Source of the DNA: Armatimonadetes bacterium 55-13
GTDB taxonomy: Bacteria > Armatimonadota > Fimbriimonadia > Fimbriimonadales > Fimbriimonadaceae
NCBI GenBank assembly: GCA_001898035.1
Contig: MKRX01000026.1
Location: forward strand, 194,056-258,055
DNA: 64,000 bases
Direction of reading: 5' to 3'
The notes under the pieces: model-generated
Seen by the model: only the letters and a program-made list of their open reading frames with translations
Databases searched by the model: none
What the model was told of the DNA's origin: nothing
Part shown: positions 1 through 64,000 of the stretch, piece after piece
How positions within the stretch are numbered: the first letter of the stretch is position 1
Layout of the letters: every line of letters starts with the position of its first letter
Translations under genes and position numbers: made by a program

Positions 1-113
1 TCCACGAAGGCATCGAGCCTTTCTTGATTCGTTTTTCCACGCCAATCGCGCAGCGTTGAATCCTGAAGGTGATCAAAGTCGCCTATCTGAATTTCAATCT
101 GACGTCGTTGCAT
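1..113 (-). CDS. Partial unknown protein, N-terminus only
   Basis: An open frame starts at an ATG at 113 and runs off the left edge with no stop, giving about 37 residues that begin MQRRQIEIQIGDFD. It lies downstream of sufB on the same strand. No Shine-Dalgarno sequence is evident. I do not recognise the family. The fragment is too short to exclude a chance frame. Confidence 0.4.
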   Translation of the reverse strand, partial: MQRRQIEIQIGDFDHLQDSTLRDWRGKTNQERLDAFV

Positions 114-120
114 GGCTAGG

Positions 121-141
121 TTCAATTTTACATCAATTGAA
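121..141. other. Inverted repeat between sufB and the next gene
   Basis: TTCAATT and AATTGAA form a perfect 7-bp inverted repeat around a 7-base spacer. It could be an operator for the partial gene at the left edge or a weak hairpin after sufB. There is no U-tract, so a terminator call is not supported. Confidence 0.35.
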
Positions 142-172
142 CCGTAGCCATGCTGACGACTAACACCAGAAA

Positions 173-1693
173 TTAGCCGACCGACCCCTCAAGTGAGACC
201 CCCAGCAACTTCTGAGCCTCCACCGCGAACTCCATCGGCAGTTCTCGGAAAACATCCTTGCAGAAGCCGCTGACGATCATGTTCACCGCGTCCTCCGTCG
301 GAATGCCGCGCTGGTTGCAGTAGAAGATCTGGTCTTCGCCGATCTTCGAGGTCGAAGCCTCGTGCTCCACAATCGCCGAGGGGTTCTTGACTTCGATGTA
401 CGGGAAGGTGTGCGCGCCGCAGCGGTCGCCCATGAGCATGGAGTCGCACTGAGAGTAGTTGCGCGCGTTGTCCGCGCCGGGGTTCACGCGAACCAGGCCA
501 CGGTAGGTGTTCTGCCCATTCCCGGCCGAGATCCCCTTCGCCACGATGGTGGATCGGGTGTTCTTGCCGATGTGGATCATCTTGGTCCCGGTATCCGCTT
601 GCTGCTTGTTCGCCGTTAGCGCCACCGAGTAGAACTCGCCGATGCTGTCGTCGCCGCGCAGAATGACCGAGGGATACTTCCAAGTGATCGCCGAACCGGT
701 CTCCACCTGAGTCCAGGTGATCTTCGACCGCTTACCCGCCGCCATCGCGCGCTTGGTCACGAAGTTAAAGATGCCGCCCTGGCCGGTCTTCGGATCGCCG
801 GGGTACCAGTTCTGGACGGTGCTGTACTTAATCGTCGCATCGTCGCCCGCCGCCACCAACTCAACCACCGCCGCGTGCAGCTGGTTCTCATCGCGCATCG
901 GCGCGGTGCAGCCTTCCAGGTAGGACACATAAGCGCCCTCTTCGGCAATGATCAGCGTGCGCTCAAACTGACCTGTGTTCTCCGCGTTGATGCGGAAGTA
1001 CGTGGAAAGCTCCATCGGACACCGAACGCCCTTCGGCACATACACGAAAGATCCGTCCGAGAACACTGCGCTATTCAAAGTCGCGTAATAGTTGTCGCTG
1101 TACGGAACCACCGAGCCCAAATACTTCTGAACCAGTTCCGGATGCTCTTGCACCGCTTCTTGGATCGAACAGAAGATGATGCCCAGTTCGGCCAGCTTTT
1201 CCTTAAACGTGGTCACGACCGAAACCGAGTCGATCACCGCATCCACCGCCACGCCGCTCAACGGAATCTTCCGCGCATCCGCCGCCGAAGAGGCCGCGCC
1301 CTTCACGTTCAGCAGCACCTTCTGCTCGTCGATCGGAATGCCCAGCTTTTCAAAGGTCCGCAAGATCTCGGGGTCGGCATCTTCCAGCGAATTCAGCACC
1401 GGCTTCTTCTTCGGCGCCGAGTAGTAGCTGATCGACTGCAGGTCCACCGGCTGATAGTGCACATTCGGCCACTTGGGCTCCACCATCTTCAGAAATTGGT
1501 GGTACGCCTTCAGTCGCCAGTCCAGCAACCATTGCGGCTCATTCTTCTTGGCCGAGATAGCGCGGATAACGTCTTCGTTCAGGCCGGGGGGAAGGGTGTC
1601 GGCTTCAATGGCCGAGGTCCAGCCGTGTTCGTACTCTCGATTGGCGAATTGTTCCAGCAGAGCGGTGCTCTGATCGATGACTTGCTCACTCAT
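173..1693 (-). CDS. sufB: Fe-S cluster assembly scaffold protein SufB
   Basis: This 506-residue protein has the usual SufB length and sequence, including [20 protein letters not shown] near the middle and the conserved C-terminal part around [19 protein letters not shown] and FYCNQRGI. SufB is the scaffold on which [4Fe-4S] clusters are built in the cytoplasmic SufBCD complex. The start is the ATG at 1693. sufC, sufD and sufS are not in the window; the gene upstream is divergent and the one downstream is unrelated, so sufB stands apart from the usual sufBCDS order as far as can be seen. Confidence 0.97.
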
Positions 1694-1895
1694 AATGTCT
1701 CAGCAGAAAACGCCCTCCCGGCCGCACCGGCTACGCGCTTCGCTAGATCTATTGTGACAGGAATCTTGACGATTTCGGGCAGATTCCCGGGACTCCGCAC
1801 GGAATCCTCGCTGAGAACATTCCGGTTGTAAAAGGCAGATAAATTGCCTCCTAGAACTCCTCACTCCCCTGAGCGCGGGCCATTCGCAAAAGAAA

Positions 1896-2255
1896 ATGAG
1901 CGAAGCCGATATGTCAGAGGTCAAAATGTTGCCCATGAGCCGACTGATCCTCGACGACCAAGGTTTCGAACTCACGTCCGACTCTGGCGAACGGGTGGGA
2001 ACCGTCCAATGGTCGGCCATCGACCGCATCACCGCCATCCAGCGCCACAACATGGAGCCAGACGAGGTCTGCCTTGATTTTGAGATCGGAGAACAAACCG
2101 TCACGGTCTCCGAGTTGGATACGGGATTTGAGGAGCTTGTCGGAGCCCTCTACACCCAACTGGATATAGAGGACCCCAACTGGTACGCAGAAGCCATTAA
2201 GCCCTCCATCCAGCTCAAACCTGTGCTCGTCTACGACCGAGAAGCGGGCTATTAG
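1896..2255 (+). CDS. Small acidic unknown protein
   Basis: This 119-residue acidic cytoplasmic protein reads MSEADMSEVKMLPMSRLIL and then has alternating short strands typical of a compact alpha/beta fold (TVQWSAIDRITAIQ, VCLDFEIGEQTVTVSELDTG). I do not recognise a family. Methionines at residues 6, 11 and 14 are alternative starts, and an upstream A-rich stretch is only a weak ribosome site. It runs divergently from sufB and its stop overlaps the stop of the LacI-type gene by 4 bp (TTAG). Confidence 0.75.
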   Translation: MSEADMSEVKMLPMSRLILDDQGFELTSDSGERVGTVQWSAIDRITAIQRHNMEPDEVCLDFEIGEQTVTVSELDTGFEELVGALYTQLDIEDPNWYAEAIKPSIQLKPVLVYDREAGY

Positions 2256-3247
2256 CCGCCGGTAGACTGCCGAATCGTAAGTTCAGGAACCAGAACTTCG
2301 TGCCGTGCTGGCTCGTGAGGGTTGGCAATTCGGTCCAACGTAAATTGCCATCCCAATTCGCACATCTGCTGAATGGGTTGCACGATGGTTGTCAGTTGCG
2401 GCTCCGTGTACTCCACCTCGTCGATGCCATCGCAGCCACAAATCACACAATCGTCCGGTATCTTCACCCCTAAATCGTGCAGGGCACGGACAATGGCAAC
2501 GGCCATATTGTCGTTGTAAGCGAAGATGGCCTCCGGAACGCCATGCTTTGCGAAGTAAGCCTTCGTCTCCTCCAACACCACGGCTCTACGCGCGGCAGAA
2601 GTCTCAATGATCTCTGGCTTCAATCCAGCCGCCTTCAACTTCGCTAAATACTCGCGATTTCGAGGGTCTTCGGTATCGGGAGGATTGTAGGGTCGGATAA
2701 ACGCGATCCGCTTTCGGCCGGTCGCAATCAAATGATCCATCGCCTCGCGTACGCCAGCGCCCAAGTCGATGGAAACGCTGTCCCGACTCAGGTGGCTATA
2801 GGCGCCAATACTCACAATTGGTCGATCTGCCAGTTCCGGCGCGTTTGCCAAGGTTTCCAGCAAGTACATGCTGTCAATCGCCAAGATCGCGTCCACGGGC
2901 CAGGAAAGCGACCGCAGCTTATCGTCCAGATCATCTGTCCCAAAGTAGGTTTGGTAGTAGATCATGTCGTACTGAGACCGGCGCACGCAGGATTGCATGT
3001 AGTAAAGAACCTGCGCGTAAAAAGGGTTGTAGGAACTGGGAATCCAAAGCGCGACCATTTGGGTTTTTCCCCGCGCCAGCGCACGGGCCGCTCGGTTTGG
3101 TTGATAACCCAACTCCTTCGCCGCTTCTAAGATGCGGTTCCGTGTCGTCTCCGGGATGGCCACATCCCCTCGATCATTTAAGACGAAAGAAACTGTCGCG
3201 TGCGACAAATTAACATGCTTTGCAATATCGCGGAGCGTAACTGGCAT
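2252..3247 (-). CDS. LacI-family transcriptional regulator
   Basis: The 331-residue protein starts with a LacI helix-turn-helix (TLRDIAKHVNLSHATVSFVL, residues 4-23) and hinge (GYQPNRAARALARG). A periplasmic-binding-protein-like effector domain follows, with the usual FAYNDNMAVAIVRAL segment. It should bind a sugar or sugar-phosphate effector and repress transport or catabolic genes. It is transcribed away from the UDP-xylose operon across a 254-bp gap, so local control of that operon is plausible but not shown; no classic LacI palindrome is visible in the gap. Confidence 0.95.
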   Translation of the reverse strand: MPVTLRDIAKHVNLSHATVSFVLNDRGDVAIPETTRNRILEAAKELGYQPNRAARALARGKTQMVALWIPSSYNPFYAQVLYYMQSCVRRSQYDMIYYQTYFGTDDLDDKLRSLSWPVDAILAIDSMYLLETLANAPELADRPIVSIGAYSHLSRDSVSIDLGAGVREAMDHLIATGRKRIAFIRPYNPPDTEDPRNREYLAKLKAAGLKPEIIETSAARRAVVLEETKAYFAKHGVPEAIFAYNDNMAVAIVRALHDLGVKIPDDCVICGCDGIDEVEYTEPQLTTIVQPIQQMCELGWQFTLDRIANPHEPARHEVLVPELTIRQSTGG

Positions 3248-3302
3248 CGGTCTCCTTCCTAAAACCTTTCAATCCACAAAAATCCGAATTCCGGTCTCCG
3301 AT

Positions 3303-3328
3303 AGATGACGCACGGCTGAACGTCATCT
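3303..3328. promoter_or_regulatory. Inverted repeat in the LacI/operon intergenic region
   Basis: AGATGACG and CGTCATCT form a perfect 8-bp inverted repeat with a 10-base spacer in the divergent region between the LacI-type gene and the UDP-xylose operon. A looser pair, TGGTCAT and ATGACCA, lies around 3340-3383. Either could be an operator. The spacing is longer than a standard LacI half-site pair. Confidence 0.35.
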
Positions 3329-3501
3329 GTTCGGGTTAGTTGGTCATTTTTTTCTATCAATTCTGAGTCTAGCAATATGACCACAGTGATCCTTCATTAC
3401 TTACACCTATTGTGATCTATTCATTTTGTCTACGTGATGTTAGCTATCTCCTCTCGCGACACTTCGGGCAAATAGAGGCTCCCGGCGGTTAAAATCTTTC
3501 A

Positions 3502-4455
3502 ATGCGCGCTGTGGTAACCGGCGGTGCGGGTTTCCTTGGCTCGCATCTTACAGACCGGCTAGTAAAAGAAGGATGGGACGTAGTTGTTATCGATAACCTC
3601 GTTACGGGGTCTACCGACAACATTGCGCACTACGCCGGAGACCAAAGAGTCAAATTCATCAAACAGGATGTCACCGAATATCTGTTTGTCGAGGGTCCGG
3701 TCGATTTCATATTCCACTTTGCCAGCCCCGCTTCCCCTATTGATTTTGTCAGAATGCCAATCCCAGTTCTGAAGGTGGGAGCCTTGGGGACGCACAAAGC
3801 GCTCGGTCTGGCAAAAGCGAAAGGCGCCAAGTTTATGCTGGCTTCCACCAGCGAGGTATATGGGGACCCTCAGGTCAGTCCGCAGCCGGAAACCTACTGG
3901 GGCAACGTGAATCCCATCGGCCCCCGAGGCGTTTACGATGAGGCTAAGCGGTACGCGGAAGCCATGACCATAGCCTACCACCACTACCACGGTCTCGATA
4001 CTCGGATCGTAAGGTTCTTCAATACCTACGGCCCCCGAATGCGTCTGGACGATGGCCGGGTGGTCCCAAACTTCTTGACCCAAGCTCTTGCCAATAAACC
4101 CATAACGGTTTATGGTGATGGCAGTCAAACGCGCTCCTTTGGATATGTCGAAGACATCGTCGAGGGAGTCTGGCGTCTGGCGAACGCGAATTTCCACGAA
4201 CCGGTCAATATCGGCACCGAAGACGAACATACCGTTCTTGAATTTGCTAAGATCGTCATCGAGGTTACGAACTCACAGAGCGTAATCGAAAACCTGCCCC
4301 CCCTACCGGACGACCCGAAGCAGCGCCGCCCGGACTTGACTCGTAATCATCAGGTTCTCAACAACTGGACCCCGCGTGTGGGACTGCGCGATGGTCTTCA
4401 GCGAACTGCCGACTACTTTCTCAAGCATATGAAGCAGGAAAATACTGACAAGTGA
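3502..4455 (+). CDS. uxs: UDP-glucuronate decarboxylase (UDP-xylose synthase), extended SDR family
   Basis: This 317-residue enzyme has the NAD-binding GGAGFLGSH at residues 7-15, the catalytic Tyr145-Lys149 pair in YDEAKR and Ser/Thr115-117 in STSEVYG. The stretch STSEVYGDP...[11 protein letters not shown] is the hallmark of UXS-type enzymes, which convert UDP-glucuronate to UDP-xylose. It is the first gene of a four-gene operon and overlaps the next by 4 bp (GTGA). Its substrate could be made by the two following genes. A related 4,6-dehydratase or epimerase activity is less likely given the YWGNVNPIG signature. Confidence 0.9.
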
Positions 4456-5171
4456 TCGCTATCTTGCCCGCCGCCGGAAAGGGGACGCGAATGGCGGCGG
4501 TCACTGCAGGAAGCGCAAAAGAAATGCTCTTGGTTCACGGTCGCCCCGTGATCCAGTGGGCTATTGACGAGGCACTTGATGCCGAAGTCGAATCATTGGT
4601 CGTCGTCTCCGCACCTGAAAAACAGGATCTTAATTCTTTCGTTCAAGCGTCACCCTATGCCATTCAGTTGGAAATGCAATACGTGGCGAATGGATTGGCG
4701 CCAGCCGTCGCGCTGGCCGCCCGCCCCGAACCCACGCTTGTCATTTTGCCCGACACCCTCTACTACCCGAAACTGCCCAGCCGTCGAATTGCCCGCGCTC
4801 TTTCTGAAGGTTACGACATCGCCATCCTGACCCAAAAGGTCTCGGAAAGCGACATGTCCAAATACGGAATCGTTGAGACGGACGACCAAGGGGAGATTCG
4901 ACGGATTTTTGAAAAGCCTATGCCTACCGCAACCACTAGTCGAAACGCCGTCGCTGCACGCTTCGGACTATCTGCGCGGATGATGGGATTCCTTTTGGAA
5001 GCCCTCGATTCGCTAAAAGATGAGCCGGGCGAAATTCAACTCACGCCTATTCTGAACCTCGCTCTTAAGAACGGATACAACGCCATCGCCTTGCCCGCCC
5101 GTTCCGATGAGACTCGCTACGATTGCGGCAGCGAACAAGGATATCGCTCCGCCCTTGAACAAATCGCATGA
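4452..5171 (+). CDS. GalU-like sugar-1-phosphate nucleotidyltransferase
   Basis: The 239-residue protein begins at a GTG that overlaps the upstream stop. It carries the nucleotide-binding signature [10 protein letters not shown] (residues 5-14), the conserved [12 protein letters not shown] and [19 protein letters not shown]. It belongs with GalU/RmlA-type pyrophosphorylases that make NDP-sugars from sugar-1-phosphates, but is shorter than GalU (about 290). Position between a UDP-glucuronate-using enzyme and a glucuronokinase-like kinase suggests UTP:glucuronate-1-phosphate uridylyltransferase activity. That specificity is inference; glucose-1-phosphate is the conservative alternative. Confidence 0.85.
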
Positions 5172-6094
5172 GAGTCATCCAAGCATCTGCCCCTGGGCGA
5201 TGCGGCATTATCGGTAATCCGAGCGACATCTATGGCGGTGTCGTAGTCTCCGCATCCATCCCCAATCGCGCCGTCTGTCGCCTCACGCTTGGCGTCCCCA
5301 CCCAGTTGCCCAGCGACCCCACGCTCTGGAACGCCGCCACCGCACGTTTTCCTCTGGAAGACGTAAAAGTCGAGTGGAGCACGTCCATCCCCAGGTCCAG
5401 CGGCTTGGCGGGTTCAACCGCGTTGCTGGCGGCAACTCTGGCCTGCGTCCTCGCCGCTCGAGACGAACCTCCTGAGCTTCGTACCGGAATTGGTCTCAAA
5501 AGATTCTCCGAGCTGGTTCGAGACATCGAACGAAACGAGGCTGGCGTTCAGTGTGGTTACCAAGACGCCTACATGGTTGTCCATGGCGGTATCCAAAGAA
5601 TGGAATTCGCCGGAAAGCGACCGGATCAGGTCGGCCCCATGGCCACGCTCGAATCGCTGAACAGCCCCCTGCCATTTCTTCTGGTCACCACGGGAGTAGA
5701 AAGGCTGAGCGGCTCCGTTCACGGTCCCGTGATCGAACGATGGATGAAAGGAGAACCCGAGGTTCGCTCTGCCATCCGACGTCTTGTCAGGCTCGGCGTA
5801 ACCGGGTGTGCGTCTCACATGGCGCATCGATGGGACAATCTCGCATCGGCCATGACGGAAAATCAAGACATTGTGTCCAACCTCGGCGGCTCAGGGGAAG
5901 CCATCGATAAACTCATCGCCGACTGCCTGGCTTGTGGAGCCATGGCCGCCAAACTGGCGGGAGCAGGAATGGGAGGAACCGTGATCGCCCTCACTCCCGA
6001 TCCCGAAAAACTAAAGGCAAAGCTCAGCGAAAGGGGATATTCTCAATTCATCCAACCCTCAGACGAACCGGGTCTCCAGTTCGAAGAGTTTTAA
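5168..6094 (+). CDS. GHMP kinase resembling plant glucuronokinase
   Basis: The 308-residue protein has GNPSDIYGG at residues 16-24, the ATP loop IPRSSGLAGSTALL at 74-87, a candidate catalytic Asp133 in GYQDAY, and the C-terminal LAGAGMGGTVIAL. From memory, plant glucuronokinase reads GNPSDVYFG, IPRQTGLSGSSAI and GLQDRVAQVYGG at these positions, closer than mevalonate or galactose kinases. The expected reaction is phosphorylation of glucuronate at C1. It starts in a 4-bp ATGA overlap with the nucleotidyltransferase. A heptose or other sugar kinase role cannot be excluded. Confidence 0.8.
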   Translation: MRVIQASAPGRCGIIGNPSDIYGGVVVSASIPNRAVCRLTLGVPTQLPSDPTLWNAATARFPLEDVKVEWSTSIPRSSGLAGSTALLAATLACVLAARDEPPELRTGIGLKRFSELVRDIERNEAGVQCGYQDAYMVVHGGIQRMEFAGKRPDQVGPMATLESLNSPLPFLLVTTGVERLSGSVHGPVIERWMKGEPEVRSAIRRLVRLGVTGCASHMAHRWDNLASAMTENQDIVSNLGGSGEAIDKLIADCLACGAMAAKLAGAGMGGTVIALTPDPEKLKAKLSERGYSQFIQPSDEPGLQFEEF

Positions 6095-6095
6095 G

Positions 6096-6881
6096 ATGTC
6101 CAGAATCGCCGCCCAGCTCTACACCCTTCGCGACCACACCAAAACCAAAGCCGATTTCGCCAACACCCTGAAAAGGGTCGGCGAAATTGGCTACCGGTGG
6201 GTCCAACTCTCCGCCGTCGGCTGCATGAACGGCGAGAATCCCGAAGTCACCGCCAAAGACGCTCGCGCATTGCTCGACGAAATCGGCATCGGCGCTCCCC
6301 TCACTCACCGCGGCTGGGATGAAATCAGCGAACGCACCGAGGAGTGCATCGAATTCCACCAAACCATCGGCGCAGAACTCGTCGCCATTGGCTCCATCCC
6401 CGGACACTACCGCGCGGATGGACTCGACGGCTACAAACGATTCGCCGAAGACTGCCAAGCCGCCATCCAAAAACTAAAGGCCGCTGGCCTCCTCTTCGCC
6501 TATCACAACCACGCCTTCGAATTCGAACGAATGGGTCCTGAAGGCAAAACGCCATTTCAAGTCATGGCTGAAACGGGCGGACCTGATTTCCTTTTTGAGA
6601 TCGACACCTATTGGGTCGTCCATGCCGGAGTAGACCTCCAACAACTCATCGGAGACCTCAGTGGCCGAATCCCCATGATCCACGTCAAAGACAAGAATCC
6701 GTCGGGGAACGAGGTCCGCATGGCTCCCGTCGGTGAAGGCAATCTCAACTGGAATAGCTACCTCCCTGCCGCCCAATCCGCCGGGACCGAGCTCTTTGCC
6801 GTGGAACAAGACGACTGCTATGACCGAGATCCCTTCGACTGCCTCGCGTCCAGCTATCGCTATCTCCAAGGACGCCTGTAA
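6096..6881 (+). CDS. Sugar phosphate isomerase/epimerase (xylose-isomerase-like TIM barrel)
   Basis: This 261-residue AP-endonuclease-2-family TIM barrel starts one base after the kinase stop. Candidate metal ligands are seen in YHNHAFEF, FEIDTYWVVHAG, MIHVKDKNP and VEQDDCYDRDPF. Members interconvert ketoses and aldoses or epimerise them. Its place at the end of the UDP-xylose operon suggests it prepares or recycles the sugar acid or pentose, but the exact substrate is unknown. Confidence 0.88.
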   Translation: MSRIAAQLYTLRDHTKTKADFANTLKRVGEIGYRWVQLSAVGCMNGENPEVTAKDARALLDEIGIGAPLTHRGWDEISERTEECIEFHQTIGAELVAIGSIPGHYRADGLDGYKRFAEDCQAAIQKLKAAGLLFAYHNHAFEFERMGPEGKTPFQVMAETGGPDFLFEIDTYWVVHAGVDLQQLIGDLSGRIPMIHVKDKNPSGNEVRMAPVGEGNLNWNSYLPAAQSAGTELFAVEQDDCYDRDPFDCLASSYRYLQGRL

Positions 6882-6937
6882 ATAGGGCCCATTCGCGCAA
6901 CGTTTTTAGCCGTGTACGCGTGCCAGTAATCTGAGCC

Positions 6938-6968
6938 TGCTATCATTGGGATTCGCGTCCCGATAGGG
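6938..6968 (+). promoter_or_regulatory. Stem-loop directly upstream of the kimA-like gene
   Basis: CTATC-att-GGGA pairs with TCCC-GATAG across a six-base loop, 14 bases before the ATG. It could act in the leader of the transporter mRNA or be part of a terminator for the preceding operon. It is too short to be an aptamer, and no c-di-AMP riboswitch sequence is present here. Confidence 0.35.
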
Positions 6969-6982
6969 CAGCGTTCGCACTT

Positions 6983-8866
6983 ATGAGCGGCAATAAAACT
7001 TTCTCGTGGGGCAACATCCGACGATTTCTCTTCGGAGCGCCCATCCCAACTTCGCACGCACATCATGAGCGGCTCAGCCCGCTAATTGGTCTTCCCGTCT
7101 TCGCTTCGGACGCGCTGTCGTCGGTCGCTTACGCCACGGAAGCCATCCTCAGCATCCTCGTCCTGATGAGCGTCGCGGCGTTGCAGCATCAGTTCTACAT
7201 CTCCCTCGCGGTCTGCTTCCTCATCTTGGTCGTGGCCATCTCCTATCAGATGACCATTCAGGCCTACCCAACGGGAGGTGGCTCGTACATTGTTGCGACG
7301 GACAACTTGGGGACCTACCCGGGGCTTGTCGCGGGCGCCGCGTTGATGATCGACTACGTCCTCACCGTTTCGGTATCCATTGCCGCCGGTGTCGCCGCTA
7401 TCGTCTCCGCCTATCCTGCGCTGCACGATCACCTGGTCCCGCTCTCGCTCTTCTTCATCGCCCTGGTGGCCTGGGCCAACCTACGCGGCGTGAAGGAATC
7501 CGGTGCACTCTTTGCCATCCCCACCTACGGCTTCGTGCTGGCCATGATTCTCGTGCTGATCTTCGGCATCGTGAAATCACTGGGCACCCCTGCCGCCCTG
7601 CCGCAAGTCGTGGCGGAAAACGGCGCTGGCAAGAACTTGATCGGCATCGAGGCGAACTTCCCGTTCTGGTTCATTATTCTGCGCTCCTTTGCCGCCGGCT
7701 GTACCGCTCTTACCGGTATCGAGGCGGTCAGCGATGGTGTCCAGGCATTTAAAGCGCCCGAGGCCACCAATGCCATCAAAACCCTTCGGTGGATGGCCGT
7801 CATCCTGCTGTCGATGTTCTTGGGTCTCGGCTTCATCGTCCAGCACCTGCCAAGCCTTGCGCTGCACTCCACGGATAACCCCGCGTTCCGAACGGTCGTC
7901 TCCCAGATCGCCGCTTGGGCGTTCGGTGGAACCACGCATCCGCTGTACTACTTCGTCCAGTTCGCTACTTTCGCGATCTTGATCCTCGCCGCGAACACCG
8001 CCTTCGCCGACTTCCCGCGACTCTCGAGCTTCATCGCCCGAGACGGCTTCCTGCCGCGTCCCTTGGCTCGCCAAGGCGACCGGTTGGTCTTCCACAACGG
8101 CATCATCATTCTCGCCGTTGCCGCCGGAGTCCTGGTTTGGTTCTTTAAGGGCGAGTTGGACGGACTGCTCCCGCTCTACGCGGTGGGCGTATTCACCGCC
8201 TTCACCCTTTCCCAGTCCGGCATGGTCATGCACTGGATCAAGAAGAAGCCGGAAGGCTGGCGCAAGAAGATGTTCGTCAACATCATCGGCACCACCCTCT
8301 GTTTCGCCGTCTTGATCATCATCGCCGTGACCAAGTTCTCCGAGGGCGCATGGCTCATCATGATCCTGCTGCCCATCGTCTTCGTGATGTTCTTGGCCAT
8401 CAAGAAGCGATACGACAGCATGTCCGGCCAGTTGGTGATCAGCCAAGAGTTGCCAAAGATGCCCCGAGGAAACACCTCGCTGCTTCTGGTCCCCCGTGTC
8501 CACAACGGCATCCTTGCCGCCCTGGCCTATGCGCGCCTGACCGACCCTGACTGTCAAGCAATCCACGTCGCTATCGATGAGCGACGAATCGCCGATATGC
8601 AGGATGAGTGGGAGAAGTACGGCGCCAATGTCCCCCTCGTTGTCTTGAGATCGCCCTACCGATCACTGATCGAACCGGTGCTAGATTACGTCGATGAACT
8701 ATTAAGTGAGAACCCTGACCAGGTTGTTACCGTCATAGTCCCAGAGGCTGTATCGACGCGCTGGTATCACAAGCTCCTTCAGGAGAACGTTGCCCAGCAG
8801 TTGAAGAACGCTCTGGGCTTGCGACCAAACGTGGTCGTAACCAACGTGAAATATTTCTTGAAGTAA
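6983..8866 (+). CDS. kimA: KimA-like potassium transporter (APC superfamily)
   Basis: The 627-residue membrane protein aligns along its whole length with B. subtilis KimA as I remember it: SSVAYATEAILSILV, YPTGGGSYIVATDNLG, IDYVLTVSVSIAAGVAAI, GCTALTGIEAVSDGVQAFK, LPLYAVGVFTAFTLSQSGM and a C-terminal cytosolic domain with SYRSL. About 12 membrane segments precede that domain of about 150 residues. KimA is a proton-coupled K+ importer that is inhibited by c-di-AMP. Many databases call such proteins amino acid permeases. The start is an ATG; the creatininase-family gene follows after 4 bases. Confidence 0.88.
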   Translation: MSGNKTFSWGNIRRFLFGAPIPTSHAHHERLSPLIGLPVFASDALSSVAYATEAILSILVLMSVAALQHQFYISLAVCFLILVVAISYQMTIQAYPTGGGSYIVATDNLGTYPGLVAGAALMIDYVLTVSVSIAAGVAAIVSAYPALHDHLVPLSLFFIALVAWANLRGVKESGALFAIPTYGFVLAMILVLIFGIVKSLGTPAALPQVVAENGAGKNLIGIEANFPFWFIILRSFAAGCTALTGIEAVSDGVQAFKAPEATNAIKTLRWMAVILLSMFLGLGFIVQHLPSLALHSTDNPAFRTVVSQIAAWAFGGTTHPLYYFVQFATFAILILAANTAFADFPRLSSFIARDGFLPRPLARQGDRLVFHNGIIILAVAAGVLVWFFKGELDGLLPLYAVGVFTAFTLSQSGMVMHWIKKKPEGWRKKMFVNIIGTTLCFAVLIIIAVTKFSEGAWLIMILLPIVFVMFLAIKKRYDSMSGQLVISQELPKMPRGNTSLLLVPRVHNGILAALAYARLTDPDCQAIHVAIDERRIADMQDEWEKYGANVPLVVLRSPYRSLIEPVLDYVDELLSENPDQVVTVIVPEAVSTRWYHKLLQENVAQQLKNALGLRPNVVVTNVKYFLK

Positions 8867-8870
8867 GCCG

Positions 8871-9635
8871 ATGACAAACAAATACGGGGAGATGAAGCCC
8901 GCCGAACTCCGGCGGGCCATAGACACTGTTGGCGTTGCAATCCTGCCTCTCGGCGCACTCCAGTGGCACGGAAATCACCTCCCCCTTGGCTCAGACGGCA
9001 TCATCGCCGAAACCTTCGCAACAAAACTGGCCGAAGCCGTCAGCGGCGTCCTCCTCCCCACGCTCTACACCCCCATGACCCCAGTGCCGCATGAATACTC
9101 GCTGGCCGTCAAGAGCGAAATCTTCCGAGGCATTCTCTACGACACCCTCAACGGCCTCAAAGCCGCCGGATTCCGCACCGTCTGCATCGTCAGCGGAAAC
9201 GTCACCGAGGGCCACCGAGTCGAACTCTACGAAACCGCCACTCAGTTCATTGGCGCGGAACTCTACGTCGTCGCTGGCACACCCCTAGAAGTTCTGGAGC
9301 GAGACGATCTCATGGACCACGCCGGTAGATGGGAAACCGCTCAACTCCTCGCCCTCCGCCCCGATCTGGTTGACCTCACCGCCGTCCCTGAAATCCAGAC
9401 CCCCAAGACCTCGGGCATCCTCGGCGAAGACCCCCGCTGCGGCAAAAAAGAAGAAGCCCAAGCCCTCCTCAGCCAAGCCCTGAATGTCTGGGTCAAATGG
9501 ATCCGCACCCCCGATATCCGAGAAATCGAACGCTTCTATGCCCGCCGAATCAAATCGGTCTCCCTGTACCTAGAAGAACACGCCGCCCTCTCCTGGGAAC
9601 AAGCCACCAAAGCCTGGTGGGAAAAGCTCGACTAG
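8871..9635 (+). CDS. Creatininase-family protein with altered metal site
   Basis: The 254-residue protein keeps the creatininase fold signatures LPLGALQWHGNHLPLGSD (residues 25-42) and DHAGRWETAQLLALRPDLVD. In active members the first motif reads PxGSxEQHGPHLP and the second NGHxxN. Here the Glu metal ligand is Gln31, and the NGH motif is SGN with Asn110 in place of the His ligand. His33 and Asp42 remain. The enzyme may be inactive or use another metal. It follows the transporter after 4 bases, so the two are probably cotranscribed. Confidence 0.85.
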   Translation: MTNKYGEMKPAELRRAIDTVGVAILPLGALQWHGNHLPLGSDGIIAETFATKLAEAVSGVLLPTLYTPMTPVPHEYSLAVKSEIFRGILYDTLNGLKAAGFRTVCIVSGNVTEGHRVELYETATQFIGAELYVVAGTPLEVLERDDLMDHAGRWETAQLLALRPDLVDLTAVPEIQTPKTSGILGEDPRCGKKEEAQALLSQALNVWVKWIRTPDIREIERFYARRIKSVSLYLEEHAALSWEQATKAWWEKLD

Positions 9636-9669
9636 TAGTGAATTCTCGGACGAGATTCTCAACTCCAAA

Positions 9670-9762
9670 GATCCACCACCAACGCCCGATTACCGACCCG
9701 AAGGGTGTAGGCGCGGTTCCGTCCGCGAGCACGCTACCACTTCACTGCCCAAACTTTGGATC
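9670..9762. repeat. REP unit 1, with a remnant of the RAYT 3' end
   Basis: This 93-bp unit is repeated almost exactly at 9839-9931. It contains GTAG (9707-9710) followed by a hairpin whose stem CGCGG pairs with CCGCG around TTCCGT. Its right end, read on the minus strand, encodes DPKFGQ and a stop, matching the DQKFGR-stop end of the transposase in the second copy. Confidence 0.85.
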
Positions 9763-9838
9763 ATCCACAAGATCTATAGCCAATGGGAAAGCTTGATCCG
9801 CAACCGGCTTGAACAGACCAACTAAACTCGCCCCCCGA

Positions 9839-9931
9839 GATCCACCACCAACGCCCGATGACCAACCCGGAGGGTGTAGGCGCGGTTCCGTCCGCGAGCA
9901 CACTTCCGCCTCACCGCCCAAACTTTTGATC
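9839..9931. repeat. REP unit 2, overlapping the RAYT 3' end
   Basis: This is the second 93-bp copy, 169 bp from the first. GTAG is at 9876-9879, followed by the CGCGG-TTCCGT-CCGCG hairpin. The last six codons and stop of the transposase gene lie inside it. GTAG at the 5' foot of an imperfect palindrome is the known signature of REP sequences processed by RAYT proteins. The 275 bases between the creatininase gene and the RAYT hold only these repeats. Confidence 0.85.
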
Positions 9932-10417
9932 GCTCTCAAGATCCCGCAGATATTCCGCCAACTCGATTCCGACGGAACCCGAAAAAGGATATTCCGACCA
10001 AGCCTCCACCAGTCCGGCGCGGACCGAATTATTGAGAATATAAGCGACGTGAGCACTCAAATCATCCGAGTGCCGAATGATATGGTCGTGGTAGTTTCGT
10101 TGCCAGGCAATTCCTGGAAATCTCTGGGCCAACAATTCTCCCGATCTACGCTTAAATTGATCCATCGCGACTTTTAAGCGGCTTGCTGGCGACACCCCTT
10201 GAACAAGGAGATGAACATGATCTGGCATGAAGCCATAGACAGGAATGACACACTTCGCGCTTTCCGCAGAGGTACCTAGAACCTCTACCATTCTTCCCAC
10301 TAACTCAGAGTCACCAAATGGTCTCAGGCGTCGCTCGATACAAGCCGTAAAACTAACCGCCTTGACTCCCCGGTAAGCCATTTCTGGTAGTCGGTGCGCC
10401 TTGGTCTTGATATCCAT
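9911..10417 (-). CDS. REP-associated tyrosine transposase (RAYT, Y1/IS200-like)
   Basis: The 168-residue protein has the HUH motif PDHVHLL (His67, His69) and the downstream NYHDHIIR with candidate catalytic Tyr109, both typical of Y1 transposases related to RAYTs. YILNNSVRAGLVE is also a common RAYT segment. RAYTs are single-copy, host-linked nucleases that recognise GTAG/GGAG hairpin repeats; two such repeats lie at the 3' end of this gene and more at 60.5-61.6 kb. The ATG is at 10417. Confidence 0.93.
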   Translation of the reverse strand: MDIKTKAHRLPEMAYRGVKAVSFTACIERRLRPFGDSELVGRMVEVLGTSAESAKCVIPVYGFMPDHVHLLVQGVSPASRLKVAMDQFKRRSGELLAQRFPGIAWQRNYHDHIIRHSDDLSAHVAYILNNSVRAGLVEAWSEYPFSGSVGIELAEYLRDLESDQKFGR

Positions 10418-10470
10418 GCTAAGTCACCCTAACCGGGAGGAGACGCGGAGGGGTGATCGCCAGCAGACCA

Positions 10471-10492
10471 ACCCTCCCTCCGACGGGAGGGT
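10471..10492 (-). terminator. Hairpin after the unknown gene at 10494
   Basis: ACCCTCCC and GGGAGGGT form a perfect 8-bp stem with a six-base loop, starting two bases after the stop of the minus-strand gene. There is no U-run, so it may block exonucleases rather than terminate transcription by itself. Confidence 0.5.
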
Positions 10493-10493
10493 C

Positions 10494-10943
10494 TCATGAA
10501 ACGAGAAGCATCTTTACCAACCCCTCGATTGCCCTCTGCCGAGACACCGCCGTCTTCTTCCTTCGAAGTCCGTTCAAGAAATCGCAGATCGCCTCAAATC
10601 CCAACGCTCTCCATGCGGCTTCCCTCCCCACCAACGCCGCTTTCAAATCATCCGGCGCCGCCCGGTCCCAATCGATCGAGAACTTGCCATCGCTATAAGC
10701 GAACCGAGGAATCCCCAGTTCAACGGCGGTATGCGTGATGGGATAGATCCCAGGATAATCGATTTTGATGGCTTCAGAGCCAAACGTCCGCCCATTTACA
10801 CAGACTCGAATCGGAACAACACCATGTAAGCGGACGGCCTTCCAATCAGCCGGCCAGATCCGGCCGCCCACGTGCTCGTCCACCCACTCATAGAGGTGGC
10901 AATCAAACTCGCGATCGTCAAAAGGCGCCCATTCAGACTTCAT
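10494..10943 (-). CDS. Unknown protein of 149 residues
   Basis: The frame is open far upstream into the alpha-galactosidase gene, but the first sensible start is the ATG at 10943, just after that gene's terminator. The product begins MKSEWAPFDDREFDCHLYEW, is soluble, and ends with a basic helix (GLRRKKTAVSRQRAIEGLVK). WAPFDDREFD-like openings resemble small Gram-negative proteins without known function; I cannot name a family. It is separate from its neighbours because hairpins lie at both ends. Confidence 0.65.
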   Translation of the reverse strand: MKSEWAPFDDREFDCHLYEWVDEHVGGRIWPADWKAVRLHGVVPIRVCVNGRTFGSEAIKIDYPGIYPITHTAVELGIPRFAYSDGKFSIDWDRAAPDDLKAALVGREAAWRALGFEAICDFLNGLRRKKTAVSRQRAIEGLVKMLLVS

Positions 10944-10948
10944 AACCC

Positions 10949-10980
10949 AAAAAAGCCCTCCTCCCAATCGAGAGGAGGGC
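10949..10980 (-). terminator. Rho-independent terminator of the alpha-galactosidase gene
   Basis: On the minus strand a 9-bp stem (GCCCTCCTC with GAGGAGGGC) with an 8-base loop is followed by six U residues, 14 bases after the alpha-galactosidase stop. Confidence 0.9.
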
Positions 10981-10993
10981 GGAGAACCCGAGA

Positions 10994-12904
10994 CTACTTC
11001 GCGAGCTTGAACAGCATCGCGCCATGCGCGGGCACCGAAGCCGAGACCGAGCCGTTCGCGGTTCCCGTCCACTTCATCTGCCAAACGTCCATCACCTTGT
11101 GCGAACCGCTCAGCCCCAGATCCTTCCACGTCGCCGTAACCGTCGCCCGGTCGGAAGATCGGTTGAACAGCGCCACCGCCGTGGATCCGTCCCAAAGCGG
11201 ACGCGACCAAACTTCCAGGCCATCCTTCGTCGCCGACTTCTGCACCGCGCACTTGCCGAGCGGATCCTGATCGATCTCGATTACCTCGTGGTTGCAAAGC
11301 AAAGCCTTCGTAAACGCATCCAAGCGAGTCAGGTCGCAGCCGATCAAGAACGGCGCGCCCAGCATCGCCCAAAGCGTGATGTGAGTGATCTGCTCGTTCG
11401 GGGTCAGGCGCGTCGGTCGCGGCGATGGCCCCCAGCCGAGGTAACCCACGACGAGCATATCCGGGTCGTTCCAGCCACCCGGTCCCGCGTAAGGCGAGCG
11501 AATGCTGTGCTGGAAGCCGATGCTCGTCATGCTCTGCCAGGTGTCGGTAATGTCTCCGGTGGTACGCCAAAGGTTGCCGCCCACGCGACCGCCCCACTTA
11601 TAAACGTCACCCATACCGTACTGACACAGCGAGTACACGATGTCTCGGCTCGAGCCTTCCAGGTAGCTGTACATCAAGCTGTACGGCTTTTGCATTGCGC
11701 GAAGATCGGGGCGAGGCTCGATCTGGCCGTAAGAACACCAGTCGTACTTCAGATAGTCGATGCCCCATTCCGCGTAGCTCTCCGCATCGTCCTTCTCGTG
11801 CATCCAAGAACCGGCATAGCCAGCGCAGGTCAATGTTCCTGGCGAGGAATAGATCCCCAGCTTCAATCCGTGGGAGTGAACGTAGTCCGAGAGCGCCTTC
11901 ATATCCCCGAACTTCTCATTGGTGTGGAGCTTGCCGTTGCTATCGCGCTTGTCTTCCCAGCCGTCGTCGATGTTCACGTACTGGAAGCCGAAATCGGCCA
12001 ATCCTTCCTTCACGAAGGAATCCGCCGCCGCGCGAACCTTATCCGCGTCCACATGCGTTCCCCAAACGTTCCAGGAGTTCCAACCGAGAGGAGGCGTCAA
12101 AGCCAGTCGACCGTCCGCATGAATCGTATACTCGCGCGTGTCGCTTCCCTTCGCTCCGGCAACCTGAATCGTAAAGGTATAGCTTCCCTTCGTCTTCACC
12201 GAGCCTTCCAAGATGCCACGGGTCTCGCTCAGATGAACGCCCTCGGGAAGATCGCCCTTGACCACGGTGTACTTGAGCGGCCCCTTACCCGTCGCCGGAA
12301 CTCGGAACAGGAAAGGCTTGCCCGGTGAACAGCCCATAACGCGAGGACCATGAATCCAAGCGCGCTCGGGAACGCCCATCGCAATCTTGATCGGAGGCTC
12401 TACCGGAACCTTGGCCACCGTCGGCTTGGGAGCGCCTGCCATCATCAGCACCGTTGCCGCGCCCCAGTCGGCGTGGTCGTAGTCGATGCCATCGCCGCCG
12501 TCCTTCACCCGAAGCACCAGTTTCTTGACGCCCTTCAACGCCACATCCACCCGCTTCGCGGCTTGGTTGCCCTTCATGATCCCGGAGTCGTAAAGCTTCT
12601 TCCCGTCGCCCACAACTTCGAAACTCACGGTTCCCTTGCCTTCCACCTCGTCGTCCACGCCCACCATGGCGCTGAACCGTTCACCCTTCCCTTTCAGGTC
12701 GAGTTGAATTTCACTGGCGGCGTGCGTACCAACCCCCGTCGTGAAGGTCTGACCAGCCACCTTCAAAGGGTTGCTGTCCACACTACGGTTCACCTGCGGC
12801 GATCCCCAACCCTGCGTCATCGCCGAGAGATCAAATTTTTCGAGAGGATAGGCATCGCCCGCGGTCATTGCGAGCGCCAAACAGATCAAGCTCATCGCCC
12901 CCAT
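10994..12904 (-). CDS. Exported GH27 alpha-galactosidase with NPCBM and Ig-like domains
   Basis: The 636-residue protein has a short N-terminal hydrophobic signal, an NPCBM/NEW2-type carbohydrate-binding domain (about residues 25-150, with FTTGVGTHAASEI), a putative Ig domain (about 195-265, GPLKYTVVKGDLPEGV) and a GH27 barrel starting at TPPLGWNSWNVWG. The nucleophile is the Asp in YLKYDWCSYG and the acid/base is expected in NDPDMLVVGYLGWG. It should release terminal alpha-galactose outside the cytoplasm. The gene is monocistronic with its own terminator. Confidence 0.93.
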   Translation of the reverse strand: MGAMSLICLALAMTAGDAYPLEKFDLSAMTQGWGSPQVNRSVDSNPLKVAGQTFTTGVGTHAASEIQLDLKGKGERFSAMVGVDDEVEGKGTVSFEVVGDGKKLYDSGIMKGNQAAKRVDVALKGVKKLVLRVKDGGDGIDYDHADWGAATVLMMAGAPKPTVAKVPVEPPIKIAMGVPERAWIHGPRVMGCSPGKPFLFRVPATGKGPLKYTVVKGDLPEGVHLSETRGILEGSVKTKGSYTFTIQVAGAKGSDTREYTIHADGRLALTPPLGWNSWNVWGTHVDADKVRAAADSFVKEGLADFGFQYVNIDDGWEDKRDSNGKLHTNEKFGDMKALSDYVHSHGLKLGIYSSPGTLTCAGYAGSWMHEKDDAESYAEWGIDYLKYDWCSYGQIEPRPDLRAMQKPYSLMYSYLEGSSRDIVYSLCQYGMGDVYKWGGRVGGNLWRTTGDITDTWQSMTSIGFQHSIRSPYAGPGGWNDPDMLVVGYLGWGPSPRPTRLTPNEQITHITLWAMLGAPFLIGCDLTRLDAFTKALLCNHEVIEIDQDPLGKCAVQKSATKDGLEVWSRPLWDGSTAVALFNRSSDRATVTATWKDLGLSGSHKVMDVWQMKWTGTANGSVSASVPAHGAMLFKLAK

Positions 12905-13026
12905 GCTACCAAGAAATCCCCCGGCAGGTTAAAGCATTTCGCGAGGGTTTAGCGTGAACCACCGAATTGCGTTAGCAACCACCGACATTCCAGCAATCCG
13001 CGCGCGAAACCTTCTAAACTTCGGCC

Positions 13027-13764
13027 ATGATTCGCGTTCTCGTCTGGGATGAGAATCCCCGCCACGCCCCGAAAGAAGTCTATCCGGAGAACCTTCGCGG
13101 CGCCATCGCCGCCGGTCTCCAAGAGTTCGACAAGTTCAACGAACTCAGCGTCAAGGTCGCTCACCTGGATGAAGCCGAGCAAGGCGTCCCTGAAAGCCTC
13201 CTTGCCGAAACCGACGTCCTCCTCTGGTGGGGCCATGCCCGCCACGGAGAAGTCGAAGACGAGCTTGCTGAGCGCGTCCGAACTCACGTCCACGAGCGAG
13301 GGATGGGCTTCATCTGCCTTCACTCCGGCCACTATTCCAAGACCTTCAAGCGAGTCCTGGACGCCACCGGTCACCTCAAGGGCGGCTGGCGAGAGGCCGA
13401 CGATACGGAGCAAATCCGAGTCTGCGCCCCCTGGCACCCCATCGCCCAAGGCGTTGAAGACTTCACTCTAGAAGCCGAGGAAATGTACGGATCTCCGTTC
13501 GACGTTCCCTCCCCCGAAGTCCTCGTCCTCCAGAGCTATTTCCCGCTCGGTCGCGAGTCCTTCCCCAGCGGCATCTGCTGGACCGTCGGCAAGGGAATCG
13601 ATCCTGAATTCACCTCCGGTCCAGGGAATGGCGTCAACCAGGGCTTCGGTATCGGACGAGTCTTCTACTTCCGCCCCGGTCACGAGACGTACCCGACGTA
13701 CTTCGACGAGCGAATCCGCCGGGTCATCTACAACGCCGTCCGCTGGGCCGGCAAGCTCACCTAA
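13027..13764 (+). CDS. ThuA domain protein
   Basis: The 245-residue protein has the ThuA/trehalose-utilisation fold, a class-I-glutamine-amidotransferase-like domain: IRVLVWDENPRHAP at the start, VLLWWGHARHGE, GMGFICLHSGHYSKTFKRVL and GRVFYFRPGHETYPTYFD. ThuA proteins occur in sugar catabolic loci, and some act on keto-sugars. No partner dehydrogenase is adjacent. The end overlaps the convergent anti-sigma gene by 8 bp. Confidence 0.92.
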   Translation: MIRVLVWDENPRHAPKEVYPENLRGAIAAGLQEFDKFNELSVKVAHLDEAEQGVPESLLAETDVLLWWGHARHGEVEDELAERVRTHVHERGMGFICLHSGHYSKTFKRVLDATGHLKGGWREADDTEQIRVCAPWHPIAQGVEDFTLEAEEMYGSPFDVPSPEVLVLQSYFPLGRESFPSGICWTVGKGIDPEFTSGPGNGVNQGFGIGRVFYFRPGHETYPTYFDERIRRVIYNAVRWAGKLT

Positions 13765-15016
13765 GGCCAGGCTTGTGCAGGCCGAGCGATTCCCCAAGAT
13801 CATAGAGGGAGTCGATCGGCCTGACCGGTACGTCCGCGAACGTCACCGAGCCCAACTTCTTCTTCCCCGTCTCATCCAGCACGGGAATCGTCAGTGTCAC
13901 CCGGTTTAACTTGCCCACCGGCAACTCCACCGCCATCCCTCCGAGCCGTTCTCCGCATCCCGGCGCCGGGTAGGTGGGTGGGCTGGTCTCCTTCGCCACC
14001 GTAAACGCCTTCAGGCCGAAGACCCTGCGCTTCCCATAACCCTTCACCAAAACTGGATTTTCCAAACTTCCCGCAGGCGCGCCGCCCGTCCATAACACCC
14101 ACAACGACCCGCCGGTGTCATGAAGAACCGCCCGCAATGTAATCGTCTTGCCTGCCGCCGATTTCGTTCCAAGCCCCTTGGCGATCACCGAATTCAGAGA
14201 GGAGATTTCCTTTTCGACATCAAGCACTTTCACCCCTGGGGGCGGGGTCAAGGAAAACCTCTTCGGATCAATGCTCTTCGGGTAATCGACTTTGGAAACC
14301 GCGACCACCTCGCCCTTCTCTCCCAGAGAGTCCAAGCGTCGGATCAACTTGGTGTCTTTCTCGACATAGGCGTTGACCATCCGCTTCGTCTTGAACATCT
14401 CATTCTTCAAGCGATAGAGATCGAAGGTTCCATCCTCCGTCTTCACCGAAGGCTTCTGGTCGACGAGCTTCCACTCATCCTGCGCAATCACCTTTTCGAT
14501 ATCCGGAGAATCCATGCCCAGCATGCTAATGGGTGGCAACTGATATCCGGGTACTGGCGAGACCCGGGACAAATGCGCCCGCTGCGGCACGCCATTCTTT
14601 GCGGAGTGGGCTAACGAATAGTGAGAATAGCGAACGGATCGATCTCCATCGCTTCTCGACCAAAAGACAAGCTCGCCGGTCAGAGGATCACTCAGAACCA
14701 AGCTGTACTTGCTTCCGTCCTGCCACTTCTCAGAAAACATGTGCTTAGACTTCAAAAATCGGACAACCACGTGCACTCGCACCTGACCCTGATTGGCCTG
14801 GGCAACCTGCGCCCAACCGGCGCTGGTCTCCACTCGGGGCCACATCATCACCCCCAGCGCCACCGCCACTCCGCCAAACGCCCAATAACGTAACCTCGGG
14901 ATCGCACGGTTGGGTTTCACCAATGCGCCCCGCGCCCGGGCTTGCATCTCGGAGGTCGGCTTCTCCTCGCGAAGGGCCTCCACCGCGCGTTGAAAATCAA
15001 ACGGGTTCGACGACAT
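13757..15016 (-). CDS. Putative membrane anti-sigma factor with LolA/RseB-like outer domain
   Basis: The 419-residue protein starts in a 20-bp overlap with the ECF sigma gene. A short cytoplasmic N-terminus is followed by one membrane segment (about residues 44-60, YWAFGGVAVALGVMMW). Residues about 75-290 look LolA/RseB-like, ending in PKRFSLTPPPGVKVLD. A C-terminal part with CGERLGG follows. I infer that it holds the sigma factor inactive until an envelope signal is sensed. A zinc-finger His/Cys motif is not visible in the N-terminus. Confidence 0.7.
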   Translation of the reverse strand: MSSNPFDFQRAVEALREEKPTSEMQARARGALVKPNRAIPRLRYWAFGGVAVALGVMMWPRVETSAGWAQVAQANQGQVRVHVVVRFLKSKHMFSEKWQDGSKYSLVLSDPLTGELVFWSRSDGDRSVRYSHYSLAHSAKNGVPQRAHLSRVSPVPGYQLPPISMLGMDSPDIEKVIAQDEWKLVDQKPSVKTEDGTFDLYRLKNEMFKTKRMVNAYVEKDTKLIRRLDSLGEKGEVVAVSKVDYPKSIDPKRFSLTPPPGVKVLDVEKEISSLNSVIAKGLGTKSAAGKTITLRAVLHDTGGSLWVLWTGGAPAGSLENPVLVKGYGKRRVFGLKAFTVAKETSPPTYPAPGCGERLGGMAVELPVGKLNRVTLTIPVLDETGKKKLGSVTFADVPVRPIDSLYDLGESLGLHKPGLR

Positions 15017-15539
15017 AGTTTTCGTCCTCCTTGAGCAGAGTTTTCAAGTGAGTGCGGGCGGCATGAAGGCGGCTTTTCACCGTGCCTTCCGGAATCCCAA
15101 GCGCCGCCGAAATCTCCAAAATCGACAGATCCTCTACGTAGTGCAAAAGGAAGACTCCTCGAACGAGGGACGAAAGCTCAGAGACTGCCTTCAAGAGCAC
15201 CTCCGCGTCTTCCACCTTCTGATACGGGTTGCCGGGCGAGGGCCGATCGCCAATCAAAGGCAACCAAAGCCGCCTCCGCCTCCATCGACCAAACTCATGA
15301 AACGCGATCCCAAAGAGCCAAGCCCGCATCGGGGCTCGACCATCGTAACGAGAAGCGCCATTCACCGCTCTTAGCAAAGTCTGCTGCGCCAAATCTTCTG
15401 CATCCTCGACCCGTCGGGTCAGATGCCTGAGAAATCGGTAAATATCGGCGTGATAGCGGTGAACCAGCTCTTCCATCGCCGCTGGCTCACGTCGAGAAAG
15501 TCGCTCGGCAAGTTTCAGATCATCCACGGATTCCAACAC
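14997..15539 (-). CDS. ECF RNA polymerase sigma factor
   Basis: The 180-residue protein has sigma region 2 (ELVHRYHADIYRFLRHLTRRVEDAEDLAQQTLLRA) and region 4 (LLHYVEDLSILEISAALGIPEGTVKSRLHAARTHLK). It directs RNA polymerase to a stress or envelope regulon. It is cotranscribed with, and overlaps, the putative anti-sigma gene. No matching promoter could be identified. Confidence 0.95.
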   Translation of the reverse strand: MLESVDDLKLAERLSRREPAAMEELVHRYHADIYRFLRHLTRRVEDAEDLAQQTLLRAVNGASRYDGRAPMRAWLFGIAFHEFGRWRRRRLWLPLIGDRPSPGNPYQKVEDAEVLLKAVSELSSLVRGVFLLHYVEDLSILEISAALGIPEGTVKSRLHAARTHLKTLLKEDENYVVEPV

Positions 15540-15600
15540 TCCCTACTCCACACGCCCTTCTCTAACCACTAACCATAGCGTAGGTTCAGTCAGGAGCAAC

Positions 15601-15640
15601 AAAAAAGCCGCGCAGTCATAAAAACTGCGCGGCTCTTTCG
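15601..15640 (-). terminator. Terminator after the sugar-binding lipoprotein gene
   Basis: GCCGCGCAGT and ACTGCGCGGC form a perfect 10-bp stem with a 7-base loop. On the minus strand a six-U run follows it, which suits termination of the binding-protein gene. The other side (CTCTTT) is weak for the plus direction. Confidence 0.9.
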
Positions 15641-15649
15641 TTCGAGTGT

Positions 15650-16708
15650 TTACTTCAGATACTGAGCCGGAACTTCAAAGCCCCAGTCCTTCAACTGATT
15701 GGCCCACTGAACCAAGTTGCTCTTGTCCACCTTGATCAGTTCCATCTTGTTGACGGCCGGAACGTCCTTGCCCAACACCATCTTGTCCACGATCAACTTG
15801 ACCGAAGTGTGACCCCACTCATAAGTCGGCTGAGCCAGCAGCACCGGCGCCAGTCCCTTCTGAATGTAAGCCAGTTCGTCCGGCAGTGCGTCCACCGCAA
15901 CGATCTTAACCTTCGAAGCATCCAGGTCATTCAACAGCGAGGTCGCGAACAGCGGCCAGCCGCCAATCATCGCCCAACCGTCGATCTGAGGGTTCGCGTT
16001 CATCGCCCGCATGACTTCCGCGCTCGCGTCCTGCGGAGTCTCGTTGTGATAGAAATCACCCACGATCTTGATGCCCGGATACGCCGCCGCCGCGTCGTGA
16101 ACGCCCTTCACACGAGCCTGAAGGTTCGGCGCATTCTGGTTACCCGCCAGGATCGCGATGTTGCCCTTGCCGCCATTCAGCTTGGCCAACTCGTCCATCA
16201 CCTGCTTACCGGCTTCGGCATCGTTCGCGCCGTAGAACGCAAATCGCTTGCTCTCCGGGGCGTCCGAGTCGAACGTCATGACCGGTACGCCCTTATCGAC
16301 CGCGTCGTTGATCGCACCCGTCACCTTGTTGGCGTCGGAGCAGGAAATCAAGATCGCATCCGCGCCCTCGTTCACTGCCTGAGCGATGCGCTGTGCCTGA
16401 ACTTGACCATCCTCTTGATCCGGCGTTCGCCAGTCGATGGTGATTTGGCACTTCGTAGATTCGGTCAGCTCTTTCGCCGCCGCTTCGGCGCCTACGCGGG
16501 CCGATTGAAAAACGGGGTTGGTGTTGCTCTTGGCAATCACCGTAATCTTAAGCTTGTCCTTCTTCGGCCCGCCTTCTCCACCCGAAGTGGAATTCTCGGT
16601 CGAAGCGGTCGTGCCCGTCGTGGACTCGGCGCCTTTGTCGCCGCTGCAGCCAACCATGGCTAGGGCCGCCAGTGCGGAGAGGCCGACCCAGTGTAACTTC
16701 CTCGTCAT
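15650..16708 (-). CDS. Sugar ABC transporter substrate-binding lipoprotein (ribose-type)
   Basis: The protein has a lipoprotein signal (LSALAALAMVGC) and a Peripla_BP_4 fold: ITVIAKSNTNPVFQSARVGAEAAA, ADAILISCSDANKVTGAINDAVDKGVPVMTFDSDAP and KIVAVDALPDELAYIQKGL. Such proteins bind ribose, xylose or similar sugars for ABC import or chemotaxis. No ATPase or permease gene is nearby. I take the ATG at 16708 because GGAGG lies nine bases upstream; an ATG at 16714 is also possible but only three bases from the same site. Confidence 0.93.
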   Translation of the reverse strand: MTRKLHWVGLSALAALAMVGCSGDKGAESTTGTTASTENSTSGGEGGPKKDKLKITVIAKSNTNPVFQSARVGAEAAAKELTESTKCQITIDWRTPDQEDGQVQAQRIAQAVNEGADAILISCSDANKVTGAINDAVDKGVPVMTFDSDAPESKRFAFYGANDAEAGKQVMDELAKLNGGKGNIAILAGNQNAPNLQARVKGVHDAAAAYPGIKIVGDFYHNETPQDASAEVMRAMNANPQIDGWAMIGGWPLFATSLLNDLDASKVKIVAVDALPDELAYIQKGLAPVLLAQPTYEWGHTSVKLIVDKMVLGKDVPAVNKMELIKVDKSNLVQWANQLKDWGFEVPAQYLK

Positions 16709-16767
16709 TCGCATTAACCTCCTGAGAGCTTTATTCTCCCATGAAGGTTAATGCATTGGCGCGTCGT

Positions 16768-17160
16768 TTACGCCTTTCTCAGTTGAATTGCCGCGGAATT
16801 GATGCAATACCGCTGTCCGGTGGGGGTCTGAGGGGCGTCGTCGAAGATATGACCCAGGTGTCCGCCACACTTGGCGCAGGTCACCTCAACCCGTCGCATT
16901 CCATAACTCAGATCCTCATGGAACTCCACCGAGCCTTCGTTGGCGTCGTAAAAACTCGGCCAGCCGCAGTGGGAATCGAACTTCGCGTCCGAGGAGAAAA
17001 GCTCGTTTCCGCACGCAGCACAAACATAGGCGCCGTCTTCGTTCACGTTCCAGTACTTGCCCGTAAACGGTCGCTCGGTGCCCTTCTCACGCAAGACGTG
17101 ATACTGCTCGTCCGTCAACTCGGCTTTCCACTCCGCGTCGGTCTTTTGAATTTTCTCCAT
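16768..17160 (-). CDS. msrB: Peptide methionine (R)-S-oxide reductase MsrB
   Basis: The 130-residue protein carries two CxxC zinc sites (CAACGNE and CAKCGGHLG), and the active region ends in [13 protein letters not shown]. It reduces methionine-R-sulfoxide in proteins. The frame extends upstream, but the ATG at 17160 with a GGAGG site before it marks the true start. It reads in the same direction as the sugar-binding lipoprotein gene 59 bases downstream. Confidence 0.96.
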
Positions 17161-17240
17161 ATTGTTTCTCTTTCCTCCGAGATGCCTTAACCTAACTTTA
17201 ACAATCCTGATTCTCACTCCATCCGTAAGGATTTGCGAAG

Positions 17241-17513
17241 ATGGCTCACCGCACGCTCGCCGGATTGCTTCTCGTTTTGTTAGGTTTGGCTCTCGTGGGT
17301 TGTAATACCGAGAGTTCCCCCTCAGTTCCGGGGTCCCAAACCCCCGGTGTGACCCTCCACATTCTGAGCGGTTCCGAGCACAAAACGCACCAGCCTAACT
17401 TCGATCGCTCCGTCGCTGGACAAGCCAACGTCCCCAAATCCATCGGCAACGTCATCGGCCTCCCCGGAACCAAGGCGATGAAGCGAATCCTCAATAGTCT
17501 GGAACAGGGCTAA
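17241..17513 (+). CDS. Small lipoprotein of unknown function
   Basis: The 90-residue protein has a clear lipoprotein signal ([13 protein letters not shown], lipid-attached Cys near residue 21) and a short polar mature part of about 70 residues. No family is recognised. Its TAA overlaps the convergent redoxin-deacetylase stop by 4 bp (CTAA). Confidence 0.7.
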
Positions 17514-18484
17514 CCCAAAAGCTCGAACCGAAAGCCCCGCGCGCGGAGAGACCGAATGATCTCCGGCAAGGCCGCGCGGGTCTCATTCACTCCGGCATGG
17601 AGTTGGATCACCGATCCCGCCTTCACCTGGAGCGAGATCCGCCGCAGCAATTCCTTGGTCCCCGGTCGCTGGAAATCATAAGGGTCGGTCACCGGTGCAT
17701 TCAACGCCGCCCCACCAACCCGAATCACTTTCTCCGAGCCCGGCGGTCGATACAGCGTCGGCTTCTCGCCAAACGGATCCAACGCCTGCACACAGCGCGA
17801 AAGCTCCGGTTTGTCCGAATCGTGATCCCAAGAGTGAATCTGGAGCCGATGCCCTTCCCGAACCGTCCGCTTCAAGAGCGAAGCAAAGCTGCTCACCTTA
17901 TTGCAGATACAAAAGAAGGTCGCCGGAACCTGTTCCGCCCGCAGAACATCGAGCAGTTCCTCGTTCCCCGTCTTCGCCGGGAAGTCGTCGAAGGTCAAAT
18001 ACACCACCCCCGTTGCCGGCTCCCCGTTAAGGGTCCCTCGAATCTTGTCGAGCAGTTCTTGACTTCGAAGGGTCCCGAACGACGCGAACGTCACCGTCCC
18101 CTTTGCGTCCACCACCAACGTATACGGCACCCGATCGATCCCAAGACCCGAGGACCATCGCCCTCCCGGATCGCTGAGCATCGTGCCCGCCGAGGCCGCC
18201 TTCCCTTTCTCCGTCCACCGACCATCGACCGAGACGGTCAGAAAGTCCACCGGCATTCCTCGCATCGATTGGTGCGCCTCCTGCACACGGGGGAGTTGGG
18301 TCTTCCAGGTGTCGCACCAAAACGCGCAGACCGTAATGATCGTCACCCGTCCGGCGCGCCAAGAGTAGGTGCGGTTGGAGAGGTCGCGCAGCGTGAACGG
18401 ATCGATTCTGTCCCCTGGGCCGGGCGCTGCTTTCACGTCCCCGGCCAAGGTCAGCAAAAGCAGTACCCACAGGAGCGCCTTCAT
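17510..18484 (-). CDS. Exported redoxin-polysaccharide deacetylase (NodB) fusion
   Basis: The 324-residue protein has a signal peptide, a thioredoxin/AhpC-like domain (about residues 23-150) and a NodB deacetylase domain (about 158-324). In the redoxin part FWCDTWK keeps only Cys57; the second Cys of CxxC is Trp60, while the cis-Pro context RVPYTLVVD (Pro120) is present. The deacetylase part has TFDDFP (164-169), HSWDH (217-221) and RPPG (246-249), so metal ligands and catalytic Asp look intact. It overlaps the alpha-2-macroglobulin gene by 4 bp. It probably acts on peptidoglycan or another envelope polysaccharide. Confidence 0.88.
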   Translation of the reverse strand: MKALLWVLLLLTLAGDVKAAPGPGDRIDPFTLRDLSNRTYSWRAGRVTIITVCAFWCDTWKTQLPRVQEAHQSMRGMPVDFLTVSVDGRWTEKGKAASAGTMLSDPGGRWSSGLGIDRVPYTLVVDAKGTVTFASFGTLRSQELLDKIRGTLNGEPATGVVYLTFDDFPAKTGNEELLDVLRAEQVPATFFCICNKVSSFASLLKRTVREGHRLQIHSWDHDSDKPELSRCVQALDPFGEKPTLYRPPGSEKVIRVGGAALNAPVTDPYDFQRPGTKELLRRISLQVKAGSVIQLHAGVNETRAALPEIIRSLRARGFRFELLG

Positions 18485-21400
18485 TTCAGCTCCCGAACCT
18501 CGATCCGCTCCGCCGCTGATTGCCCTCGGCTCGAAGGCCTTCGCAGATACTCCGCCGTCGCCGGAAGCCCAATCAACTTCCCTTCCGATTCCGCCCGCAG
18601 ATAGTAGCGGAACGTTTGCGGAGTGCCGTTGTTCAAGATGTAGTGGAGCACCGCTCCATCCCGAACCTCTTCTCGGCCGTATTGGAAGTAGTCCGATTCG
18701 GTGTACTCAAATCCCGCCGGAATCGGTTCCACCACGCGAACGCCATCCGAAAGGTCGTCTCCCCAGGTAACCACTGTGCATCGCACCGGCTCCCCTGGCT
18801 TCACCGCCCGGTTCAGTTCGGTCCAAACCCCCGCGCCATTCCGGACCTCGTACCGACGTAGAACCCGAATCCCACGGGTCGATTCCTCGAACAGTGGACG
18901 ATAAACCGTCGCATCCACCGTGTAGAACGCCTCGCCGTTCCCAGATCGCTTGATCTTGATCGCGTTCGTTCCGCTCGTCAGGACGTTCCTCGGCAAGACC
19001 GCCGTCGCAAAGTTGCCAATCTTCGCCTTCGTCGCCTTCACCGTTTGACCACCTACCGAAATCTCCACCTCTCCCAGATCCGTCGCGTCCGGATGATCCT
19101 TCGTGTACGCGTTCAAGGAACGCACCGTCTCGGTGTACTCATCCGTAGAGAGCCAATCCTGATCATTCTTCGCCGCGATCCATCTCGCGAGGCGCGACTG
19201 CGTCTCAGAATCTCGATCCAACACGTTCAAGGCATAGAGCGCCTCCGCCGTCGCTTCGGTGTCCGTCGCCGTCCAACCGATGCCGACTCCCACCGGTACG
19301 TAGCTGCTCCCCGGGCCCGACGAAGCCTCTCGCAAGACCCCATCCACCATCTCGTTCGCCGAACCTCGATCTGCCGCCGCCACAAACCCGACCGCCATGC
19401 GCAGCCGAGCGTACGGCGAAAGGTTCTGCCCACGTTCCTTCGTCTCCGCCAGATAAGTCTTGCCACGCTTGTCACCCGCCAGCGCCAAGGCAGTTGCCAG
19501 CGCCGCCCGGTGCTCCCACAAATTGGTTTGCGCATATCGGGTCGCCGCGCTCTCCTTCGCCGCCTCGAACAGATTCTGATAGACGGTAATTCCCGCCTTC
19601 CGCGCCTCGCTCAGCGCCGAGAGCACGCGGGCGGTAATCAGTGGGTCTGCCGGAGCCCCTTCCCACCATCCCCAACCATCGGGCGCCTGCGTCCGAGAAA
19701 TCATCGCGATCGCCTCGCGAACCTCCTTCGCGCTCGTCGGCATTCGCTTCGCCGCCGCCACCATCAGTTGGTCCGCTGCGGCCACGCTGCTGTATCGTCC
19801 ACCGGTCAAAACTCGGGTTGCCGCCGTTTCCATCGTCGGCATCAGCCCCGCCCGAACGTCGACACGGATCACCGAAGCCGGCTCAATCCGGTCGGCTGGC
19901 AGGTCGAGCTTGGCCATCGCCTCGTCCTTCACCACTCCGCCAACCACTTCTCGCTCAGGCGATCCCGGAGGGACCACTCGCAGCTTCACCCGCAAGGCAT
20001 CCGCCCAATCCGGATTTTTCGGATCGTCTTTCGCCACCACTTGCCCCGTCAGTTCGGCGTTGCCGGATTCGGGTAGCGTGCTCGCGTCCAATTCCCACTC
20101 CACCTTCATCTGCTTCTTCGCGGGAATCGTCACGTCTTGCTGAGCCGCGTTCGCCAGCTTCACCCCATCCACGTCCAGGCGCACCGTGAACGTTCGTTCT
20201 TGATCGGAGCGATTGTCCACCGTTCCAATTAACGTCAACCGATCGCCTTTCACCACTTGTCGTGGGGTGGCCAATCGAAGCATCACCGGGCGGTTCGCCA
20301 GCACGTTCACCCGCGCCATGCCAACCTTGGTGTCCCCCGTAATTCCTCGAACCGTCGCCCGCCAAGACGTCAAGTTGCCTGGCATCTCCACCGTCATGTC
20401 CGCCCGACCGTCCTTGTCCGTGACCACGGTAGCATTCCAATAGGCGGTGTCCTCAAAGCGTTGCCGGACCGGCGCCACCGTGCTCACTCGCTGATACGCG
20501 CCCCCCGAAAGCTCTTCCGGCGCGGAAACGTGCATCGTTACATAGTTCTGCCGAGTCCCCCAGTAGAGCTGATACAGGTCTTGGGTGTTATCCGGGCTCA
20601 ACGCATAGATCGCCTCGTCCACCACCGAGAAACAAAGTTCCGCCGCCACCGGCCGCCCCTTGTTGTCCGTGACATGCAGATGATAAGTCGCCTTATCTCC
20701 CGGTCGGTAGTCCGTCCGATCCGGCGTCGCTTCTACGTTCAATTGCCGCGAAGGATCAGGAAGCGGCACCAGCCGATTCGCGGAAAGCATCTGACCATCC
20801 GCCCATTGCACCGCCGTCACATAGGCGTTGGGAGACATCTGATCGCGGGTGGGAGACATCCATCGAACGGATTCCTTACCGCTCACCACCTGGTATCCCC
20901 AAATGTCCTGGCCTTCCATCACCAGCAAGATCGGTCGCTGCGGGCGGTTCGTGGTCACAAAGGAAGTCACCGTGTCGCCCGGAGCATAGAACTTCCGGTC
21001 GAGCATCAAATTCATCTCCGGCGCCTTCTTCACTTCGCCTTCTTTGAAATTGCCAGAAACCCAAATGCTCGTCTGAGCAAACGCTTTGCGCCCCGTCCCA
21101 TCCGGAGCCACCGCGTGAATTTCCAACATCCCCGCCTCTCGCGCCGGGATCGTAAACGTCGCCTTCCCGCTCGCCGGAACGTTGACCGAGGTCTCCGTCA
21201 AAACTCGAACGTCCCACTTTCCGGTCTTCTCGTTCCAAACGTGCTTGAGCAGCGTAATCGCCGCCTTCCCCGCCGCTGGTTTACCATCCAGATCCACAAC
21301 ATTCACCCGGATCGGAACCAACTGCCCCAGGGACGCGCAATACACATCCGTCGCCAATCCCATGCGAATCTTTGCCGAATACACCGGAACCGAGGACGCC

Positions 21401-22743
21401 CCGGAAACCTGTCGACGAGACACGTCCGTCACCGTAAGCGAGATCGAATAACTGTAGTCGCCCAGTTTAGGATCGCTCGGAACCGTAATTCTCAGCTTCC
21501 CATCGTTGTCGGTATGCGCCACATCGTCCGCCACCACCGCGTTTGCGCTGTAGGTATCTCGCGGGTAAAGGTTGCCGTCCCCACTGTAGAAACTGTCTTC
21601 ATACGGGTCGTAGCCCCAGAACGAGATCGGGCTGCGTCGAACGGTGTAGCGAACCTCCGCCTGCCCCAAGGGAGCGCCGAAGTAGTAAGCCGCATTCACG
21701 TCGAACGTCACCGGTTCGCCTGCCAACCATCGTTTCTCCGCCGGTTTTACATCGACTTTGAACTCGGGCTTTCGGTAAGCCGCAATCGTGATCGTTTGGT
21801 AGTCCGTTTCCTCGCCATCGGTCAAAACCAACGTATAAGGTCCGGTCTGCCCCTCTTCGGGAATCTCAAACTTCCCGTTCACCGTCCCCATTTCGTTGCT
21901 CGTCAGGGCCAGTTCGTCAAACGGATTGTCCTTCGGATCTCGAATCTGAACCTTGACCCCCTTCTTCCCTTCCGGCTTGTAGCCTTGGTCGTTGGTCCGC
22001 CGCAAAATCGTCTTGAAATACACCGTCTGGCCCGGGCGATAGATCGGTCGGTCCGTCTGCCAGTGAGCGACCAAACGACCGTCCGGGTTCTCAACCGCCG
22101 TCGGCACCCCCGCCATATCGTCGCCTCGTTTCACCACCAGCGTCTCGGTTCCCGGGGACATCGGCACAATCGCCACCCCGTCGCCACCCGTCTTCGCGTT
22201 CTGAACCAACTTGCCTTCTTTGGTAAAGAGCCGAAGCGATGCAGCCGGCACGACTCCTCCCTTCACCGCATCGGTTACCCAAATCAACATCCGCTTGGGC
22301 GAACGTTTCGCCACGACGGCGAGGTTGGTCACGTTCACCACCGCCCAAGCCTCTCTCCCTCCACCGGTCACCGAGACCAGATACACGCCGGGCTTAAGCA
22401 AGGGCAAATTGACTTGTCGACTGTAGTACGTATCCGCCTGATTGGGATTCGGCTTTTGGTTGGGTAGGGCCACCGTTTGGTTCCATTCCTTCGCCGCCTT
22501 CCCCTGGATGCCCGGTCGCTTCTCATGTTCCTTTTCGGAAGTTCGTAGCCACCGTTCGCCATCGATCGGATAAGCCGCAATGTGAACAGCTGGCACGTTG
22601 CGGGTGTTCATGTTCAACCGGATCTTCGCGCTCGGGGCAACGTCGCGAGAAACCCAAATTGAAACCTCAGTCTTTAGGTCCGCCATCGCCAAGCTGGCAA
22701 TCAGCAGACACAAAACGGCAATGAAACTACGAACAATTTTCAT
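18481..22743 (-). CDS. Alpha-2-macroglobulin family protein without thioester motif
   Basis: The protein of about 1420 residues has a signal peptide (RSFIAVLCLLIASLAMA), MG1/MG2-type domains (RPIYRPGQTVYFKTILRR), the bait-region/ANA domain (YWNATVVTDKDGRADMTVEMPGNLTSWRATVRG) and a TED-like helical C-terminal domain. Where thioester members read YGCxEQ, this one has GGRYSSVAAADQLM, so the reactive thioester is absent. Bacterial A2Ms trap proteases in the periplasm; YfaS-type members likewise lack the thioester. The ATG at 22743 overlaps the upstream AMMECR1 gene by 4 bp and fits the signal peptide better than the upstream in-frame start. Confidence 0.93.
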   Translation of the reverse strand: MKIVRSFIAVLCLLIASLAMADLKTEVSIWVSRDVAPSAKIRLNMNTRNVPAVHIAAYPIDGERWLRTSEKEHEKRPGIQGKAAKEWNQTVALPNQKPNPNQADTYYSRQVNLPLLKPGVYLVSVTGGGREAWAVVNVTNLAVVAKRSPKRMLIWVTDAVKGGVVPAASLRLFTKEGKLVQNAKTGGDGVAIVPMSPGTETLVVKRGDDMAGVPTAVENPDGRLVAHWQTDRPIYRPGQTVYFKTILRRTNDQGYKPEGKKGVKVQIRDPKDNPFDELALTSNEMGTVNGKFEIPEEGQTGPYTLVLTDGEETDYQTITIAAYRKPEFKVDVKPAEKRWLAGEPVTFDVNAAYYFGAPLGQAEVRYTVRRSPISFWGYDPYEDSFYSGDGNLYPRDTYSANAVVADDVAHTDNDGKLRITVPSDPKLGDYSYSISLTVTDVSRRQVSGASSVPVYSAKIRMGLATDVYCASLGQLVPIRVNVVDLDGKPAAGKAAITLLKHVWNEKTGKWDVRVLTETSVNVPASGKATFTIPAREAGMLEIHAVAPDGTGRKAFAQTSIWVSGNFKEGEVKKAPEMNLMLDRKFYAPGDTVTSFVTTNRPQRPILLVMEGQDIWGYQVVSGKESVRWMSPTRDQMSPNAYVTAVQWADGQMLSANRLVPLPDPSRQLNVEATPDRTDYRPGDKATYHLHVTDNKGRPVAAELCFSVVDEAIYALSPDNTQDLYQLYWGTRQNYVTMHVSAPEELSGGAYQRVSTVAPVRQRFEDTAYWNATVVTDKDGRADMTVEMPGNLTSWRATVRGITGDTKVGMARVNVLANRPVMLRLATPRQVVKGDRLTLIGTVDNRSDQERTFTVRLDVDGVKLANAAQQDVTIPAKKQMKVEWELDASTLPESGNAELTGQVVAKDDPKNPDWADALRVKLRVVPPGSPEREVVGGVVKDEAMAKLDLPADRIEPASVIRVDVRAGLMPTMETAATRVLTGGRYSSVAAADQLMVAAAKRMPTSAKEVREAIAMISRTQAPDGWGWWEGAPADPLITARVLSALSEARKAGITVYQNLFEAAKESAATRYAQTNLWEHRAALATALALAGDKRGKTYLAETKERGQNLSPYARLRMAVGFVAAADRGSANEMVDGVLREASSGPGSSYVPVGVGIGWTATDTEATAEALYALNVLDRDSETQSRLARWIAAKNDQDWLSTDEYTETVRSLNAYTKDHPDATDLGEVEISVGGQTVKATKAKIGNFATAVLPRNVLTSGTNAIKIKRSGNGEAFYTVDATVYRPLFEESTRGIRVLRRYEVRNGAGVWTELNRAVKPGEPVRCTVVTWGDDLSDGVRVVEPIPAGFEYTESDYFQYGREEVRDGAVLHYILNNGTPQTFRYYLRAESEGKLIGLPATAEYLRRPSSRGQSAAERIEVRELK

Positions 22744-23306
22744 CCTCGGAACCTTGTGGCAATCAGCCGCTGGAGTTTCACCGGTGCGCCCTTCATCACC
22801 CCGGCCTTTCGGTAGGCCCACTCAAGCCTCACCTGTGGATCTTTGCCCTCCCAGGGCAAAACAATGCCGGACTTTCCGCCGGCAGTCAGGACCAAACCAT
22901 CCTCCGGTCGCAAGCCCGAGACACGAGATAGCGGCTCCAGTCGCTCGACCAGAGTCACCGTAACTTTAAAGTCCTGCAAGTCCTTCGCTGTCAGGGGGCG
23001 ATATCGGGGATCGTGTGCCGCTGCCGAGCGTGCCGCCAACTGCACTTCCTCTTCCAAGGAAGTCGTCCGAGCAACCAACCCACCCCGGCACCCAATCACC
23101 TTGTTCGCGACCTCGATCGTAACGAAAACCGGTCGCGGAGAGTTCTCCTTTTCAACCTGATCCTGCGACTTGCGCAAGACCTCCGCCCGAACCGCCGACT
23201 TCGCGATTTCGATCAGTCGGGATTCATCGGAAGGGGAGGAGGCAAACAACGGAATCGCGCTCAGCCCACTGGCCAACACGATTCCAAGCCTCAAGAATGT
23301 CCCCAC
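22740..23306 (-). CDS. Exported AMMECR1-domain protein
   Basis: The 188-residue protein starts at GTG, has a hydrophobic signal (LGIVLASGLSAIPLFASS) and a region like the AMMECR1 domain: VFVTIEVANKVIGCRGGLVA, where the family has the LRGCIG core, then RYRPLTAKDLQDFKVTVTLVERLEPL and DGLVLTAGGKSGIVLPWE. AMMECR1 proteins are usually cytoplasmic and of unclear function, so export is unusual. The stop overlaps the start of the alpha-2-macroglobulin gene, so translation is probably coupled. Confidence 0.85.
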   Translation of the reverse strand: MGTFLRLGIVLASGLSAIPLFASSPSDESRLIEIAKSAVRAEVLRKSQDQVEKENSPRPVFVTIEVANKVIGCRGGLVARTTSLEEEVQLAARSAAAHDPRYRPLTAKDLQDFKVTVTLVERLEPLSRVSGLRPEDGLVLTAGGKSGIVLPWEGKDPQVRLEWAYRKAGVMKGAPVKLQRLIATRFRG

Positions 23307-23347
23307 GGCAAACAGGACGCCTCGATGTTTCCACGGTTACGCGCTTA

Positions 23348-23376
23348 AGAAAAAGGTCCCAGTGGGAACTGGGACC
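23348..23376 (-). terminator. Terminator after the first Spy-like gene
   Basis: GGTCCCAGT and ACTGGGACC form a perfect 9-bp stem around a 4-base loop. On the minus strand a U-rich tail follows. It lies 27 bases after the stop of the Spy-like gene and separates it from the AMMECR1 operon. Confidence 0.88.
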
Positions 23377-23403
23377 GAGTGGGGGGATTGTGCTTGCTAG
23401 GAG

Positions 23404-23880
23404 TTAAAAGTCGGCAGGAGGCTCGCCAGGACCGCCCGGGCCACCCGGAGGAGGTCCGCCGGGACCACCAGGTCCTCCTGGCCCGCCAGGACCGCGCTTG
23501 GCTCGCTCGTCGAACTTCTTCTTTTGCTCATCCGTCAACTGGGCTCGAATCTTCGTGTCCGTAGCCTTGCGCAAGGCTTCAAGCTTGGCGTGGCGCTCCT
23601 CACGCTCCAGGTCTTGATTGTCAAAGATCGCCTTCATCTGCTTCTCGGTGCTTTCCAAAATCGGCTTGATCTTCTTCTGCTGAGCCTCAGAAAGCCCAAG
23701 CTCCTTGGTCATCATCTTCAGACGCTCTTCAACCGTCGGTGGCTTTCGCTGCCCGGGGCCTCCCGGTCCACCCGGCCCTTGTCCCGGACCACCCTGGGGT
23801 GGTTCTCCCGGTCCCTGGGCAAACGCAGCCGCAATGCTGAGCACGGCCAGACTTGATGCGAGGATTTTGTGAATGTTCAT
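23404..23880 (-). CDS. Spy/CpxP-like periplasmic protein with Gly-Pro-rich ends
   Basis: The 158-residue protein starts at the ATG at 23880 and has a signal peptide ending at FAQ. Between two collagen-like Gly-Pro-rich tracts lies a charged helical core with LTxxQ-type repeats (LGLSEAQQKKIKPIL and LTDEQKKKFDE). Spy and CpxP are periplasmic chaperone or stress sensors with this core. The gene diverges from the response regulator gene across 120 bp containing direct repeats suited to an OmpR-family regulator. A paralogue lies at 26240-26695. Confidence 0.88.
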   Translation of the reverse strand: MNIHKILASSLAVLSIAAAFAQGPGEPPQGGPGQGPGGPGGPGQRKPPTVEERLKMMTKELGLSEAQQKKIKPILESTEKQMKAIFDNQDLEREERHAKLEALRKATDTKIRAQLTDEQKKKFDERAKRGPGGPGGPGGPGGPPPGGPGGPGEPPADF

Positions 23881-23922
23881 GGTTTTTCCCTCGTGGGTAC
23901 ACCAGAAGATTCGTACTATCAA

Positions 23923-23975
23923 ATGAAAGACCCATGAAACAGGAGTGTTTTCATTTTTTCTTCATGTTGTTTCAC
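23923..23975. promoter_or_regulatory. Cluster of ATGAA/TTCAT half-sites between spy-like gene and response regulator
   Basis: ATGAA occurs at 23923 and 23934, 11 bp apart. TTCAT occurs at 23950 and 23961, again 11 bp apart, followed by TTCAC at 23971. Tandem half-sites at one helical turn are how OmpR/CpxR-type regulators bind. The inverted arrangement of two pairs fits control of both divergent genes by the adjacent response regulator. Confidence 0.55.
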
Positions 23976-24000
23976 CAGTCTGCAGACATAGGAAAAGAAT

Positions 24001-24681
24001 ATGAAGGTGCTCGTTGTAGAAGATGAACCCGCCATTGCCGCCGCCGTCAAGCAAGGCTTGCAGGAAGCGGGAATGAATGTGGAGCTAACCGGCGATGGTA
24101 TACGCGCGCTGGAAATGGGCTTGAATGGAGCCTACGGTCTCATTGTCCTCGATATCATGCTGCCCGGTTTGGACGGCATGCAAGTCTGCCAAAAGCTGCG
24201 AGAAGCGAAGGTCACCACGCCCATCCTCATGATGACCGCGCGGGACTCTCTCGATGATAAGGTCAAGGGCTTGGACCTCGGCGCTGATGACTACCTGCCC
24301 AAACCGTTCGAATTCCCCGAACTCATCGCCCGTGCCCGCGCCCTCACGCGCCGAGACCGTCTCCACAAGAGCCGCGTCATCCGCGTTCACGACCTGGAGA
24401 TCGATACCGGCGCTCATCGAGTCAAACGAGCGGAACAAGAGATCACCCTCACCGCCCGGGAGTACGCCCTCTTGGAACTCCTCGCCGCGAACGAAGGCAA
24501 GGTTCTCACTCGTGACGTCATCCAAGAGCGTGTTTGGGAGGGTTTCGAGCTATATTCCAATACGGTTGACGCCTTTATCAAAATGCTTCGCAAGAAAGTC
24601 GATGCGCCGTTCGACATTAAGCTGATCCAGACGGTCCACGGCACCGGCTACACCATGCGGAGTCCCATACGAGACTCGTAA
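24001..24681 (+). CDS. OmpR-family response regulator
   Basis: The 226-residue protein has a receiver domain with phosphoacceptor Asp51 (VLDIMLPG), acidic pocket (VVEDEP), the switch Thr in MMTARD and Lys in PKPFEFPEL. A winged-helix output domain follows (LTAREYALLELLAANEGKVLTRDVIQERVWEG). The stop overlaps the kinase start as TAATG. I infer that it controls the two flanking Spy-like genes, in the manner of CpxR. Confidence 0.95.
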   Translation: MKVLVVEDEPAIAAAVKQGLQEAGMNVELTGDGIRALEMGLNGAYGLIVLDIMLPGLDGMQVCQKLREAKVTTPILMMTARDSLDDKVKGLDLGADDYLPKPFEFPELIARARALTRRDRLHKSRVIRVHDLEIDTGAHRVKRAEQEITLTAREYALLELLAANEGKVLTRDVIQERVWEGFELYSNTVDAFIKMLRKKVDAPFDIKLIQTVHGTGYTMRSPIRDS

Positions 24682-26183
24682 TGAACAGCATTCGCACCCG
24701 GTTGACGGTCCTTAACGTAAGCGTCCTCATCCTGGTGCTCTTGCTGCTGGGCGCCGTCGTCTTCGTGATGGCGCGCAACTCCCTCATCCAGTCGGTAGAC
24801 AAAGCCCTCAGCGAACGGGCGGGCCGAATGATGCGCGGCCCTGAAGGTCCCCGTCAGCGGGGTCCGGTGATGTTCGGTCAAGGCGGCCCCTTGGGGCAGG
24901 GCGGTCCCCAGGGCCAAGGCTTTGGCCAACCTGGAGGCAACGGGCGTCCCGGCGGTGACCGACAAAGACCTAATCCCGATCGCCCGATGGACCAGGGCCC
25001 CTTCGGTCCCGACGGCCCCGGAGTTCCCTTTGGCCGACTCCGCGTGTTCACTCTCACGGGCAAGTCCGTCGGCCCCGATCTCGAAGACCCCTTCGATCCC
25101 GCGATGATCGAAAAAGTCGCCAATTCCGGCCCCGGATTCTCTACCGTCTCCATTCAGGACGAGCCGTACCGCGTCTACACCTACCGGCTCCCTCCCCGCG
25201 ATGGCGTCGAACTCGGCTATGTTGCTCAACTCGTGGAGGACTTGGCTCCGACCTATCGTGCAGTCGGCGTTCTCACCTCTGCCCTCCTGGCAATGATCCC
25301 CGTCGCCGTCCTCCTCGCCACCATCGGCGGTCTCTACCTCACCGGTCGCGCGCTCCAACCCGTGGGCGTCATGCAGCGCAGCGCCGAGAAGATCTCCGCT
25401 GAGAACCTGTCCAGCCGCCTCAAACTGCAAGGCAACGACGAGTTCGCGCAACTCGGCATCACCATCAACAAGATGCTGGATCGCCTCCAAGAGGCGTTCG
25501 TCACCCTCGGTAAAGCCCTGGATCAACAGCGACGGTTTACCGCCGACGCCTCGCACGAGCTGAAAACCCCGCTCACCGTCATCAAGTCGAACATCGGCCT
25601 TGCCCTCAGCCAAGACCGCACGCCCGAGCAATACCGAGAAACCCTCCAAACGGTGGATATGGCGGCCAACAGCATGAACGCCCTGGTCTCGGACCTTCTC
25701 ACTCTTGCCCGAGCCGATTCTGGAGCGCTTCTCCTCAGTCCTGACCGGCTGGACCTCGATCAAGCCATCGTAGAGGCACTCGACCTTGTCCGAGGGGCCG
25801 GGCATACCAACATCGAATTTGAACCAAGCGCCGAGCCGATGACCGTCGTGGCGGATGCCCAAGCGATTCGCCGGGTCGTCGTCAATCTCCTCACTAACGC
25901 CCTTCAACACACTCCCGAAGAAGGACAGATTAAAGTCGAAGCCGTTCGAGACGGACGAAACATTAAGGTCGTCGTCTCAGACAATGGAAAGGGAATCGCG
26001 GAAGAGCACATCTCTCATCTCACCGAACGCTTCTACCGTGTTGACAAAGCCAGGACCAGTGGCGGCACCGGCCTCGGACTCGCCATCTGTCAAGAGATCG
26101 TGGCCGCTCATCATGGCGACCTCAAGATCGCCAGCAAATTGGGAGAAGGCACCACCGTCACCATCACCTTGCCCGCGGCATAG
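24681..26183 (+). CDS. Sensor histidine kinase with Gly-Pro-rich periplasmic region
   Basis: The 500-residue kinase has a first membrane segment (about residues 9-32), an extracytoplasmic region of about 160 residues, a second membrane segment (about 195-220), HAMP, HisKA with the phospho-His in DASHELKTPL, and HATPase_c with NLLTNALQH, VSDNGKGI and GTGLGLAI. Residues about 53-115 of the outer region are unusually rich in Gly, Pro and Gln, like the tails of the two Spy-like proteins beside the operon. This suggests direct sensing through shared low-complexity segments, which is inference. Confidence 0.94.
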   Translation: MNSIRTRLTVLNVSVLILVLLLLGAVVFVMARNSLIQSVDKALSERAGRMMRGPEGPRQRGPVMFGQGGPLGQGGPQGQGFGQPGGNGRPGGDRQRPNPDRPMDQGPFGPDGPGVPFGRLRVFTLTGKSVGPDLEDPFDPAMIEKVANSGPGFSTVSIQDEPYRVYTYRLPPRDGVELGYVAQLVEDLAPTYRAVGVLTSALLAMIPVAVLLATIGGLYLTGRALQPVGVMQRSAEKISAENLSSRLKLQGNDEFAQLGITINKMLDRLQEAFVTLGKALDQQRRFTADASHELKTPLTVIKSNIGLALSQDRTPEQYRETLQTVDMAANSMNALVSDLLTLARADSGALLLSPDRLDLDQAIVEALDLVRGAGHTNIEFEPSAEPMTVVADAQAIRRVVVNLLTNALQHTPEEGQIKVEAVRDGRNIKVVVSDNGKGIAEEHISHLTERFYRVDKARTSGGTGLGLAICQEIVAAHHGDLKIASKLGEGTTVTITLPAA

Positions 26184-26220
26184 AAAAAGCCCGACGACTC
26201 GAAAGCCGTCGGGCTCTTTA
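26184..26220. terminator. Bidirectional terminator between the kinase and second Spy-like gene
   Basis: AGCCCGACG and CGTCGGGCT form a 9-bp stem with A5 on the left and CTTTA on the right, between two convergent genes. Confidence 0.88.
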
Positions 26221-26239
26221 CTGCGACGATGGGAAAGGC

Positions 26240-26695
26240 TTAGCCCTTACCCTTGCCACCCGCCTTGGGAGGCGCTCCACCGGGACCACCAGGACCTCGT
26301 CCGCCAGGACCACCCGGACCGCGCTTGCGCATGTCTTCCATCTTCTTCTTCTGCTCTGGCGTCAAGATCGCTTCGATCTTCTTGTTGTTGGCGTCGCGCA
26401 GCTTCTTCATCGCTTCGCGCTTCTTGTCCTCGGGCATTTTCTTATCCTCGCGGATCGCCTTGGACTTCTTCATGCTATCTTCCAGAATCGGTTTGATCTT
26501 CTTCTCTTGAGCCGGGGTGAGGCCTAGGAACTTCGACATCATCTTAAGTCGATCTTCCGGAGACATCATTCGTCGCTGCATGCCGGGACCGCCAGGACCA
26601 CCCTGCCGACCGCCCGTCTTAGGACCAGCGCCCTGAGCCATGACCATTCCTGCTGCTGCAATAGCGCCAAGAATAAAAACTAACTTAACCTTCAC
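26240..26695 (-). CDS. Second Spy/CpxP-like periplasmic protein
   Basis: The 151-residue protein has a signal peptide ending at VMAQ, a Gly-rich N-terminal segment, and a basic helical core with LGLTPAQEKKIKPILED and ILTPEQKKKMEDM. A Gly-Pro-rich C-terminus ends in KAGGKGKG. It is a paralogue of the 23404-23880 protein, sharing KKIKPIL, RLKMM and the KRGPGGPGG tail. It converges on the kinase gene. Extracytoplasmic chaperone or stress-sensing is the expected role; the basic tail could bind acidic polymers. Confidence 0.87.
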   Translation of the reverse strand: MKVKLVFILGAIAAAGMVMAQGAGPKTGGRQGGPGGPGMQRRMMSPEDRLKMMSKFLGLTPAQEKKIKPILEDSMKKSKAIREDKKMPEDKKREAMKKLRDANNKKIEAILTPEQKKKMEDMRKRGPGGPGGRGPGGPGGAPPKAGGKGKG

Positions 26696-26789
26696 TCGAA
26701 TTCCTCCTGAAGCGTTCGGGTCATTAACCTAACCGCCCGCGCGTAAGCGCGCACAACAGCAGTAACGCTTTTCTGTTCTGAAAGTGCGC

Positions 26790-27623
26790 CTAAAATGCGA
26801 GTTTTGTGAAAGCGAAATTCCAAGTAGCCTGGTTCAGGTACCGGAAGTTCATTTTGGCGGCCTTTTCCTCTGGATACTCGGACGAGACTTCCGCCCCTTT
26901 GCTCGCCCAGCAATAACCCGAGAACCCACCAAACGAAGGAATGATCGCCTGGTAGCTCCCCGTCTTCGGGAACACTCGCCCAAACATCTCCTCGATGTTC
27001 TCCAGCGAGTAAGGACAGAACAGAAGGTTGTCCGCCTGGGTCACCAAAATCCCGCCCTCCGCCAGGGCATTAAAGCAGTCCTTGTAAAACTCGTCCGTAA
27101 AGAGCATCTCGCTCAGCGCGCCATCCTCTTCCTCATAGGTGTCCGTCGAATCCGCCACGATCAGGTCATACTTCCGCGTCGCATTTTTCACAAACGGAAA
27201 GGCGTCTTCCAGATGCAGATGCATCCGAGGATCGTCGAATGCCCCATCGCTCACCCCAGGAAGCCACTGTCGGCTCTCTTCCACCACGCCGGCATCGATC
27301 TCCACCATGTCCACATGCTCGATCGTCGGGTGCTTGGCCAGCTCTCGCAAAACGCCGCCATCTCCACCGCCAATGACCAGCGCCGCCTTGGGCGCTTTCA
27401 TGGAAAGGAGGGGAATCTGAACGAGCGACTCATGGTAGGCATGCTCGTCCAACTCGGTGAGCTGAATGTGGTTGTCCAACATCAGCACCCGTCCATACAC
27501 ATCGGTTTCGTAAATATCGATGGTCTGGAACTCGGTAACTCGGTGCGAGAGATGCTCTCGCACCGATGCCGTCATGGTCAGCTTGTCGCTGCGAATCGGG
27601 AAGGTCAGATGACTCAGGCTCAC
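26790..27623 (-). CDS. speE: Spermidine synthase (polyamine aminopropyltransferase)
   Basis: The 277-residue enzyme starts at GTG and has the family motifs LTELDEHAYHESLVQIPLL, VIGGGDGGVLRELAKH (dcSAM site) and IVADSTDTYEEE with the catalytic Asp. It transfers aminopropyl from decarboxylated SAM to putrescine. It lies 10 bases after msrA and is probably cotranscribed with it; no speD or speA is nearby. Confidence 0.95.
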   Translation of the reverse strand: MSLSHLTFPIRSDKLTMTASVREHLSHRVTEFQTIDIYETDVYGRVLMLDNHIQLTELDEHAYHESLVQIPLLSMKAPKAALVIGGGDGGVLRELAKHPTIEHVDMVEIDAGVVEESRQWLPGVSDGAFDDPRMHLHLEDAFPFVKNATRKYDLIVADSTDTYEEEDGALSEMLFTDEFYKDCFNALAEGGILVTQADNLLFCPYSLENIEEMFGRVFPKTGSYQAIIPSFGGFSGYCWASKGAEVSSEYPEEKAAKMNFRYLNQATWNFAFTKLAF

Positions 27624-27633
27624 GCCCTAGAGT

Positions 27634-28134
27634 CTACTTGCGTCGGATGTGGCAAGAGGCCATTCCGCGCTTCTCTAGGTATTTCTGGTGATACTCCTCC
27701 GCATCCCAGAATTTACCGGCGGGAACGATCTGCGTCACGATCGGCCGACTAAACTCGCCCGATTTCCCTAACTCGTCGATCACTCGCTCCGTGATCTCCT
27801 TCTGCGTCAGCGAATGATAAAACACCGCCGACCGGTACTGCTCGCCGATGTCTGGACCTTGTCGGTTCAGCGTCGTCGGATCGTGGAGGTTAAAGAACTC
27901 GCGCAGCAAATGCTCGTAGCTCACCACCGTAGGATCGAACTCGATTAGCACCGCTTCCGCGTGCCCGGTATCTCCATCGCAAACTTCGTAGTAAGTCGGA
28001 TCGTTTCGGTCGCCACCCGTGTATCCGACGCGGGTTGATAACACGCCCGGGATCTGGCCGAACTCAAGCTCGACACCCCAGAAACACCCGGCCGCGAACG
28101 TTGCAAATTCCTTCTTGACTTCACTGTTGCTCAT
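27634..28134 (-). CDS. msrA: Peptide methionine (S)-S-oxide reductase MsrA
   Basis: The 166-residue enzyme has the catalytic GCFWGVELEF near residue 17, the YTGG and GHAEAVLIEFDP motifs, and QYRSAVFYH. It reduces methionine-S-sulfoxide. The partner msrB is 10 kb away at 16768-17160. speE follows immediately. Confidence 0.97.
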   Translation of the reverse strand: MSNSEVKKEFATFAAGCFWGVELEFGQIPGVLSTRVGYTGGDRNDPTYYEVCDGDTGHAEAVLIEFDPTVVSYEHLLREFFNLHDPTTLNRQGPDIGEQYRSAVFYHSLTQKEITERVIDELGKSGEFSRPIVTQIVPAGKFWDAEEYHQKYLEKRGMASCHIRRK

Positions 28135-28273
28135 ATCTGCCCTTTCCCGAATGCAACCTCACCCCGCCTGGTTCCCAGTCCCCGCACTCTTCCCAGGACC
28201 TTATAGAACTTCTTGCGGCATTTTCGATTCTCCTCCCTAGGAATGGCATCCGATTGCCGATATTCAGTCTGAA

Positions 28274-30433
28274 GTGCGGAGGAAAACAAATCGGGTCAGA
28301 CCGTCAAGCTATCGGCGACGGTTTAGAAGCTTCTCGCTGGCGTACCAAGTGGCGCTGGCGACCATTGGCTTGCTCTGCATTCTGTCCAGCTTCTTCGTCA
28401 ACCAAGTGAGCCGGAATCAAACGAATGACGCCGAAATCATCGATATCGCCGCCCGTCAACGTCTCCTAACCGTTCAGATGGTCCAGTATCTGGAAGATAT
28501 TCGGGATGGAAGATCGATAAACCCCAACGGTCGTGCAACCTCCTACTTGCTTCAAAGAGCAAGAGCCGACTGGCTGATCGCGCATCGTCAACTCCAGCAG
28601 CTGGCCCAAACGCAGAATCTAAGCGAATTAAACGCCGTTGTAAACGAAACCGGAACGATTTTTGGCGCTCTCGATCAAATCGCCCGGCGAGCCATCGCTT
28701 CCGAATCGATTTCCGAAGCCGCCTACGGCGAAGCGCGGCTCATTCAGAAGGAATACCTGAATAAACAGACGCAGGTCATTCGATATCTTCTTGGCCTCCA
28801 CGAAACCAAGATATCCCGCCTGAATCAGATTCAAACCTTCTGTTCGCTTCTGATCGTGCTCGTCGTCATTGCCGAAGGCGTTTGGGTGTTTCGTCCGCTG
28901 GTCCGGGGTCTTCAAGACAAGTTCGACCGAGAGTCGGATCAACGCGAAGAGCTGGAAGCGATCCGACGCGAACTGGGCGATCAAAACCAAAGTCTTCATC
29001 ACAAACAACGGGAATTGAGCCACGCGCTACGCCGAGCGGAAGATATGAGCAAGCTCAGCCGCTACGCCGCCGCCCGATTCGAAGAACTCTTCGCGGGACT
29101 TCCCATCGCCGCGTTCACATTCGATGAATCCGGCGATGTCTTTGAATGGAATCGAGAGGCGGAAACCTTGTTCGGGATCAAAGCTCCTCAGGTCGTTGGA
29201 CGTAATCTGACGGAGTTCCGCGTCCTACCCAATGCAGGAACTCAATATCTGGAAATCGTAAAACGTGTGTTCTCGGGAGAACACATCTACGATTTGGAGC
29301 AGAGCATTCGTCGGAGCGATAATCAAATTCGCACCGCCGTCTGCAATGCGTTCCCTCTAACCGACCCCGATGGAAACATCACCGGCGGCGTTTGCTCGCT
29401 TCAAGACGTCACCGAAGCTCGCAAAGAAGCTCTCCGAATTCAAGAAAGCGAATCCCTGTTCCGCGTCTCCACCGAATCGCTCCAATCTGGCATTGTCTTT
29501 ATGGACCGCCATCTCAAAATCACGCAGTGCAACCCGCGTGGCGCAGAGATTCTGGGAGTGCCTTTGGATCATATCGTCGGCGAATCGATGAACCATCAGC
29601 TCGTCGATTGTATCTGTGAAGATGGAAGCCCTCTGGTCCCGGAAAGCGGTCCCCTTTTGGTTGCCTTCCGAACCCGTCGCCCCGTTCAAGACTTCATCTA
29701 CGGCATACGCCGAGACGATGGCCGAATCACGTGGATCAGCGTCAACGCCTCCCCCGTCCAGTTGCCCGGCGCCTCTGAACCCATCGGTGCCGTCGCTAGC
29801 TTCACCGACATCACCAACATCCGCATCCAACAGCGTCGCTTGTTGGACGAGATGCAGAAGACCAACGAACAGTCGCTTGTCCTGGAAGTTCAAAAGATGG
29901 AATTGGAAGCCGCGAACGCGCGTCTGGAAGACCTGGCAACCACCGACGGCCTCACCGGTCTCAAAAACCACCGCTCCTTCCAAGAATTCTTGGAACGCGA
30001 GTTCGCCCTCGCTGCCCGCAATAACCGCCGACTGTCCATCATTCTCCTGGACGTCGACCATTTCAAGCAGTTCAACGATGACTTTGGCCACCAGGCAGGA
30101 GACAAAGTTCTCAAGGGAGTTGCGGATGCCCTCCTCGCCGTCGCCCGAACCTCTGACTTCGTGGGACGCTACGGTGGCGAAGAATTCGTCATCGTTCTCC
30201 CCGAAACCGATACCGAAGGCGCGATGGAAGCCGCGGAGCGGTTCCGAAAGATCATCGAAGACCAGAAGTGGCCCTATCGGACCGTCACCGCCAGTTTCGG
30301 CGTCTCCACGCTCTCCCCCATGATCGACGACAAGGCTGAACTCGTCGCTCTCGCCGATGCCGCCCTCTACACCGCCAAGCGCCTCGGCCGAAACCAGTGC
30401 TTCCACGCCAGCGAGTTACGCCAGACCGCGTAA
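28274..30433 (+). CDS. Membrane diguanylate cyclase with PilJ-type and two PAS domains
   Basis: The 719-residue protein starts at GTG. It has a membrane segment (about residues 24-45), a periplasmic PilJ-like nitrate/nitrite-type sensor region (IIDIAARQRLLTVQMVQYLED), a second membrane segment near 190-210, a coiled coil, two PAS domains (about 265-385 and 395-520) and a GGDEF domain. The active motif is GGEEF, and RTSD five residues before it is a canonical inhibitory I-site. It should make c-di-GMP under product feedback. No alternative upstream start is evident. Confidence 0.95.
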   Translation: MRRKTNRVRPSSYRRRFRSFSLAYQVALATIGLLCILSSFFVNQVSRNQTNDAEIIDIAARQRLLTVQMVQYLEDIRDGRSINPNGRATSYLLQRARADWLIAHRQLQQLAQTQNLSELNAVVNETGTIFGALDQIARRAIASESISEAAYGEARLIQKEYLNKQTQVIRYLLGLHETKISRLNQIQTFCSLLIVLVVIAEGVWVFRPLVRGLQDKFDRESDQREELEAIRRELGDQNQSLHHKQRELSHALRRAEDMSKLSRYAAARFEELFAGLPIAAFTFDESGDVFEWNREAETLFGIKAPQVVGRNLTEFRVLPNAGTQYLEIVKRVFSGEHIYDLEQSIRRSDNQIRTAVCNAFPLTDPDGNITGGVCSLQDVTEARKEALRIQESESLFRVSTESLQSGIVFMDRHLKITQCNPRGAEILGVPLDHIVGESMNHQLVDCICEDGSPLVPESGPLLVAFRTRRPVQDFIYGIRRDDGRITWISVNASPVQLPGASEPIGAVASFTDITNIRIQQRRLLDEMQKTNEQSLVLEVQKMELEAANARLEDLATTDGLTGLKNHRSFQEFLEREFALAARNNRRLSIILLDVDHFKQFNDDFGHQAGDKVLKGVADALLAVARTSDFVGRYGGEEFVIVLPETDTEGAMEAAERFRKIIEDQKWPYRTVTASFGVSTLSPMIDDKAELVALADAALYTAKRLGRNQCFHASELRQTA

Positions 30434-30463
30434 TTCCTTCGCTTCAGAATCTAAAATTGGGGA

Positions 30464-31216
30464 ATGCCGAAGATCCCCGTCGAGATCGTTTGTTGTTCCG
30501 TTGATGACTGCCTGGAAGCCCATGCCGGAGGCGCGGATCGCATCGAACTCTGCGGAGCCATCACCGTCGGCGGTCTCACCCCGTCCATCGGCACGCTGAT
30601 CGAAGCCAAGCGACGCATGCCCCTGCCCATCGTCAGCATGGTCCGCCCCCGAGGCGCCGGTTTCGCCTACACGGATGCCGAATACGCCACGATGCTCGCC
30701 GATGCCGAACAGCTCATGGCCCACGGTTCCAACGGCCTCGTCTTCGGTGTCCTGAAAGAAGACGGAACCCTCGACGCCGCCCGCATGAAACAACTCGTCG
30801 AACTCTGCGGATCAGAAGACAAAGTTTGTCACCGCTGCTTCGACGTCGTCCCCAATCCCGAAGACACCCTCGAACAGCTCATTGACCTCGGCATCACCCG
30901 CCTCCTCACCAGCGGCCAACGAGCCTTTGCCTCCGATGGCGCGCCTCTCATCAAGAAGCTCGTCGAACAAGCCGCCGGACGCATCGAGATCCTCCCCGCC
31001 GGAGGTCTGCGCATGCACAACGTCGTGGAGTTCCTGAAGGAAACCGGCTGCTACTGCGTCCACCTCGCCCCCTTCCTCGAACAAACCGACCCCTCCACCC
31101 TCGGCAATCCCGAAATCGAATACGCCCCCACCAGCCTCCCCAAGGAGTCCGTATTCCACCTTATCGACCGCCAGCAGGTAGTCGAAGTCGTCAAACTTGC
31201 AAATGGGGCAGCATGA
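30464..31216 (+). CDS. cutC: CutC family protein
   Basis: The 250-residue TIM-barrel protein has the family pattern VEIVCCSVDDCLEAHAGGADRIELC, then TPSIGTLIEA, VSMVRPRGAGFAY and RLLTSGQRAFASDGAPL. CutC was linked to copper homeostasis, but its true activity is unsettled. It follows the cyclase by 30 bases. It is unusually rich in Cys near the N-terminus (Cys10, Cys11, Cys16). Confidence 0.95.
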   Translation: MPKIPVEIVCCSVDDCLEAHAGGADRIELCGAITVGGLTPSIGTLIEAKRRMPLPIVSMVRPRGAGFAYTDAEYATMLADAEQLMAHGSNGLVFGVLKEDGTLDAARMKQLVELCGSEDKVCHRCFDVVPNPEDTLEQLIDLGITRLLTSGQRAFASDGAPLIKKLVEQAAGRIEILPAGGLRMHNVVEFLKETGCYCVHLAPFLEQTDPSTLGNPEIEYAPTSLPKESVFHLIDRQQVVEVVKLANGAA

Positions 31217-31232
31217 GGAACGGAACCCCGGC

Positions 31233-32474
31233 CTAAATCGTAGGTACTTGATCCGCGTACGCTTCCAAAATCGCGTTCGCCTCCGGCTCGTGCTCCAGCA
31301 ATCGCTCGAACAACTGAATCTGCACCATCGCCCGCACCTTGTTCAGGTCGCGAGGGTCGTTGACTCCCAACTGGAAGTATGTGTCGCCCCGTAGGTAGTC
31401 CGAGAGGAATCGCACGCCCAATTCCAAGGTAATCACCTGAACCGCGCGCGGCATCAAGGCGATCTCTTCCTCAGTTGCCGTCGAGGCCGTGCTCAGAAAG
31501 CCCTCCGTGACCGCCGCGTAAACATCCTTATCGACCTGAACCTTCGCCAAGTCGCGCTCCTTCTCGCCCGCCACATTGACAAGCGACCTGACCATGTCCC
31601 CCCAGTCCGCCAACCAGGTCAGCGGCATCACGGTATCCAGATCAACCAGCGCCATCACTTGCCCGGATTGAGCATCGAAAAGGAAGTTCTCAATCTTCGT
31701 ATCGCCATGAATCGCCGTGTACCGAATCTTCCCTTCTTCCCGGGCGGACGTCATGGACAAAGCAAGGTCGCGATACTTGAGCGCCGTCTGAATGAACGGC
31801 TGTAACTCCGGATCGTTCACCCGCGCCAACCGCTCCTGCTCTTCTGCAATGCAGATAAAGTGCTTCTCCACCGCCGCCCGAACCTCATCGTCCTCCGGCA
31901 ATCGGTGCGCCGTCTCTTCCAGACTTCGGCACCCTTCCAGAGCCGCATCAAGCTGATCGAAATAAATCCGGGTGTTTCGGTAACCCGGCAACGCCGTCGG
32001 CAGCGTCTCCGCCTCAATCCCTGCCGTCAAGTCGTTGTAAATCGCCAGCCCTCGACCCACCTCGTAGGCGGCTTCTGTCTGTCGGTGCTTGGGCAATTCC
32101 GAGAGGCTCTTGTAGCTGACCGTCCCCTCGATGTACAGCATCATTCGCCAGATGCCGCCTTCTTCGTGATACAGCCGCCCGTCTTTCGTCGGAATGAGTT
32201 CGGGAACTTGCCAACCCGTTTCGGCCGCGATCCCCTGGTGCAACGACTGCTTCTGTGCCTCGATCGAGGCGATCATCCCCGTCATCACCCGGTCCGCTAA
32301 CGCGAACACGTCGGGGTTCACGCGTTGAAGGAGATAAGCCCGCTTCTCTGGACCCGCCGAAACTAACAGCGTATCGAGGTTGATATTTCCCCGCCCTTCG
32401 AAGAATTCAATTTCGAAGGGCTGTTCAATATGGAAATGATTAGCAATCGAGCGGGCGTCGTCGAGTGAAAGCAT
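31233..32474 (-). CDS. N-acetylhexosamine 1-kinase-like phosphotransferase
   Basis: The APH-fold protein of about 413 residues has IHGDTKIENFLFD with the catalytic Asp and LVDLDTVMPLTWLADWGD, both close to bifidobacterial NahK as I recall it. NahK phosphorylates GlcNAc and GalNAc at C1. It follows the GH20 and GH95 genes in the same direction, which fits salvage of released HexNAc. The ATG at 32474 is preferred; a TTG four codons upstream is also open. No clear ribosome site is seen. A kinase for another sugar is possible. Confidence 0.83.
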   Translation of the reverse strand: MLSLDDARSIANHFHIEQPFEIEFFEGRGNINLDTLLVSAGPEKRAYLLQRVNPDVFALADRVMTGMIASIEAQKQSLHQGIAAETGWQVPELIPTKDGRLYHEEGGIWRMMLYIEGTVSYKSLSELPKHRQTEAAYEVGRGLAIYNDLTAGIEAETLPTALPGYRNTRIYFDQLDAALEGCRSLEETAHRLPEDDEVRAAVEKHFICIAEEQERLARVNDPELQPFIQTALKYRDLALSMTSAREEGKIRYTAIHGDTKIENFLFDAQSGQVMALVDLDTVMPLTWLADWGDMVRSLVNVAGEKERDLAKVQVDKDVYAAVTEGFLSTASTATEEEIALMPRAVQVITLELGVRFLSDYLRGDTYFQLGVNDPRDLNKVRAMVQIQLFERLLEHEPEANAILEAYADQVPTI

Positions 32475-32527
32475 GGGGCAGGGCAAAGTATAGCAAAAGA
32501 CGACGCATTTGTCTTAATCGATGCGTT

Positions 32528-35227
32528 TCACTCCTCGTGGAAGCTCAACCGGTACGTCTTCCCCACCTGAGTATCAAACCGCACCACGCCGTTCGCATCG
32601 GGCGAAAGCCGCTTGTACCCCGAGCCATCACCCTCCAGCCGACACTCGGCCGCCTTCGTCTTCACCGCGCACTCGCCCCCCAACTTGGAAACGATCTGAA
32701 CGCGCTTCAACTGGCTGTCTTTCCAATCCGCGTCGAGCACAAAGCCACCCCGAGCGCAAAGCCCCTTGAAAGATCCCGTCGGCCACGCCTTGGGCAACGC
32801 CGGAAGCAGATTCAAGAAACCTTCTTGGCTTTGCAGCAGCATCTCGGCCATACCCGCCGCCCCGCCGAAGTTGCCATCGATCTGGAACGGAGGGTGATCG
32901 TCGAACAGGTTGGGCAACGTCGATTTGGCCAAAAGCAGCCGCACGTTCTCATGCGCCTTCTCACCGTCCTGGAATCGAGCAAAGAAGTTGATGATCCAGG
33001 CTCGGGACCACCCCGTGTGACCGCCACCATGCGCTAACCGATATTCCATCGACTTCCGCGCCGCCTCAAAGAAGTCGGGTGTCTTCGACTTCGTGAACTG
33101 GTGTGATGGGTACAGCCCATAGAGGTGAGAACTATGTCGGTGCCCCGGCTCTGGCTCCTCATACTCCTTGCCCCACTCCAAGATGCGGCCGTCCGAACCA
33201 ATCTTCGGCATTGCCAAATTCGCCAAAGATGCCTTCACCTTGCCGGTGAATTCGTCGCTCACTCCCAACAAATCCGCCGCCTCCAACGTGTTCGTAAAGG
33301 TCTCCCAGATGATCTCCTGATCCATCGCATTCCCCATGCTCACGTTCAGATCGCGACCATCCTTCGTGCGGTACCAGTTTTCCGGCGAGGTCGTCGGTCC
33401 CGAAACCAACTTCCCGGTCTCCGGGTCCTTCACCAGCCACTTCAAATAGAACTCAGCGCACTCCTTCAAGAACGGATAGGCGCGCTCCCGCAAGAAGGTC
33501 TTATCCCCCGTGTAGCGGTAGTGCTCCATAAAGTGCTCGCTACACCATGCCGCTCCGTGCGGCCAGCATCCCCAAACCGTTTGCCCGGCCAGCGCGGTCC
33601 ACATTGGACCATCCGACGTGTGCCCCATCGCAATCCCTTCGCTTCCTAGCCGTCGGGCCAATTCGCGCCCCGCCGGACGCATGTTTTCCAGCACGTCGAA
33701 CATCGGCAAATGGCACTCGCTCAAATTCCCAACCTCGGCAATCCAATAGTTCATCTGAAGGTTGATGTTCAAGTGGTAATCGGAATTCCAGGGCGCGGAG
33801 ATGTAAGGACTCCAGATTCCCTGCAAGTTCGCCGCCATGTCCCCCGGACGGCTGGAGCAAATCAACAGATACCGACCGAACTGGAAGTACATCGCCTCCA
33901 ATCCCGCATCCGTCGCTCCCGCCTTCACTGCGTCCAGCCGCTCATCCGTCGGCTTATTTGGCTGGGCGCCAAGGTCCAACGAAACTCGCCGGAACAACCG
34001 CCGATGCTCGTCGATACTCGCTGATTTCAACTTTCCGTAGGCCTTCGCCTCCGCCGCCTTCAACGTCGTCTCGCACTTGGCCATCCGATCCAGAGTCAAG
34101 GGCTTCGCCGGTTCAAACCGGTTGTAATCTGTCGCCGCGGCCAAGTAGAAGGTCACTGAATTAGCCTTCCGAATCTCCAGCCCCGCGCCTTTGGCAACGC
34201 TGACGCCTCCGTCCAAGACCGCATCGATCACCGCGTCGAACTTCGTCCCCAAATGTCCGCCGTTATGGGAAGCCTGTCCGCTCAGCACAAGCCGATGATT
34301 TCCAACCGCAACCGTCTTATGCGAGGTCCCCGGTCGGTCAAACCCAAGGTCGAACGACAGTGCGCCCGGCTTACTTGCCGTTAGCCGAATCACCGTCACC
34401 TGATCAACCGGAGAAACAAACGCCTCGCGCTTAAACGTCACTCCATCCACCGTATAGCTGCTGGAGGTCACCGCCGAGTCCAAATCAAGTTCTCGCCGAT
34501 AGTCTTTCGGCGTGCTATCGCCCACCAATTTCACGCGGGCCGCCATGTTTCCGTCGCCCCCGCCGTTGTGGACCACCGCCGCCAAGACATTTCGCCCCTT
34601 CTTCAGTCGACTACCCAATAAAAAGGAGTAAGGCTTGTCGTATTGATTGGTCTTGCCAATCACTTCCCCGTTCAGATAAATCGTCGAATCGTCATCAATC
34701 GGGCTCAACTCGATTCGGGAGTACTTCCCGGGATCATCCACGGTTAGCGCCGTGCGAAAGACCACCGTCTGGTTGTTGGCCACCGCCATCGGCGCGGAAA
34801 TCTCCCGCTTGGTGTAGTGAAACTTAATCCACAGGTCCCCCAAGGTCTGATAGCTGCGAGTCCCTTCGGAGTCCGCCATCACGTGGTCCTGCATGATCTT
34901 CTGCGCTTCCGCGTTCTTCCCTTGGAAGATCAATTCGCGAGCCTCAGCAATCCACTTCGCCGAGTCCGCCGGCTGCACCGGGTTTGGCGGCCCTGCCCAA
35001 ATGGTGTCCTCGTTCAGTTGGATGCGCTCTAAATCCACCCCGCCAAACACCATCGCGCCCAAGCGCCCGTTCCCAATCGGAAGCGCCTGCAACCACCCCC
35101 GCTCATCCCCCGTCCCCACCCTCTCGGTCCGGACCGTAGGAGTCGTATCTGCTGGCTGTCGGTACCACATCTTCATGTCCCCAAACCCATTTGCCATCAC
35201 CGCCAAACTCGCCAAAACCCCAATCAT
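32528..35227 (-). CDS. Exported GH95 alpha-L-fucosidase with an inserted beta-sandwich domain
   Basis: The 899-residue protein has a short signal and all GH95 landmarks: [27 protein letters not shown], the catalytic Asn pair in [15 protein letters not shown], Glu in TSPENWY, and Asp in [16 protein letters not shown]. It removes alpha-1,2-linked fucose. Residues about 137-240 (FRTALTVDD...[13 protein letters not shown]...[13 protein letters not shown]) interrupt the N-terminal domain between LGDLWIKF and DYRRELDLD, and resemble a galactose-binding jelly-roll. It sits between GH20 and the HexNAc kinase gene. Confidence 0.93.
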
Positions 35228-35272
35228 CTTCGCTCCTCGTCCCTAAAACCTAACGCCTCCGCGCAGCGGCCC

Positions 35273-37210
35273 CTAACGCCTACTAACTCGAATTTCCCCA
35301 TTCGAGTCATTCCCCTCATCGGTCCGAACGCTCGCCCGCAACGTGAACTTCGCCCCCGCCGCTACGGAAGGAATTCGGAAGGTGTAGTCATTCCCCTGAT
35401 CCCGGGCTCCTGTCGTCCCCTTGTGAGCGTCCCGAGCCACCACCGCCTCGTTCTGCAAGATTTCCGCCCACTCAATGTCCAGCCGATGCGCCCCGCCCGT
35501 GTATTGAAACTCAACGTTGTAGGTTCCCGCGCCATCAATGGATCGCGTCACGTCCCACGTCTTCGTCTGGAACTGCTCGCTCATCTCGCCCGACTTCCAA
35601 GTCGCCGCCGGTGGCGGGGTCGGAGGATCGAGCTTTCGGTAGTTCACATCCAGCCCCGCCAACCGTTCCAGGTGCGTCGGCAAGCCCGCCATGAACCGAT
35701 CGTAGTTCTTATTCGCCTTACTGGACCACGCCACTTCCGAAAGCGCGCAAGCCCGGGGGAAGATCATGTACTCGGCATACTTCGGATCGCGGATGTACTC
35801 CGTCCAGCACTGGAATTGAACGCCCAGCACGTGCTTGGACTGCTCATCCGTCATCTTCGGCAGGACTGGATCGTAGGCGTAAACCTTGGAGATCGGCAAG
35901 AACCCGCCAATCGCCCACGGCTCCTTATCCTTGTCCTTCGACTGATAGTAGTCAAAGTAAGTCGAGCTGTTCTGCGCCATCACCACGTCATGCCCGCTGG
36001 ACACCGCCTGCATTGCGCCGTCATCGCCCAGCCAAACCATCAGCGCTGCCTTTTCTGCCAGACCGCCTTCCAAAATCTCGCTCCAGCCAATCAACCGCCG
36101 ACCCTTCGCGTCCAGATACTTGTCCATCTGACTGATGAACCAGCTCTGCAAGCCATGCTCGTCGGTGATTCCCAATTGCTTCATCTTCGCCTGGGCCTTC
36201 TCACTCGCCTTCCATTGCACCTTCGGACATTCATCGCCGCCGATGTGAATGAACGAGCCCGGGAAGAGATCCATCACCTCGTCCAACACGTTCTGGAAGA
36301 ACTTGATCGTGCTGTCCTCCACGTTGACGACATTCTCAATCACGCCCCACTTCGTCGCCACGTCAAGCTGCTTCGTCGGGTCGTTGCCTAACCACGGATA
36401 CGCCGCAATCGCCGCCTGACTGTGCCCCGGCATCTCAATCTCCGGTAGCACCGTCACGAACCGCTCTTTCGCGTACGCCACGATCTCCCGAACGTCATCC
36501 TGCGTGTAGAACCCACCCGCAGGCTTGTTCGTGTACTCTGCCGGGCTGTACTTGGTCATCGTGTTCTTTCGCCACGCGCCAACCTCTGTCAGCTTCGGAT
36601 ACTGCTTGATCTCAATCCGCCACCCCTGGTCATCGGTCAGGTGCCAATGGAAGACGTTCATCTTGTGCAGCGCCAGCAGGTCGATGTACTTCATCACAAA
36701 TTCCTTCGGCATGAAGTTTCGGCACACATCCAAGTGCCCGCCCCGCCATCGGAATCGCGGCGAGTCCTCGACCGTCACCGCATTCGCCGTCCACTCAACT
36801 CCCGCCACCGGCGCTTTCCGATAGATCTGCACTGGGAGAAGCTGACGAAGCGTCTGCGATCCATAGAATAGGCCCGCCGGAGCGTTCGCCTCAATCTCAA
36901 TCTGGTCGTTGGAGACCTTCAGCGAATACCCTTCCGGCCCCCGCTCCTTCTTCTCCTTCAGTCGAAGAACGATCGCGTTCTTCCCTCCCCGACCATGAAT
37001 ATCCAGCGCATAGCCGGTTGCCGGACGCAGGAACTCCTGCAGGGTCCGCGCCACCGCCTCGCAATCCTTTCCGGCGGCAATGACGGTGTCGGGCTTAATC
37101 GTAAAGTGGCCTTCGGCAGGCTTAACCGAAAGCGGCTGAGGCACGATGACAGGCATGGCCTGAGTTTGGCCGCTGGCGAACACTGCCAGCGATGCGAGCA
37201 CGGCGAACAT
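35273..37210 (-). CDS. Exported GH20 beta-N-acetylhexosaminidase
   Basis: The 645-residue protein has a signal peptide, a GH20b N-terminal domain, and a GH20 barrel with KMNVFHWHLTDDQGWRIEI, LPEIEMPGHS and the catalytic Asp-Glu in IHIGGDECPK. A C-terminal beta-sandwich of about 100 residues follows. It hydrolyses terminal GlcNAc or GalNAc by substrate-assisted catalysis. It is probably the first gene of the GH20-GH95-kinase operon; 45 bases separate it from GH95. Confidence 0.95.
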   Translation of the reverse strand: MFAVLASLAVFASGQTQAMPVIVPQPLSVKPAEGHFTIKPDTVIAAGKDCEAVARTLQEFLRPATGYALDIHGRGGKNAIVLRLKEKKERGPEGYSLKVSNDQIEIEANAPAGLFYGSQTLRQLLPVQIYRKAPVAGVEWTANAVTVEDSPRFRWRGGHLDVCRNFMPKEFVMKYIDLLALHKMNVFHWHLTDDQGWRIEIKQYPKLTEVGAWRKNTMTKYSPAEYTNKPAGGFYTQDDVREIVAYAKERFVTVLPEIEMPGHSQAAIAAYPWLGNDPTKQLDVATKWGVIENVVNVEDSTIKFFQNVLDEVMDLFPGSFIHIGGDECPKVQWKASEKAQAKMKQLGITDEHGLQSWFISQMDKYLDAKGRRLIGWSEILEGGLAEKAALMVWLGDDGAMQAVSSGHDVVMAQNSSTYFDYYQSKDKDKEPWAIGGFLPISKVYAYDPVLPKMTDEQSKHVLGVQFQCWTEYIRDPKYAEYMIFPRACALSEVAWSSKANKNYDRFMAGLPTHLERLAGLDVNYRKLDPPTPPPAATWKSGEMSEQFQTKTWDVTRSIDGAGTYNVEFQYTGGAHRLDIEWAEILQNEAVVARDAHKGTTGARDQGNDYTFRIPSVAAGAKFTLRASVRTDEGNDSNGEIRVSRR

Positions 37211-37237
37211 AACACCAGTTTCCCAATAAAGGGCTAA

Positions 37238-38524
37238 ATGGGTTCAAAAAAGAGCAAACCCAGCCTCATTTCGTACGTCTTGTCATTGATGCCGCAGGCT
37301 CCGTCCTTACCGACCCCTGTTTCCGAAGCGCCCGCGGCGGATTCGAATCGGGCTATAGTCTCTCCCATGCCCGCCCCCCGAGACATCGCTTTTGACGTCG
37401 TCAAAGGGATCAGCATTCTCGAGGTGATGATCCATCACTCCACCTCGCACAGCGCTCGAAAGTACACGGTAGAAGGCTCGTTTGAATGGTGGAGCCTCAT
37501 CCTGATCAACCGCATCCTCCATTTCGCCGTCCCGGTATTTATCTTTATCTCGGCCTTGCTCCTCGCCCGCAGTTTAGTCAAAGCGGACCGACCCAACTGG
37601 CGTCGCTTTGCCCTTCGCCGAGCCTCCCGCAGCCTCTGGCCATACCTCTTGTGGACCGTTGCCTATGTCTTCTTCCGCGCCCTCATCATCAAGACGGGAT
37701 CAGACATGGTCACCTACACCTGGAATCTTCCCTTAATCGGTGAGGTGAGCGGCCCAATGGTGCTTCTGGACCCCAGAGAATGGGTTCGAAACATCCTCTG
37801 GGGTCGAGGTTATTTCCACCTCTACTTCATGTCCATCTTGCTGCAGCTCTCAATCGCCTTCCCGCTTGTCCTCCTTGCCGCAAAGAAGATAAAGACCTTC
37901 GGACATTCCGTCATCGCCGCCGCATTGGCCCAGTTCGCGGTCTATCTGCTCCAGAAGTATTGGTGGGGATTCGCCAATCCCGGCTCGCTTATCCTTTGGT
38001 ATCTCCCACCCGTTGTCATTGGGGCTTGGGCGGGTGCCCATTGGGATCAATTCAAAGAGGCCGTCAACAAGAACTGGTGGCCCATCGTATCCTTCGCGGC
38101 TTTGGGGGGCGTCGCCTACGTCTTCATTTCCATCGAAATCCTGTTGGGGCATCCGGTGAATACCATGCTCTACAACCTCGCAATCTCCTGCTACACCATG
38201 GGAATGGCGCTCATCCTGGTCGCCAAAGCCAAGCAACTCGCCAGTCTTCGAATCGGCCCCACCCTCGCCAAGTTCGGACGCATCTCCCTCGTCCTCTTCC
38301 TCATCCACCCGATGCTCCTCTACCTCTCCGGGGGCCCGCGTCTCTCCGGCCTCCTGAGCAAACTCCCCCTCGCTCCCGTGTGGGCCTTCGCCATCCTGCT
38401 TACCGTCAGCGTCCTCGCCGCCAAGTTCATCATCTGGCTCAAGGCCGACCTGGTGCTCTTTGGACAGAAGTTCCAAACGTCCTTAGCCAACGCCCGCACT
38501 ACGCCCCAAGCTCAAAACGCGTAA
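37238..38524 (+). CDS. Acyltransferase 3 family membrane protein
   Basis: The 428-residue polytopic protein has the acyltransferase-3 opening RDIAFDVVKGISILEVMIHHS, with the catalytic His in HHS, and about ten membrane helices. It transfers acyl groups to envelope glycans or related acceptors. An ATG at 37238 with AAAGGG upstream gives an N-terminal extension of 43 residues; an internal ATG at 37367 (MPAPRDIAFD) would match the usual family start, but no good ribosome site precedes it. Confidence 0.9.
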   Translation: MGSKKSKPSLISYVLSLMPQAPSLPTPVSEAPAADSNRAIVSPMPAPRDIAFDVVKGISILEVMIHHSTSHSARKYTVEGSFEWWSLILINRILHFAVPVFIFISALLLARSLVKADRPNWRRFALRRASRSLWPYLLWTVAYVFFRALIIKTGSDMVTYTWNLPLIGEVSGPMVLLDPREWVRNILWGRGYFHLYFMSILLQLSIAFPLVLLAAKKIKTFGHSVIAAALAQFAVYLLQKYWWGFANPGSLILWYLPPVVIGAWAGAHWDQFKEAVNKNWWPIVSFAALGGVAYVFISIEILLGHPVNTMLYNLAISCYTMGMALILVAKAKQLASLRIGPTLAKFGRISLVLFLIHPMLLYLSGGPRLSGLLSKLPLAPVWAFAILLTVSVLAAKFIIWLKADLVLFGQKFQTSLANARTTPQAQNA

Positions 38525-38531
38525 ACCACAA

Positions 38532-38954
38532 ATGGAACTAATCCTCTTTTACACGGAGGAGGAGTTGGAGACTCTCCTCACCCGCTTTGAGTCCGCCGCC
38601 ATCCCCCGCCCAGAATGGCTCCACCGAGAGCACCTCGCCGTCGCCACCCTCTTTCTCCTCGGCGGACGAACCCTCGATGATATCCGCACCGGCATCCAGC
38701 GACTGAACGAAGCAAACGGGGTAGAAACCACGCCCATGATGGGTTACCACGAATCCATCACCCGCTTCTGGGCGCACATGATCCAGCACCGGCTGAACTC
38801 CGCCCCCACTCTCAGCCGACTTCAAGCCGTAAACGATGTCCTGACCGCCTTCGCTGACAAGGGCTTTATCTTCCAGTACTACACCTACGACCGGATCACG
38901 AGTGTGGAGGCCCGGTACGGTTGGGTCACCCCGGACCTCCAACCCCTGCCCTAA
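38532..38954 (+). CDS. Unknown protein with WLHREHLAVA motif
   Basis: The 140-residue soluble protein is largely helical, with PEWLHREHLAVATLFLL, GYHESITRFWAHMI and a Tyr-rich end (FQYYTYDRITSVEARYGW). Short proteins with this HRxHL pattern are widespread but uncharacterised. It starts 7 bases after the acyltransferase stop. Its TAA overlaps the convergent dehydrogenase stop by 4 bp (CTAA). Confidence 0.78.
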   Translation: MELILFYTEEELETLLTRFESAAIPRPEWLHREHLAVATLFLLGGRTLDDIRTGIQRLNEANGVETTPMMGYHESITRFWAHMIQHRLNSAPTLSRLQAVNDVLTAFADKGFIFQYYTYDRITSVEARYGWVTPDLQPLP

Positions 38955-39961
38955 ACTCGAATCACGATCTTCCCGAAGTGTTGTGCGCTCTCCATGTACT
39001 CGTAAGCCGCCTTCGCCTCGCTAAACTCGAACACCCGATCGATCACCGGTCGAATCCCGTTCGCCTCAATCGCGCGGTTCATATCTTCGAACATCGTCCG
39101 CGACCCCACATAGATCCCCTGAACGCGAATCGCTTTGCCCAATATCAGAGGCGTCGCCACTTCTCCACTAGTCCCCGAAAGCACCCCAATGACGCTCACC
39201 GTTCCTCCGTAGCGGACCGCCTTCAGCGACCGATTGAGGGTCCCGCCCCCACCAACCTCCACAACCTGGTCGACGCCCCGAGAGTCCGTCAGTCGAAACG
39301 CCTCAACTTCCCAATTCTCCTTCGTTCGGTAGTTGATCGTCTCATCCGCCCCTAACTCCTTCGCCCGGACCAGTTTCTCGTCAGAACTCGAAGTGATCAT
39401 CACCCGCGCCCCCGCCGCCTTCGCCAACTGGAGCGCAAAGAGCGAAACTCCGCCCGTCCCCTGAAGCAACACCGTGTCGCCCGCCTTCAGCGCCCCCGAA
39501 CCATAGAACGCGTTCCAAGCCGTCACCGCGGCACAAGGCAAAGTCGCCGCCTCTTCAAACGAATAGCCCGCTGGAATCGCGACCAATCCATCCTCATGAA
39601 GAACCACCTCTTCCGCCATCATCCCGTCGATCGCTCCACCCAGCGCCGAGGCTGCATAGGAAGCCGCCGGAGGTCCCGCCAGCCAGGTCTGCATAAAGAT
39701 CCCCGCCACCTTGTCGCCCGCCTTCCACCGGGTCACCGCACTTCCAACTTCCACAACCTCGCCCGCCCCGTCGGAAGCCGGGACAACTGGCTGAAACCCT
39801 TTCGTCCCGTAAGCGCCCTTTGCAACCATCAAGTCTCGATAGTTCAGCGAAATGGCCCGCACCCGGACGCGGACCTCGTGTGGCCCAATCGGCCCCAACT
39901 CCTTCTCCACCAAATCCAAGGATTCAAACCCTGGGGCTTCCTTCAGCACATAGCTCTTCAT
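38951..39961 (-). CDS. Zinc-free medium-chain dehydrogenase/quinone oxidoreductase
   Basis: The 336-residue MDR protein has GHEV-like PHEVRVRVRAISLNYRDLMVAKG, the Rossmann motif GTGGVSLFALQLAKAAGA, and VVEVGGGGTLNRSLKAVRYGG. Structural-zinc cysteines are absent, so it belongs with quinone oxidoreductase or NAD(P)-alcohol dehydrogenase-like enzymes. It is transcribed divergently from an HxlR-type regulator, a pairing usual for quinone or aldehyde detoxification. Confidence 0.92.
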   Translation of the reverse strand: MKSYVLKEAPGFESLDLVEKELGPIGPHEVRVRVRAISLNYRDLMVAKGAYGTKGFQPVVPASDGAGEVVEVGSAVTRWKAGDKVAGIFMQTWLAGPPAASYAASALGGAIDGMMAEEVVLHEDGLVAIPAGYSFEEAATLPCAAVTAWNAFYGSGALKAGDTVLLQGTGGVSLFALQLAKAAGARVMITSSSDEKLVRAKELGADETINYRTKENWEVEAFRLTDSRGVDQVVEVGGGGTLNRSLKAVRYGGTVSVIGVLSGTSGEVATPLILGKAIRVQGIYVGSRTMFEDMNRAIEANGIRPVIDRVFEFSEAKAAYEYMESAQHFGKIVIRV

Positions 39962-39986
39962 AAGCCCATGATGAATGCCTATGCTC

Positions 39987-39992
39987 TATAAT
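39987..39992 (+). promoter_or_regulatory. Candidate -10 box for the HxlR-type gene
   Basis: A perfect TATAAT lies 25 bases upstream of the palindromic operator and about 60 bases before the preferred start of the HxlR gene. No clear -35 hexamer is seen, so it may depend on an activator or be a weak promoter. Confidence 0.45.
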
Positions 39993-40016
39993 GCAAGTAA
40001 GCACAATCATGATCGG

Positions 40017-40036
40017 TAGTATCACTTTTGATACTA
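40017..40036. promoter_or_regulatory. Probable HxlR operator
   Basis: TAGTATCA-CTTT-TGATACTA is a perfect 8-bp inverted repeat with a 4-base spacer, in the divergent region between the oxidoreductase and HxlR genes. Regulators of this family bind such palindromes as dimers. It lies before the ATG at 40051, which argues against the upstream start at 39991. Confidence 0.7.
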
Positions 40037-40050
40037 TTAGTTCAAAATCG

Positions 40051-40398
40051 ATGAAAGCACGCGAATACAATTCTCGAACGGGCTGCGCGGTCGAAGCGAC
40101 CTTGGACGTTATCGGCGGACGCTGGAAGGCGGTGATCGTCTTCTATCTCCTTCACCATAAAATGAGATTCGGGGAGTTAAAAAAGCGCCTGCCCAATGTC
40201 ACCCAACGCATGCTCACGCTGCAATTGAGAGAGCTAGAAGAAGACGGCGTCCTGACCCGAACGGTCTATGCCGAGGTCCCGCCGAGGGTGGAATATGAAC
40301 TCACCGAGTTCGGAAGATCGCTCAAACCCGTGCTCATCATGATGAGAGACTGGGGAGAAACTTACAAAGCCCTGCTGGAGAAGCAGGATGTGGCCTAA
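40051..40398 (+). CDS. HxlR-family transcriptional regulator
   Basis: The 115-residue winged-helix protein begins MKAREYNSRTGCAVEATLDVIGGRWK, with the single conserved N-terminal Cys that in YodB/HypR relatives senses quinones, aldehydes or disulfide stress. MRFGELKKRLPNVTQRMLTLQLRELEEDG is the recognition wing. I chose the ATG at 40051 because it follows the operator. The divergent oxidoreductase is the likely target. Confidence 0.94.
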   Translation: MKAREYNSRTGCAVEATLDVIGGRWKAVIVFYLLHHKMRFGELKKRLPNVTQRMLTLQLRELEEDGVLTRTVYAEVPPRVEYELTEFGRSLKPVLIMMRDWGETYKALLEKQDVA

Positions 40399-40411
40399 AG
40401 GAGTGTCAGGA

Positions 40412-40459
40412 TGGCGGCATCCAGAGGTTCTCTCGGCGTCATTGCCGGGGCTGCCGCCA
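40412..40459 (+). terminator. Possible terminator hairpin after the HxlR gene
   Basis: TGGCGGCA pairs with TGCCGCCA at the base of a large loop that includes a GGC/GCC inner stem. A U-rich stretch (AATTTTTAG) follows about 14 bases later. The distance to the U-run makes this tentative. Confidence 0.4.
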
Positions 40460-40477
40460 CCCTATCGGGCCTAATTT

Positions 40478-40741
40478 TTAGTTAGTGGTAACTTCGCGGC
40501 AGTTCAGGGCGAGGTGGCGGACATCGGTGGCCAATGCCTCTAAGTACTTGCGCGCGCGGTCCACAGCGGCCTTGACCCATTCATCGTTTTGGCGCCGCTC
40601 CGGCGGAAGCTCTTCCAATCGGCTCAGGTAAGCCGCGATCCTATCGCTGAGCTCGGTGAGCTGCCTAGCTTTCTGATCGGGACTAACTCTCGACGTCCAA
40701 ATCCTACGGGCGTTGGTTTCAAAGTGCGCAACGGGGTTCAT
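40478..40741 (-). CDS. Small helical protein B of the c-di-AMP-riboswitch operon
   Basis: The 87-residue, all-helical, charged protein has no signal or membrane segment. It overlaps the upstream gene by 4 bp (ATGA). It is a paralogue of that gene's product: S-V-x5-KAR-x-L ... N-x-EWV-x-A ... RA ... L-x2-L-x2-D-x-R line up without large gaps. Function is unknown. The paired genes are expected to respond to c-di-AMP through the leader riboswitch. Confidence 0.78.
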   Translation of the reverse strand: MNPVAHFETNARRIWTSRVSPDQKARQLTELSDRIAAYLSRLEELPPERRQNDEWVKAAVDRARKYLEALATDVRHLALNCREVTTN

Positions 40742-41070
40742 TTACGGGCCTCCTGTACAGATAAAGATGTAAATGGGGTCGGGGTCGGCTTAGCGTCATA
40801 CGCCAGTTCCGACGGTTGTCGAAGTGCAATGCGGGCTTTTTCGCGAAGATCGTCGTGAAGTTCACTGAGGCGTTCGAATGCCTGCCGAAATCGGTTGGCT
40901 CGAACCCATTCGCCGTTATGCGCCAAGCGGATGCATAAAGCTCCGAGGTGCTTGGTTTTTTTGCGGATATCACGGGCCAGCCTCAGAAGCTTCCGAGCCT
41001 TGCCAATACCGCCAACATGACTGATTTCAACGATTTCGGCAGCCTGCCGAACCGATGATTCAATAAGCAA
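40738..41070 (-). CDS. Small helical protein A of the c-di-AMP-riboswitch operon, TTG start
   Basis: The 110-residue cytoplasmic protein is predicted all-helical (ARKLLRLARDIRKKTKHLGALCIRL, FERLSELHDDLREKARIAL). The start is a TTG at 41070, fixed by the strong GGAGGTAA site a few bases before it. An ATG overlapping that site opens only a seven-codon frame. This is the first gene behind the riboswitch and is paralogous to the next gene. No family is recognised. c-di-AMP riboswitches usually control potassium, osmolyte or cell-wall functions, so a role in osmotic or turgor control is an inference. Confidence 0.8.
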   Translation of the reverse strand: MLIESSVRQAAEIVEISHVGGIGKARKLLRLARDIRKKTKHLGALCIRLAHNGEWVRANRFRQAFERLSELHDDLREKARIALRQPSELAYDAKPTPTPFTSLSVQEARK

Positions 41071-41076
41071 TCGTTA

Positions 41077-41101
41077 CCTCCATGGTGTTTATCCCTGGAG
41101 G
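41077..41101 (-). promoter_or_regulatory. Ribosome-site-sequestering hairpin of the riboswitch
   Basis: On the minus strand CCTCCA (41101-41096) can pair perfectly with TGGAGG (41082-41077), and the latter contains the GGAGG site of the TTG-started gene. This is the expected expression platform for translational control by the upstream aptamer. Confidence 0.75.
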
Positions 41102-41143
41102 GCCTAGCTCTCGCCGATCCGAGACTAGAGGTCCTCTCTTCTT

Positions 41144-41254
41144 AAGCCGACGAGGTTAGCTGACGGGTTCGAGCCAGAGTCGCTCTACGCGTAATCGCGA
41201 TTCACCCCATTCGGATGGGTCCCCCGTTCCAGACCGTGGGTCTGAATTTGGCTT
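41144..41254 (-). ncRNA. c-di-AMP riboswitch (ydaO/yuaA class)
   Basis: The minus strand carries the conserved elements in order: P1 5' strand AAGCC followed by AAATTC, GGAACGGGGGACCCAT, ATGGGGTGAATC, a TAGAGCGACTCT hairpin, and CGAACCCGTCAGCTAACC followed by TCGTCGGCTT, whose GGCTT pairs with AAGCC to close the aptamer. These match the ydaO/yuaA consensus known to bind c-di-AMP. A TATACT at 41266-41261 would place transcription start near 41254, the first aptamer base. The regulated genes are the two small proteins at 40478-41070. Confidence 0.92.
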
Positions 41255-41273
41255 GGGATAAGTATACCCAATT

Positions 41274-41305
41274 CGTCACGTAAGTCGGCTAGGACCTACG
41301 TGACG
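41274..41305. other. Inverted repeat upstream of the riboswitch
   Basis: CGTCACGTA and TACGTGACG form a perfect 9-bp inverted repeat with a 14-base spacer. It lies between the DUF3472 gene stop and the riboswitch promoter. It may terminate the upstream gene (no U-run) or be an operator. Confidence 0.45.
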
Positions 41306-41317
41306 GGTGAAGACCAC

Positions 41318-42529
41318 TTAGTTGGGGAGCGTGGAAATGTCGGGCTTTCGGCCCGTTGGCTTCCGCTCAAAGGTGTCGCCGTACTTGACACCGTTATCTT
41401 CGAATCCACCATTCGCAAGGAAGAAAGCCGTCCCTTTGGGCCCTGCCGAGTAGTCCTTGCGAGCCTCTTTTCCGGTTGGGTCGTGAGTAAACCGCGCCTT
41501 CGTCACTTCCGTCCAGGTTCCATCCTCAGTTTGCATCCACTGGTTCCCAAACTCGGCTTTGCGCAACAGATACCCGTTCGTTCCCCAGAAGTTCTCGTCG
41601 AACGAATAGAACCCTCGCAGGTATCCGCCATCCTTCGGCGCTCGGAAACTGGCGATCAGTTGCCACGCCTTTTTCTCTGGGAAGAAAAAGTAACCGGAGT
41701 AAATCGTCGCCGTTCCTTCCGGCTTGGCGGTCACCAGGAACTTGTACGTCTGCCCCTTCTTCCAGTTGTAGACCTCGTGGCTATGTCCCCCGGTTCCTTC
41801 GTTGCCAAAGTCTCCGGCCACTACGTTCGGCCCTTTGGCCAACAGCTTTACCCGATCCTCCGCGCCGACCTTATCGCGATCGTTCGCCTCGTTTCCGCTG
41901 TCCCAGATGGAGAAAATGATGCGTCGCTCAGTCGGGCTATTCACTTGCATGCCGAAGTAGCCGCGCCGGAACCCGATCGCACAGTAGTAGGTATGAAGCG
42001 GATCTTCTTTCGCCGTGACCTCATTGTAGAACTTCACCACCTTCGCGTCCTCCGGTGTCGGGTATCCCAAATGCACGGAGGCCGCATTGCGCCGTGACTC
42101 CACATTGAAGTGTGCGCCTGCCGTACCCGGACCGCTCAAAACCAACGCGCTCGGCGTTCCAAACGCCGTCCCCTTTTTGCCCAAGGCGCTCAAATCAAAC
42201 TTTTGATACCCCGCCTTTCCAAGTTTGAAAACTCCGAAGTCCACTGAGCCGCTCGCATCGGATTTCGCCACTTTCGTTTGTCCAGCGAACGACATCCGGA
42301 AAGAAGAGCCCGCGCCCTTTCCTCCGGTGATCTGCACTTCAACCTTTACGTTTCCAGACTGCGCAAACTTTCCGAACCACAAAATATGAGTGGCCGGATC
42401 GTTCCAACCCACCACTCCCCGCCGCTCGCTCACCTCGAACGCCTCTGGGTTGGGGCTCAAATATGCGGTAAAGCCAGGAATGCGCAACTCCGATTGCGCT
42501 AAGACAGCGAGAATCGCCAACGATGTCAT
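41318..42529 (-). CDS. Exported DUF3472 (with DUF5077-like) protein
   Basis: The 403-residue protein has a short signal. Its N-terminal part resembles DUF5077 (residues about 15-140). A DUF3472-like domain follows: VHLGYPTPEDAKVVKFYNEVTAKEDPLHTYYCAIGF, then FRAPKDGGYLRGFYSFDENFWGTNG, GNQWMQTEDGTWTEV and FFLANGGFEDNG. Such proteins occur beside polysaccharide-use genes in Bacteroidetes and related groups; activity is unknown. It is separated from the riboswitch operon by about 250 bp. Confidence 0.87.
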   Translation of the reverse strand: MTSLAILAVLAQSELRIPGFTAYLSPNPEAFEVSERRGVVGWNDPATHILWFGKFAQSGNVKVEVQITGGKGAGSSFRMSFAGQTKVAKSDASGSVDFGVFKLGKAGYQKFDLSALGKKGTAFGTPSALVLSGPGTAGAHFNVESRRNAASVHLGYPTPEDAKVVKFYNEVTAKEDPLHTYYCAIGFRRGYFGMQVNSPTERRIIFSIWDSGNEANDRDKVGAEDRVKLLAKGPNVVAGDFGNEGTGGHSHEVYNWKKGQTYKFLVTAKPEGTATIYSGYFFFPEKKAWQLIASFRAPKDGGYLRGFYSFDENFWGTNGYLLRKAEFGNQWMQTEDGTWTEVTKARFTHDPTGKEARKDYSAGPKGTAFFLANGGFEDNGVKYGDTFERKPTGRKPDISTLPN

Positions 42530-42574
42530 ACCAACAGATTGCTCCGCTTTCCCAAAATCGGGCTAAAGGGTTGC

Positions 42575-43702
42575 TTAAGCGGAATGAGAAATCGCTTCGC
42601 CTTGGGGAAGCCAAAGGCGAAAGGTCGCCCCGCAGCCCTCTCCCTCGCTCGATGCCTCTACGGATCCTCCGTGCAACTTCATGATTCGCCGAACGTTCGC
42701 CAAGCCAATGCCGGTTCCCTCGATCTTAGGGCGATCTCCCAGCCGCTGAAACGGTTCGAATATCTGCTCTGAGAATTGAGGATCGAATCCCAACCCCGTG
42801 TCTTCCACTGTGATCGAGAAGCCTCCCGCCTCCTTTTGAATCGCCATCGTCACCGTCGTCCCGGAGGAGGAGGAGTATTTACAGGAGTTCTCCAACAGAT
42901 TCTCCAGCACGCAGCCCATCATCGTCGCATCTGCATACACGGTGACTGGCCCCGGCAAATCGAAAGTGATCGACTTATTTGCGTACCGAATCTTCAAGTC
43001 CGCCGCAATGTCCTTTGCCAGCCGCGATATCTCAACCGGCTCTACCTTCGCCACTGACCGGCTCAGACGCGTGTACTCCAGCATCTTGTCAACCAAGTCT
43101 GAGAGCCTTAAGGCGTTCTGTCGTTGCCGTTCCAACATCTGCAGTCCGTCCTTGTCCAGCACGGACGCATACTCCCTCTGAAGCATCACCGAATTCGCGA
43201 TGATCGCGCGGAGCGGAGCCCGAACGTCATGCGCTACCGCATGAGTGATCGTCTGCAGTTCGCCATGAGCTTGCACCAAGCTTTCTGTTCGCTCCAACAC
43301 CCGGTTCTCTAAATCGCGGTTCACCTCTTCCAACGCTCCTCTCGCCAAAGCGAGCTTTGCCTTTTCCACCTGGAGATGAGACATCAACGCCACGATCACA
43401 CCGCATGTCGTAAAGAACATTCCCAGTCGGGAGATATCCGCCAGAATGCTCTTCGCGCTATCGCCTTGACTGGGATCGATAAAGCCAAAAACGATAATCG
43501 CCCCAACGATCATCGCGATCACTCCCGCCCGCCAACCGCCCTTCCAAGCCGAGAAGGCGCTGCCCAAAATGAACATCATAAAGGGAGACCGTGCGCCAAG
43601 CACCGGGATCAGTGCAAATCGGGCAACAGTAGCCATCACCGTTCCCAGAACGGCAATGCCTAAGGCAAGGGGCCAAGTTGTCGTTGCCCCAACCGGATTC
43701 AA
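42575..43702 (-). CDS. Membrane sensor histidine kinase (DUF4118/HisKA/HATPase)
   Basis: The 375-residue protein has a KdpD-like DUF4118 membrane bundle (residues about 10-108), a coiled coil, HisKA with the phospho-His in THAVAHDVRAPL, and HATPase_c with NLLENSCKYSS, VEDTGLGFD and GTGIGLANVRRIM. The start is a TTG and uncertain; the frame stays open to a TAG at 43793 without an ATG, and no ribosome site is clear. No response regulator is adjacent, so it is an orphan kinase. Confidence 0.88.
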   Translation of the reverse strand: MNPVGATTTWPLALGIAVLGTVMATVARFALIPVLGARSPFMMFILGSAFSAWKGGWRAGVIAMIVGAIIVFGFIDPSQGDSAKSILADISRLGMFFTTCGVIVALMSHLQVEKAKLALARGALEEVNRDLENRVLERTESLVQAHGELQTITHAVAHDVRAPLRAIIANSVMLQREYASVLDKDGLQMLERQRQNALRLSDLVDKMLEYTRLSRSVAKVEPVEISRLAKDIAADLKIRYANKSITFDLPGPVTVYADATMMGCVLENLLENSCKYSSSSGTTVTMAIQKEAGGFSITVEDTGLGFDPQFSEQIFEPFQRLGDRPKIEGTGIGLANVRRIMKLHGGSVEASSEGEGCGATFRLWLPQGEAISHSA

Positions 43703-43852
43703 ACGTTTGATTTCGGCTTTGATGCCAGTCTCCGAAAGCAGGTGCCGTACCCATTCTAAAACAAAATGGATAGAGGCAAGATGAACGTGTAACTAATCGG
43801 GGGCAAAATCGCAATTTTGTTGGGGAATGCCTTATCCAACTACCTCTGGGCG

Positions 43853-46800
43853 TTACTTGAACGTCAGAACGATCCGATCGTTCGTCGCCAAATCGATAGG
43901 CTTCTTGAAGATGACCTCTCCGGTTGACTCATTCAACACGGCGGGCGCCTTCAGATTGCCAACTATCGCACTGATCAACTGCCGACTTCCCACGGATAGA
44001 ACCAACTTGGATAACCGCAGTTTGCCCCACTTCACGACCAATTCCACCGTCATTCCGCTCTTCGATGCCGTCTGCGAAAACCTGCCCCAACCCTCCGCGA
44101 CCGTAAACGCGCCCCGGAAGTCTTCCGCGCCGATTCTCGGCCGGATCGTAAGCCACCCCTTCGGCCCGTCGTACTCAAACCCACATGCCGCCAGATAGAC
44201 CCCGTATGAAGCCATCGCCCGGGCGTAGTGGTCACTGCATTCGATTTCGTTATAGGGATTGCGACGCTCCGCGCGATATCGTTCGTGGATTGTCCGCTCC
44301 ACAATGAGGCCCTGATCCACCATTCCTTCGTAGATCATATGCCCCGCAACTTGGTGCTCGAACCCTGTCATGCACTCGTTGAAATAACCGACCGCCCAGT
44401 CCTCCTGACCTTCTCCTGGCGCCTTGTTGGAGCCTCCTCGCGGCCAAGTACACATGAGTAGCCCAGCCTCTCCTGGTAGCGCGTACCACCGGCCCCCCCG
44501 AATATCCTTCATCGATTGCCGGTACTTGCCTACATCGGGAGCGTAGTTGTAACGGTACAGCGCCTCAAGCGCCTTTTTGGACTCCGTCGGCGGAACCACC
44601 CGAGGTAGCCCCACCTGCCACGCCCACGACTGACCAAACACCTGATCGATATGGCACCCATTGTTCGTGTTGATCGCTCTCGGGTGATTTGTATCGGTCT
44701 TTTGAATGAAATACTCGCCATTGAAGAGCTCGTCCACTAAGTGACGCGAGCCCCGCTCTGCGATGGTCCGGCACAGGGACGAGAATGTCGCATCTCCCAT
44801 ATCTGCGGCCATCGCCTCCCCCGCCCGCAAGGTCGCCACGTACAAACTGCTGATCCACGAAATCTTGCCGAACCAGGTTGCGTCCAACGTATTGAACTGC
44901 GGACCTTCCAAAATCCCATCTTGATTGGGATCTTGTTCGATCAAGAACCGGATCGACTGCTTTACCCTTGGCCAAAAAGCCTTCAGCCACCCTGAATCCT
45001 TCGACATCAAATGCTCTCGGTAAACCCGTAAGATTGTCCCGCATTGACCATCCGTCGCTGGTCCCTGCGCCGCTTCTGCCCGATGACCCAGCGCACCGTT
45101 CTCGTGATAGGCGATGCCGTAGTCCACTCGAGTTCGCAGGTCTCGCTCCAACGCCGGAAACAGTCGCCCCATCGCCTGGGCATATTGCCATACATGAGTG
45201 CACGTCCCCGCACAGCAATAAACTCCCTCCCAACCGTAAAACCGACCATCGTCGAATCGGTAGCAGGTTGAAGTCGAAAGGGTCGATGTATTCGCCATCG
45301 TCCGATCCAGAAACCAATACGGAAGCGTGGAATCGTACCAAGTCTCCGTCCACCGCCGAGTCTCTTGACTGAGCCGGACAAAGTTCTTGGCCGCGTACAC
45401 CGCCACCTCACGCGCGTCCGAAAATCGCTTCGCGTAGTATCGCTTGAACGTCTCGTGTCCTTCCAGAAACGAAAGCGATTTCCGATTCGGATTGGGGAAA
45501 TGCCAAGAGACCAAGAACGTCACCGTCTGAGTCTCACCCGGCTTCAACCGAACTCGTTTGCCTGCCACGCCCCTTGGCGCCTCGGTCGTGAAGTAGGTGG
45601 CGGCAAACTCTTTCCACGATCGCACCCCGGCGTTTGTTGCCCCGCCCTTGCCAAGAACCCCGATGCCAATTGTTCCGAAGTCTCCTTCATCCTCTAGCTT
45701 CTCGACCTCGTGAACCGCCTCGTCCCGGAACTCGATCTGATCGACGCCCACATTCCCCCAGGGCCCCGCCTCCGCGTCCAAAATCTCAATCCTCGCCTTC
45801 TTCACTTCCAAATCGCGAACGTCCCAGTTAACCCAGCTCATCGCGTTGGCATCTTGCCCCGTAGCCGTCCTCACCACGTGGCCATCTACAAGGAGGTTGA
45901 CGCACGTCTTACCTGCATGCTCGCCCCCGCCGATTAACATTGAAATGTAGCGCCGCTCAACCGTAAACTCCCGACTAAGCAACCTTCCCAAATGAGCGTC
46001 ACCGCCACTCACATTTTCGCCATGCCGAACGTTATGGCTGTTCACTACCCGCTTGCCCTTTCCGCGAACGTCTCCCTGATATTGGGGAATCTTCGAAATC
46101 TCGATGGGCCCCTCGCCGAACGCCGTACCCTCCACCGTCCAGCCTTCATACGAAGCCTTCTCGAAATCCTCGAACACCACCACCGGGCGCCCACTGGTTC
46201 CACCTTCTGCGTCCGAGCCTGAGTGCTGGAAGAAAGCAAGACCATCTCCGGTCCTGGCATCGGTCTTCAGTTGAACCAAGCGTCGGTTACGGCTATACAG
46301 ACAAACGGGGTTCTCCATCCATCCCGCCAGTTCCACTTCCGCCGTTTCGCTTCCGGTGTTCTTGACGGCATAGCTCAGAATCGCCATCGGCAATCCCGAG
46401 TCATCCTCGTTCAGCGGAATAAAGGGAGAATAGGCTTCCAGCCGAACGTCGATCTGGTGAAATTCCCCGTAGTGGATATCCGCCATCGGATAGCGCCCCA
46501 AGAACGCGGTGTCGGGAAACGCCGTCAGGTCGAAAGCCGCCAATAAATCGCCCGCCTTGGTAGCTTTTGCTAAATAGAAGCCCATCGAAAACGGCGATCG
46601 CTCCGGCAAGGGGTGCGAATAGTGCAATCCATTGCGAATCTCACCCATATCTGCCTCGGCCAATTGGTTGAATACGTCCCAATGCCAAAGCTGACCATCG
46701 CCGCCCAGGTACACCTGCCCGCACCCGATGCCCCCAATGGGCATTCCAATATTCCCTAGCGCCTTACCCCGGTAAACCGTCGGCTTGCCCCGCTTGGAGA

Positions 46801-46963
46801 GTCCAGCTATCCAGGACGCAGAAAGACCCTTATCCGCCGGAACCAAAACCTGCGGCTGTTCGCCCGCCATCCGTAGCAACCCCGTGCCCTTCAAAGGAAT
46901 CGCTGCCGCCCCGCTTGCCGCCATGCCCAGAAATCTCCTCCGAGAAAGACGTTTCCCGCTCAC
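43853..46963 (-). CDS. Tat-exported GH116 glycosidase with an inserted levanase-like domain
   Basis: The 1036-residue protein starts with a Tat signal (LSRRRFLGMAASGAAAIPL). It has a GH116 N-terminal sandwich, an insertion at about residues 262-418 (EDFEKASYEGWTVEGTAFG ... ISMLIGGGEHAGKTCVNLLVDG ... GNVGVDQIEF) like the GH32-associated C-terminal module, and the catalytic (alpha/alpha)6 domain. The nucleophile is expected in FYGWEGVYCCAGTCTHVW and the acid in FNTLDATWFGK. GH116 enzymes cleave beta-glucosides, beta-xylosides or GlcNAc. It overlaps the RbsD/FucU-like gene by 4 bp. Confidence 0.9.
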   Translation of the reverse strand: MSGKRLSRRRFLGMAASGAAAIPLKGTGLLRMAGEQPQVLVPADKGLSASWIAGLSKRGKPTVYRGKALGNIGMPIGGIGCGQVYLGGDGQLWHWDVFNQLAEADMGEIRNGLHYSHPLPERSPFSMGFYLAKATKAGDLLAAFDLTAFPDTAFLGRYPMADIHYGEFHQIDVRLEAYSPFIPLNEDDSGLPMAILSYAVKNTGSETAEVELAGWMENPVCLYSRNRRLVQLKTDARTGDGLAFFQHSGSDAEGGTSGRPVVVFEDFEKASYEGWTVEGTAFGEGPIEISKIPQYQGDVRGKGKRVVNSHNVRHGENVSGGDAHLGRLLSREFTVERRYISMLIGGGEHAGKTCVNLLVDGHVVRTATGQDANAMSWVNWDVRDLEVKKARIEILDAEAGPWGNVGVDQIEFRDEAVHEVEKLEDEGDFGTIGIGVLGKGGATNAGVRSWKEFAATYFTTEAPRGVAGKRVRLKPGETQTVTFLVSWHFPNPNRKSLSFLEGHETFKRYYAKRFSDAREVAVYAAKNFVRLSQETRRWTETWYDSTLPYWFLDRTMANTSTLSTSTCYRFDDGRFYGWEGVYCCAGTCTHVWQYAQAMGRLFPALERDLRTRVDYGIAYHENGALGHRAEAAQGPATDGQCGTILRVYREHLMSKDSGWLKAFWPRVKQSIRFLIEQDPNQDGILEGPQFNTLDATWFGKISWISSLYVATLRAGEAMAADMGDATFSSLCRTIAERGSRHLVDELFNGEYFIQKTDTNHPRAINTNNGCHIDQVFGQSWAWQVGLPRVVPPTESKKALEALYRYNYAPDVGKYRQSMKDIRGGRWYALPGEAGLLMCTWPRGGSNKAPGEGQEDWAVGYFNECMTGFEHQVAGHMIYEGMVDQGLIVERTIHERYRAERRNPYNEIECSDHYARAMASYGVYLAACGFEYDGPKGWLTIRPRIGAEDFRGAFTVAEGWGRFSQTASKSGMTVELVVKWGKLRLSKLVLSVGSRQLISAIVGNLKAPAVLNESTGEVIFKKPIDLATNDRIVLTFK

Positions 46964-47493
46964 TTGCCGCCCATCTTCTTGCGTAGCGCCGATTCCTTAT
47001 CGCCGCTCCAGTAGCCGCAGTCCAACTGCAAAAACACAGAGGTATAGGGCAGAGTGAGCTTAGTCTTTAAGACCAGCACATGAAACGTCTTCCCCGCCTC
47101 GTCCAGCTTGGCGATGATGTCTTCATGAAGCATTGAAGCCGCCGACATCCCTTTGAGCAACGAGCTAACCGAGTTCCGATACTTGGTGATCCCTGGCGCC
47201 GCCTTCTCGTCGATGAACTTCATCTCCTTATCCAAGAACACATTCGCCCGAACATGCTTTTGCTTCTTGAGTTCCGTCAGTACGGCCTTGACCACCGTCA
47301 GTTGATCCTCGCCCGTGAAGATCGTCTCAATACCCGCGCTGGTTTGGAGCGGATACGCGGAATCAACAATCACCACCCAATTGCGATGACCCAGTAGAGG
47401 AAGTTCCTCCTTCAGTTTCGTCTTCCAATTCGTCTGTGCAAATCCAACCGTCGCCCATAAAAGCAACGCCGTCAATCCCAAGATTTTCTTCAC
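46960..47493 (-). CDS. Exported RbsD/FucU-like protein
   Basis: The 177-residue protein has a signal peptide (LTALLLWATVGFAQ) and then LGHRNWVVIVDSAYPLQ, which resembles the HGD-x-I-x-I-D-x-x-FP start of RbsD/FucU sugar mutarotases. It ends with LTLPYTSVFLQLDCGYW. RbsD/FucU enzymes are normally cytoplasmic and interconvert pyranose and furanose or anomers; export is unusual. Genes on both sides are glycan-active, so a sugar mutarotase or lectin role is plausible. Confidence 0.75.
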   Translation of the reverse strand: MKKILGLTALLLWATVGFAQTNWKTKLKEELPLLGHRNWVVIVDSAYPLQTSAGIETIFTGEDQLTVVKAVLTELKKQKHVRANVFLDKEMKFIDEKAAPGITKYRNSVSSLLKGMSAASMLHEDIIAKLDEAGKTFHVLVLKTKLTLPYTSVFLQLDCGYWSGDKESALRKKMGGK

Positions 47494-47512
47494 GCTTCGC
47501 CTCCTCGCGAAT

Positions 47513-49147
47513 CTATTTCAGTTCCTGAGCGTTAAATCTCACCGACTTGATATAAGCGGGCTTGTCCTTGTCCCAATGCCCGTAGGTCGTCGCCACCACC
47601 GTCCCGTCAGGCAGAATCTCCAACCCCGGATAGCCACAGTCCCACGAGTCTTGGTTATCCAGGAGCCGAATCTTCATCTGGCCGGGCTTACCCATCACCA
47701 AGTCCTCATAGCTTCCCACCCAGGCCACGAAGTCTCCTTTCCAGGGCCCGTCTTGCATATCCCGGAAGACGCATACCAACCTCCCGTCCGCCAATCTCTT
47801 TAAGGTATGCCGATCGCCCGTCAGCGCCTCGTTCATCGGCCGCGGCGTCGACCACGTCTTAGCCTCATCGTTGGTGAACATGACGTGGCTCGGCTTAACT
47901 CGCTTGTTCTCCCGCAGTAGCACCGCCAGCTGCCGCCCATCGTCGGAACGAATCATCCCCGGCTCGCACAGATGAACGTCCGAACTGGCAAAGATCGCCT
48001 CTGGCGTGGACCATGTCAGCCCGTTGTCCGCCGAAAACGTCTCGTAAAGCGTCATCGTCGGAACCAACTTGCCGCCTTGCTTAAAAAACCGACCGTCATC
48101 ATGAAAGAGCGCCAACCATCGCCCGTCCTTGAGAGGCTTCACATCGCCCATGACAACGATGCCACCCCAATCTCCCGCCTGTTTCAACGGCGACCAGGTC
48201 GCCCCTAAATCGTCGGAAACTGCCAAGCGAGCCGGGTAAAGCCCCGACCACAAGATAATTCTCTTGTCGTCGATCCTCGTCAATGTCGGCGTTTCCAGCG
48301 AGGTCGCCCAATTCTCCGGCGTCGGCAATCGATCGCTCCACGTTTTGCCGCCATCCGTAGAGCGCTTCATCACAATCGCGCCCTTGCCATGCCCCTTCGG
48401 ATACACCGCCAAAATCGTCTTACTGTCGGGCAGCAAGGTCGTCGATACGTGGCCCAAATACTGCCCCTCCTCTCGATCGACCACCACTTGCCGCTTGGCA
48501 TCCTTGGCCCAATCCAATCGCTTCAACTTCGCCTCCCGCTTTGGAGTATCGAAAACGTCCTTTGCCACCGCTTCTGCCAGGACCCGAAATCCCAAGTTGT
48601 TCGGATGCAGCCGATCCGTAAACACATCGCCCTTGCCGTCGAAGAGCGCCCGAGCGTCGAAGGTCGCAAGCTTTAACTCCTTAGCAACCTCGCCCAAAGC
48701 TGGAATGATCTGCTCATCCAAATTTTTGGGCCTCCAATCCGCCTCGCTAAAGAACATGGGCGGCGGCATCATGATCACCACCTTCGGCTTTGTCGGCAGT
48801 CCCATAAACTCTCGAACAAGCGAACGATAGGTCTCAGTAAACGCGGGCCGTCGCGCGGTCCAGTTCGGTCCCGGAGAATCGTTAGTCCCTAACATAACCA
48901 ACACCACGTTCGGCTGAGACTTCAGGGCCGACTCACATTCAGGCAGTCGCCTATATTGCAGAGTCCCCGGCAGCACTGAGGCGCTCTGCCGACCATAGTT
49001 CTCCACGATGTAGCGGTCGCCCAGGATCTTCTGAAGTTGGGCCGGATAGCTGTTCATCCCCCCGCGCCCCTGCGTGATGGAATCCCCAACGCACGCCACC
49101 TGGATCGGTCCCAAAACCGCCATCGAAATCAAAACTGCAAGCATCAC
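47513..49147 (-). CDS. SGNH esterase-sialidase fusion
   Basis: The 544-residue exported protein has an SGNH hydrolase domain (residues about 15-200) with the catalytic Ser in CVGDSITQG, GTNDSP, and Asp-His in FTDRLHPNN. A sialidase/BNR-repeat propeller follows (about 215-540) with RSTDGGKTWS, VSDDLGATWS, FSADNGLTWS and FTNDEAKTWS Asp-box repeats. Fusions of this kind are known for sialate O-acetylesterase plus sialidase. It lies upstream of the RbsD-like gene by 19 bases, and its ATG overlaps the stop of the frameshifted gene. Confidence 0.9.
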   Translation of the reverse strand: MMLAVLISMAVLGPIQVACVGDSITQGRGGMNSYPAQLQKILGDRYIVENYGRQSASVLPGTLQYRRLPECESALKSQPNVVLVMLGTNDSPGPNWTARRPAFTETYRSLVREFMGLPTKPKVVIMMPPPMFFSEADWRPKNLDEQIIPALGEVAKELKLATFDARALFDGKGDVFTDRLHPNNLGFRVLAEAVAKDVFDTPKREAKLKRLDWAKDAKRQVVVDREEGQYLGHVSTTLLPDSKTILAVYPKGHGKGAIVMKRSTDGGKTWSDRLPTPENWATSLETPTLTRIDDKRIILWSGLYPARLAVSDDLGATWSPLKQAGDWGGIVVMGDVKPLKDGRWLALFHDDGRFFKQGGKLVPTMTLYETFSADNGLTWSTPEAIFASSDVHLCEPGMIRSDDGRQLAVLLRENKRVKPSHVMFTNDEAKTWSTPRPMNEALTGDRHTLKRLADGRLVCVFRDMQDGPWKGDFVAWVGSYEDLVMGKPGQMKIRLLDNQDSWDCGYPGLEILPDGTVVATTYGHWDKDKPAYIKSVRFNAQELK

Positions 49148-49678
49148 AAGCCTTTCTCCATCGCATCGCGACCGCGTTTAAACAGCGCCCAGAAGCAGAG
49201 GGCTACGCCTCCAAAGAAACCCACAAAGTAGGAGGCGTTATGGGTAACCCAAACCGCCGTAAACCGCCGCAATTCGTGGTCCGATTCAAAAGCCATGCGG
49301 GGCCCATAGACAAAGCTTGGCGCCCTAAAACCAACGGCGTAGCTGCCCAACCCCGCCATGGCCGCGCAGCCCGCCATCACCATCAACAAGATCGCCACCG
49401 CGCGGACCACCACCGAAAATGCCAGGGGACGAGTGCGTCCACCAATCGCGCTATAAGCCAACGGGAATCCCAAAATCAATCCCACCCACCACGTCGCGAT
49501 CACCCCCCCAAACCAACGCCACCACCGTCGGATCTTCGGAATCGATGACATGAGGATGAAACACCGTGAAGTACGGCAAATAGACGCGAGCGGTGATCTG
49601 ATCGTGAACGATCCCGTAGATCACCGCCGCCAAGATGCAAAGGCCGACGATCTTCAAAGTCTCGACGGCCTTGTTCAT
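49144..49678 (-). pseudogene. Small membrane protein interrupted by a frameshift at a G7 tract
   Basis: Two overlapping frames make one protein. The first (ATG at 49678) reads MNKAVETLKIVGLCILAAVIYG and reaches ALVWGG. The second continues GVIATWWVGLILGFPLAYS and encodes three further hydrophobic helices to the stop at 49144. The switch falls on seven minus-strand Gs (49503-49509); six would read ALVWGVIATWW without interruption. The restored product is about 177 residues with four or more membrane segments. It could be a sequencing indel, a true pseudogene, or a phase-variable or slippage-dependent gene. It lies between the binding protein and esterase-sialidase genes. Confidence 0.8.
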
Positions 49679-49683
49679 GGAAG

Positions 49684-51021
49684 CTACTGCACCTTGTGTT
49701 TCTTGATAGAATCGTCCCCTCGAACCTTCTCTGCCGCCGCTTCTACTCGGTCGCAGAATGCTTCGGGGGTCGAGTTACCCTGCAGGAGCGACGTCAGCGC
49801 ATTCTCAAGCTCGGTACTGAACGCCGGATACCACTGCCGGAACTGTACTGCCCACAGGTACTTGCTCGCCTTGAATGACTTCGCGGGCTCCACCAAGATC
49901 TCAGGAAGCTTCACTTCATCGCTTCCCTTAATTGCCATCAATGTTCCTTTCTTCTCGACGAACTCCTTGGCCTTCGTCAACGAAGTCATGTACTTGAACA
50001 ACCCAATGGCATCTTTCTGATTCTTCGCTTCGCTCGGAACCATCCAGGGCTCAATGCCAATCAACAGACTCGTCGGATCGCCCTTGCCATCCGCCACCAC
50101 CGGCGGAAGCATAAATTGCATCTTGGCTCCGGGAGGAATGACCTTCTCCATCTCAGAGTAAAGCCAGGAACCGCATGGAATCATCGCCGCTTTGCCCTGC
50201 AAGAAATCTTGCTGAGACTCGGTATGTGTTAACGCCACCGCTCCCTTCTCGAAGTACCCTTTCTTGTTCAGTTCGTCGATCATCTTGGCCGCCTGAACCA
50301 TTGCTGGCGACTTCCAAGCGCCCGGTTCCATGTTTTGCGCCGCCTTCAGCGCCTCTGGACCACCCACGCTCAACGCCCACGGTAGCAACATGCCGTCAAT
50401 CATGTAATACGGATATTTGCCCTGGTAGGTGAGAGGAGCCATCCCCTTGGCCTTGATCTTTTCGCAAAGTGACAGGAGTTCGGAATACGTCTTGGGGGGC
50501 GTCCAGCCGTTCTTCGCAAACACGCCTGGGTCGTACCACCAACCGTAGAGCATCACGTAATAAGGCAATACATACTGCTTGCCTTCAAGCTGGCCCAACT
50601 TTAGAAGCTGTGGTTCAAACGTATCGCCCCACGTGCCTTCGCCTTCATAAGGCTTTTCAGCCAGCGCCGAGTCCAGATCCAGTAGCTGACCTTCTTCCGC
50701 CAGCGCCCAATGATCCATTCCCCAGCCGGGGAAAGTCAGATCAGGGGGATCGCCACCTACAAAACGGGGTTTGAGCTGCTCCCAAACGCGAGGATTTCCT
50801 TCGACCGTTATTTTCAGTCCCGGATTCTTAGCTTCGTATTCCTTGGCCGCTTCTTGATAGAAGTCAATCCCATAGCCACCTTTAAAAGCCTGTACTTCGA
50901 GTTTGCGCTCTCCGCCACTCGTACCGCCCCCGTCATTGGAGGCCGAATCCTTGCTGCCGCCAGAACAGCCAATTGCCATAATCGCCGCAATTGCGCCTAG
51001 CGTAAAAGTCCATTTGATCAT
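49684..51021 (-). CDS. Extracellular solute-binding lipoprotein, family 1 (oligosaccharide type)
   Basis: The 445-residue protein has a lipoprotein signal (LGAIAAIMAIGCSGG) and an SBP_bac_1 fold: EAAKEYEAKNPGLKITVEGNP, LPYYVMLYGWWYDPGVFAKNGWTPPKTYSELLSLCEKI and GKAAMIPCGSWLYSEM. It should bind an oligosaccharide for ABC import. No permease or ATPase follows; instead a membrane protein fragment, esterase-sialidase, RbsD-like and GH116 genes do. The divergent neighbour is the BTAD-STAND regulator. Confidence 0.94.
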   Translation of the reverse strand: MIKWTFTLGAIAAIMAIGCSGGSKDSASNDGGGTSGGERKLEVQAFKGGYGIDFYQEAAKEYEAKNPGLKITVEGNPRVWEQLKPRFVGGDPPDLTFPGWGMDHWALAEEGQLLDLDSALAEKPYEGEGTWGDTFEPQLLKLGQLEGKQYVLPYYVMLYGWWYDPGVFAKNGWTPPKTYSELLSLCEKIKAKGMAPLTYQGKYPYYMIDGMLLPWALSVGGPEALKAAQNMEPGAWKSPAMVQAAKMIDELNKKGYFEKGAVALTHTESQQDFLQGKAAMIPCGSWLYSEMEKVIPPGAKMQFMLPPVVADGKGDPTSLLIGIEPWMVPSEAKNQKDAIGLFKYMTSLTKAKEFVEKKGTLMAIKGSDEVKLPEILVEPAKSFKASKYLWAVQFRQWYPAFSTELENALTSLLQGNSTPEAFCDRVEAAAEKVRGDDSIKKHKVQ

Positions 51022-51120
51022 TCGTTTGTTACCTAGATGTCTCGGTTAGGCCGTCAAGTTAATCCCGCCAGCTAAACGTCTCCTAAAACCCTAACGCGGA
51101 TTTAATGGCAAAATCAAGTA

Positions 51121-54100
51121 GTGATTCTTCCGTGGCGAGTGGAGATGCTAGGTGGATTGGCGATTGCGCAAGGCGATCGTCGCATTACACGTTTTCAAAC
51201 CCAAAAGACGGGCGCCCTTCTGGCATACCTAGCCCTGCACCCCAATAAGGCTCATTCTCGCGAAGCTCTTGCCGAAATGCTGTGGCCGGAAGGCGACCCC
51301 ACCGCCATCCGAAATCGCCTCAACCAAGCCATCTCTTCCCTTCGCCGCCAACTACATCCGCCTGAACTCGGGCCTGGCACGGTACTCGTCACTGACCATC
51401 ATTCCGTTGCCATTAATTCAAAAGTTGTGGGCAGCGATGTCGAAGAATTCGAACGCGCCATCAAACAGGCCGAGCGGGCCGAATCCCTAGCTGATAAAAT
51501 TAAGAATCTTGAATATGCCGTAGAGCTTTACAAAGGCGAACTACTGGAAGGCTATTACGAAGAGTGGGTCTTCTCGAAACGAATGCACTTGGCCGATCAC
51601 TACGATCAAGCGCTCCAAGAACTCATTCGCTCGCACGTTGAGGCTGGCAATCCCGATGCCGCCATCGAATTCGCTCGCCTTCGCCTGCAACTCGATCCCT
51701 ACGACGAGACGCCCCATGTCATCCTCATGCGTCTCTACCTCCGCGCCGGACGTCCCAAGAGCGCTCTCAAACAATATGAGGACCTGGTTCGCGCCCTCCA
51801 GACTTTCGACGACGAACCCTCAGAAGTCGCCGAAAAGTACCGCACGAAGGCGGAAGCCCAAGCCGAAAATCGAGCCGTTGCCACCGATGACGACGACCTC
51901 CCGGTAATGGAATCTCGACGTGCGCCAGAAACCGTCCCGCCCCCAGTCACTCCGCGAGAAGAACCCATTCCCTCCATCCCGCGGGTCGTCAGCACCTTCG
52001 TCGGAAGGGACGCCGAGCTCACGGCTATTGAAGACGCCATCGTCCAAGACAAGTCGCGCCTGATCACCATTCTCGGCGTCGGCGGATGCGGAAAAACTCG
52101 CCTCGCCATCGAAGCCGGATGGCGTTTGGTAGAGAAGGTCGGCGGACATGTGTACTTCATTGCCCTCACCAATATCGAAGACGCCTCGGACCTCCCCGTT
52201 GAGATATCGCGCGTCGTCCTGCCGGACAAACTGGGAGGAGCCGATTCGTTCGAGGCTGCCATGACGCGCCTTCGTTCGACCCCGAAAGCCGTTCTGATTC
52301 TCGACAATTTCGAGCACATCGCCGAACTCGGCAGCGCTACCATCAAGACGCTCTTGGAGGCCCTACCAAACCTCTATTGCATCGTAACCACGCGGATCCC
52401 GCTTAATTTGGACGGCGAGGTTCAGATCCCTCTCACCCCGCTCTCCGTCCCCCATCTGGAACCCAGCGTCACCCTCAAAGAGTTGGCCGAGAACCCATCC
52501 GTCGCTCTCTTTGTCGAACGCGCCCAAGCCGTCAAAGCCGATTTCCAACTCACCGAGCGAACCGCAAAATCTATCGTCGATCTCTGTCGGCACCTAGAAG
52601 GGCTCCCCCTTGCCTTGGAGCTCGCCGCCAGTTGGGCCCGCGTCATGACCCCCAGCCAAATGCTGGAGCAGATCAGCGAGAACGTGGACCGCTTGGCTAG
52701 CCGCCGCCGAGACATCAATCCCCGCCACCGCTCGTTCCGCGCCGTCTTCGATGGCAGTTTCTCGCTCCTGGACGAAACCCTAAAATTCGTGTTCCTTCGC
52801 CTGACTTACTTCTCCGGTGGCTGGGACTACGAGTCCGCCGCGCGTCTATGTCCCGGCGTAGACGTCATTACCGCCATCCATACGCTAGAAGAGCACTCCA
52901 TGATCTTCAGCGAGCCCACCGACGATGCCATTCGCTTCTCGATGTTGGAGACCCTGCGCTCGCTGGGTGAGGGCCTAATTCCTCCTGACCTGGACGCCGA
53001 ATGCGGGTGGCTTCACGCCGATTACTTCCTAGAGATGACTGAACGCAATGTCCCCTGGAACAAGTGGGAACGCGCGGTTTCGCTGGACTACTCGAACTGT
53101 ATCGCCGCCCTCCGTTGGTTCGCCGAGAACGAGCGATCCGAGGAGGGCCTCCGAATGGCCGTCGCCATGTCCCGTTATTGGGTCGGCAAGGGCCTCCTCG
53201 CCGAGGGAAGAGAGTGGCTGGACCTCTTCACCACCTTTGATGGCATCGACCTGCTTCTCAACGCTCGCGCCAAATCCGCCTCCGCCAAACTCGCCTGGCT
53301 CGCCGGCGATTTCATCATCGCCGAGCGCTCGATTCGAGAAGTCATCGACACATTCCGTACCTACGACGCGAAGCTCGACGAAATGGAGGCTCAGTTCATC
53401 CTCCAGCTCGAGGCCCACCGCCGGGGCGATTACGAAGAGTCCAAGCGCATCCTCTACGCCAACCTCGCTCTGGCCGAAGCCCTCGACGACGTGAACGCCT
53501 CCGCACGCTGTTGGCTCGCCCTCGGAAACGCTTCCATCGAACAAGGCGAATTCGATGAAGCGCGCGAATACTACGAACGCAGCATCGAGGTATCTCGTAA
53601 GACAGGCACCCCTGAGCGAATCGCCCACGCTCTGACCAACCTCGCCAACCTGTCGATCTTCGCCGGGCAGACCGAAGCCGCCCGAAAGTGGCTCGACGAA
53701 GCCGCCTCGCTCATCGACATGTATGAACAACGCTGGCGCGCCGCTATGACCTATCTCGTCAAGGGCCGCCTCGAGAACGTGGAAGGTAATTACGAAGCTG
53801 CCATCGATACCCTGGTCGAAGGACTGCGCACGGCCCCAACCGAAAAGTTGGTCACCTGGCGATTCCTCATGCAATTCGGCCTCGCCCTCGCCGGGCTTGG
53901 TCTGACCGAAGATGCCATCCGCACGTTTGGATTCTTCGAACGCTATCGCGAACGGATTGGTGAACAGCATCGAGGGATCGAAATGCGAGTCTACGAAGAA
54001 AAGCTGGAAGAGATCCGTTCCGTCTATGGCGAAGATCGTTTTAACGAGCAATTCAACATCGGACGCATCATGAGCGCAGATGAAATGAACGGCCTCATCA

Positions 54101-54144
54101 CCAAGGTTTACCGCCAGCCCATCCGCCTTTTAGAAGCCATTTAG
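51121..54144 (+). CDS. BTAD-STAND transcriptional regulator with TPR repeats
   Basis: The 1007-residue protein starts at GTG. It has an OmpR-like winged helix (residues about 8-95, TRFQTQKTGALLAYLALHPNKAHSREALAEMLWP), a BTAD domain (about 100-245), a NB-ARC-like ATPase with P-loop ILGVGGCGKT and Walker B VLILDNFEH, and a long C-terminal TPR array. This is the SARP/AfsR-like architecture, in which ligand or protein binding to the sensor repeats drives ATP-dependent activation. It diverges from the glycan operon that starts at 51021, so it is the likely regulator of that operon. Confidence 0.93.
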   Translation: MILPWRVEMLGGLAIAQGDRRITRFQTQKTGALLAYLALHPNKAHSREALAEMLWPEGDPTAIRNRLNQAISSLRRQLHPPELGPGTVLVTDHHSVAINSKVVGSDVEEFERAIKQAERAESLADKIKNLEYAVELYKGELLEGYYEEWVFSKRMHLADHYDQALQELIRSHVEAGNPDAAIEFARLRLQLDPYDETPHVILMRLYLRAGRPKSALKQYEDLVRALQTFDDEPSEVAEKYRTKAEAQAENRAVATDDDDLPVMESRRAPETVPPPVTPREEPIPSIPRVVSTFVGRDAELTAIEDAIVQDKSRLITILGVGGCGKTRLAIEAGWRLVEKVGGHVYFIALTNIEDASDLPVEISRVVLPDKLGGADSFEAAMTRLRSTPKAVLILDNFEHIAELGSATIKTLLEALPNLYCIVTTRIPLNLDGEVQIPLTPLSVPHLEPSVTLKELAENPSVALFVERAQAVKADFQLTERTAKSIVDLCRHLEGLPLALELAASWARVMTPSQMLEQISENVDRLASRRRDINPRHRSFRAVFDGSFSLLDETLKFVFLRLTYFSGGWDYESAARLCPGVDVITAIHTLEEHSMIFSEPTDDAIRFSMLETLRSLGEGLIPPDLDAECGWLHADYFLEMTERNVPWNKWERAVSLDYSNCIAALRWFAENERSEEGLRMAVAMSRYWVGKGLLAEGREWLDLFTTFDGIDLLLNARAKSASAKLAWLAGDFIIAERSIREVIDTFRTYDAKLDEMEAQFILQLEAHRRGDYEESKRILYANLALAEALDDVNASARCWLALGNASIEQGEFDEAREYYERSIEVSRKTGTPERIAHALTNLANLSIFAGQTEAARKWLDEAASLIDMYEQRWRAAMTYLVKGRLENVEGNYEAAIDTLVEGLRTAPTEKLVTWRFLMQFGLALAGLGLTEDAIRTFGFFERYRERIGEQHRGIEMRVYEEKLEEIRSVYGEDRFNEQFNIGRIMSADEMNGLITKVYRQPIRLLEAI

Positions 54145-54171
54145 GTACCGATTAGTAACCTCTGGGGAAAT

Positions 54172-55155
54172 ATGTTGAAAGTTGCGATTGTTGGATGCGG
54201 GTTCATGGGCCGAATGCATGCCAACGTGTATGGATTACTTGAAAATGCCCAACTTGTCGCTCTGGTCGATCGTAAGGCAGAGAAGCGCGAAACCTATTCC
54301 AAGGACTTCGGCGTTCCCGCCTACGAAACGATCCACGAAATGCTCGAAAACCACGATGTCGACGCGGTAGATATCTGCCTCCCGACCTACGAGCATAAAG
54401 ATGCCGCTATCGCCGTTGCCCACGCCGGAAAGCATGTCTTCTGCGAAAAGCCGATGGCCCTCACCGTGGATGATGCCGAAGCTATGATCGCCGCCTGTGA
54501 AAAGGCCGGGGTCCGCTTGATGATCGGTCACTGCATCCGCTTCTGGCCGGAATACGCGCTCCTCAAGAAGATGAAAGACGAGGGCAAGTACGGCAAGCTC
54601 CTCTCCATCAATCTCACTCGATACGGCGAATTCCCCTTCTGGTCCACCGATAACTGGCTGGCCGACGAATCTAAGTCCGGCGGCGGCGTCCTGGATATGC
54701 ACATCCACGACACCGACTACGCCCACTACCTCCTCGGCGACCCCAAGTCGGTTCACGCATGGGGCACGGTCGATCATCGGGGCCCTTCCCAAGCCTTCGC
54801 CACTCTGACGTATCCAGATGGCGCGGTTGCCCACTTGGAAGGCGGCTGGAATCTCCCGAACCACACTCCCTTCAAAATGGCGTTCCGGGCGATCTTTGAG
54901 CGTGGAGCCGCCATCATGGATGCCGGCCCCATGACCATCTACGAAGACGGAAAGGACCCGGTCGTTCCCGAGTTTCCCAAGATGGAAGCCGCGGGCGGCG
55001 GAAACATTTCGGACCTCGGCGGCTATTTCCACGAGTTGAAGTACTTCGTAGACTGCATCACCCAGAACCGCCCCTTCGAGATCTCCACGCCCGAGACTTC
55101 TCGAAAGTCTCTAGAAACCACGCTCGAAGAGATTCGTCAGATCAAGCGTCAATAA
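54172..55155 (+). CDS. Gfo/Idh/MocA-family NAD(P)-dependent oxidoreductase
   Basis: The 327-residue protein has the Rossmann motif VAIVGCGFMGRMHA (residues 4-17), the EKP motif VFCEKPMAL with the conserved Lys, and SGGGVLDMHIHDTDYAHYLLG with the catalytic His. Members oxidise or reduce sugars and sugar acids such as myo-inositol or glucose derivatives. It follows the BTAD-STAND gene by 27 bases and is closed by a strong hairpin. The substrate cannot be predicted. Confidence 0.94.
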   Translation: MLKVAIVGCGFMGRMHANVYGLLENAQLVALVDRKAEKRETYSKDFGVPAYETIHEMLENHDVDAVDICLPTYEHKDAAIAVAHAGKHVFCEKPMALTVDDAEAMIAACEKAGVRLMIGHCIRFWPEYALLKKMKDEGKYGKLLSINLTRYGEFPFWSTDNWLADESKSGGGVLDMHIHDTDYAHYLLGDPKSVHAWGTVDHRGPSQAFATLTYPDGAVAHLEGGWNLPNHTPFKMAFRAIFERGAAIMDAGPMTIYEDGKDPVVPEFPKMEAAGGGNISDLGGYFHELKYFVDCITQNRPFEISTPETSRKSLETTLEEIRQIKRQ

Positions 55156-55177
55156 ACGCGACACTCCTAAACCCTAA

Positions 55178-55220
55178 CCGCCTCCTCCGATCACCCCATC
55201 GAGGAGGCGGCCTCTATTTG
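55178..55220 (+). terminator. Terminator after the Gfo/Idh/MocA gene
   Basis: CCGCCTCCTC and GAGGAGGCGG form a perfect 10-bp stem with a 13-base loop, followed by CCTCTATTTG. The U-tract is broken, but position and stem strength favour a terminator. Confidence 0.7.
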
Positions 55221-55252
55221 CGCCCATTCTCCACGCCCAATCAAAGAGCGCC

Positions 55253-58200
55253 CTACCGGAGAAGGGATGGGGGTGAGGGCACAAACCGAACTGCCCTCAG
55301 ATTCATCACCGCCAACCCCGGCTTCGCCGTCGGCTTCAACACCAACTTCATCCGCCCCGGCGTCACCAGCGCGATCTTCCCAAGATCCACCTTCTGAAAA
55401 GTCTCCCAACTCCCCGTCGAAGAAACCTTCCCCTTCACCGTCTGTCCGCCGACCTGGACCTCAAACGTCGATCCCGCCGAGTCCGCCGGACAGGCCAACT
55501 CCAGTTCCAACCGAACCTCGCCCGGTCGCCGAACCTCGAACTCCCATTCCACCGAGTCCTTTACATCCGTCCAGAACCCAATGCAGTCCTTCGCCTGCTC
55601 GTACCCCGCCGAGTTCCCATTAACCTTCGCATCCCGCGCACGAAGCTCCAAAGAGCCATCCGGGTTCTGTCGCGGAACCGGAATCTCCACCGTCAACTTC
55701 CCTTCGTACCGAAGCTCCAACACCTCCGGCATCGTGGAAACCGCGTGAGGAACGGAAACGAATACCGAGCCATCCGCCTCACGCCACTGCGCCACCGGCC
55801 CGCCATTCAATCCTCGAACCGAAAGAATCTTCCCCTTCAAGCCAGGAAGCTCGATCTCTGGCGTCGATCCCGGATCAAAGACGTGAAGATAGAGTCGCCC
55901 CGGCTTCGCCGTTACACGTCCCCAGCTCACCGCCCGAGGGAAGGGCCCCGCCTGCGATCCATAGATCGACTCGCCGTTCTGCTTCAGCCAAGCTCCCACC
56001 GCTGCCAATCGCTCCACACTCGGGGCGGGGATCTCTCCCTCCGGCGTTGGTCCTACATTCAAAAGATAGTTGCCGCCCTTGGAAGCGCAGTCGATCAGGT
56101 TCTGCACCAGTTTCTGCGCGGACTTCCAGCTGTGGTCGTGCGAACTGAATCCCCAAGTGTCGTTCATCGTCATGCAAGACTCCCAGTCCTGCCCCGGTAA
56201 CCCGTTCGCCGGAATCGTCTGCTCGGGCGTACCGTAGTCCCCCACCGCGTCATCGCGAGTGTTAAACCCGTTCATCCCCGCCCGCGCCGTGTCCACTCGG
56301 TTGTTGATGATGATGTTCGGCTGAAGCGACCGCACGTAGTGATACAGGTCCTTCCCTCGCTCGTGCGTCCATGTCGATTCCCACTCGCCGTCAAACCAGA
56401 TAATGCCGATGTCCCCATAGTTGGTCAGCAGTTCCTTCAACTGCGCCTTCATGTACTTCACGTATCGCTCAAAGTCCGGCTTCAACTCCGGTCGCGGATC
56501 CCATTCCCGGCGAGGCAGATAGTCCGGGTGATGCCAATCCATGATCGAGTGATAGAAGCAAAGCTTGATCCCCGCTTCCTTACACGCCGCCGCTAACGGC
56601 TTCAGCAAGTCCTTCTGATAGGGCGTAGAGGCGATATTCCAATCCCCTTGCTTACTCGGCCAAAGTCCAAATCCTTCATGGTGCTTGCTGGTGATGACGA
56701 TGTACTTCATCCCCGCGTCCTTCGCAATCTGCACCCACTTCTTCGGGTCGTACTTCACCGGGTTGAACTGCTTGATCAAAGGCTCATAGTCCGAGACCTT
56801 GATCTTCGCCGAGTTCAAAATCCACTCCGCCGCCCCCGGCACATCCTTCCCGTTCCAAACTCCCCCGGGCACAGCGTACAGCCCCCAGTGGATGAACATC
56901 CCAAATCGAGCTTCCCGGAACCAAGCCATCCGCTTGTCGTGCTGCTCGGGAGTATCCAAAAGCGCGTCTTGTTCCGCCGAAGGCGTCGCATAAGCCGCCA
57001 GCGAGGATATCATCGCCGGCGCCTGAGACTCCGTAACCTCCACCTTCAGACTAGAAACCTTGGTCGCCGGAACCCTCAGAATCCGCTTCGCGCCAATCGT
57101 CGTACCCTTCGCGAACTCCTTCCAAACCCCGTCGATCTTCGCCAGGACCCTAAACGCCTCTACCCGCTGCCCCTCCGAGATCTTCTCCTGGACTACCACG
57201 CGGTCGATCACTTTCGGCTTGTCGAAGTTCAACTCCGTCGAACTAGATTTCGCGCCTTTCCCATAGGTCGCATCGCGCAGCTTCTTAAAGCCCATCAATG
57301 CCTTCACATCGTTCTCATGAATCAACCCGCGCCGGTCCGGCGGCACATTCAAGAGGAACGAAGCGTTGTGCCCCACCGACCGCTCGTAAAGGTCCATCAA
57401 CTGCGCGGGAGACTTCACCCGGGCGTCCTGATCCGCGTGATAAAACCACCCGGGCCGAATCGAAACATCGCACTCCGCCGGTGTCCACTGGTCCCCATGC
57501 TTGGAGCCCTCGCCAAGCTCATTCGAGAGCGGAGTCCCCGGCACGTACCGCTTCGCCGGAATCGTCGCCCAGCAAGTCTCCGGCGCAAAACCCTGCTCGT
57601 TGCCTACCCACCGAACATCCGGCCCGCCGTCCCCAAAGATCACCGCCTTCGGCGCATATTTCCGAACCGTCGAGTTGAACAGTTCCCAATCGTAAACCTG
57701 CTTCTTCCCATTCGGCCCTTCCCCATTCGCCCCGTCAAACCAAACCTCATAGATCGGCCCGTACTTGGTCAGCACCTCCTTCAGCATGTTCGCAAAGACT
57801 TGGTTATATTCCGGCGTCCCATACTTGGGATGATTCCGATCCCACGGCGAGAGATAAACCCCCATCTTCAGCCCGTACTCATTGCAAGCCTTCCGAAGTT
57901 CCATCAAGACGTCGCCCTTCCCGTCTCGCCACTTGGACTGCGCCACCGTATGCGTCGAGTAAGCCGAGGGCCACAAACAGAACCCGTCGTGGTGCTTTGC
58001 GGTAATGATCACCTGCTTCATTCCCGCATCTTTAAAGGTCTTCACCCACTGCCGACAGTCCAGCGCCGTCGGGTTAAACAAGTTAGGATCTTCCTTACCC
58101 TCGCCCCACTCCTTATCGGTAAACGTATTGGGGCCAAAGTGGACGAAGCCGTAATACTCTAACTTGTGCCAATCCAGCTGTCGCCGAGAAGGCTTCGCCA

Positions 58201-58282
58201 GCACAACGTCCACCGTTGGAGTCGTCGAGGGGGTCATCGCCAGCGCGATTAAGGTCGGAAGCAGCATAACTGTTCCCATCAT
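55253..58282 (-). CDS. Exported protein with two tandem GH29 alpha-L-fucosidase modules
   Basis: The 1009-residue protein has a signal peptide and module 1 (about residues 30-345), GH29-B-like, with YYGFVHFGPNTFTDKEWG, ITAKHHDGFCLWPS and a nucleophile Asp in YEVWFDGANG. A discoidin-like linker of about 90 residues follows. Module 2 (about 455-790) is GH29-A-like, with ARFGMFIHWGLYAVPGG, ITSKHHEGFGLWPS and GIIWFDGEWE. After a beta-sandwich, a CBM6/35-like C-terminal domain (about 875-1005) begins VEIPVPRQNPDGSLELRAR. Both modules appear to keep their catalytic Asp. Single-module GH29 proteins are usually 450-600 residues. Confidence 0.92.
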   Translation of the reverse strand: MMGTVMLLPTLIALAMTPSTTPTVDVVLAKPSRRQLDWHKLEYYGFVHFGPNTFTDKEWGEGKEDPNLFNPTALDCRQWVKTFKDAGMKQVIITAKHHDGFCLWPSAYSTHTVAQSKWRDGKGDVLMELRKACNEYGLKMGVYLSPWDRNHPKYGTPEYNQVFANMLKEVLTKYGPIYEVWFDGANGEGPNGKKQVYDWELFNSTVRKYAPKAVIFGDGGPDVRWVGNEQGFAPETCWATIPAKRYVPGTPLSNELGEGSKHGDQWTPAECDVSIRPGWFYHADQDARVKSPAQLMDLYERSVGHNASFLLNVPPDRRGLIHENDVKALMGFKKLRDATYGKGAKSSSTELNFDKPKVIDRVVVQEKISEGQRVEAFRVLAKIDGVWKEFAKGTTIGAKRILRVPATKVSSLKVEVTESQAPAMISSLAAYATPSAEQDALLDTPEQHDKRMAWFREARFGMFIHWGLYAVPGGVWNGKDVPGAAEWILNSAKIKVSDYEPLIKQFNPVKYDPKKWVQIAKDAGMKYIVITSKHHEGFGLWPSKQGDWNIASTPYQKDLLKPLAAACKEAGIKLCFYHSIMDWHHPDYLPRREWDPRPELKPDFERYVKYMKAQLKELLTNYGDIGIIWFDGEWESTWTHERGKDLYHYVRSLQPNIIINNRVDTARAGMNGFNTRDDAVGDYGTPEQTIPANGLPGQDWESCMTMNDTWGFSSHDHSWKSAQKLVQNLIDCASKGGNYLLNVGPTPEGEIPAPSVERLAAVGAWLKQNGESIYGSQAGPFPRAVSWGRVTAKPGRLYLHVFDPGSTPEIELPGLKGKILSVRGLNGGPVAQWREADGSVFVSVPHAVSTMPEVLELRYEGKLTVEIPVPRQNPDGSLELRARDAKVNGNSAGYEQAKDCIGFWTDVKDSVEWEFEVRRPGEVRLELELACPADSAGSTFEVQVGGQTVKGKVSSTGSWETFQKVDLGKIALVTPGRMKLVLKPTAKPGLAVMNLRAVRFVPSPPSLLR

Positions 58283-58326
58283 AGCCCTCCCGATAAATCA
58301 CAACGAAAACGGTCAGGCAACCATGG

Positions 58327-58482
58327 GTGAAGCGTGGCATGGGCGGCCCGCCCATGGCTTCACCCCTCCCCACCTCAGGACCAACAAACGACCACTTATC
58401 CCTAGAATAAGCGGAGAGACAACTGAGCTACCACTTGATCGAGTAGTTCTTCGGCAAGGGTTGGGAATTCTTGCGTCGCTTA
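58327..58482. repeat. Duplicated copy of the M56 gene 3' end plus hairpin
   Basis: This is a near-identical copy of 58501-58655, offset by about 174 bp. It carries a large hairpin (GTGAAGC with GCTTCAC, inner CATGGGCG with CGCCCATG) and, on the minus strand, an in-frame remnant KRRKNSQPLPKNYSIKW with stop, matching the end of the M56 protein apart from Gln for Lys. The 318 bases between the GH29 and M56 genes hold only this duplication. Confidence 0.88.
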
Positions 58483-58500
58483 GTTGATACGGACGTTGGG

Positions 58501-58655
58501 GTGAAGCGTGGCATGGGCGGCCCGCCCATGGCTTCACTCCTCCCCACCCCAGGCCCAAAAGCGACCACTTACCCCTAGAATAACCAGTGAGACAACTGAG
58601 CTACCACTTGATCGAGTAGTTCTTCGGCAAGGGTTTAGAATTCTTGCGTCGCTTA
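58501..58655. repeat. Second copy: hairpin plus the true 3' end of the M56 gene
   Basis: The right part encodes the last 17 codons and stop of the M56 gene. The left part is the hairpin with inner stem CATGGGCG/CGCCCATG. It may serve as a transcript end, but it has no U-run. Confidence 0.85.
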
Positions 58656-60040
58656 AACGTCTGCTTCAAAGCCTTGGCGAACTCCGCCTTCTGATCCGCC
58701 GTGATGATCTTGGCATGGCCATCCAAATAGGCCACCGCCGGTTCGTTCTTCACAGGCTCAATCCACATCAGTGATTCGGAAGGACTGACAAGATCGGCCA
58801 TATTGACGCCACCCACTTTTAAATTGAACTGAAATCGACCAGACCCGGAAGGCGATTCATAGACCTTCTTGTTTTTGATGTAAGGGAAGATCACGGAACA
58901 TGCCGTCTCTTGCGATTGCGCGTACGGTATCACGTCATCAAAGTCGGCGGCATACATCATGGTTGCCAAGCCCAACTGCTTGACGTTAGCCAAAGCCACT
59001 GCCTTATCCCGCGCCGAGCGGTGACCGGGCTGCTGAGTGACCTGAACGCCTGCCAGCGCCGAAACCGCGACCACGGCCAACGCCAACGACGCCAAGGTCT
59101 GAAGGGTCGTAAACCCACGTTGGCGCGCGGGCGACAAAATCGACTGAATTCGAGATTCGATCTTCGATGAATACATCACGGATACTCCTGTAAGAGAAAG
59201 TTGAAGAGATCGTCCGCCGAGACCCGCCGCCATCTGCAGAAGTTCCGAAGCGTAGGTCGAAGGCTTAACCCCCGAATCCAGCACACTCCGATCCGCGGCA
59301 ATCTCAGCTGCCTCCCGCATGGCCCGCGCGCCGAACCACACCAGAGGATTGAACCAATAAAGGGCGCATGTCGCCTCCGCCAGCAGCTGACTGGCAAAGT
59401 CGCGACGGCGCACGTGGGCGAGTTCATGGAGCAAGACTGCTTCCCGGCGTTCCGCCGTCCACAGGTCCGCATCCTCGGGCAACAGCACCACCGGGCGCCA
59501 AAGCCCCCAGGTCATCGCCGTCGCCAATTCGGGAGACGTGCTCTGTCGCAGTTCCCAGGGTCGTCGAACACCCACTCGCGCCGATAGCGCGCCGAGGTCC
59601 AGACCCACATCTTCAGGTTCCAGGGCATAAGAAGCCCGCACTCGCAGGGATCGCAGCGACCACAGTCCAGATAAAGATCGCCCAATCACCCACAGCGCAC
59701 CCACCAGCCAGCCCCCCATCAGAATCCGGGCCCAATCCACGCCCGCCTCTTCTTCAGGAAGCGCCATCACCGGTGTCGCTCTCTCCACCGAGCCTCCCGC
59801 CGTACCAGACTCCTCTACATCGTAGTGAGCCGGTTCCGACTTGACCGCGCTCGGAACATAAATCGTCGCCTTCGGCACCGCGTTCGAGGCCAGGAAGGGC
59901 AAGGTCAACATCGCCACAAACGCCAGTCCCCAAATCACATGCACCGCCGCCGGCCGCCCGCGCATCACCAGCCGACCCGCCAGCCAAGCCAAAACAGAAA
60001 TCGCCAACGCCTTGCCCAACACCCAAAGAACCGCGCTCAT
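58601..60040 (-). CDS. BlaR1/M56-like membrane metallopeptidase with pseudopilin-like C-terminus
   Basis: The 479-residue protein has about four membrane segments and a cytoplasmic M56 zinc protease domain with HELAH (residues 205-209) and the third ligand in AAEIAADRSVLDSG. The C-terminal 130 residues (from about 345) read DKAVALANVKQLGLATMMYAADFDDVIPYAQS ... VAYLDGHAKIIT, like the substrate-type globular part of DUF1559/type II pseudopilins. In BlaR1 a penicillin-binding domain sits there. It overlaps the BlaI-type repressor gene by 4 bp and presumably cleaves or inactivates that repressor on an envelope signal. Confidence 0.88.
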   Translation of the reverse strand: MSAVLWVLGKALAISVLAWLAGRLVMRGRPAAVHVIWGLAFVAMLTLPFLASNAVPKATIYVPSAVKSEPAHYDVEESGTAGGSVERATPVMALPEEEAGVDWARILMGGWLVGALWVIGRSLSGLWSLRSLRVRASYALEPEDVGLDLGALSARVGVRRPWELRQSTSPELATAMTWGLWRPVVLLPEDADLWTAERREAVLLHELAHVRRRDFASQLLAEATCALYWFNPLVWFGARAMREAAEIAADRSVLDSGVKPSTYASELLQMAAGLGGRSLQLSLTGVSVMYSSKIESRIQSILSPARQRGFTTLQTLASLALAVVAVSALAGVQVTQQPGHRSARDKAVALANVKQLGLATMMYAADFDDVIPYAQSQETACSVIFPYIKNKKVYESPSGSGRFQFNLKVGGVNMADLVSPSESLMWIEPVKNEPAVAYLDGHAKIITADQKAEFAKALKQTFKRRKNSKPLPKNYSIKW

Positions 60041-60423
60041 TTCCCCTCCCGCTTTGCCTGCTCAATAATCTTTTCCAACCGAGAGATCTGCTCGTCCGAG
60101 AGCTTCGACTCCTGGCTGTTCACCAAAGTCGCCACCACCCGCTCGATCGATCCCCCAAAGAACGTATCCACCACGCCCGAAATCACGTTCTTCGCCATCT
60201 CATCCCGAGGCACTACCGGCTCATAGATGTACTTCGCCCCCTCTTGAGCAAACCGAACATGCCCCTTGTCCACCAAAATCGTGAGCAGAGTCCGAACCGC
60301 CGTGTTGCTAGGAGGACTCTCCATCTCCTCCCGAATCTCCACCGCCGAAGCCCGCCCCAACCGGTAAAGCGCCTCCAAAATCTCCCGCTCCCGCCGACTC
60401 AGTCCCTTCGCCTCCGAACTCAT
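60037..60423 (-). CDS. BlaI/MecI-family repressor
   Basis: The 128-residue winged-helix protein begins MSSEAKGLSRREREILEALYRLGRASAVEIREEM and contains TAVRTLLTILVDKGHV. It is followed by a dimerisation helix region (ISGVVDTFFGGSIERVVATL). The open frame extends upstream into the repeat region, but the ATG at 60423 is the family start. No Shine-Dalgarno site precedes it, and an operator half-site touches the start codon, so leaderless or weak translation is possible. The partner protease gene overlaps the stop. Confidence 0.93.
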   Translation of the reverse strand: MSSEAKGLSRREREILEALYRLGRASAVEIREEMESPPSNTAVRTLLTILVDKGHVRFAQEGAKYIYEPVVPRDEMAKNVISGVVDTFFGGSIERVVATLVNSQESKLSDEQISRLEKIIEQAKREGK

Positions 60424-60438
60424 GCCAAAATCTTGGCA
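60423..60438. promoter_or_regulatory. BlaI-type operator 1
   Basis: TGCCAA-AATC-TTGGCA is a perfect 6-bp inverted repeat with a 4-base spacer, touching the start codon of the repressor gene. The same palindrome occurs 44 bp upstream. Confidence 0.75.
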
Positions 60439-60466
60439 CACATTTCCACAATTGCCAAGATATAAC

Positions 60467-60482
60467 TGCCAATTTTTTGGCA
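60467..60482. promoter_or_regulatory. BlaI-type operator 2
   Basis: TGCCAA-TTTT-TTGGCA is the second perfect palindrome. The centre-to-centre distance of 44 bp is close to four helical turns, so two repressor dimers would sit on the same DNA face. A further TTGGCA half-site lies between them. Confidence 0.75.
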
Positions 60483-60514
60483 CAAAAGGAAAAACGTCCC
60501 AAACATGGACCTTG

Positions 60515-60539
60515 TGTGAGGCACGGTTAGTCCGTGAGC
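60515..60539. repeat. Degenerate REP hairpin
   Basis: GTGAGGCACGG-TTAGT-CCGTGAGC follows the same layout as the REP units at 9.7-9.9 kb (stem, TT-containing loop, stem, GAGC end) but lacks an exact GTAG foot. Confidence 0.55.
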
Positions 60540-60590
60540 TGGCCCCAAAAAGCCTCCTGCCACCCAAACAATCGCCATGCCTCCGCCTTT

Positions 60591-60705
60591 TGCGGTGGAG
60601 GCAAACCCACCGAGCGCTTCCAACACGCCTCCACCTCAAAAGGCGGAGGCATCAATCTTCCGGCCACCGGCAGGTGTAGCCGCCAGTTCCATGACGGCGT
60701 GAGCG
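60591..60705. repeat. Composite REP unit R1
   Basis: This unit is about 115 bp and shares AGGCAAACCCACCGAGCGC, an inner GCCTCC/GGAGGC hairpin and a terminal GTAG hairpin (GTAG at 60676) with R2 and R3. The terminal stem is partly eroded here (CGCC with GGCG). Confidence 0.82.
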
Positions 60706-60767
60706 ATACCAATAACCAGACCGCTCTGACCCATCACCCAAACAACCGCCCACCAACCCCGAAGGGT

Positions 60768-60791
60768 GTAGTCGTCGGTCAAGCCCGACGC
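60768..60791. repeat. Solo GTAG hairpin
   Basis: GTAG at 60768-60771 is followed by CGTCGG-TCAAGC-CCGACG, a perfect stem, with the upstream context CAACCCCGAAGGGT as in the 9.7 kb copies. Confidence 0.75.
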
Positions 60792-60803
60792 AGAACAACT
60801 GCT

Positions 60804-60926
60804 TGCGGTGGAGGCAAACCCACCGAGCGCTTCCAAGCAGCCTCCACCTCAAGAGGCGGAGGCATCCATATTCCGGCCACCGGCAGGTGTAGCCGCCGGT
60901 TCCGTGCCGGCGTGAGCGCGTATGCC
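60804..60926. repeat. Composite REP unit R2
   Basis: Best-preserved copy of the R family: TGCGGTGGAGGCAAACCC start, GCCTCC/GGAGGC hairpin, GTAG at 60889 and a CCGCCGG-TTCCGT-GCCGGCG stem-loop, ending GAGCGCGTATGCC. The 610 bases between the BlaI gene and the next gene hold only operators and these repeats. Confidence 0.85.
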
Positions 60927-60970
60927 AACAGAGTTCCTCCGCCAAACCTCACCCCAAACCAATCCCGCGA

Positions 60971-60999
60971 AGCGTACAAACGCGGTTTCGTACGCGAGC
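60971..60999. repeat. Degenerate REP hairpin
   Basis: GCGTACAAACGCGG-TTTCGTA-CGCGAGC resembles the REP loop and GAGC end, but GTAG is changed to GTAC and the stem is short. Confidence 0.5.
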
Positions 61000-61034
61000 A
61001 GGCCGAAACGCACTCAGCACTCCGCACTCAGTAC

Positions 61035-61400
61035 TTAAAAAGGGGCCACCAAAACGTTGACGACCATAACCCCAATCACCAAAACGCCTCGCGCCAAGTG
61101 AATCAAACCGCCCCCAGTCTCCGCCAACGCCATCCGCCTCGCCTGCAACCACTCGATCAACAGAATCGGTCCAATGGACATCAACACCCAAGGAGAAAAG
61201 TGGCGCGTCCCCACCACCACCGAAGCCAACAACCACACCATCGCCGCGACCCCAAATGCGAACAATACCGCCATCATTTTTGAGGACGAGAAGAAAGGCG
61301 GGCGACGATTCGCCCGCACCAAATAAGCTGGCCCCGCTAACTGAATCCCAATAAATCCCGCCAACCCTACGGAAAACATCAAAACTGGAAAGACAAGCAT
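61035..61400 (-). CDS. Small four-helix membrane protein, unknown
   Basis: The 121-residue protein has about four hydrophobic segments (VLMFSVGLAGFIGIQLAG, MMAVLFAFGVAAMVWLLASVVV, PWVLMSIGPILLIEWL, GVLVIGVMVVNVLVA) separated by short basic loops. No family is recognised. REP-like units lie on both sides. A possible transporter or sensor role cannot be assigned. Confidence 0.6.
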   Translation of the reverse strand: MLVFPVLMFSVGLAGFIGIQLAGPAYLVRANRRPPFFSSSKMMAVLFAFGVAAMVWLLASVVVGTRHFSPWVLMSIGPILLIEWLQARRMALAETGGGLIHLARGVLVIGVMVVNVLVAPF

Positions 61401-61520
61401 TACCTAAATCCTACGCTACAACACCTCTGAAGCAAAGTGCTTTAAACCGTTCAACACTATAGAGCCGATCAACTACCTCAGCAAAGGCGGACAGCTGCTT
61501 GGAAATCAACTCGACGAGCA

Positions 61521-61637
61521 GAGGCAAACCCACCGAGCGCTTCCAACCAGCCTCCACCTCAAGAGGCGAAGGCATCAAGGTTCCGGCCACCGGCAGGTGT
61601 AGCCGCTGGTTCCGTGCCGGCGTGAGCGCGTATGCCG
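61521..61637. repeat. Composite REP unit R3
   Basis: Third copy, same order as R2: GAGGCAAACCCACCGAGCGC, GCCTCC-type hairpin with one change, GTAG at 61599 and the CCGCTGG-TTCCGT-GCCGGCG hairpin, ending GAGCGCGTATGCC. It accounts for most of the 311 bases between the two unknown genes; the rest shows nothing. Confidence 0.85.
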
Positions 61638-61711
61638 ACAGAGCGTTCTTATCCAAACACACGTTCTCAAAATTGGCAACGAATACACATTTCTCGTTCC
61701 CTAAAGATCGA

Positions 61712-62275
61712 TCATGTGCGTGCCTTCTCTGCCTCACAAAGCCGCATCCGCTCCTCCATCCCGGGCTGGATCAAGGCCATCCATCGCTCAAAGTTCTCCG
61801 GGCTCAACCAAGTCCGCATCTCCGAAACCATCGCCTCGTGCCCCCACGCCATCTCTTCGCAATCCACCGACGAAAAATCGATCTCCAAGACATCGACAAA
61901 CCACCCGTCCCACCCCGCTGGCGGCCCCACCTCGCCCCGGTCGTACCGAGCCATCAGCGCCAACACATCAGCTACCGAAAAAGGATCGTCCAACAGGAAA
62001 TCCATCTTCCGAGGAGCCCCCTTCGAGAGGTCCAAAAAGCGAGCCGCCGGACTCGCCTGTCCAACCAAACACTCAGGATGAGTCGCCCGCATCAACCCGG
62101 CCAAGTCATACCCAGAGCCCCCCTGCCGCTGCGAATCAAACAGAAACACCTTAACCTTGTCCGAGTCACGTATCACCCGCGCCGCGGCCTCAAACTCCGC
62201 CGTGACAACAACCCTCACTCCGGCGTCCGCCAGTTGCTTCTCGAAAGACTCAAACCCAAAGAGAAGTACGTCCAT
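61712..62275 (-). CDS. Unknown soluble protein
   Basis: The 187-residue protein begins at an ATG (a TTG codon just before is also open). It starts MDVLLFGFESFEKQLADAGVRVVVTAEFEAAARVI with a DSQRQGGSGYDLAGLMRATHP loop, vaguely like a receiver or Rossmann half, and ends with a helical, acidic region (MVSEMRTWLSPENFERWMALI). No family is recognised. It lies 49 bases downstream of the next gene on the same strand. Confidence 0.65.
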   Translation of the reverse strand: MDVLLFGFESFEKQLADAGVRVVVTAEFEAAARVIRDSDKVKVFLFDSQRQGGSGYDLAGLMRATHPECLVGQASPAARFLDLSKGAPRKMDFLLDDPFSVADVLALMARYDRGEVGPPAGWDGWFVDVLEIDFSSVDCEEMAWGHEAMVSEMRTWLSPENFERWMALIQPGMEERMRLCEAEKART

Positions 62276-62324
62276 CAAACCGCTCTAAACTCAAGACTGC
62301 CGCCTAATCCCGCCCCCAAGCCCA

Positions 62325-62960
62325 TCACCGCGTCGGCATCACGCGCTCTAACATCCGCTCAAAATCATCCACGCTCGGCGTCTGTCGCGCAATCTTTGCC
62401 CGAATCTTCTCAAGCAGTTCTGGCTCTAACTCACGCTTCAGCAGAATTGAGAGGGCGAGGAGCCTTTGCCCGCGTCGAAACGCTATCGGACAGTTCATTC
62501 CACGGTTGATCTCATCGAACTGGGAGAGAACTTCGAAGGCATATTCAGGACGGATGAAATTCTCGTAATACGGAAAACCATATTGAACGGTTAACTCATA
62601 AAGAGCTTGCGCCGCTTCATCCGCCATGCGCTCATTTTCAACCGAATGACGGATTCCCATTCCGCGGATGAAGTTTCCAAACTCAATTTCCACGGTTAAA
62701 GTCTTTTTGAGGTCAGCAGCAGACCAGTGCGGTCTATCGACGTTCACCATCTCTTCAACCGCATCGATTCGAACTCCCATGTATCCCAACACATCAAAAT
62801 CGATCCCAGGATGATTCACAACCTCTAGGCGAAGCGAAGCATGCCCCCCAGGCAACTTCTTTCGATAGACTCGACTCGACTTCGTGGTGGTAAAACCATG
62901 TTCAGCCAGCCTACAAGCAAGATCGCCATGAACCCTCTTTCTTAAATCGTCTAGCCGCAT
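62325..62960 (-). CDS. Unknown protein, DUF4304-like opening
   Basis: The 211-residue protein starts at the ATG at 62960, chosen because GGAAAGG lies about 8 bases upstream. An alternative at 63008 adds 16 residues. LACRLAEHGFTTTKSSRVYRKKLPGGHASLRLEVV recalls DUF4304-type proteins, which are common in bacterial toxin-immunity neighbourhoods. That link is weak. The C-terminus is helical (AIFRRGQRL-type region). It shares orientation with its neighbours. Confidence 0.68.
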   Translation of the reverse strand: MRLDDLRKRVHGDLACRLAEHGFTTTKSSRVYRKKLPGGHASLRLEVVNHPGIDFDVLGYMGVRIDAVEEMVNVDRPHWSAADLKKTLTVEIEFGNFIRGMGIRHSVENERMADEAAQALYELTVQYGFPYYENFIRPEYAFEVLSQFDEINRGMNCPIAFRRGQRLLALSILLKRELEPELLEKIRAKIARQTPSVDDFERMLERVMPTR

Positions 62961-63059
62961 CAATAGATCCTTTCCATAGAACTCGTCACCAGAGCCTCCG
63001 TTGAGCATGGGGCCCGTTCCTCACCCCCAAAGGGCAATCATTTGTGTCGCCGCCGACTC

Positions 63060-63497
63060 TCAACTATCAAAGAGCTCTCTGCCCGACCGCCCGTGAAGCG
63101 TCACGTCACTCGCGCTCAAAACCACCGGCTCCGACCGATAGATAACTGCCCTCGGAAACCGGACAGCGTCCAAATCCAGACTCGTGCAAAGCCCATGCGC
63201 CTCAAAGGCCCCCTCCCAAGCCAATTCGATCAACTCAACCGAGCCGTCTCCCCCCATCACCTCTCGGGGATTCCAAGAGCGCTCAGGCACCGAGATCCGA
63301 TCCGGCGTGAGCCCAAACGCATAGTCGCCAAACGCCTCTAACGGAACCGACGGAAGCAACCCAAAGTCCGAGAGCTTCGCCTCCACGCAAAACTCCTGAT
63401 CCAAATGCTCAAACCGGCATTGGTAAGATAAAGCGTCCGGGCATTGGGATAGAAAGCGCTCCCAGTCAGACCTGTCACCCACAAAGTGCCCCCTCAC
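63060..63497 (-). CDS. Unknown protein with uncertain N-terminus
   Basis: The 145-residue version uses a GTG at 63497. The frame upstream to a TGA near 63597 also looks coding (SSVWWGTFELLGSLRQAHLGFAHV) but has no ATG, so the true N-terminus may be lost or use a rare start such as CTG. The body reads DALSYQCRFEHLDQEFCVEAKLSDFGLLPSVPLEAFGDYAFGL. No family is recognised. It could be a decayed gene. Confidence 0.55.
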   Translation of the reverse strand: MRGHFVGDRSDWERFLSQCPDALSYQCRFEHLDQEFCVEAKLSDFGLLPSVPLEAFGDYAFGLTPDRISVPERSWNPREVMGGDGSVELIELAWEGAFEAHGLCTSLDLDAVRFPRAVIYRSEPVVLSASDVTLHGRSGRELFDS

Positions 63498-63723
63498 ATG
63501 GGCAAACCCAAGGTGCGCCTGTCGAAGGCTCCCCAGCAGTTCAAAAGTCCCCCACCAAACACTCGATGCAGAACCTCCGAGCCAACCGCTTCTCCCTCAA
63601 AAACAAGGTACTGATAATCGCTCGACTCCACCTGGGATGAACTGATTATCTACACGCCGAACAAAGATCATCTCGAGTAACCCTAATCTACTGAGCCCAG
63701 GAACAGCTCCGCTCAAATCATAA

Positions 63724-64000
63724 TCACGCCAACTTCGAGGAAGTCGCCCGGCGCCGCCGCCAACTGAGAATAAACAGCGTAACGAACAGCAGCTTAGGGA
63801 TAAGCATATAGCCGGACACATGGAGCACGGGAACGAAACTGGCAATAGCCAAGGCAAAGACACCGAACGACGGGAATAGCCCCTTTCCGTCACTTGGTTT
63901 CAATTCAACCAACCATAGGAACCCAATTATCACGAACGCCAAGACGCCCAATGCATGATTCCGAGGGTAAACAATCTCGGGCAGAATCACACCCGCCAGC
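63724..64000 (-). CDS. Partial small membrane protein, C-terminal part
   Basis: The frame runs off the right edge and ends at 63724. At least two hydrophobic segments are present (LGVLAFVIIGFLWLVEL, GVFALAIASFVPVLHVSGYML, LLFVTLFIL) with a basic C-terminus (SWRRRRATSSKLA). No family is recognised. A GTG at 63990 is in frame but the open codons before it suggest the gene starts outside the window. Confidence 0.5.
   Translation of the reverse strand, partial: LAGVILPEIVYPRNHALGVLAFVIIGFLWLVELKPSDGKGLFPSFGVFALAIASFVPVLHVSGYMLIPKLLFVTLFILSWRRRRATSSKLA

Follow-up and report, generated by a model that had tools for sequence, protein, structure and literature searches.

A c-di-AMP riboswitch precedes two small helical proteins, one of a family recurrently linked to this switch in the Fimbriimonadales

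The window, by which we mean the whole 64-kb stretch of DNA analysed here, is part of contig 26 of a 4.5-Mb genome that is 99% complete and that, from the relatives found, falls within the order Fimbriimonadales (Armatimonadota; relatives include Fimbriimonadaceae). Its sole Rfam match is an aptamer of family RF00379 on the minus strand, where it is followed in order by a 58-nt expression platform and by the genes of two short proteins, P0001 and P0002. The features of the locus, including three RNA strands (L, T and A) that are referred to below, are the following.

41129..41263 (-): c-di-AMP riboswitch aptamer (ydaO/yuaA class, RF00379), found at full length by cmscan
41176..41179 (-): strand L, the CUCU of an aptamer loop, proposed to form a pseudoknot with the 3' tail
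41133..41142 (-): 3' tail AGAAGAGAGG (strand T), which can pair with L or A
41097..41102 (-): anti-Shine-Dalgarno (anti-SD) strand CCCUCC (strand A), predicted to pair with the Shine-Dalgarno sequence (SD)
41077..41081 (-): ribosome-binding site GGAGG of P0001, 6 nt upstream of the TTG
40738..41070 (-): P0001, 110 aa, started by TTG and belonging to the riboswitch-linked MLTEFEVRR family, which is defined in this work
40478..40741 (-): P0002, 87 aa, ATG start, 4-bp overlap (ATGA) with P0001

A previous reading of the sequence only had assigned the interval 40478-41254 to a ydaO/yuaA-class aptamer followed by a TTG-started gene and a second gene joined to it by a 4-bp overlap. This description held, except that the aptamer reaches 9 nt further, to 41263 (-). 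With 94.7 bits (E=4.5e-21), against a cut-off of 38 bits, the match covers model positions 1-134 of 134, and the ydaO motifs and the P1 pairing (AAGCC/GGCUU) named in that reading are present in the alignment. By the covariance model the RNA is a c-di-AMP riboswitch of the ydaO/yuaA (kimA) type, for which ligand binding is predicted. The unusual TTG start of P0001 is supported by its alignment with the conserved start MLTEFEVRR of the family described below. On the same strand, the upstream neighbour is a gene for a DUF3472 protein that ends at 41318, and beyond P0002 lies a convergent gene for an HxlR-type regulator. A consensus scan of the minus strand at the locus found neither promoter nor terminator. 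Between the aptamer and the DUF3472 gene, an inverted repeat, CGTCACGTA...TACGTGACG, was observed at window positions 41276-41306.

The genome carries one diadenylate cyclase (DAC) gene (PF02457 at G000:C6:865712, 133 bits) and three RF00379 aptamers, on contigs C1 and C5 and in the window. The C1 aptamer precedes genes for a methyltransferase, an ABC ATPase and an OpuAC-type glycine-betaine permease, and glycine-betaine transporters of this sort are typical targets of ydaO switches. Together, the cyclase and the transporter aptamer indicate that ordinary c-di-AMP signalling is present in the organism.

Both proteins had been described as helical, and AlphaFold2 models bear this out: three helices are predicted with confidence for P0001 (pLDDT 86.8; residues 2-16, 21-51 and 55-84) as well as for P0002 (pLDDT 89.9; residues 3-16, 21-43 and 54-86), in a common layout of a short N-terminal helix followed by two long antiparallel ones. 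Their paralogy, claimed in the same reading, is probable but not certain, and they would be distant relatives. A single BLASTP comparison of the two gave E=2e-4. A profile of the P0001 family built without P0001 matches P0001 at E=3e-14, and one built without P0002 matches P0002 at E=6e-5, which is only a little above the best (E=1.2e-3) of 20,000 shuffled, composition-matched decoys. The full-length ORFs carry residues that are conserved in the family (R8, K24, R26, L71 and A79).

Searches of Pfam, NCBIfam and PHROGs returned sub-threshold matches only for either protein. As the sequence-only reading had anticipated, none of the domains of known ydaO targets, such as potassium and osmolyte transport proteins and cell-wall hydrolases, was found by Pfam or NCBIfam. 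A profile search of the PDB yielded no relative, listing mainly designed coiled coils and weak matches at chance level, and fold searches with both models returned generic helical bundles whose best Z score, 11.1, is no higher than the chance level for such bundles. The HscB C-terminal domain, the BAG domain, UvsY and dust-mite allergens, all among these fold matches at chance level, were rejected as relatives. In Firmicutes, the known targets of ydaO switches are transporters of ions, osmolytes and amino acids, and in Actinobacteria they are cell-wall proteins (PMC9960051), whereas the switch in the window precedes small helical proteins that have no known relatives.

Among 41 relatives, homologues of P0001 were found beside riboswitches only. 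Over 113 Fimbriimonadales genomes, a family profile identified 34 genes in 31 of them. An RF00379 aptamer of the same orientation precedes 29 of the 34 genes, at a distance of 21-427 nt. All but one of these linked genes are at 21-108 nt from the aptamer, the exception being the second gene of a tandem. The chance of such a placement is about 5e-5 per gene (roughly 5 in 100,000 genes); the linkage is not due to chance, and it recurs in many genera belonging to two families of the order. For five genes of the P0001 family, no aptamer is close by; three of them share a setting with riboswitch-linked copies, next to a divergent gene for a solute-binding protein, and the aptamer has therefore probably been lost there. 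At most loci the family is represented by a single gene.

Extended to the phylum, the search found the family in 32 of 291 genomes, all of them Fimbriimonadales; in one of the 32 the match is fragmentary and lies within a long open frame. No member came from any other order of the Armatimonadota in this set. A first scan of genome contigs with P0001 alone had found no relative, because the family is too divergent, and it was the whole-genome HMM searches that did find relatives. Since the diverse family alignment is likewise too variable for a pattern scan, an exact DNA pattern of aptamer core, SD and family start was run against the genomes of 84,980 species. It gave 13 matches, 12 of them with a family gene; the remaining one, L192 (Terriglobia), has none and was discarded as a chance match. 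These 12 are archived under the names Armatimonadetes, Fimbriimonadales, Fimbriimonadaceae, Fimbriimonas or Chthonomonas, apart from L190 (JADZEW010000035.1), which carries a family gene in a record titled as a Methanoregulaceae archaeon MAG, a title that looks wrong. The P0001 family is an undescribed one, found in Fimbriimonadales and recurrently located directly behind a c-di-AMP switch.

In the predicted fold of the window leader, CCCUCC (41102-41097) pairs with GGAGG (41081-41077) and leaves the SD an unpaired probability of at most 0.02, in agreement with the hairpin over the ribosome-binding site that had been noted from the sequence. We compared 25 leaders, comprising those of the P0001 family, of a second helical family (see below) and one with a Tad1 homologue as first gene, in which the recurring strands are L (CUCU/CUUUCG), T (GAGAG/CGAAAGAG), A (..CUCC) and the SD. 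The T:A pairing has a mean of -14.4 kcal/mol with the strands of the same leader and of -11.0 kcal/mol with partners swapped between loci, and none of 5000 permutations was as good. A:SD (p=0.0024) and L:T (p=0.035) were also better than in permuted leaders, and the control pairings L:A, L:SD and T:SD reached no significance in the same 25-leader test. The test retains the kinship between loci, which should work against a difference. Covariation thus supports a putative three-way switch in the related leaders.

A closely comparable scheme has been described for the ydaO switch of C. glutamicum nlpC, which was reported to be an OFF switch acting on translation. It has no terminator, and its CTCC strand is proposed to alternate between a GGAG further upstream and the ribosome site (PMC9960051). 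The proposed CTCC/GGAG arrangement is the same as in the Fimbriimonadales leaders. The two systems differ in their targets, a cell-wall peptidase in C. glutamicum and small helical proteins in the window, and in the upstream partner of CCUCC, which is less clear in the window leader. There, every equilibrium fold computed has the SD covered, whether the aptamer is included or left out, and the alternative partner of A computed for the nascent RNA is the GGGGG of the aptamer rather than T. For this reason we infer the OFF direction in the window by analogy, and the switch would have to be a kinetic one. A sizeable minority of leaders, of the AAGAACC...GGAGGAGG type, does not follow the T:A:SD scheme; in some of these, the modelled fold points to an SD masked by the aptamer itself, and this leader type might represent an ON switch. 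Comparing SD accessibility in the whole leader and in the platform alone, we found no consistent ON or OFF trend over 37 loci; the swapping of strands between loci was the more informative test.

P0002 has orthologues in two further genomes, at L073 (E=5.9e-13) and L212, and all three genes are the second gene of a c-di-AMP riboswitch operon or follow its first short ORF. At L073 and L212 the next gene encodes a homologue of Tad1 (Thoeris anti-defence 1). In the genome studied here the Tad1 homologue lies away from P0001 and P0002, on contig C9 (L164 1501-1827), so that P0002 is linked to Tad1 by its relatives only; the Tad1-homologue profile matched this one gene in the genome, and neither P0001 nor P0002. 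Tad1 homologues, with PDB matches to Thoeris anti-defence 1, occur as ordinary chromosomal genes in 68 of the 113 Fimbriimonadales genomes according to the profile search (loci noted: L149-L178, L203-L213). About 16 copies are located behind RF00379 aptamers, and in one genus a different small helical gene regularly comes before the Tad1 homologue. Cyclic nucleotides, cyclic dinucleotides among them, are reported ligands of Tad1 proteins, with weak binding of cAA in one case (PMC12043709). In that genus (L203-L210), the gene between aptamer and Tad1 homologue lies about 45-355 nt behind the aptamer and encodes a conserved small helical-looking protein (MSFVSQIMRKASIVERS..., 88-99 aa), for which a profile search gave no support for a relation to P0001.

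A second helical-looking family (c4; L055, L062, L073, L093-L095, L097, L214, L215), of about 110-140 aa, has 14 of its 16 copies behind RF00379 aptamers. Many of its members end in PFM(E/D)(F/Y)SS, with an upstream tail resembling PRxFAxPxW. Homology to the P0001 family is not claimed, as the profile-profile probability was 7%.

Taken together, these findings are best explained by a two-gene member of a c-di-AMP regulon specific to the Fimbriimonadales, under a translational OFF switch and encoding small partner or adaptor proteins, a combined reading to which we give an even chance. The ydaO-class aptamer would sense c-di-AMP; its binding would stabilise L:T and free A, which would cover the GGAGG of the first gene and turn translation off. 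Without c-di-AMP, T would hold A in the related leaders and the SD would be open. When c-di-AMP falls, as at low potassium or under osmotic need, the upstream RNA would hold A and both three-helix proteins would be made, P0002 presumably by translational coupling to P0001 through the ATGA overlap. P0001 and P0002 would then be small intracellular proteins serving as partners or adaptors, perhaps of each other, in osmotic or cyclic-nucleotide homeostasis; their role as small partners in a c-di-AMP-controlled osmotic or nucleotide module is our guess. The Tad1-type protein in the operons of the P0002 relatives and the loci with transporters of the major facilitator superfamily (MFS) favour such membership in a module. 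Genes under the switch are members of the c-di-AMP regulon and are not thereby binders of the nucleotide, so that the earlier designation of the two proteins as possible new c-di-AMP effectors is fair only in the sense of new regulon members. That P0001 and P0002 themselves bind c-di-AMP is possible but not favoured.

The MFS loci also point to another reading, in which the P0001 family would comprise regulators or subunits of transport, anchored beside an MFS transporter and a small membrane protein, with the window copy as a stand-alone branch. Several genomes indeed share a conserved locus of solute-binding protein, riboswitch, family gene and MFS and/or small membrane protein genes, and the second family gene of the genome studied here, on contig C6, stands in the same setting, with the MFS transporter and the small membrane protein downstream and without an aptamer. 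We regard this as unlikely, since many genomes have no adjacent transporter, nor does the window, and since riboswitch and MFS gene persist without the small gene at several loci. At six loci (L050, L064, L081, L089, L092 and L096), the aptamer has been kept before MFS and/or small-membrane-protein genes and the small helical gene is absent, as if it had been lost from under the switch; most of the six retain an SD-like GGAGGAGG.

A further reading is that c-di-AMP is buffered. In its joint form, the chromosomal small helical proteins and the Tad1-type protein would together bind or buffer c-di-AMP at a level set by the riboswitch; we think this distinctly improbable. If true, such buffering would be a bacterial housekeeping counterpart of the cyclic-nucleotide sponges of phages. 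In a narrower form, to which we attach a low probability as well, P0001 and P0002 would themselves be sponges like Acb2 or Tad1, binding and buffering c-di-AMP or another cyclic nucleotide in an amount set by the riboswitch. The frequency of Tad1 homologues and their position behind RF00379, often after a small helical gene, speak for it, and so does the element order of the P0001 model, which by description is that of Acb2, a short N-terminal helix and two long antiparallel ones (PMC12043709). Against it, three-helix bundles are common, P0001 and P0002 have no sequence relation to Tad1, with whose homologues the P0002 orthologues share riboswitch operons, and the PDB offers no sequence relative; Acb2 was not among the matches listed in the fold searches, all of them generic bundles, but this absence excludes nothing.

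Small, fast-evolving genes with a 4-bp overlap would also suit a toxin-antitoxin-like or otherwise selfish pair that has captured a riboswitch. We consider this very unlikely, as most family loci hold one gene only, many genera in two families show the linkage to the switch, and Pfam offered no match to a toxin or antitoxin. A phage origin was likewise rejected, since phage records and viral contigs contain no relative of the small proteins, which also counts against a selfish pair. That the riboswitch in the window is a relic before non-functional ORFs, as the retained aptamers and lost genes at L050, L064 and L089 might suggest, is hardly credible given the high aptamer score, the strong SD, the full-length ORFs with conserved residues and the confident models.

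As members of the regulon, P0001 and P0002 gain interest from the fact that c-di-AMP riboswitches mark genes tied to potassium, turgor and wall control. One order holds the P0001 family, a second small-protein family and Tad1-type nucleotide binders behind the same switch class, which gives a short, testable list of candidate players in c-di-AMP biology beyond Firmicutes and Actinobacteria. It may also connect c-di-AMP with proteins that are familiar chiefly from phage counter-defence. A recurrent, switch-linked small-protein family would mark a new branch of c-di-AMP biology.

About 22 of the 60 RF00379 aptamers of the Fimbriimonadales have no apparent gene downstream, one of them in the genome studied here (L041 508-900; G000:C5:288807-289200) and others at L043, L045, L046, L049, L056, L060, L065-L067, L069-L072, L075, L076, L079, L080, L082, L086, L088 and L090. 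Five of these loci were compared with Rfam and showed no family besides RF00379. The aptamer is followed by 75-205 nt with a conserved CACCTCCT, in most cases CACCTCCTGTTGAGC or CACCTCCTGAC, at their end and a strong intrinsic terminator a few nucleotides further on. CACCTCCT is at the same time the anti-SD of the 16S rRNA 3' end. These loci could encode a c-di-AMP-controlled small RNA with an anti-SD, or an unusually long expression platform, and their novelty may exceed that of P0001 and P0002.
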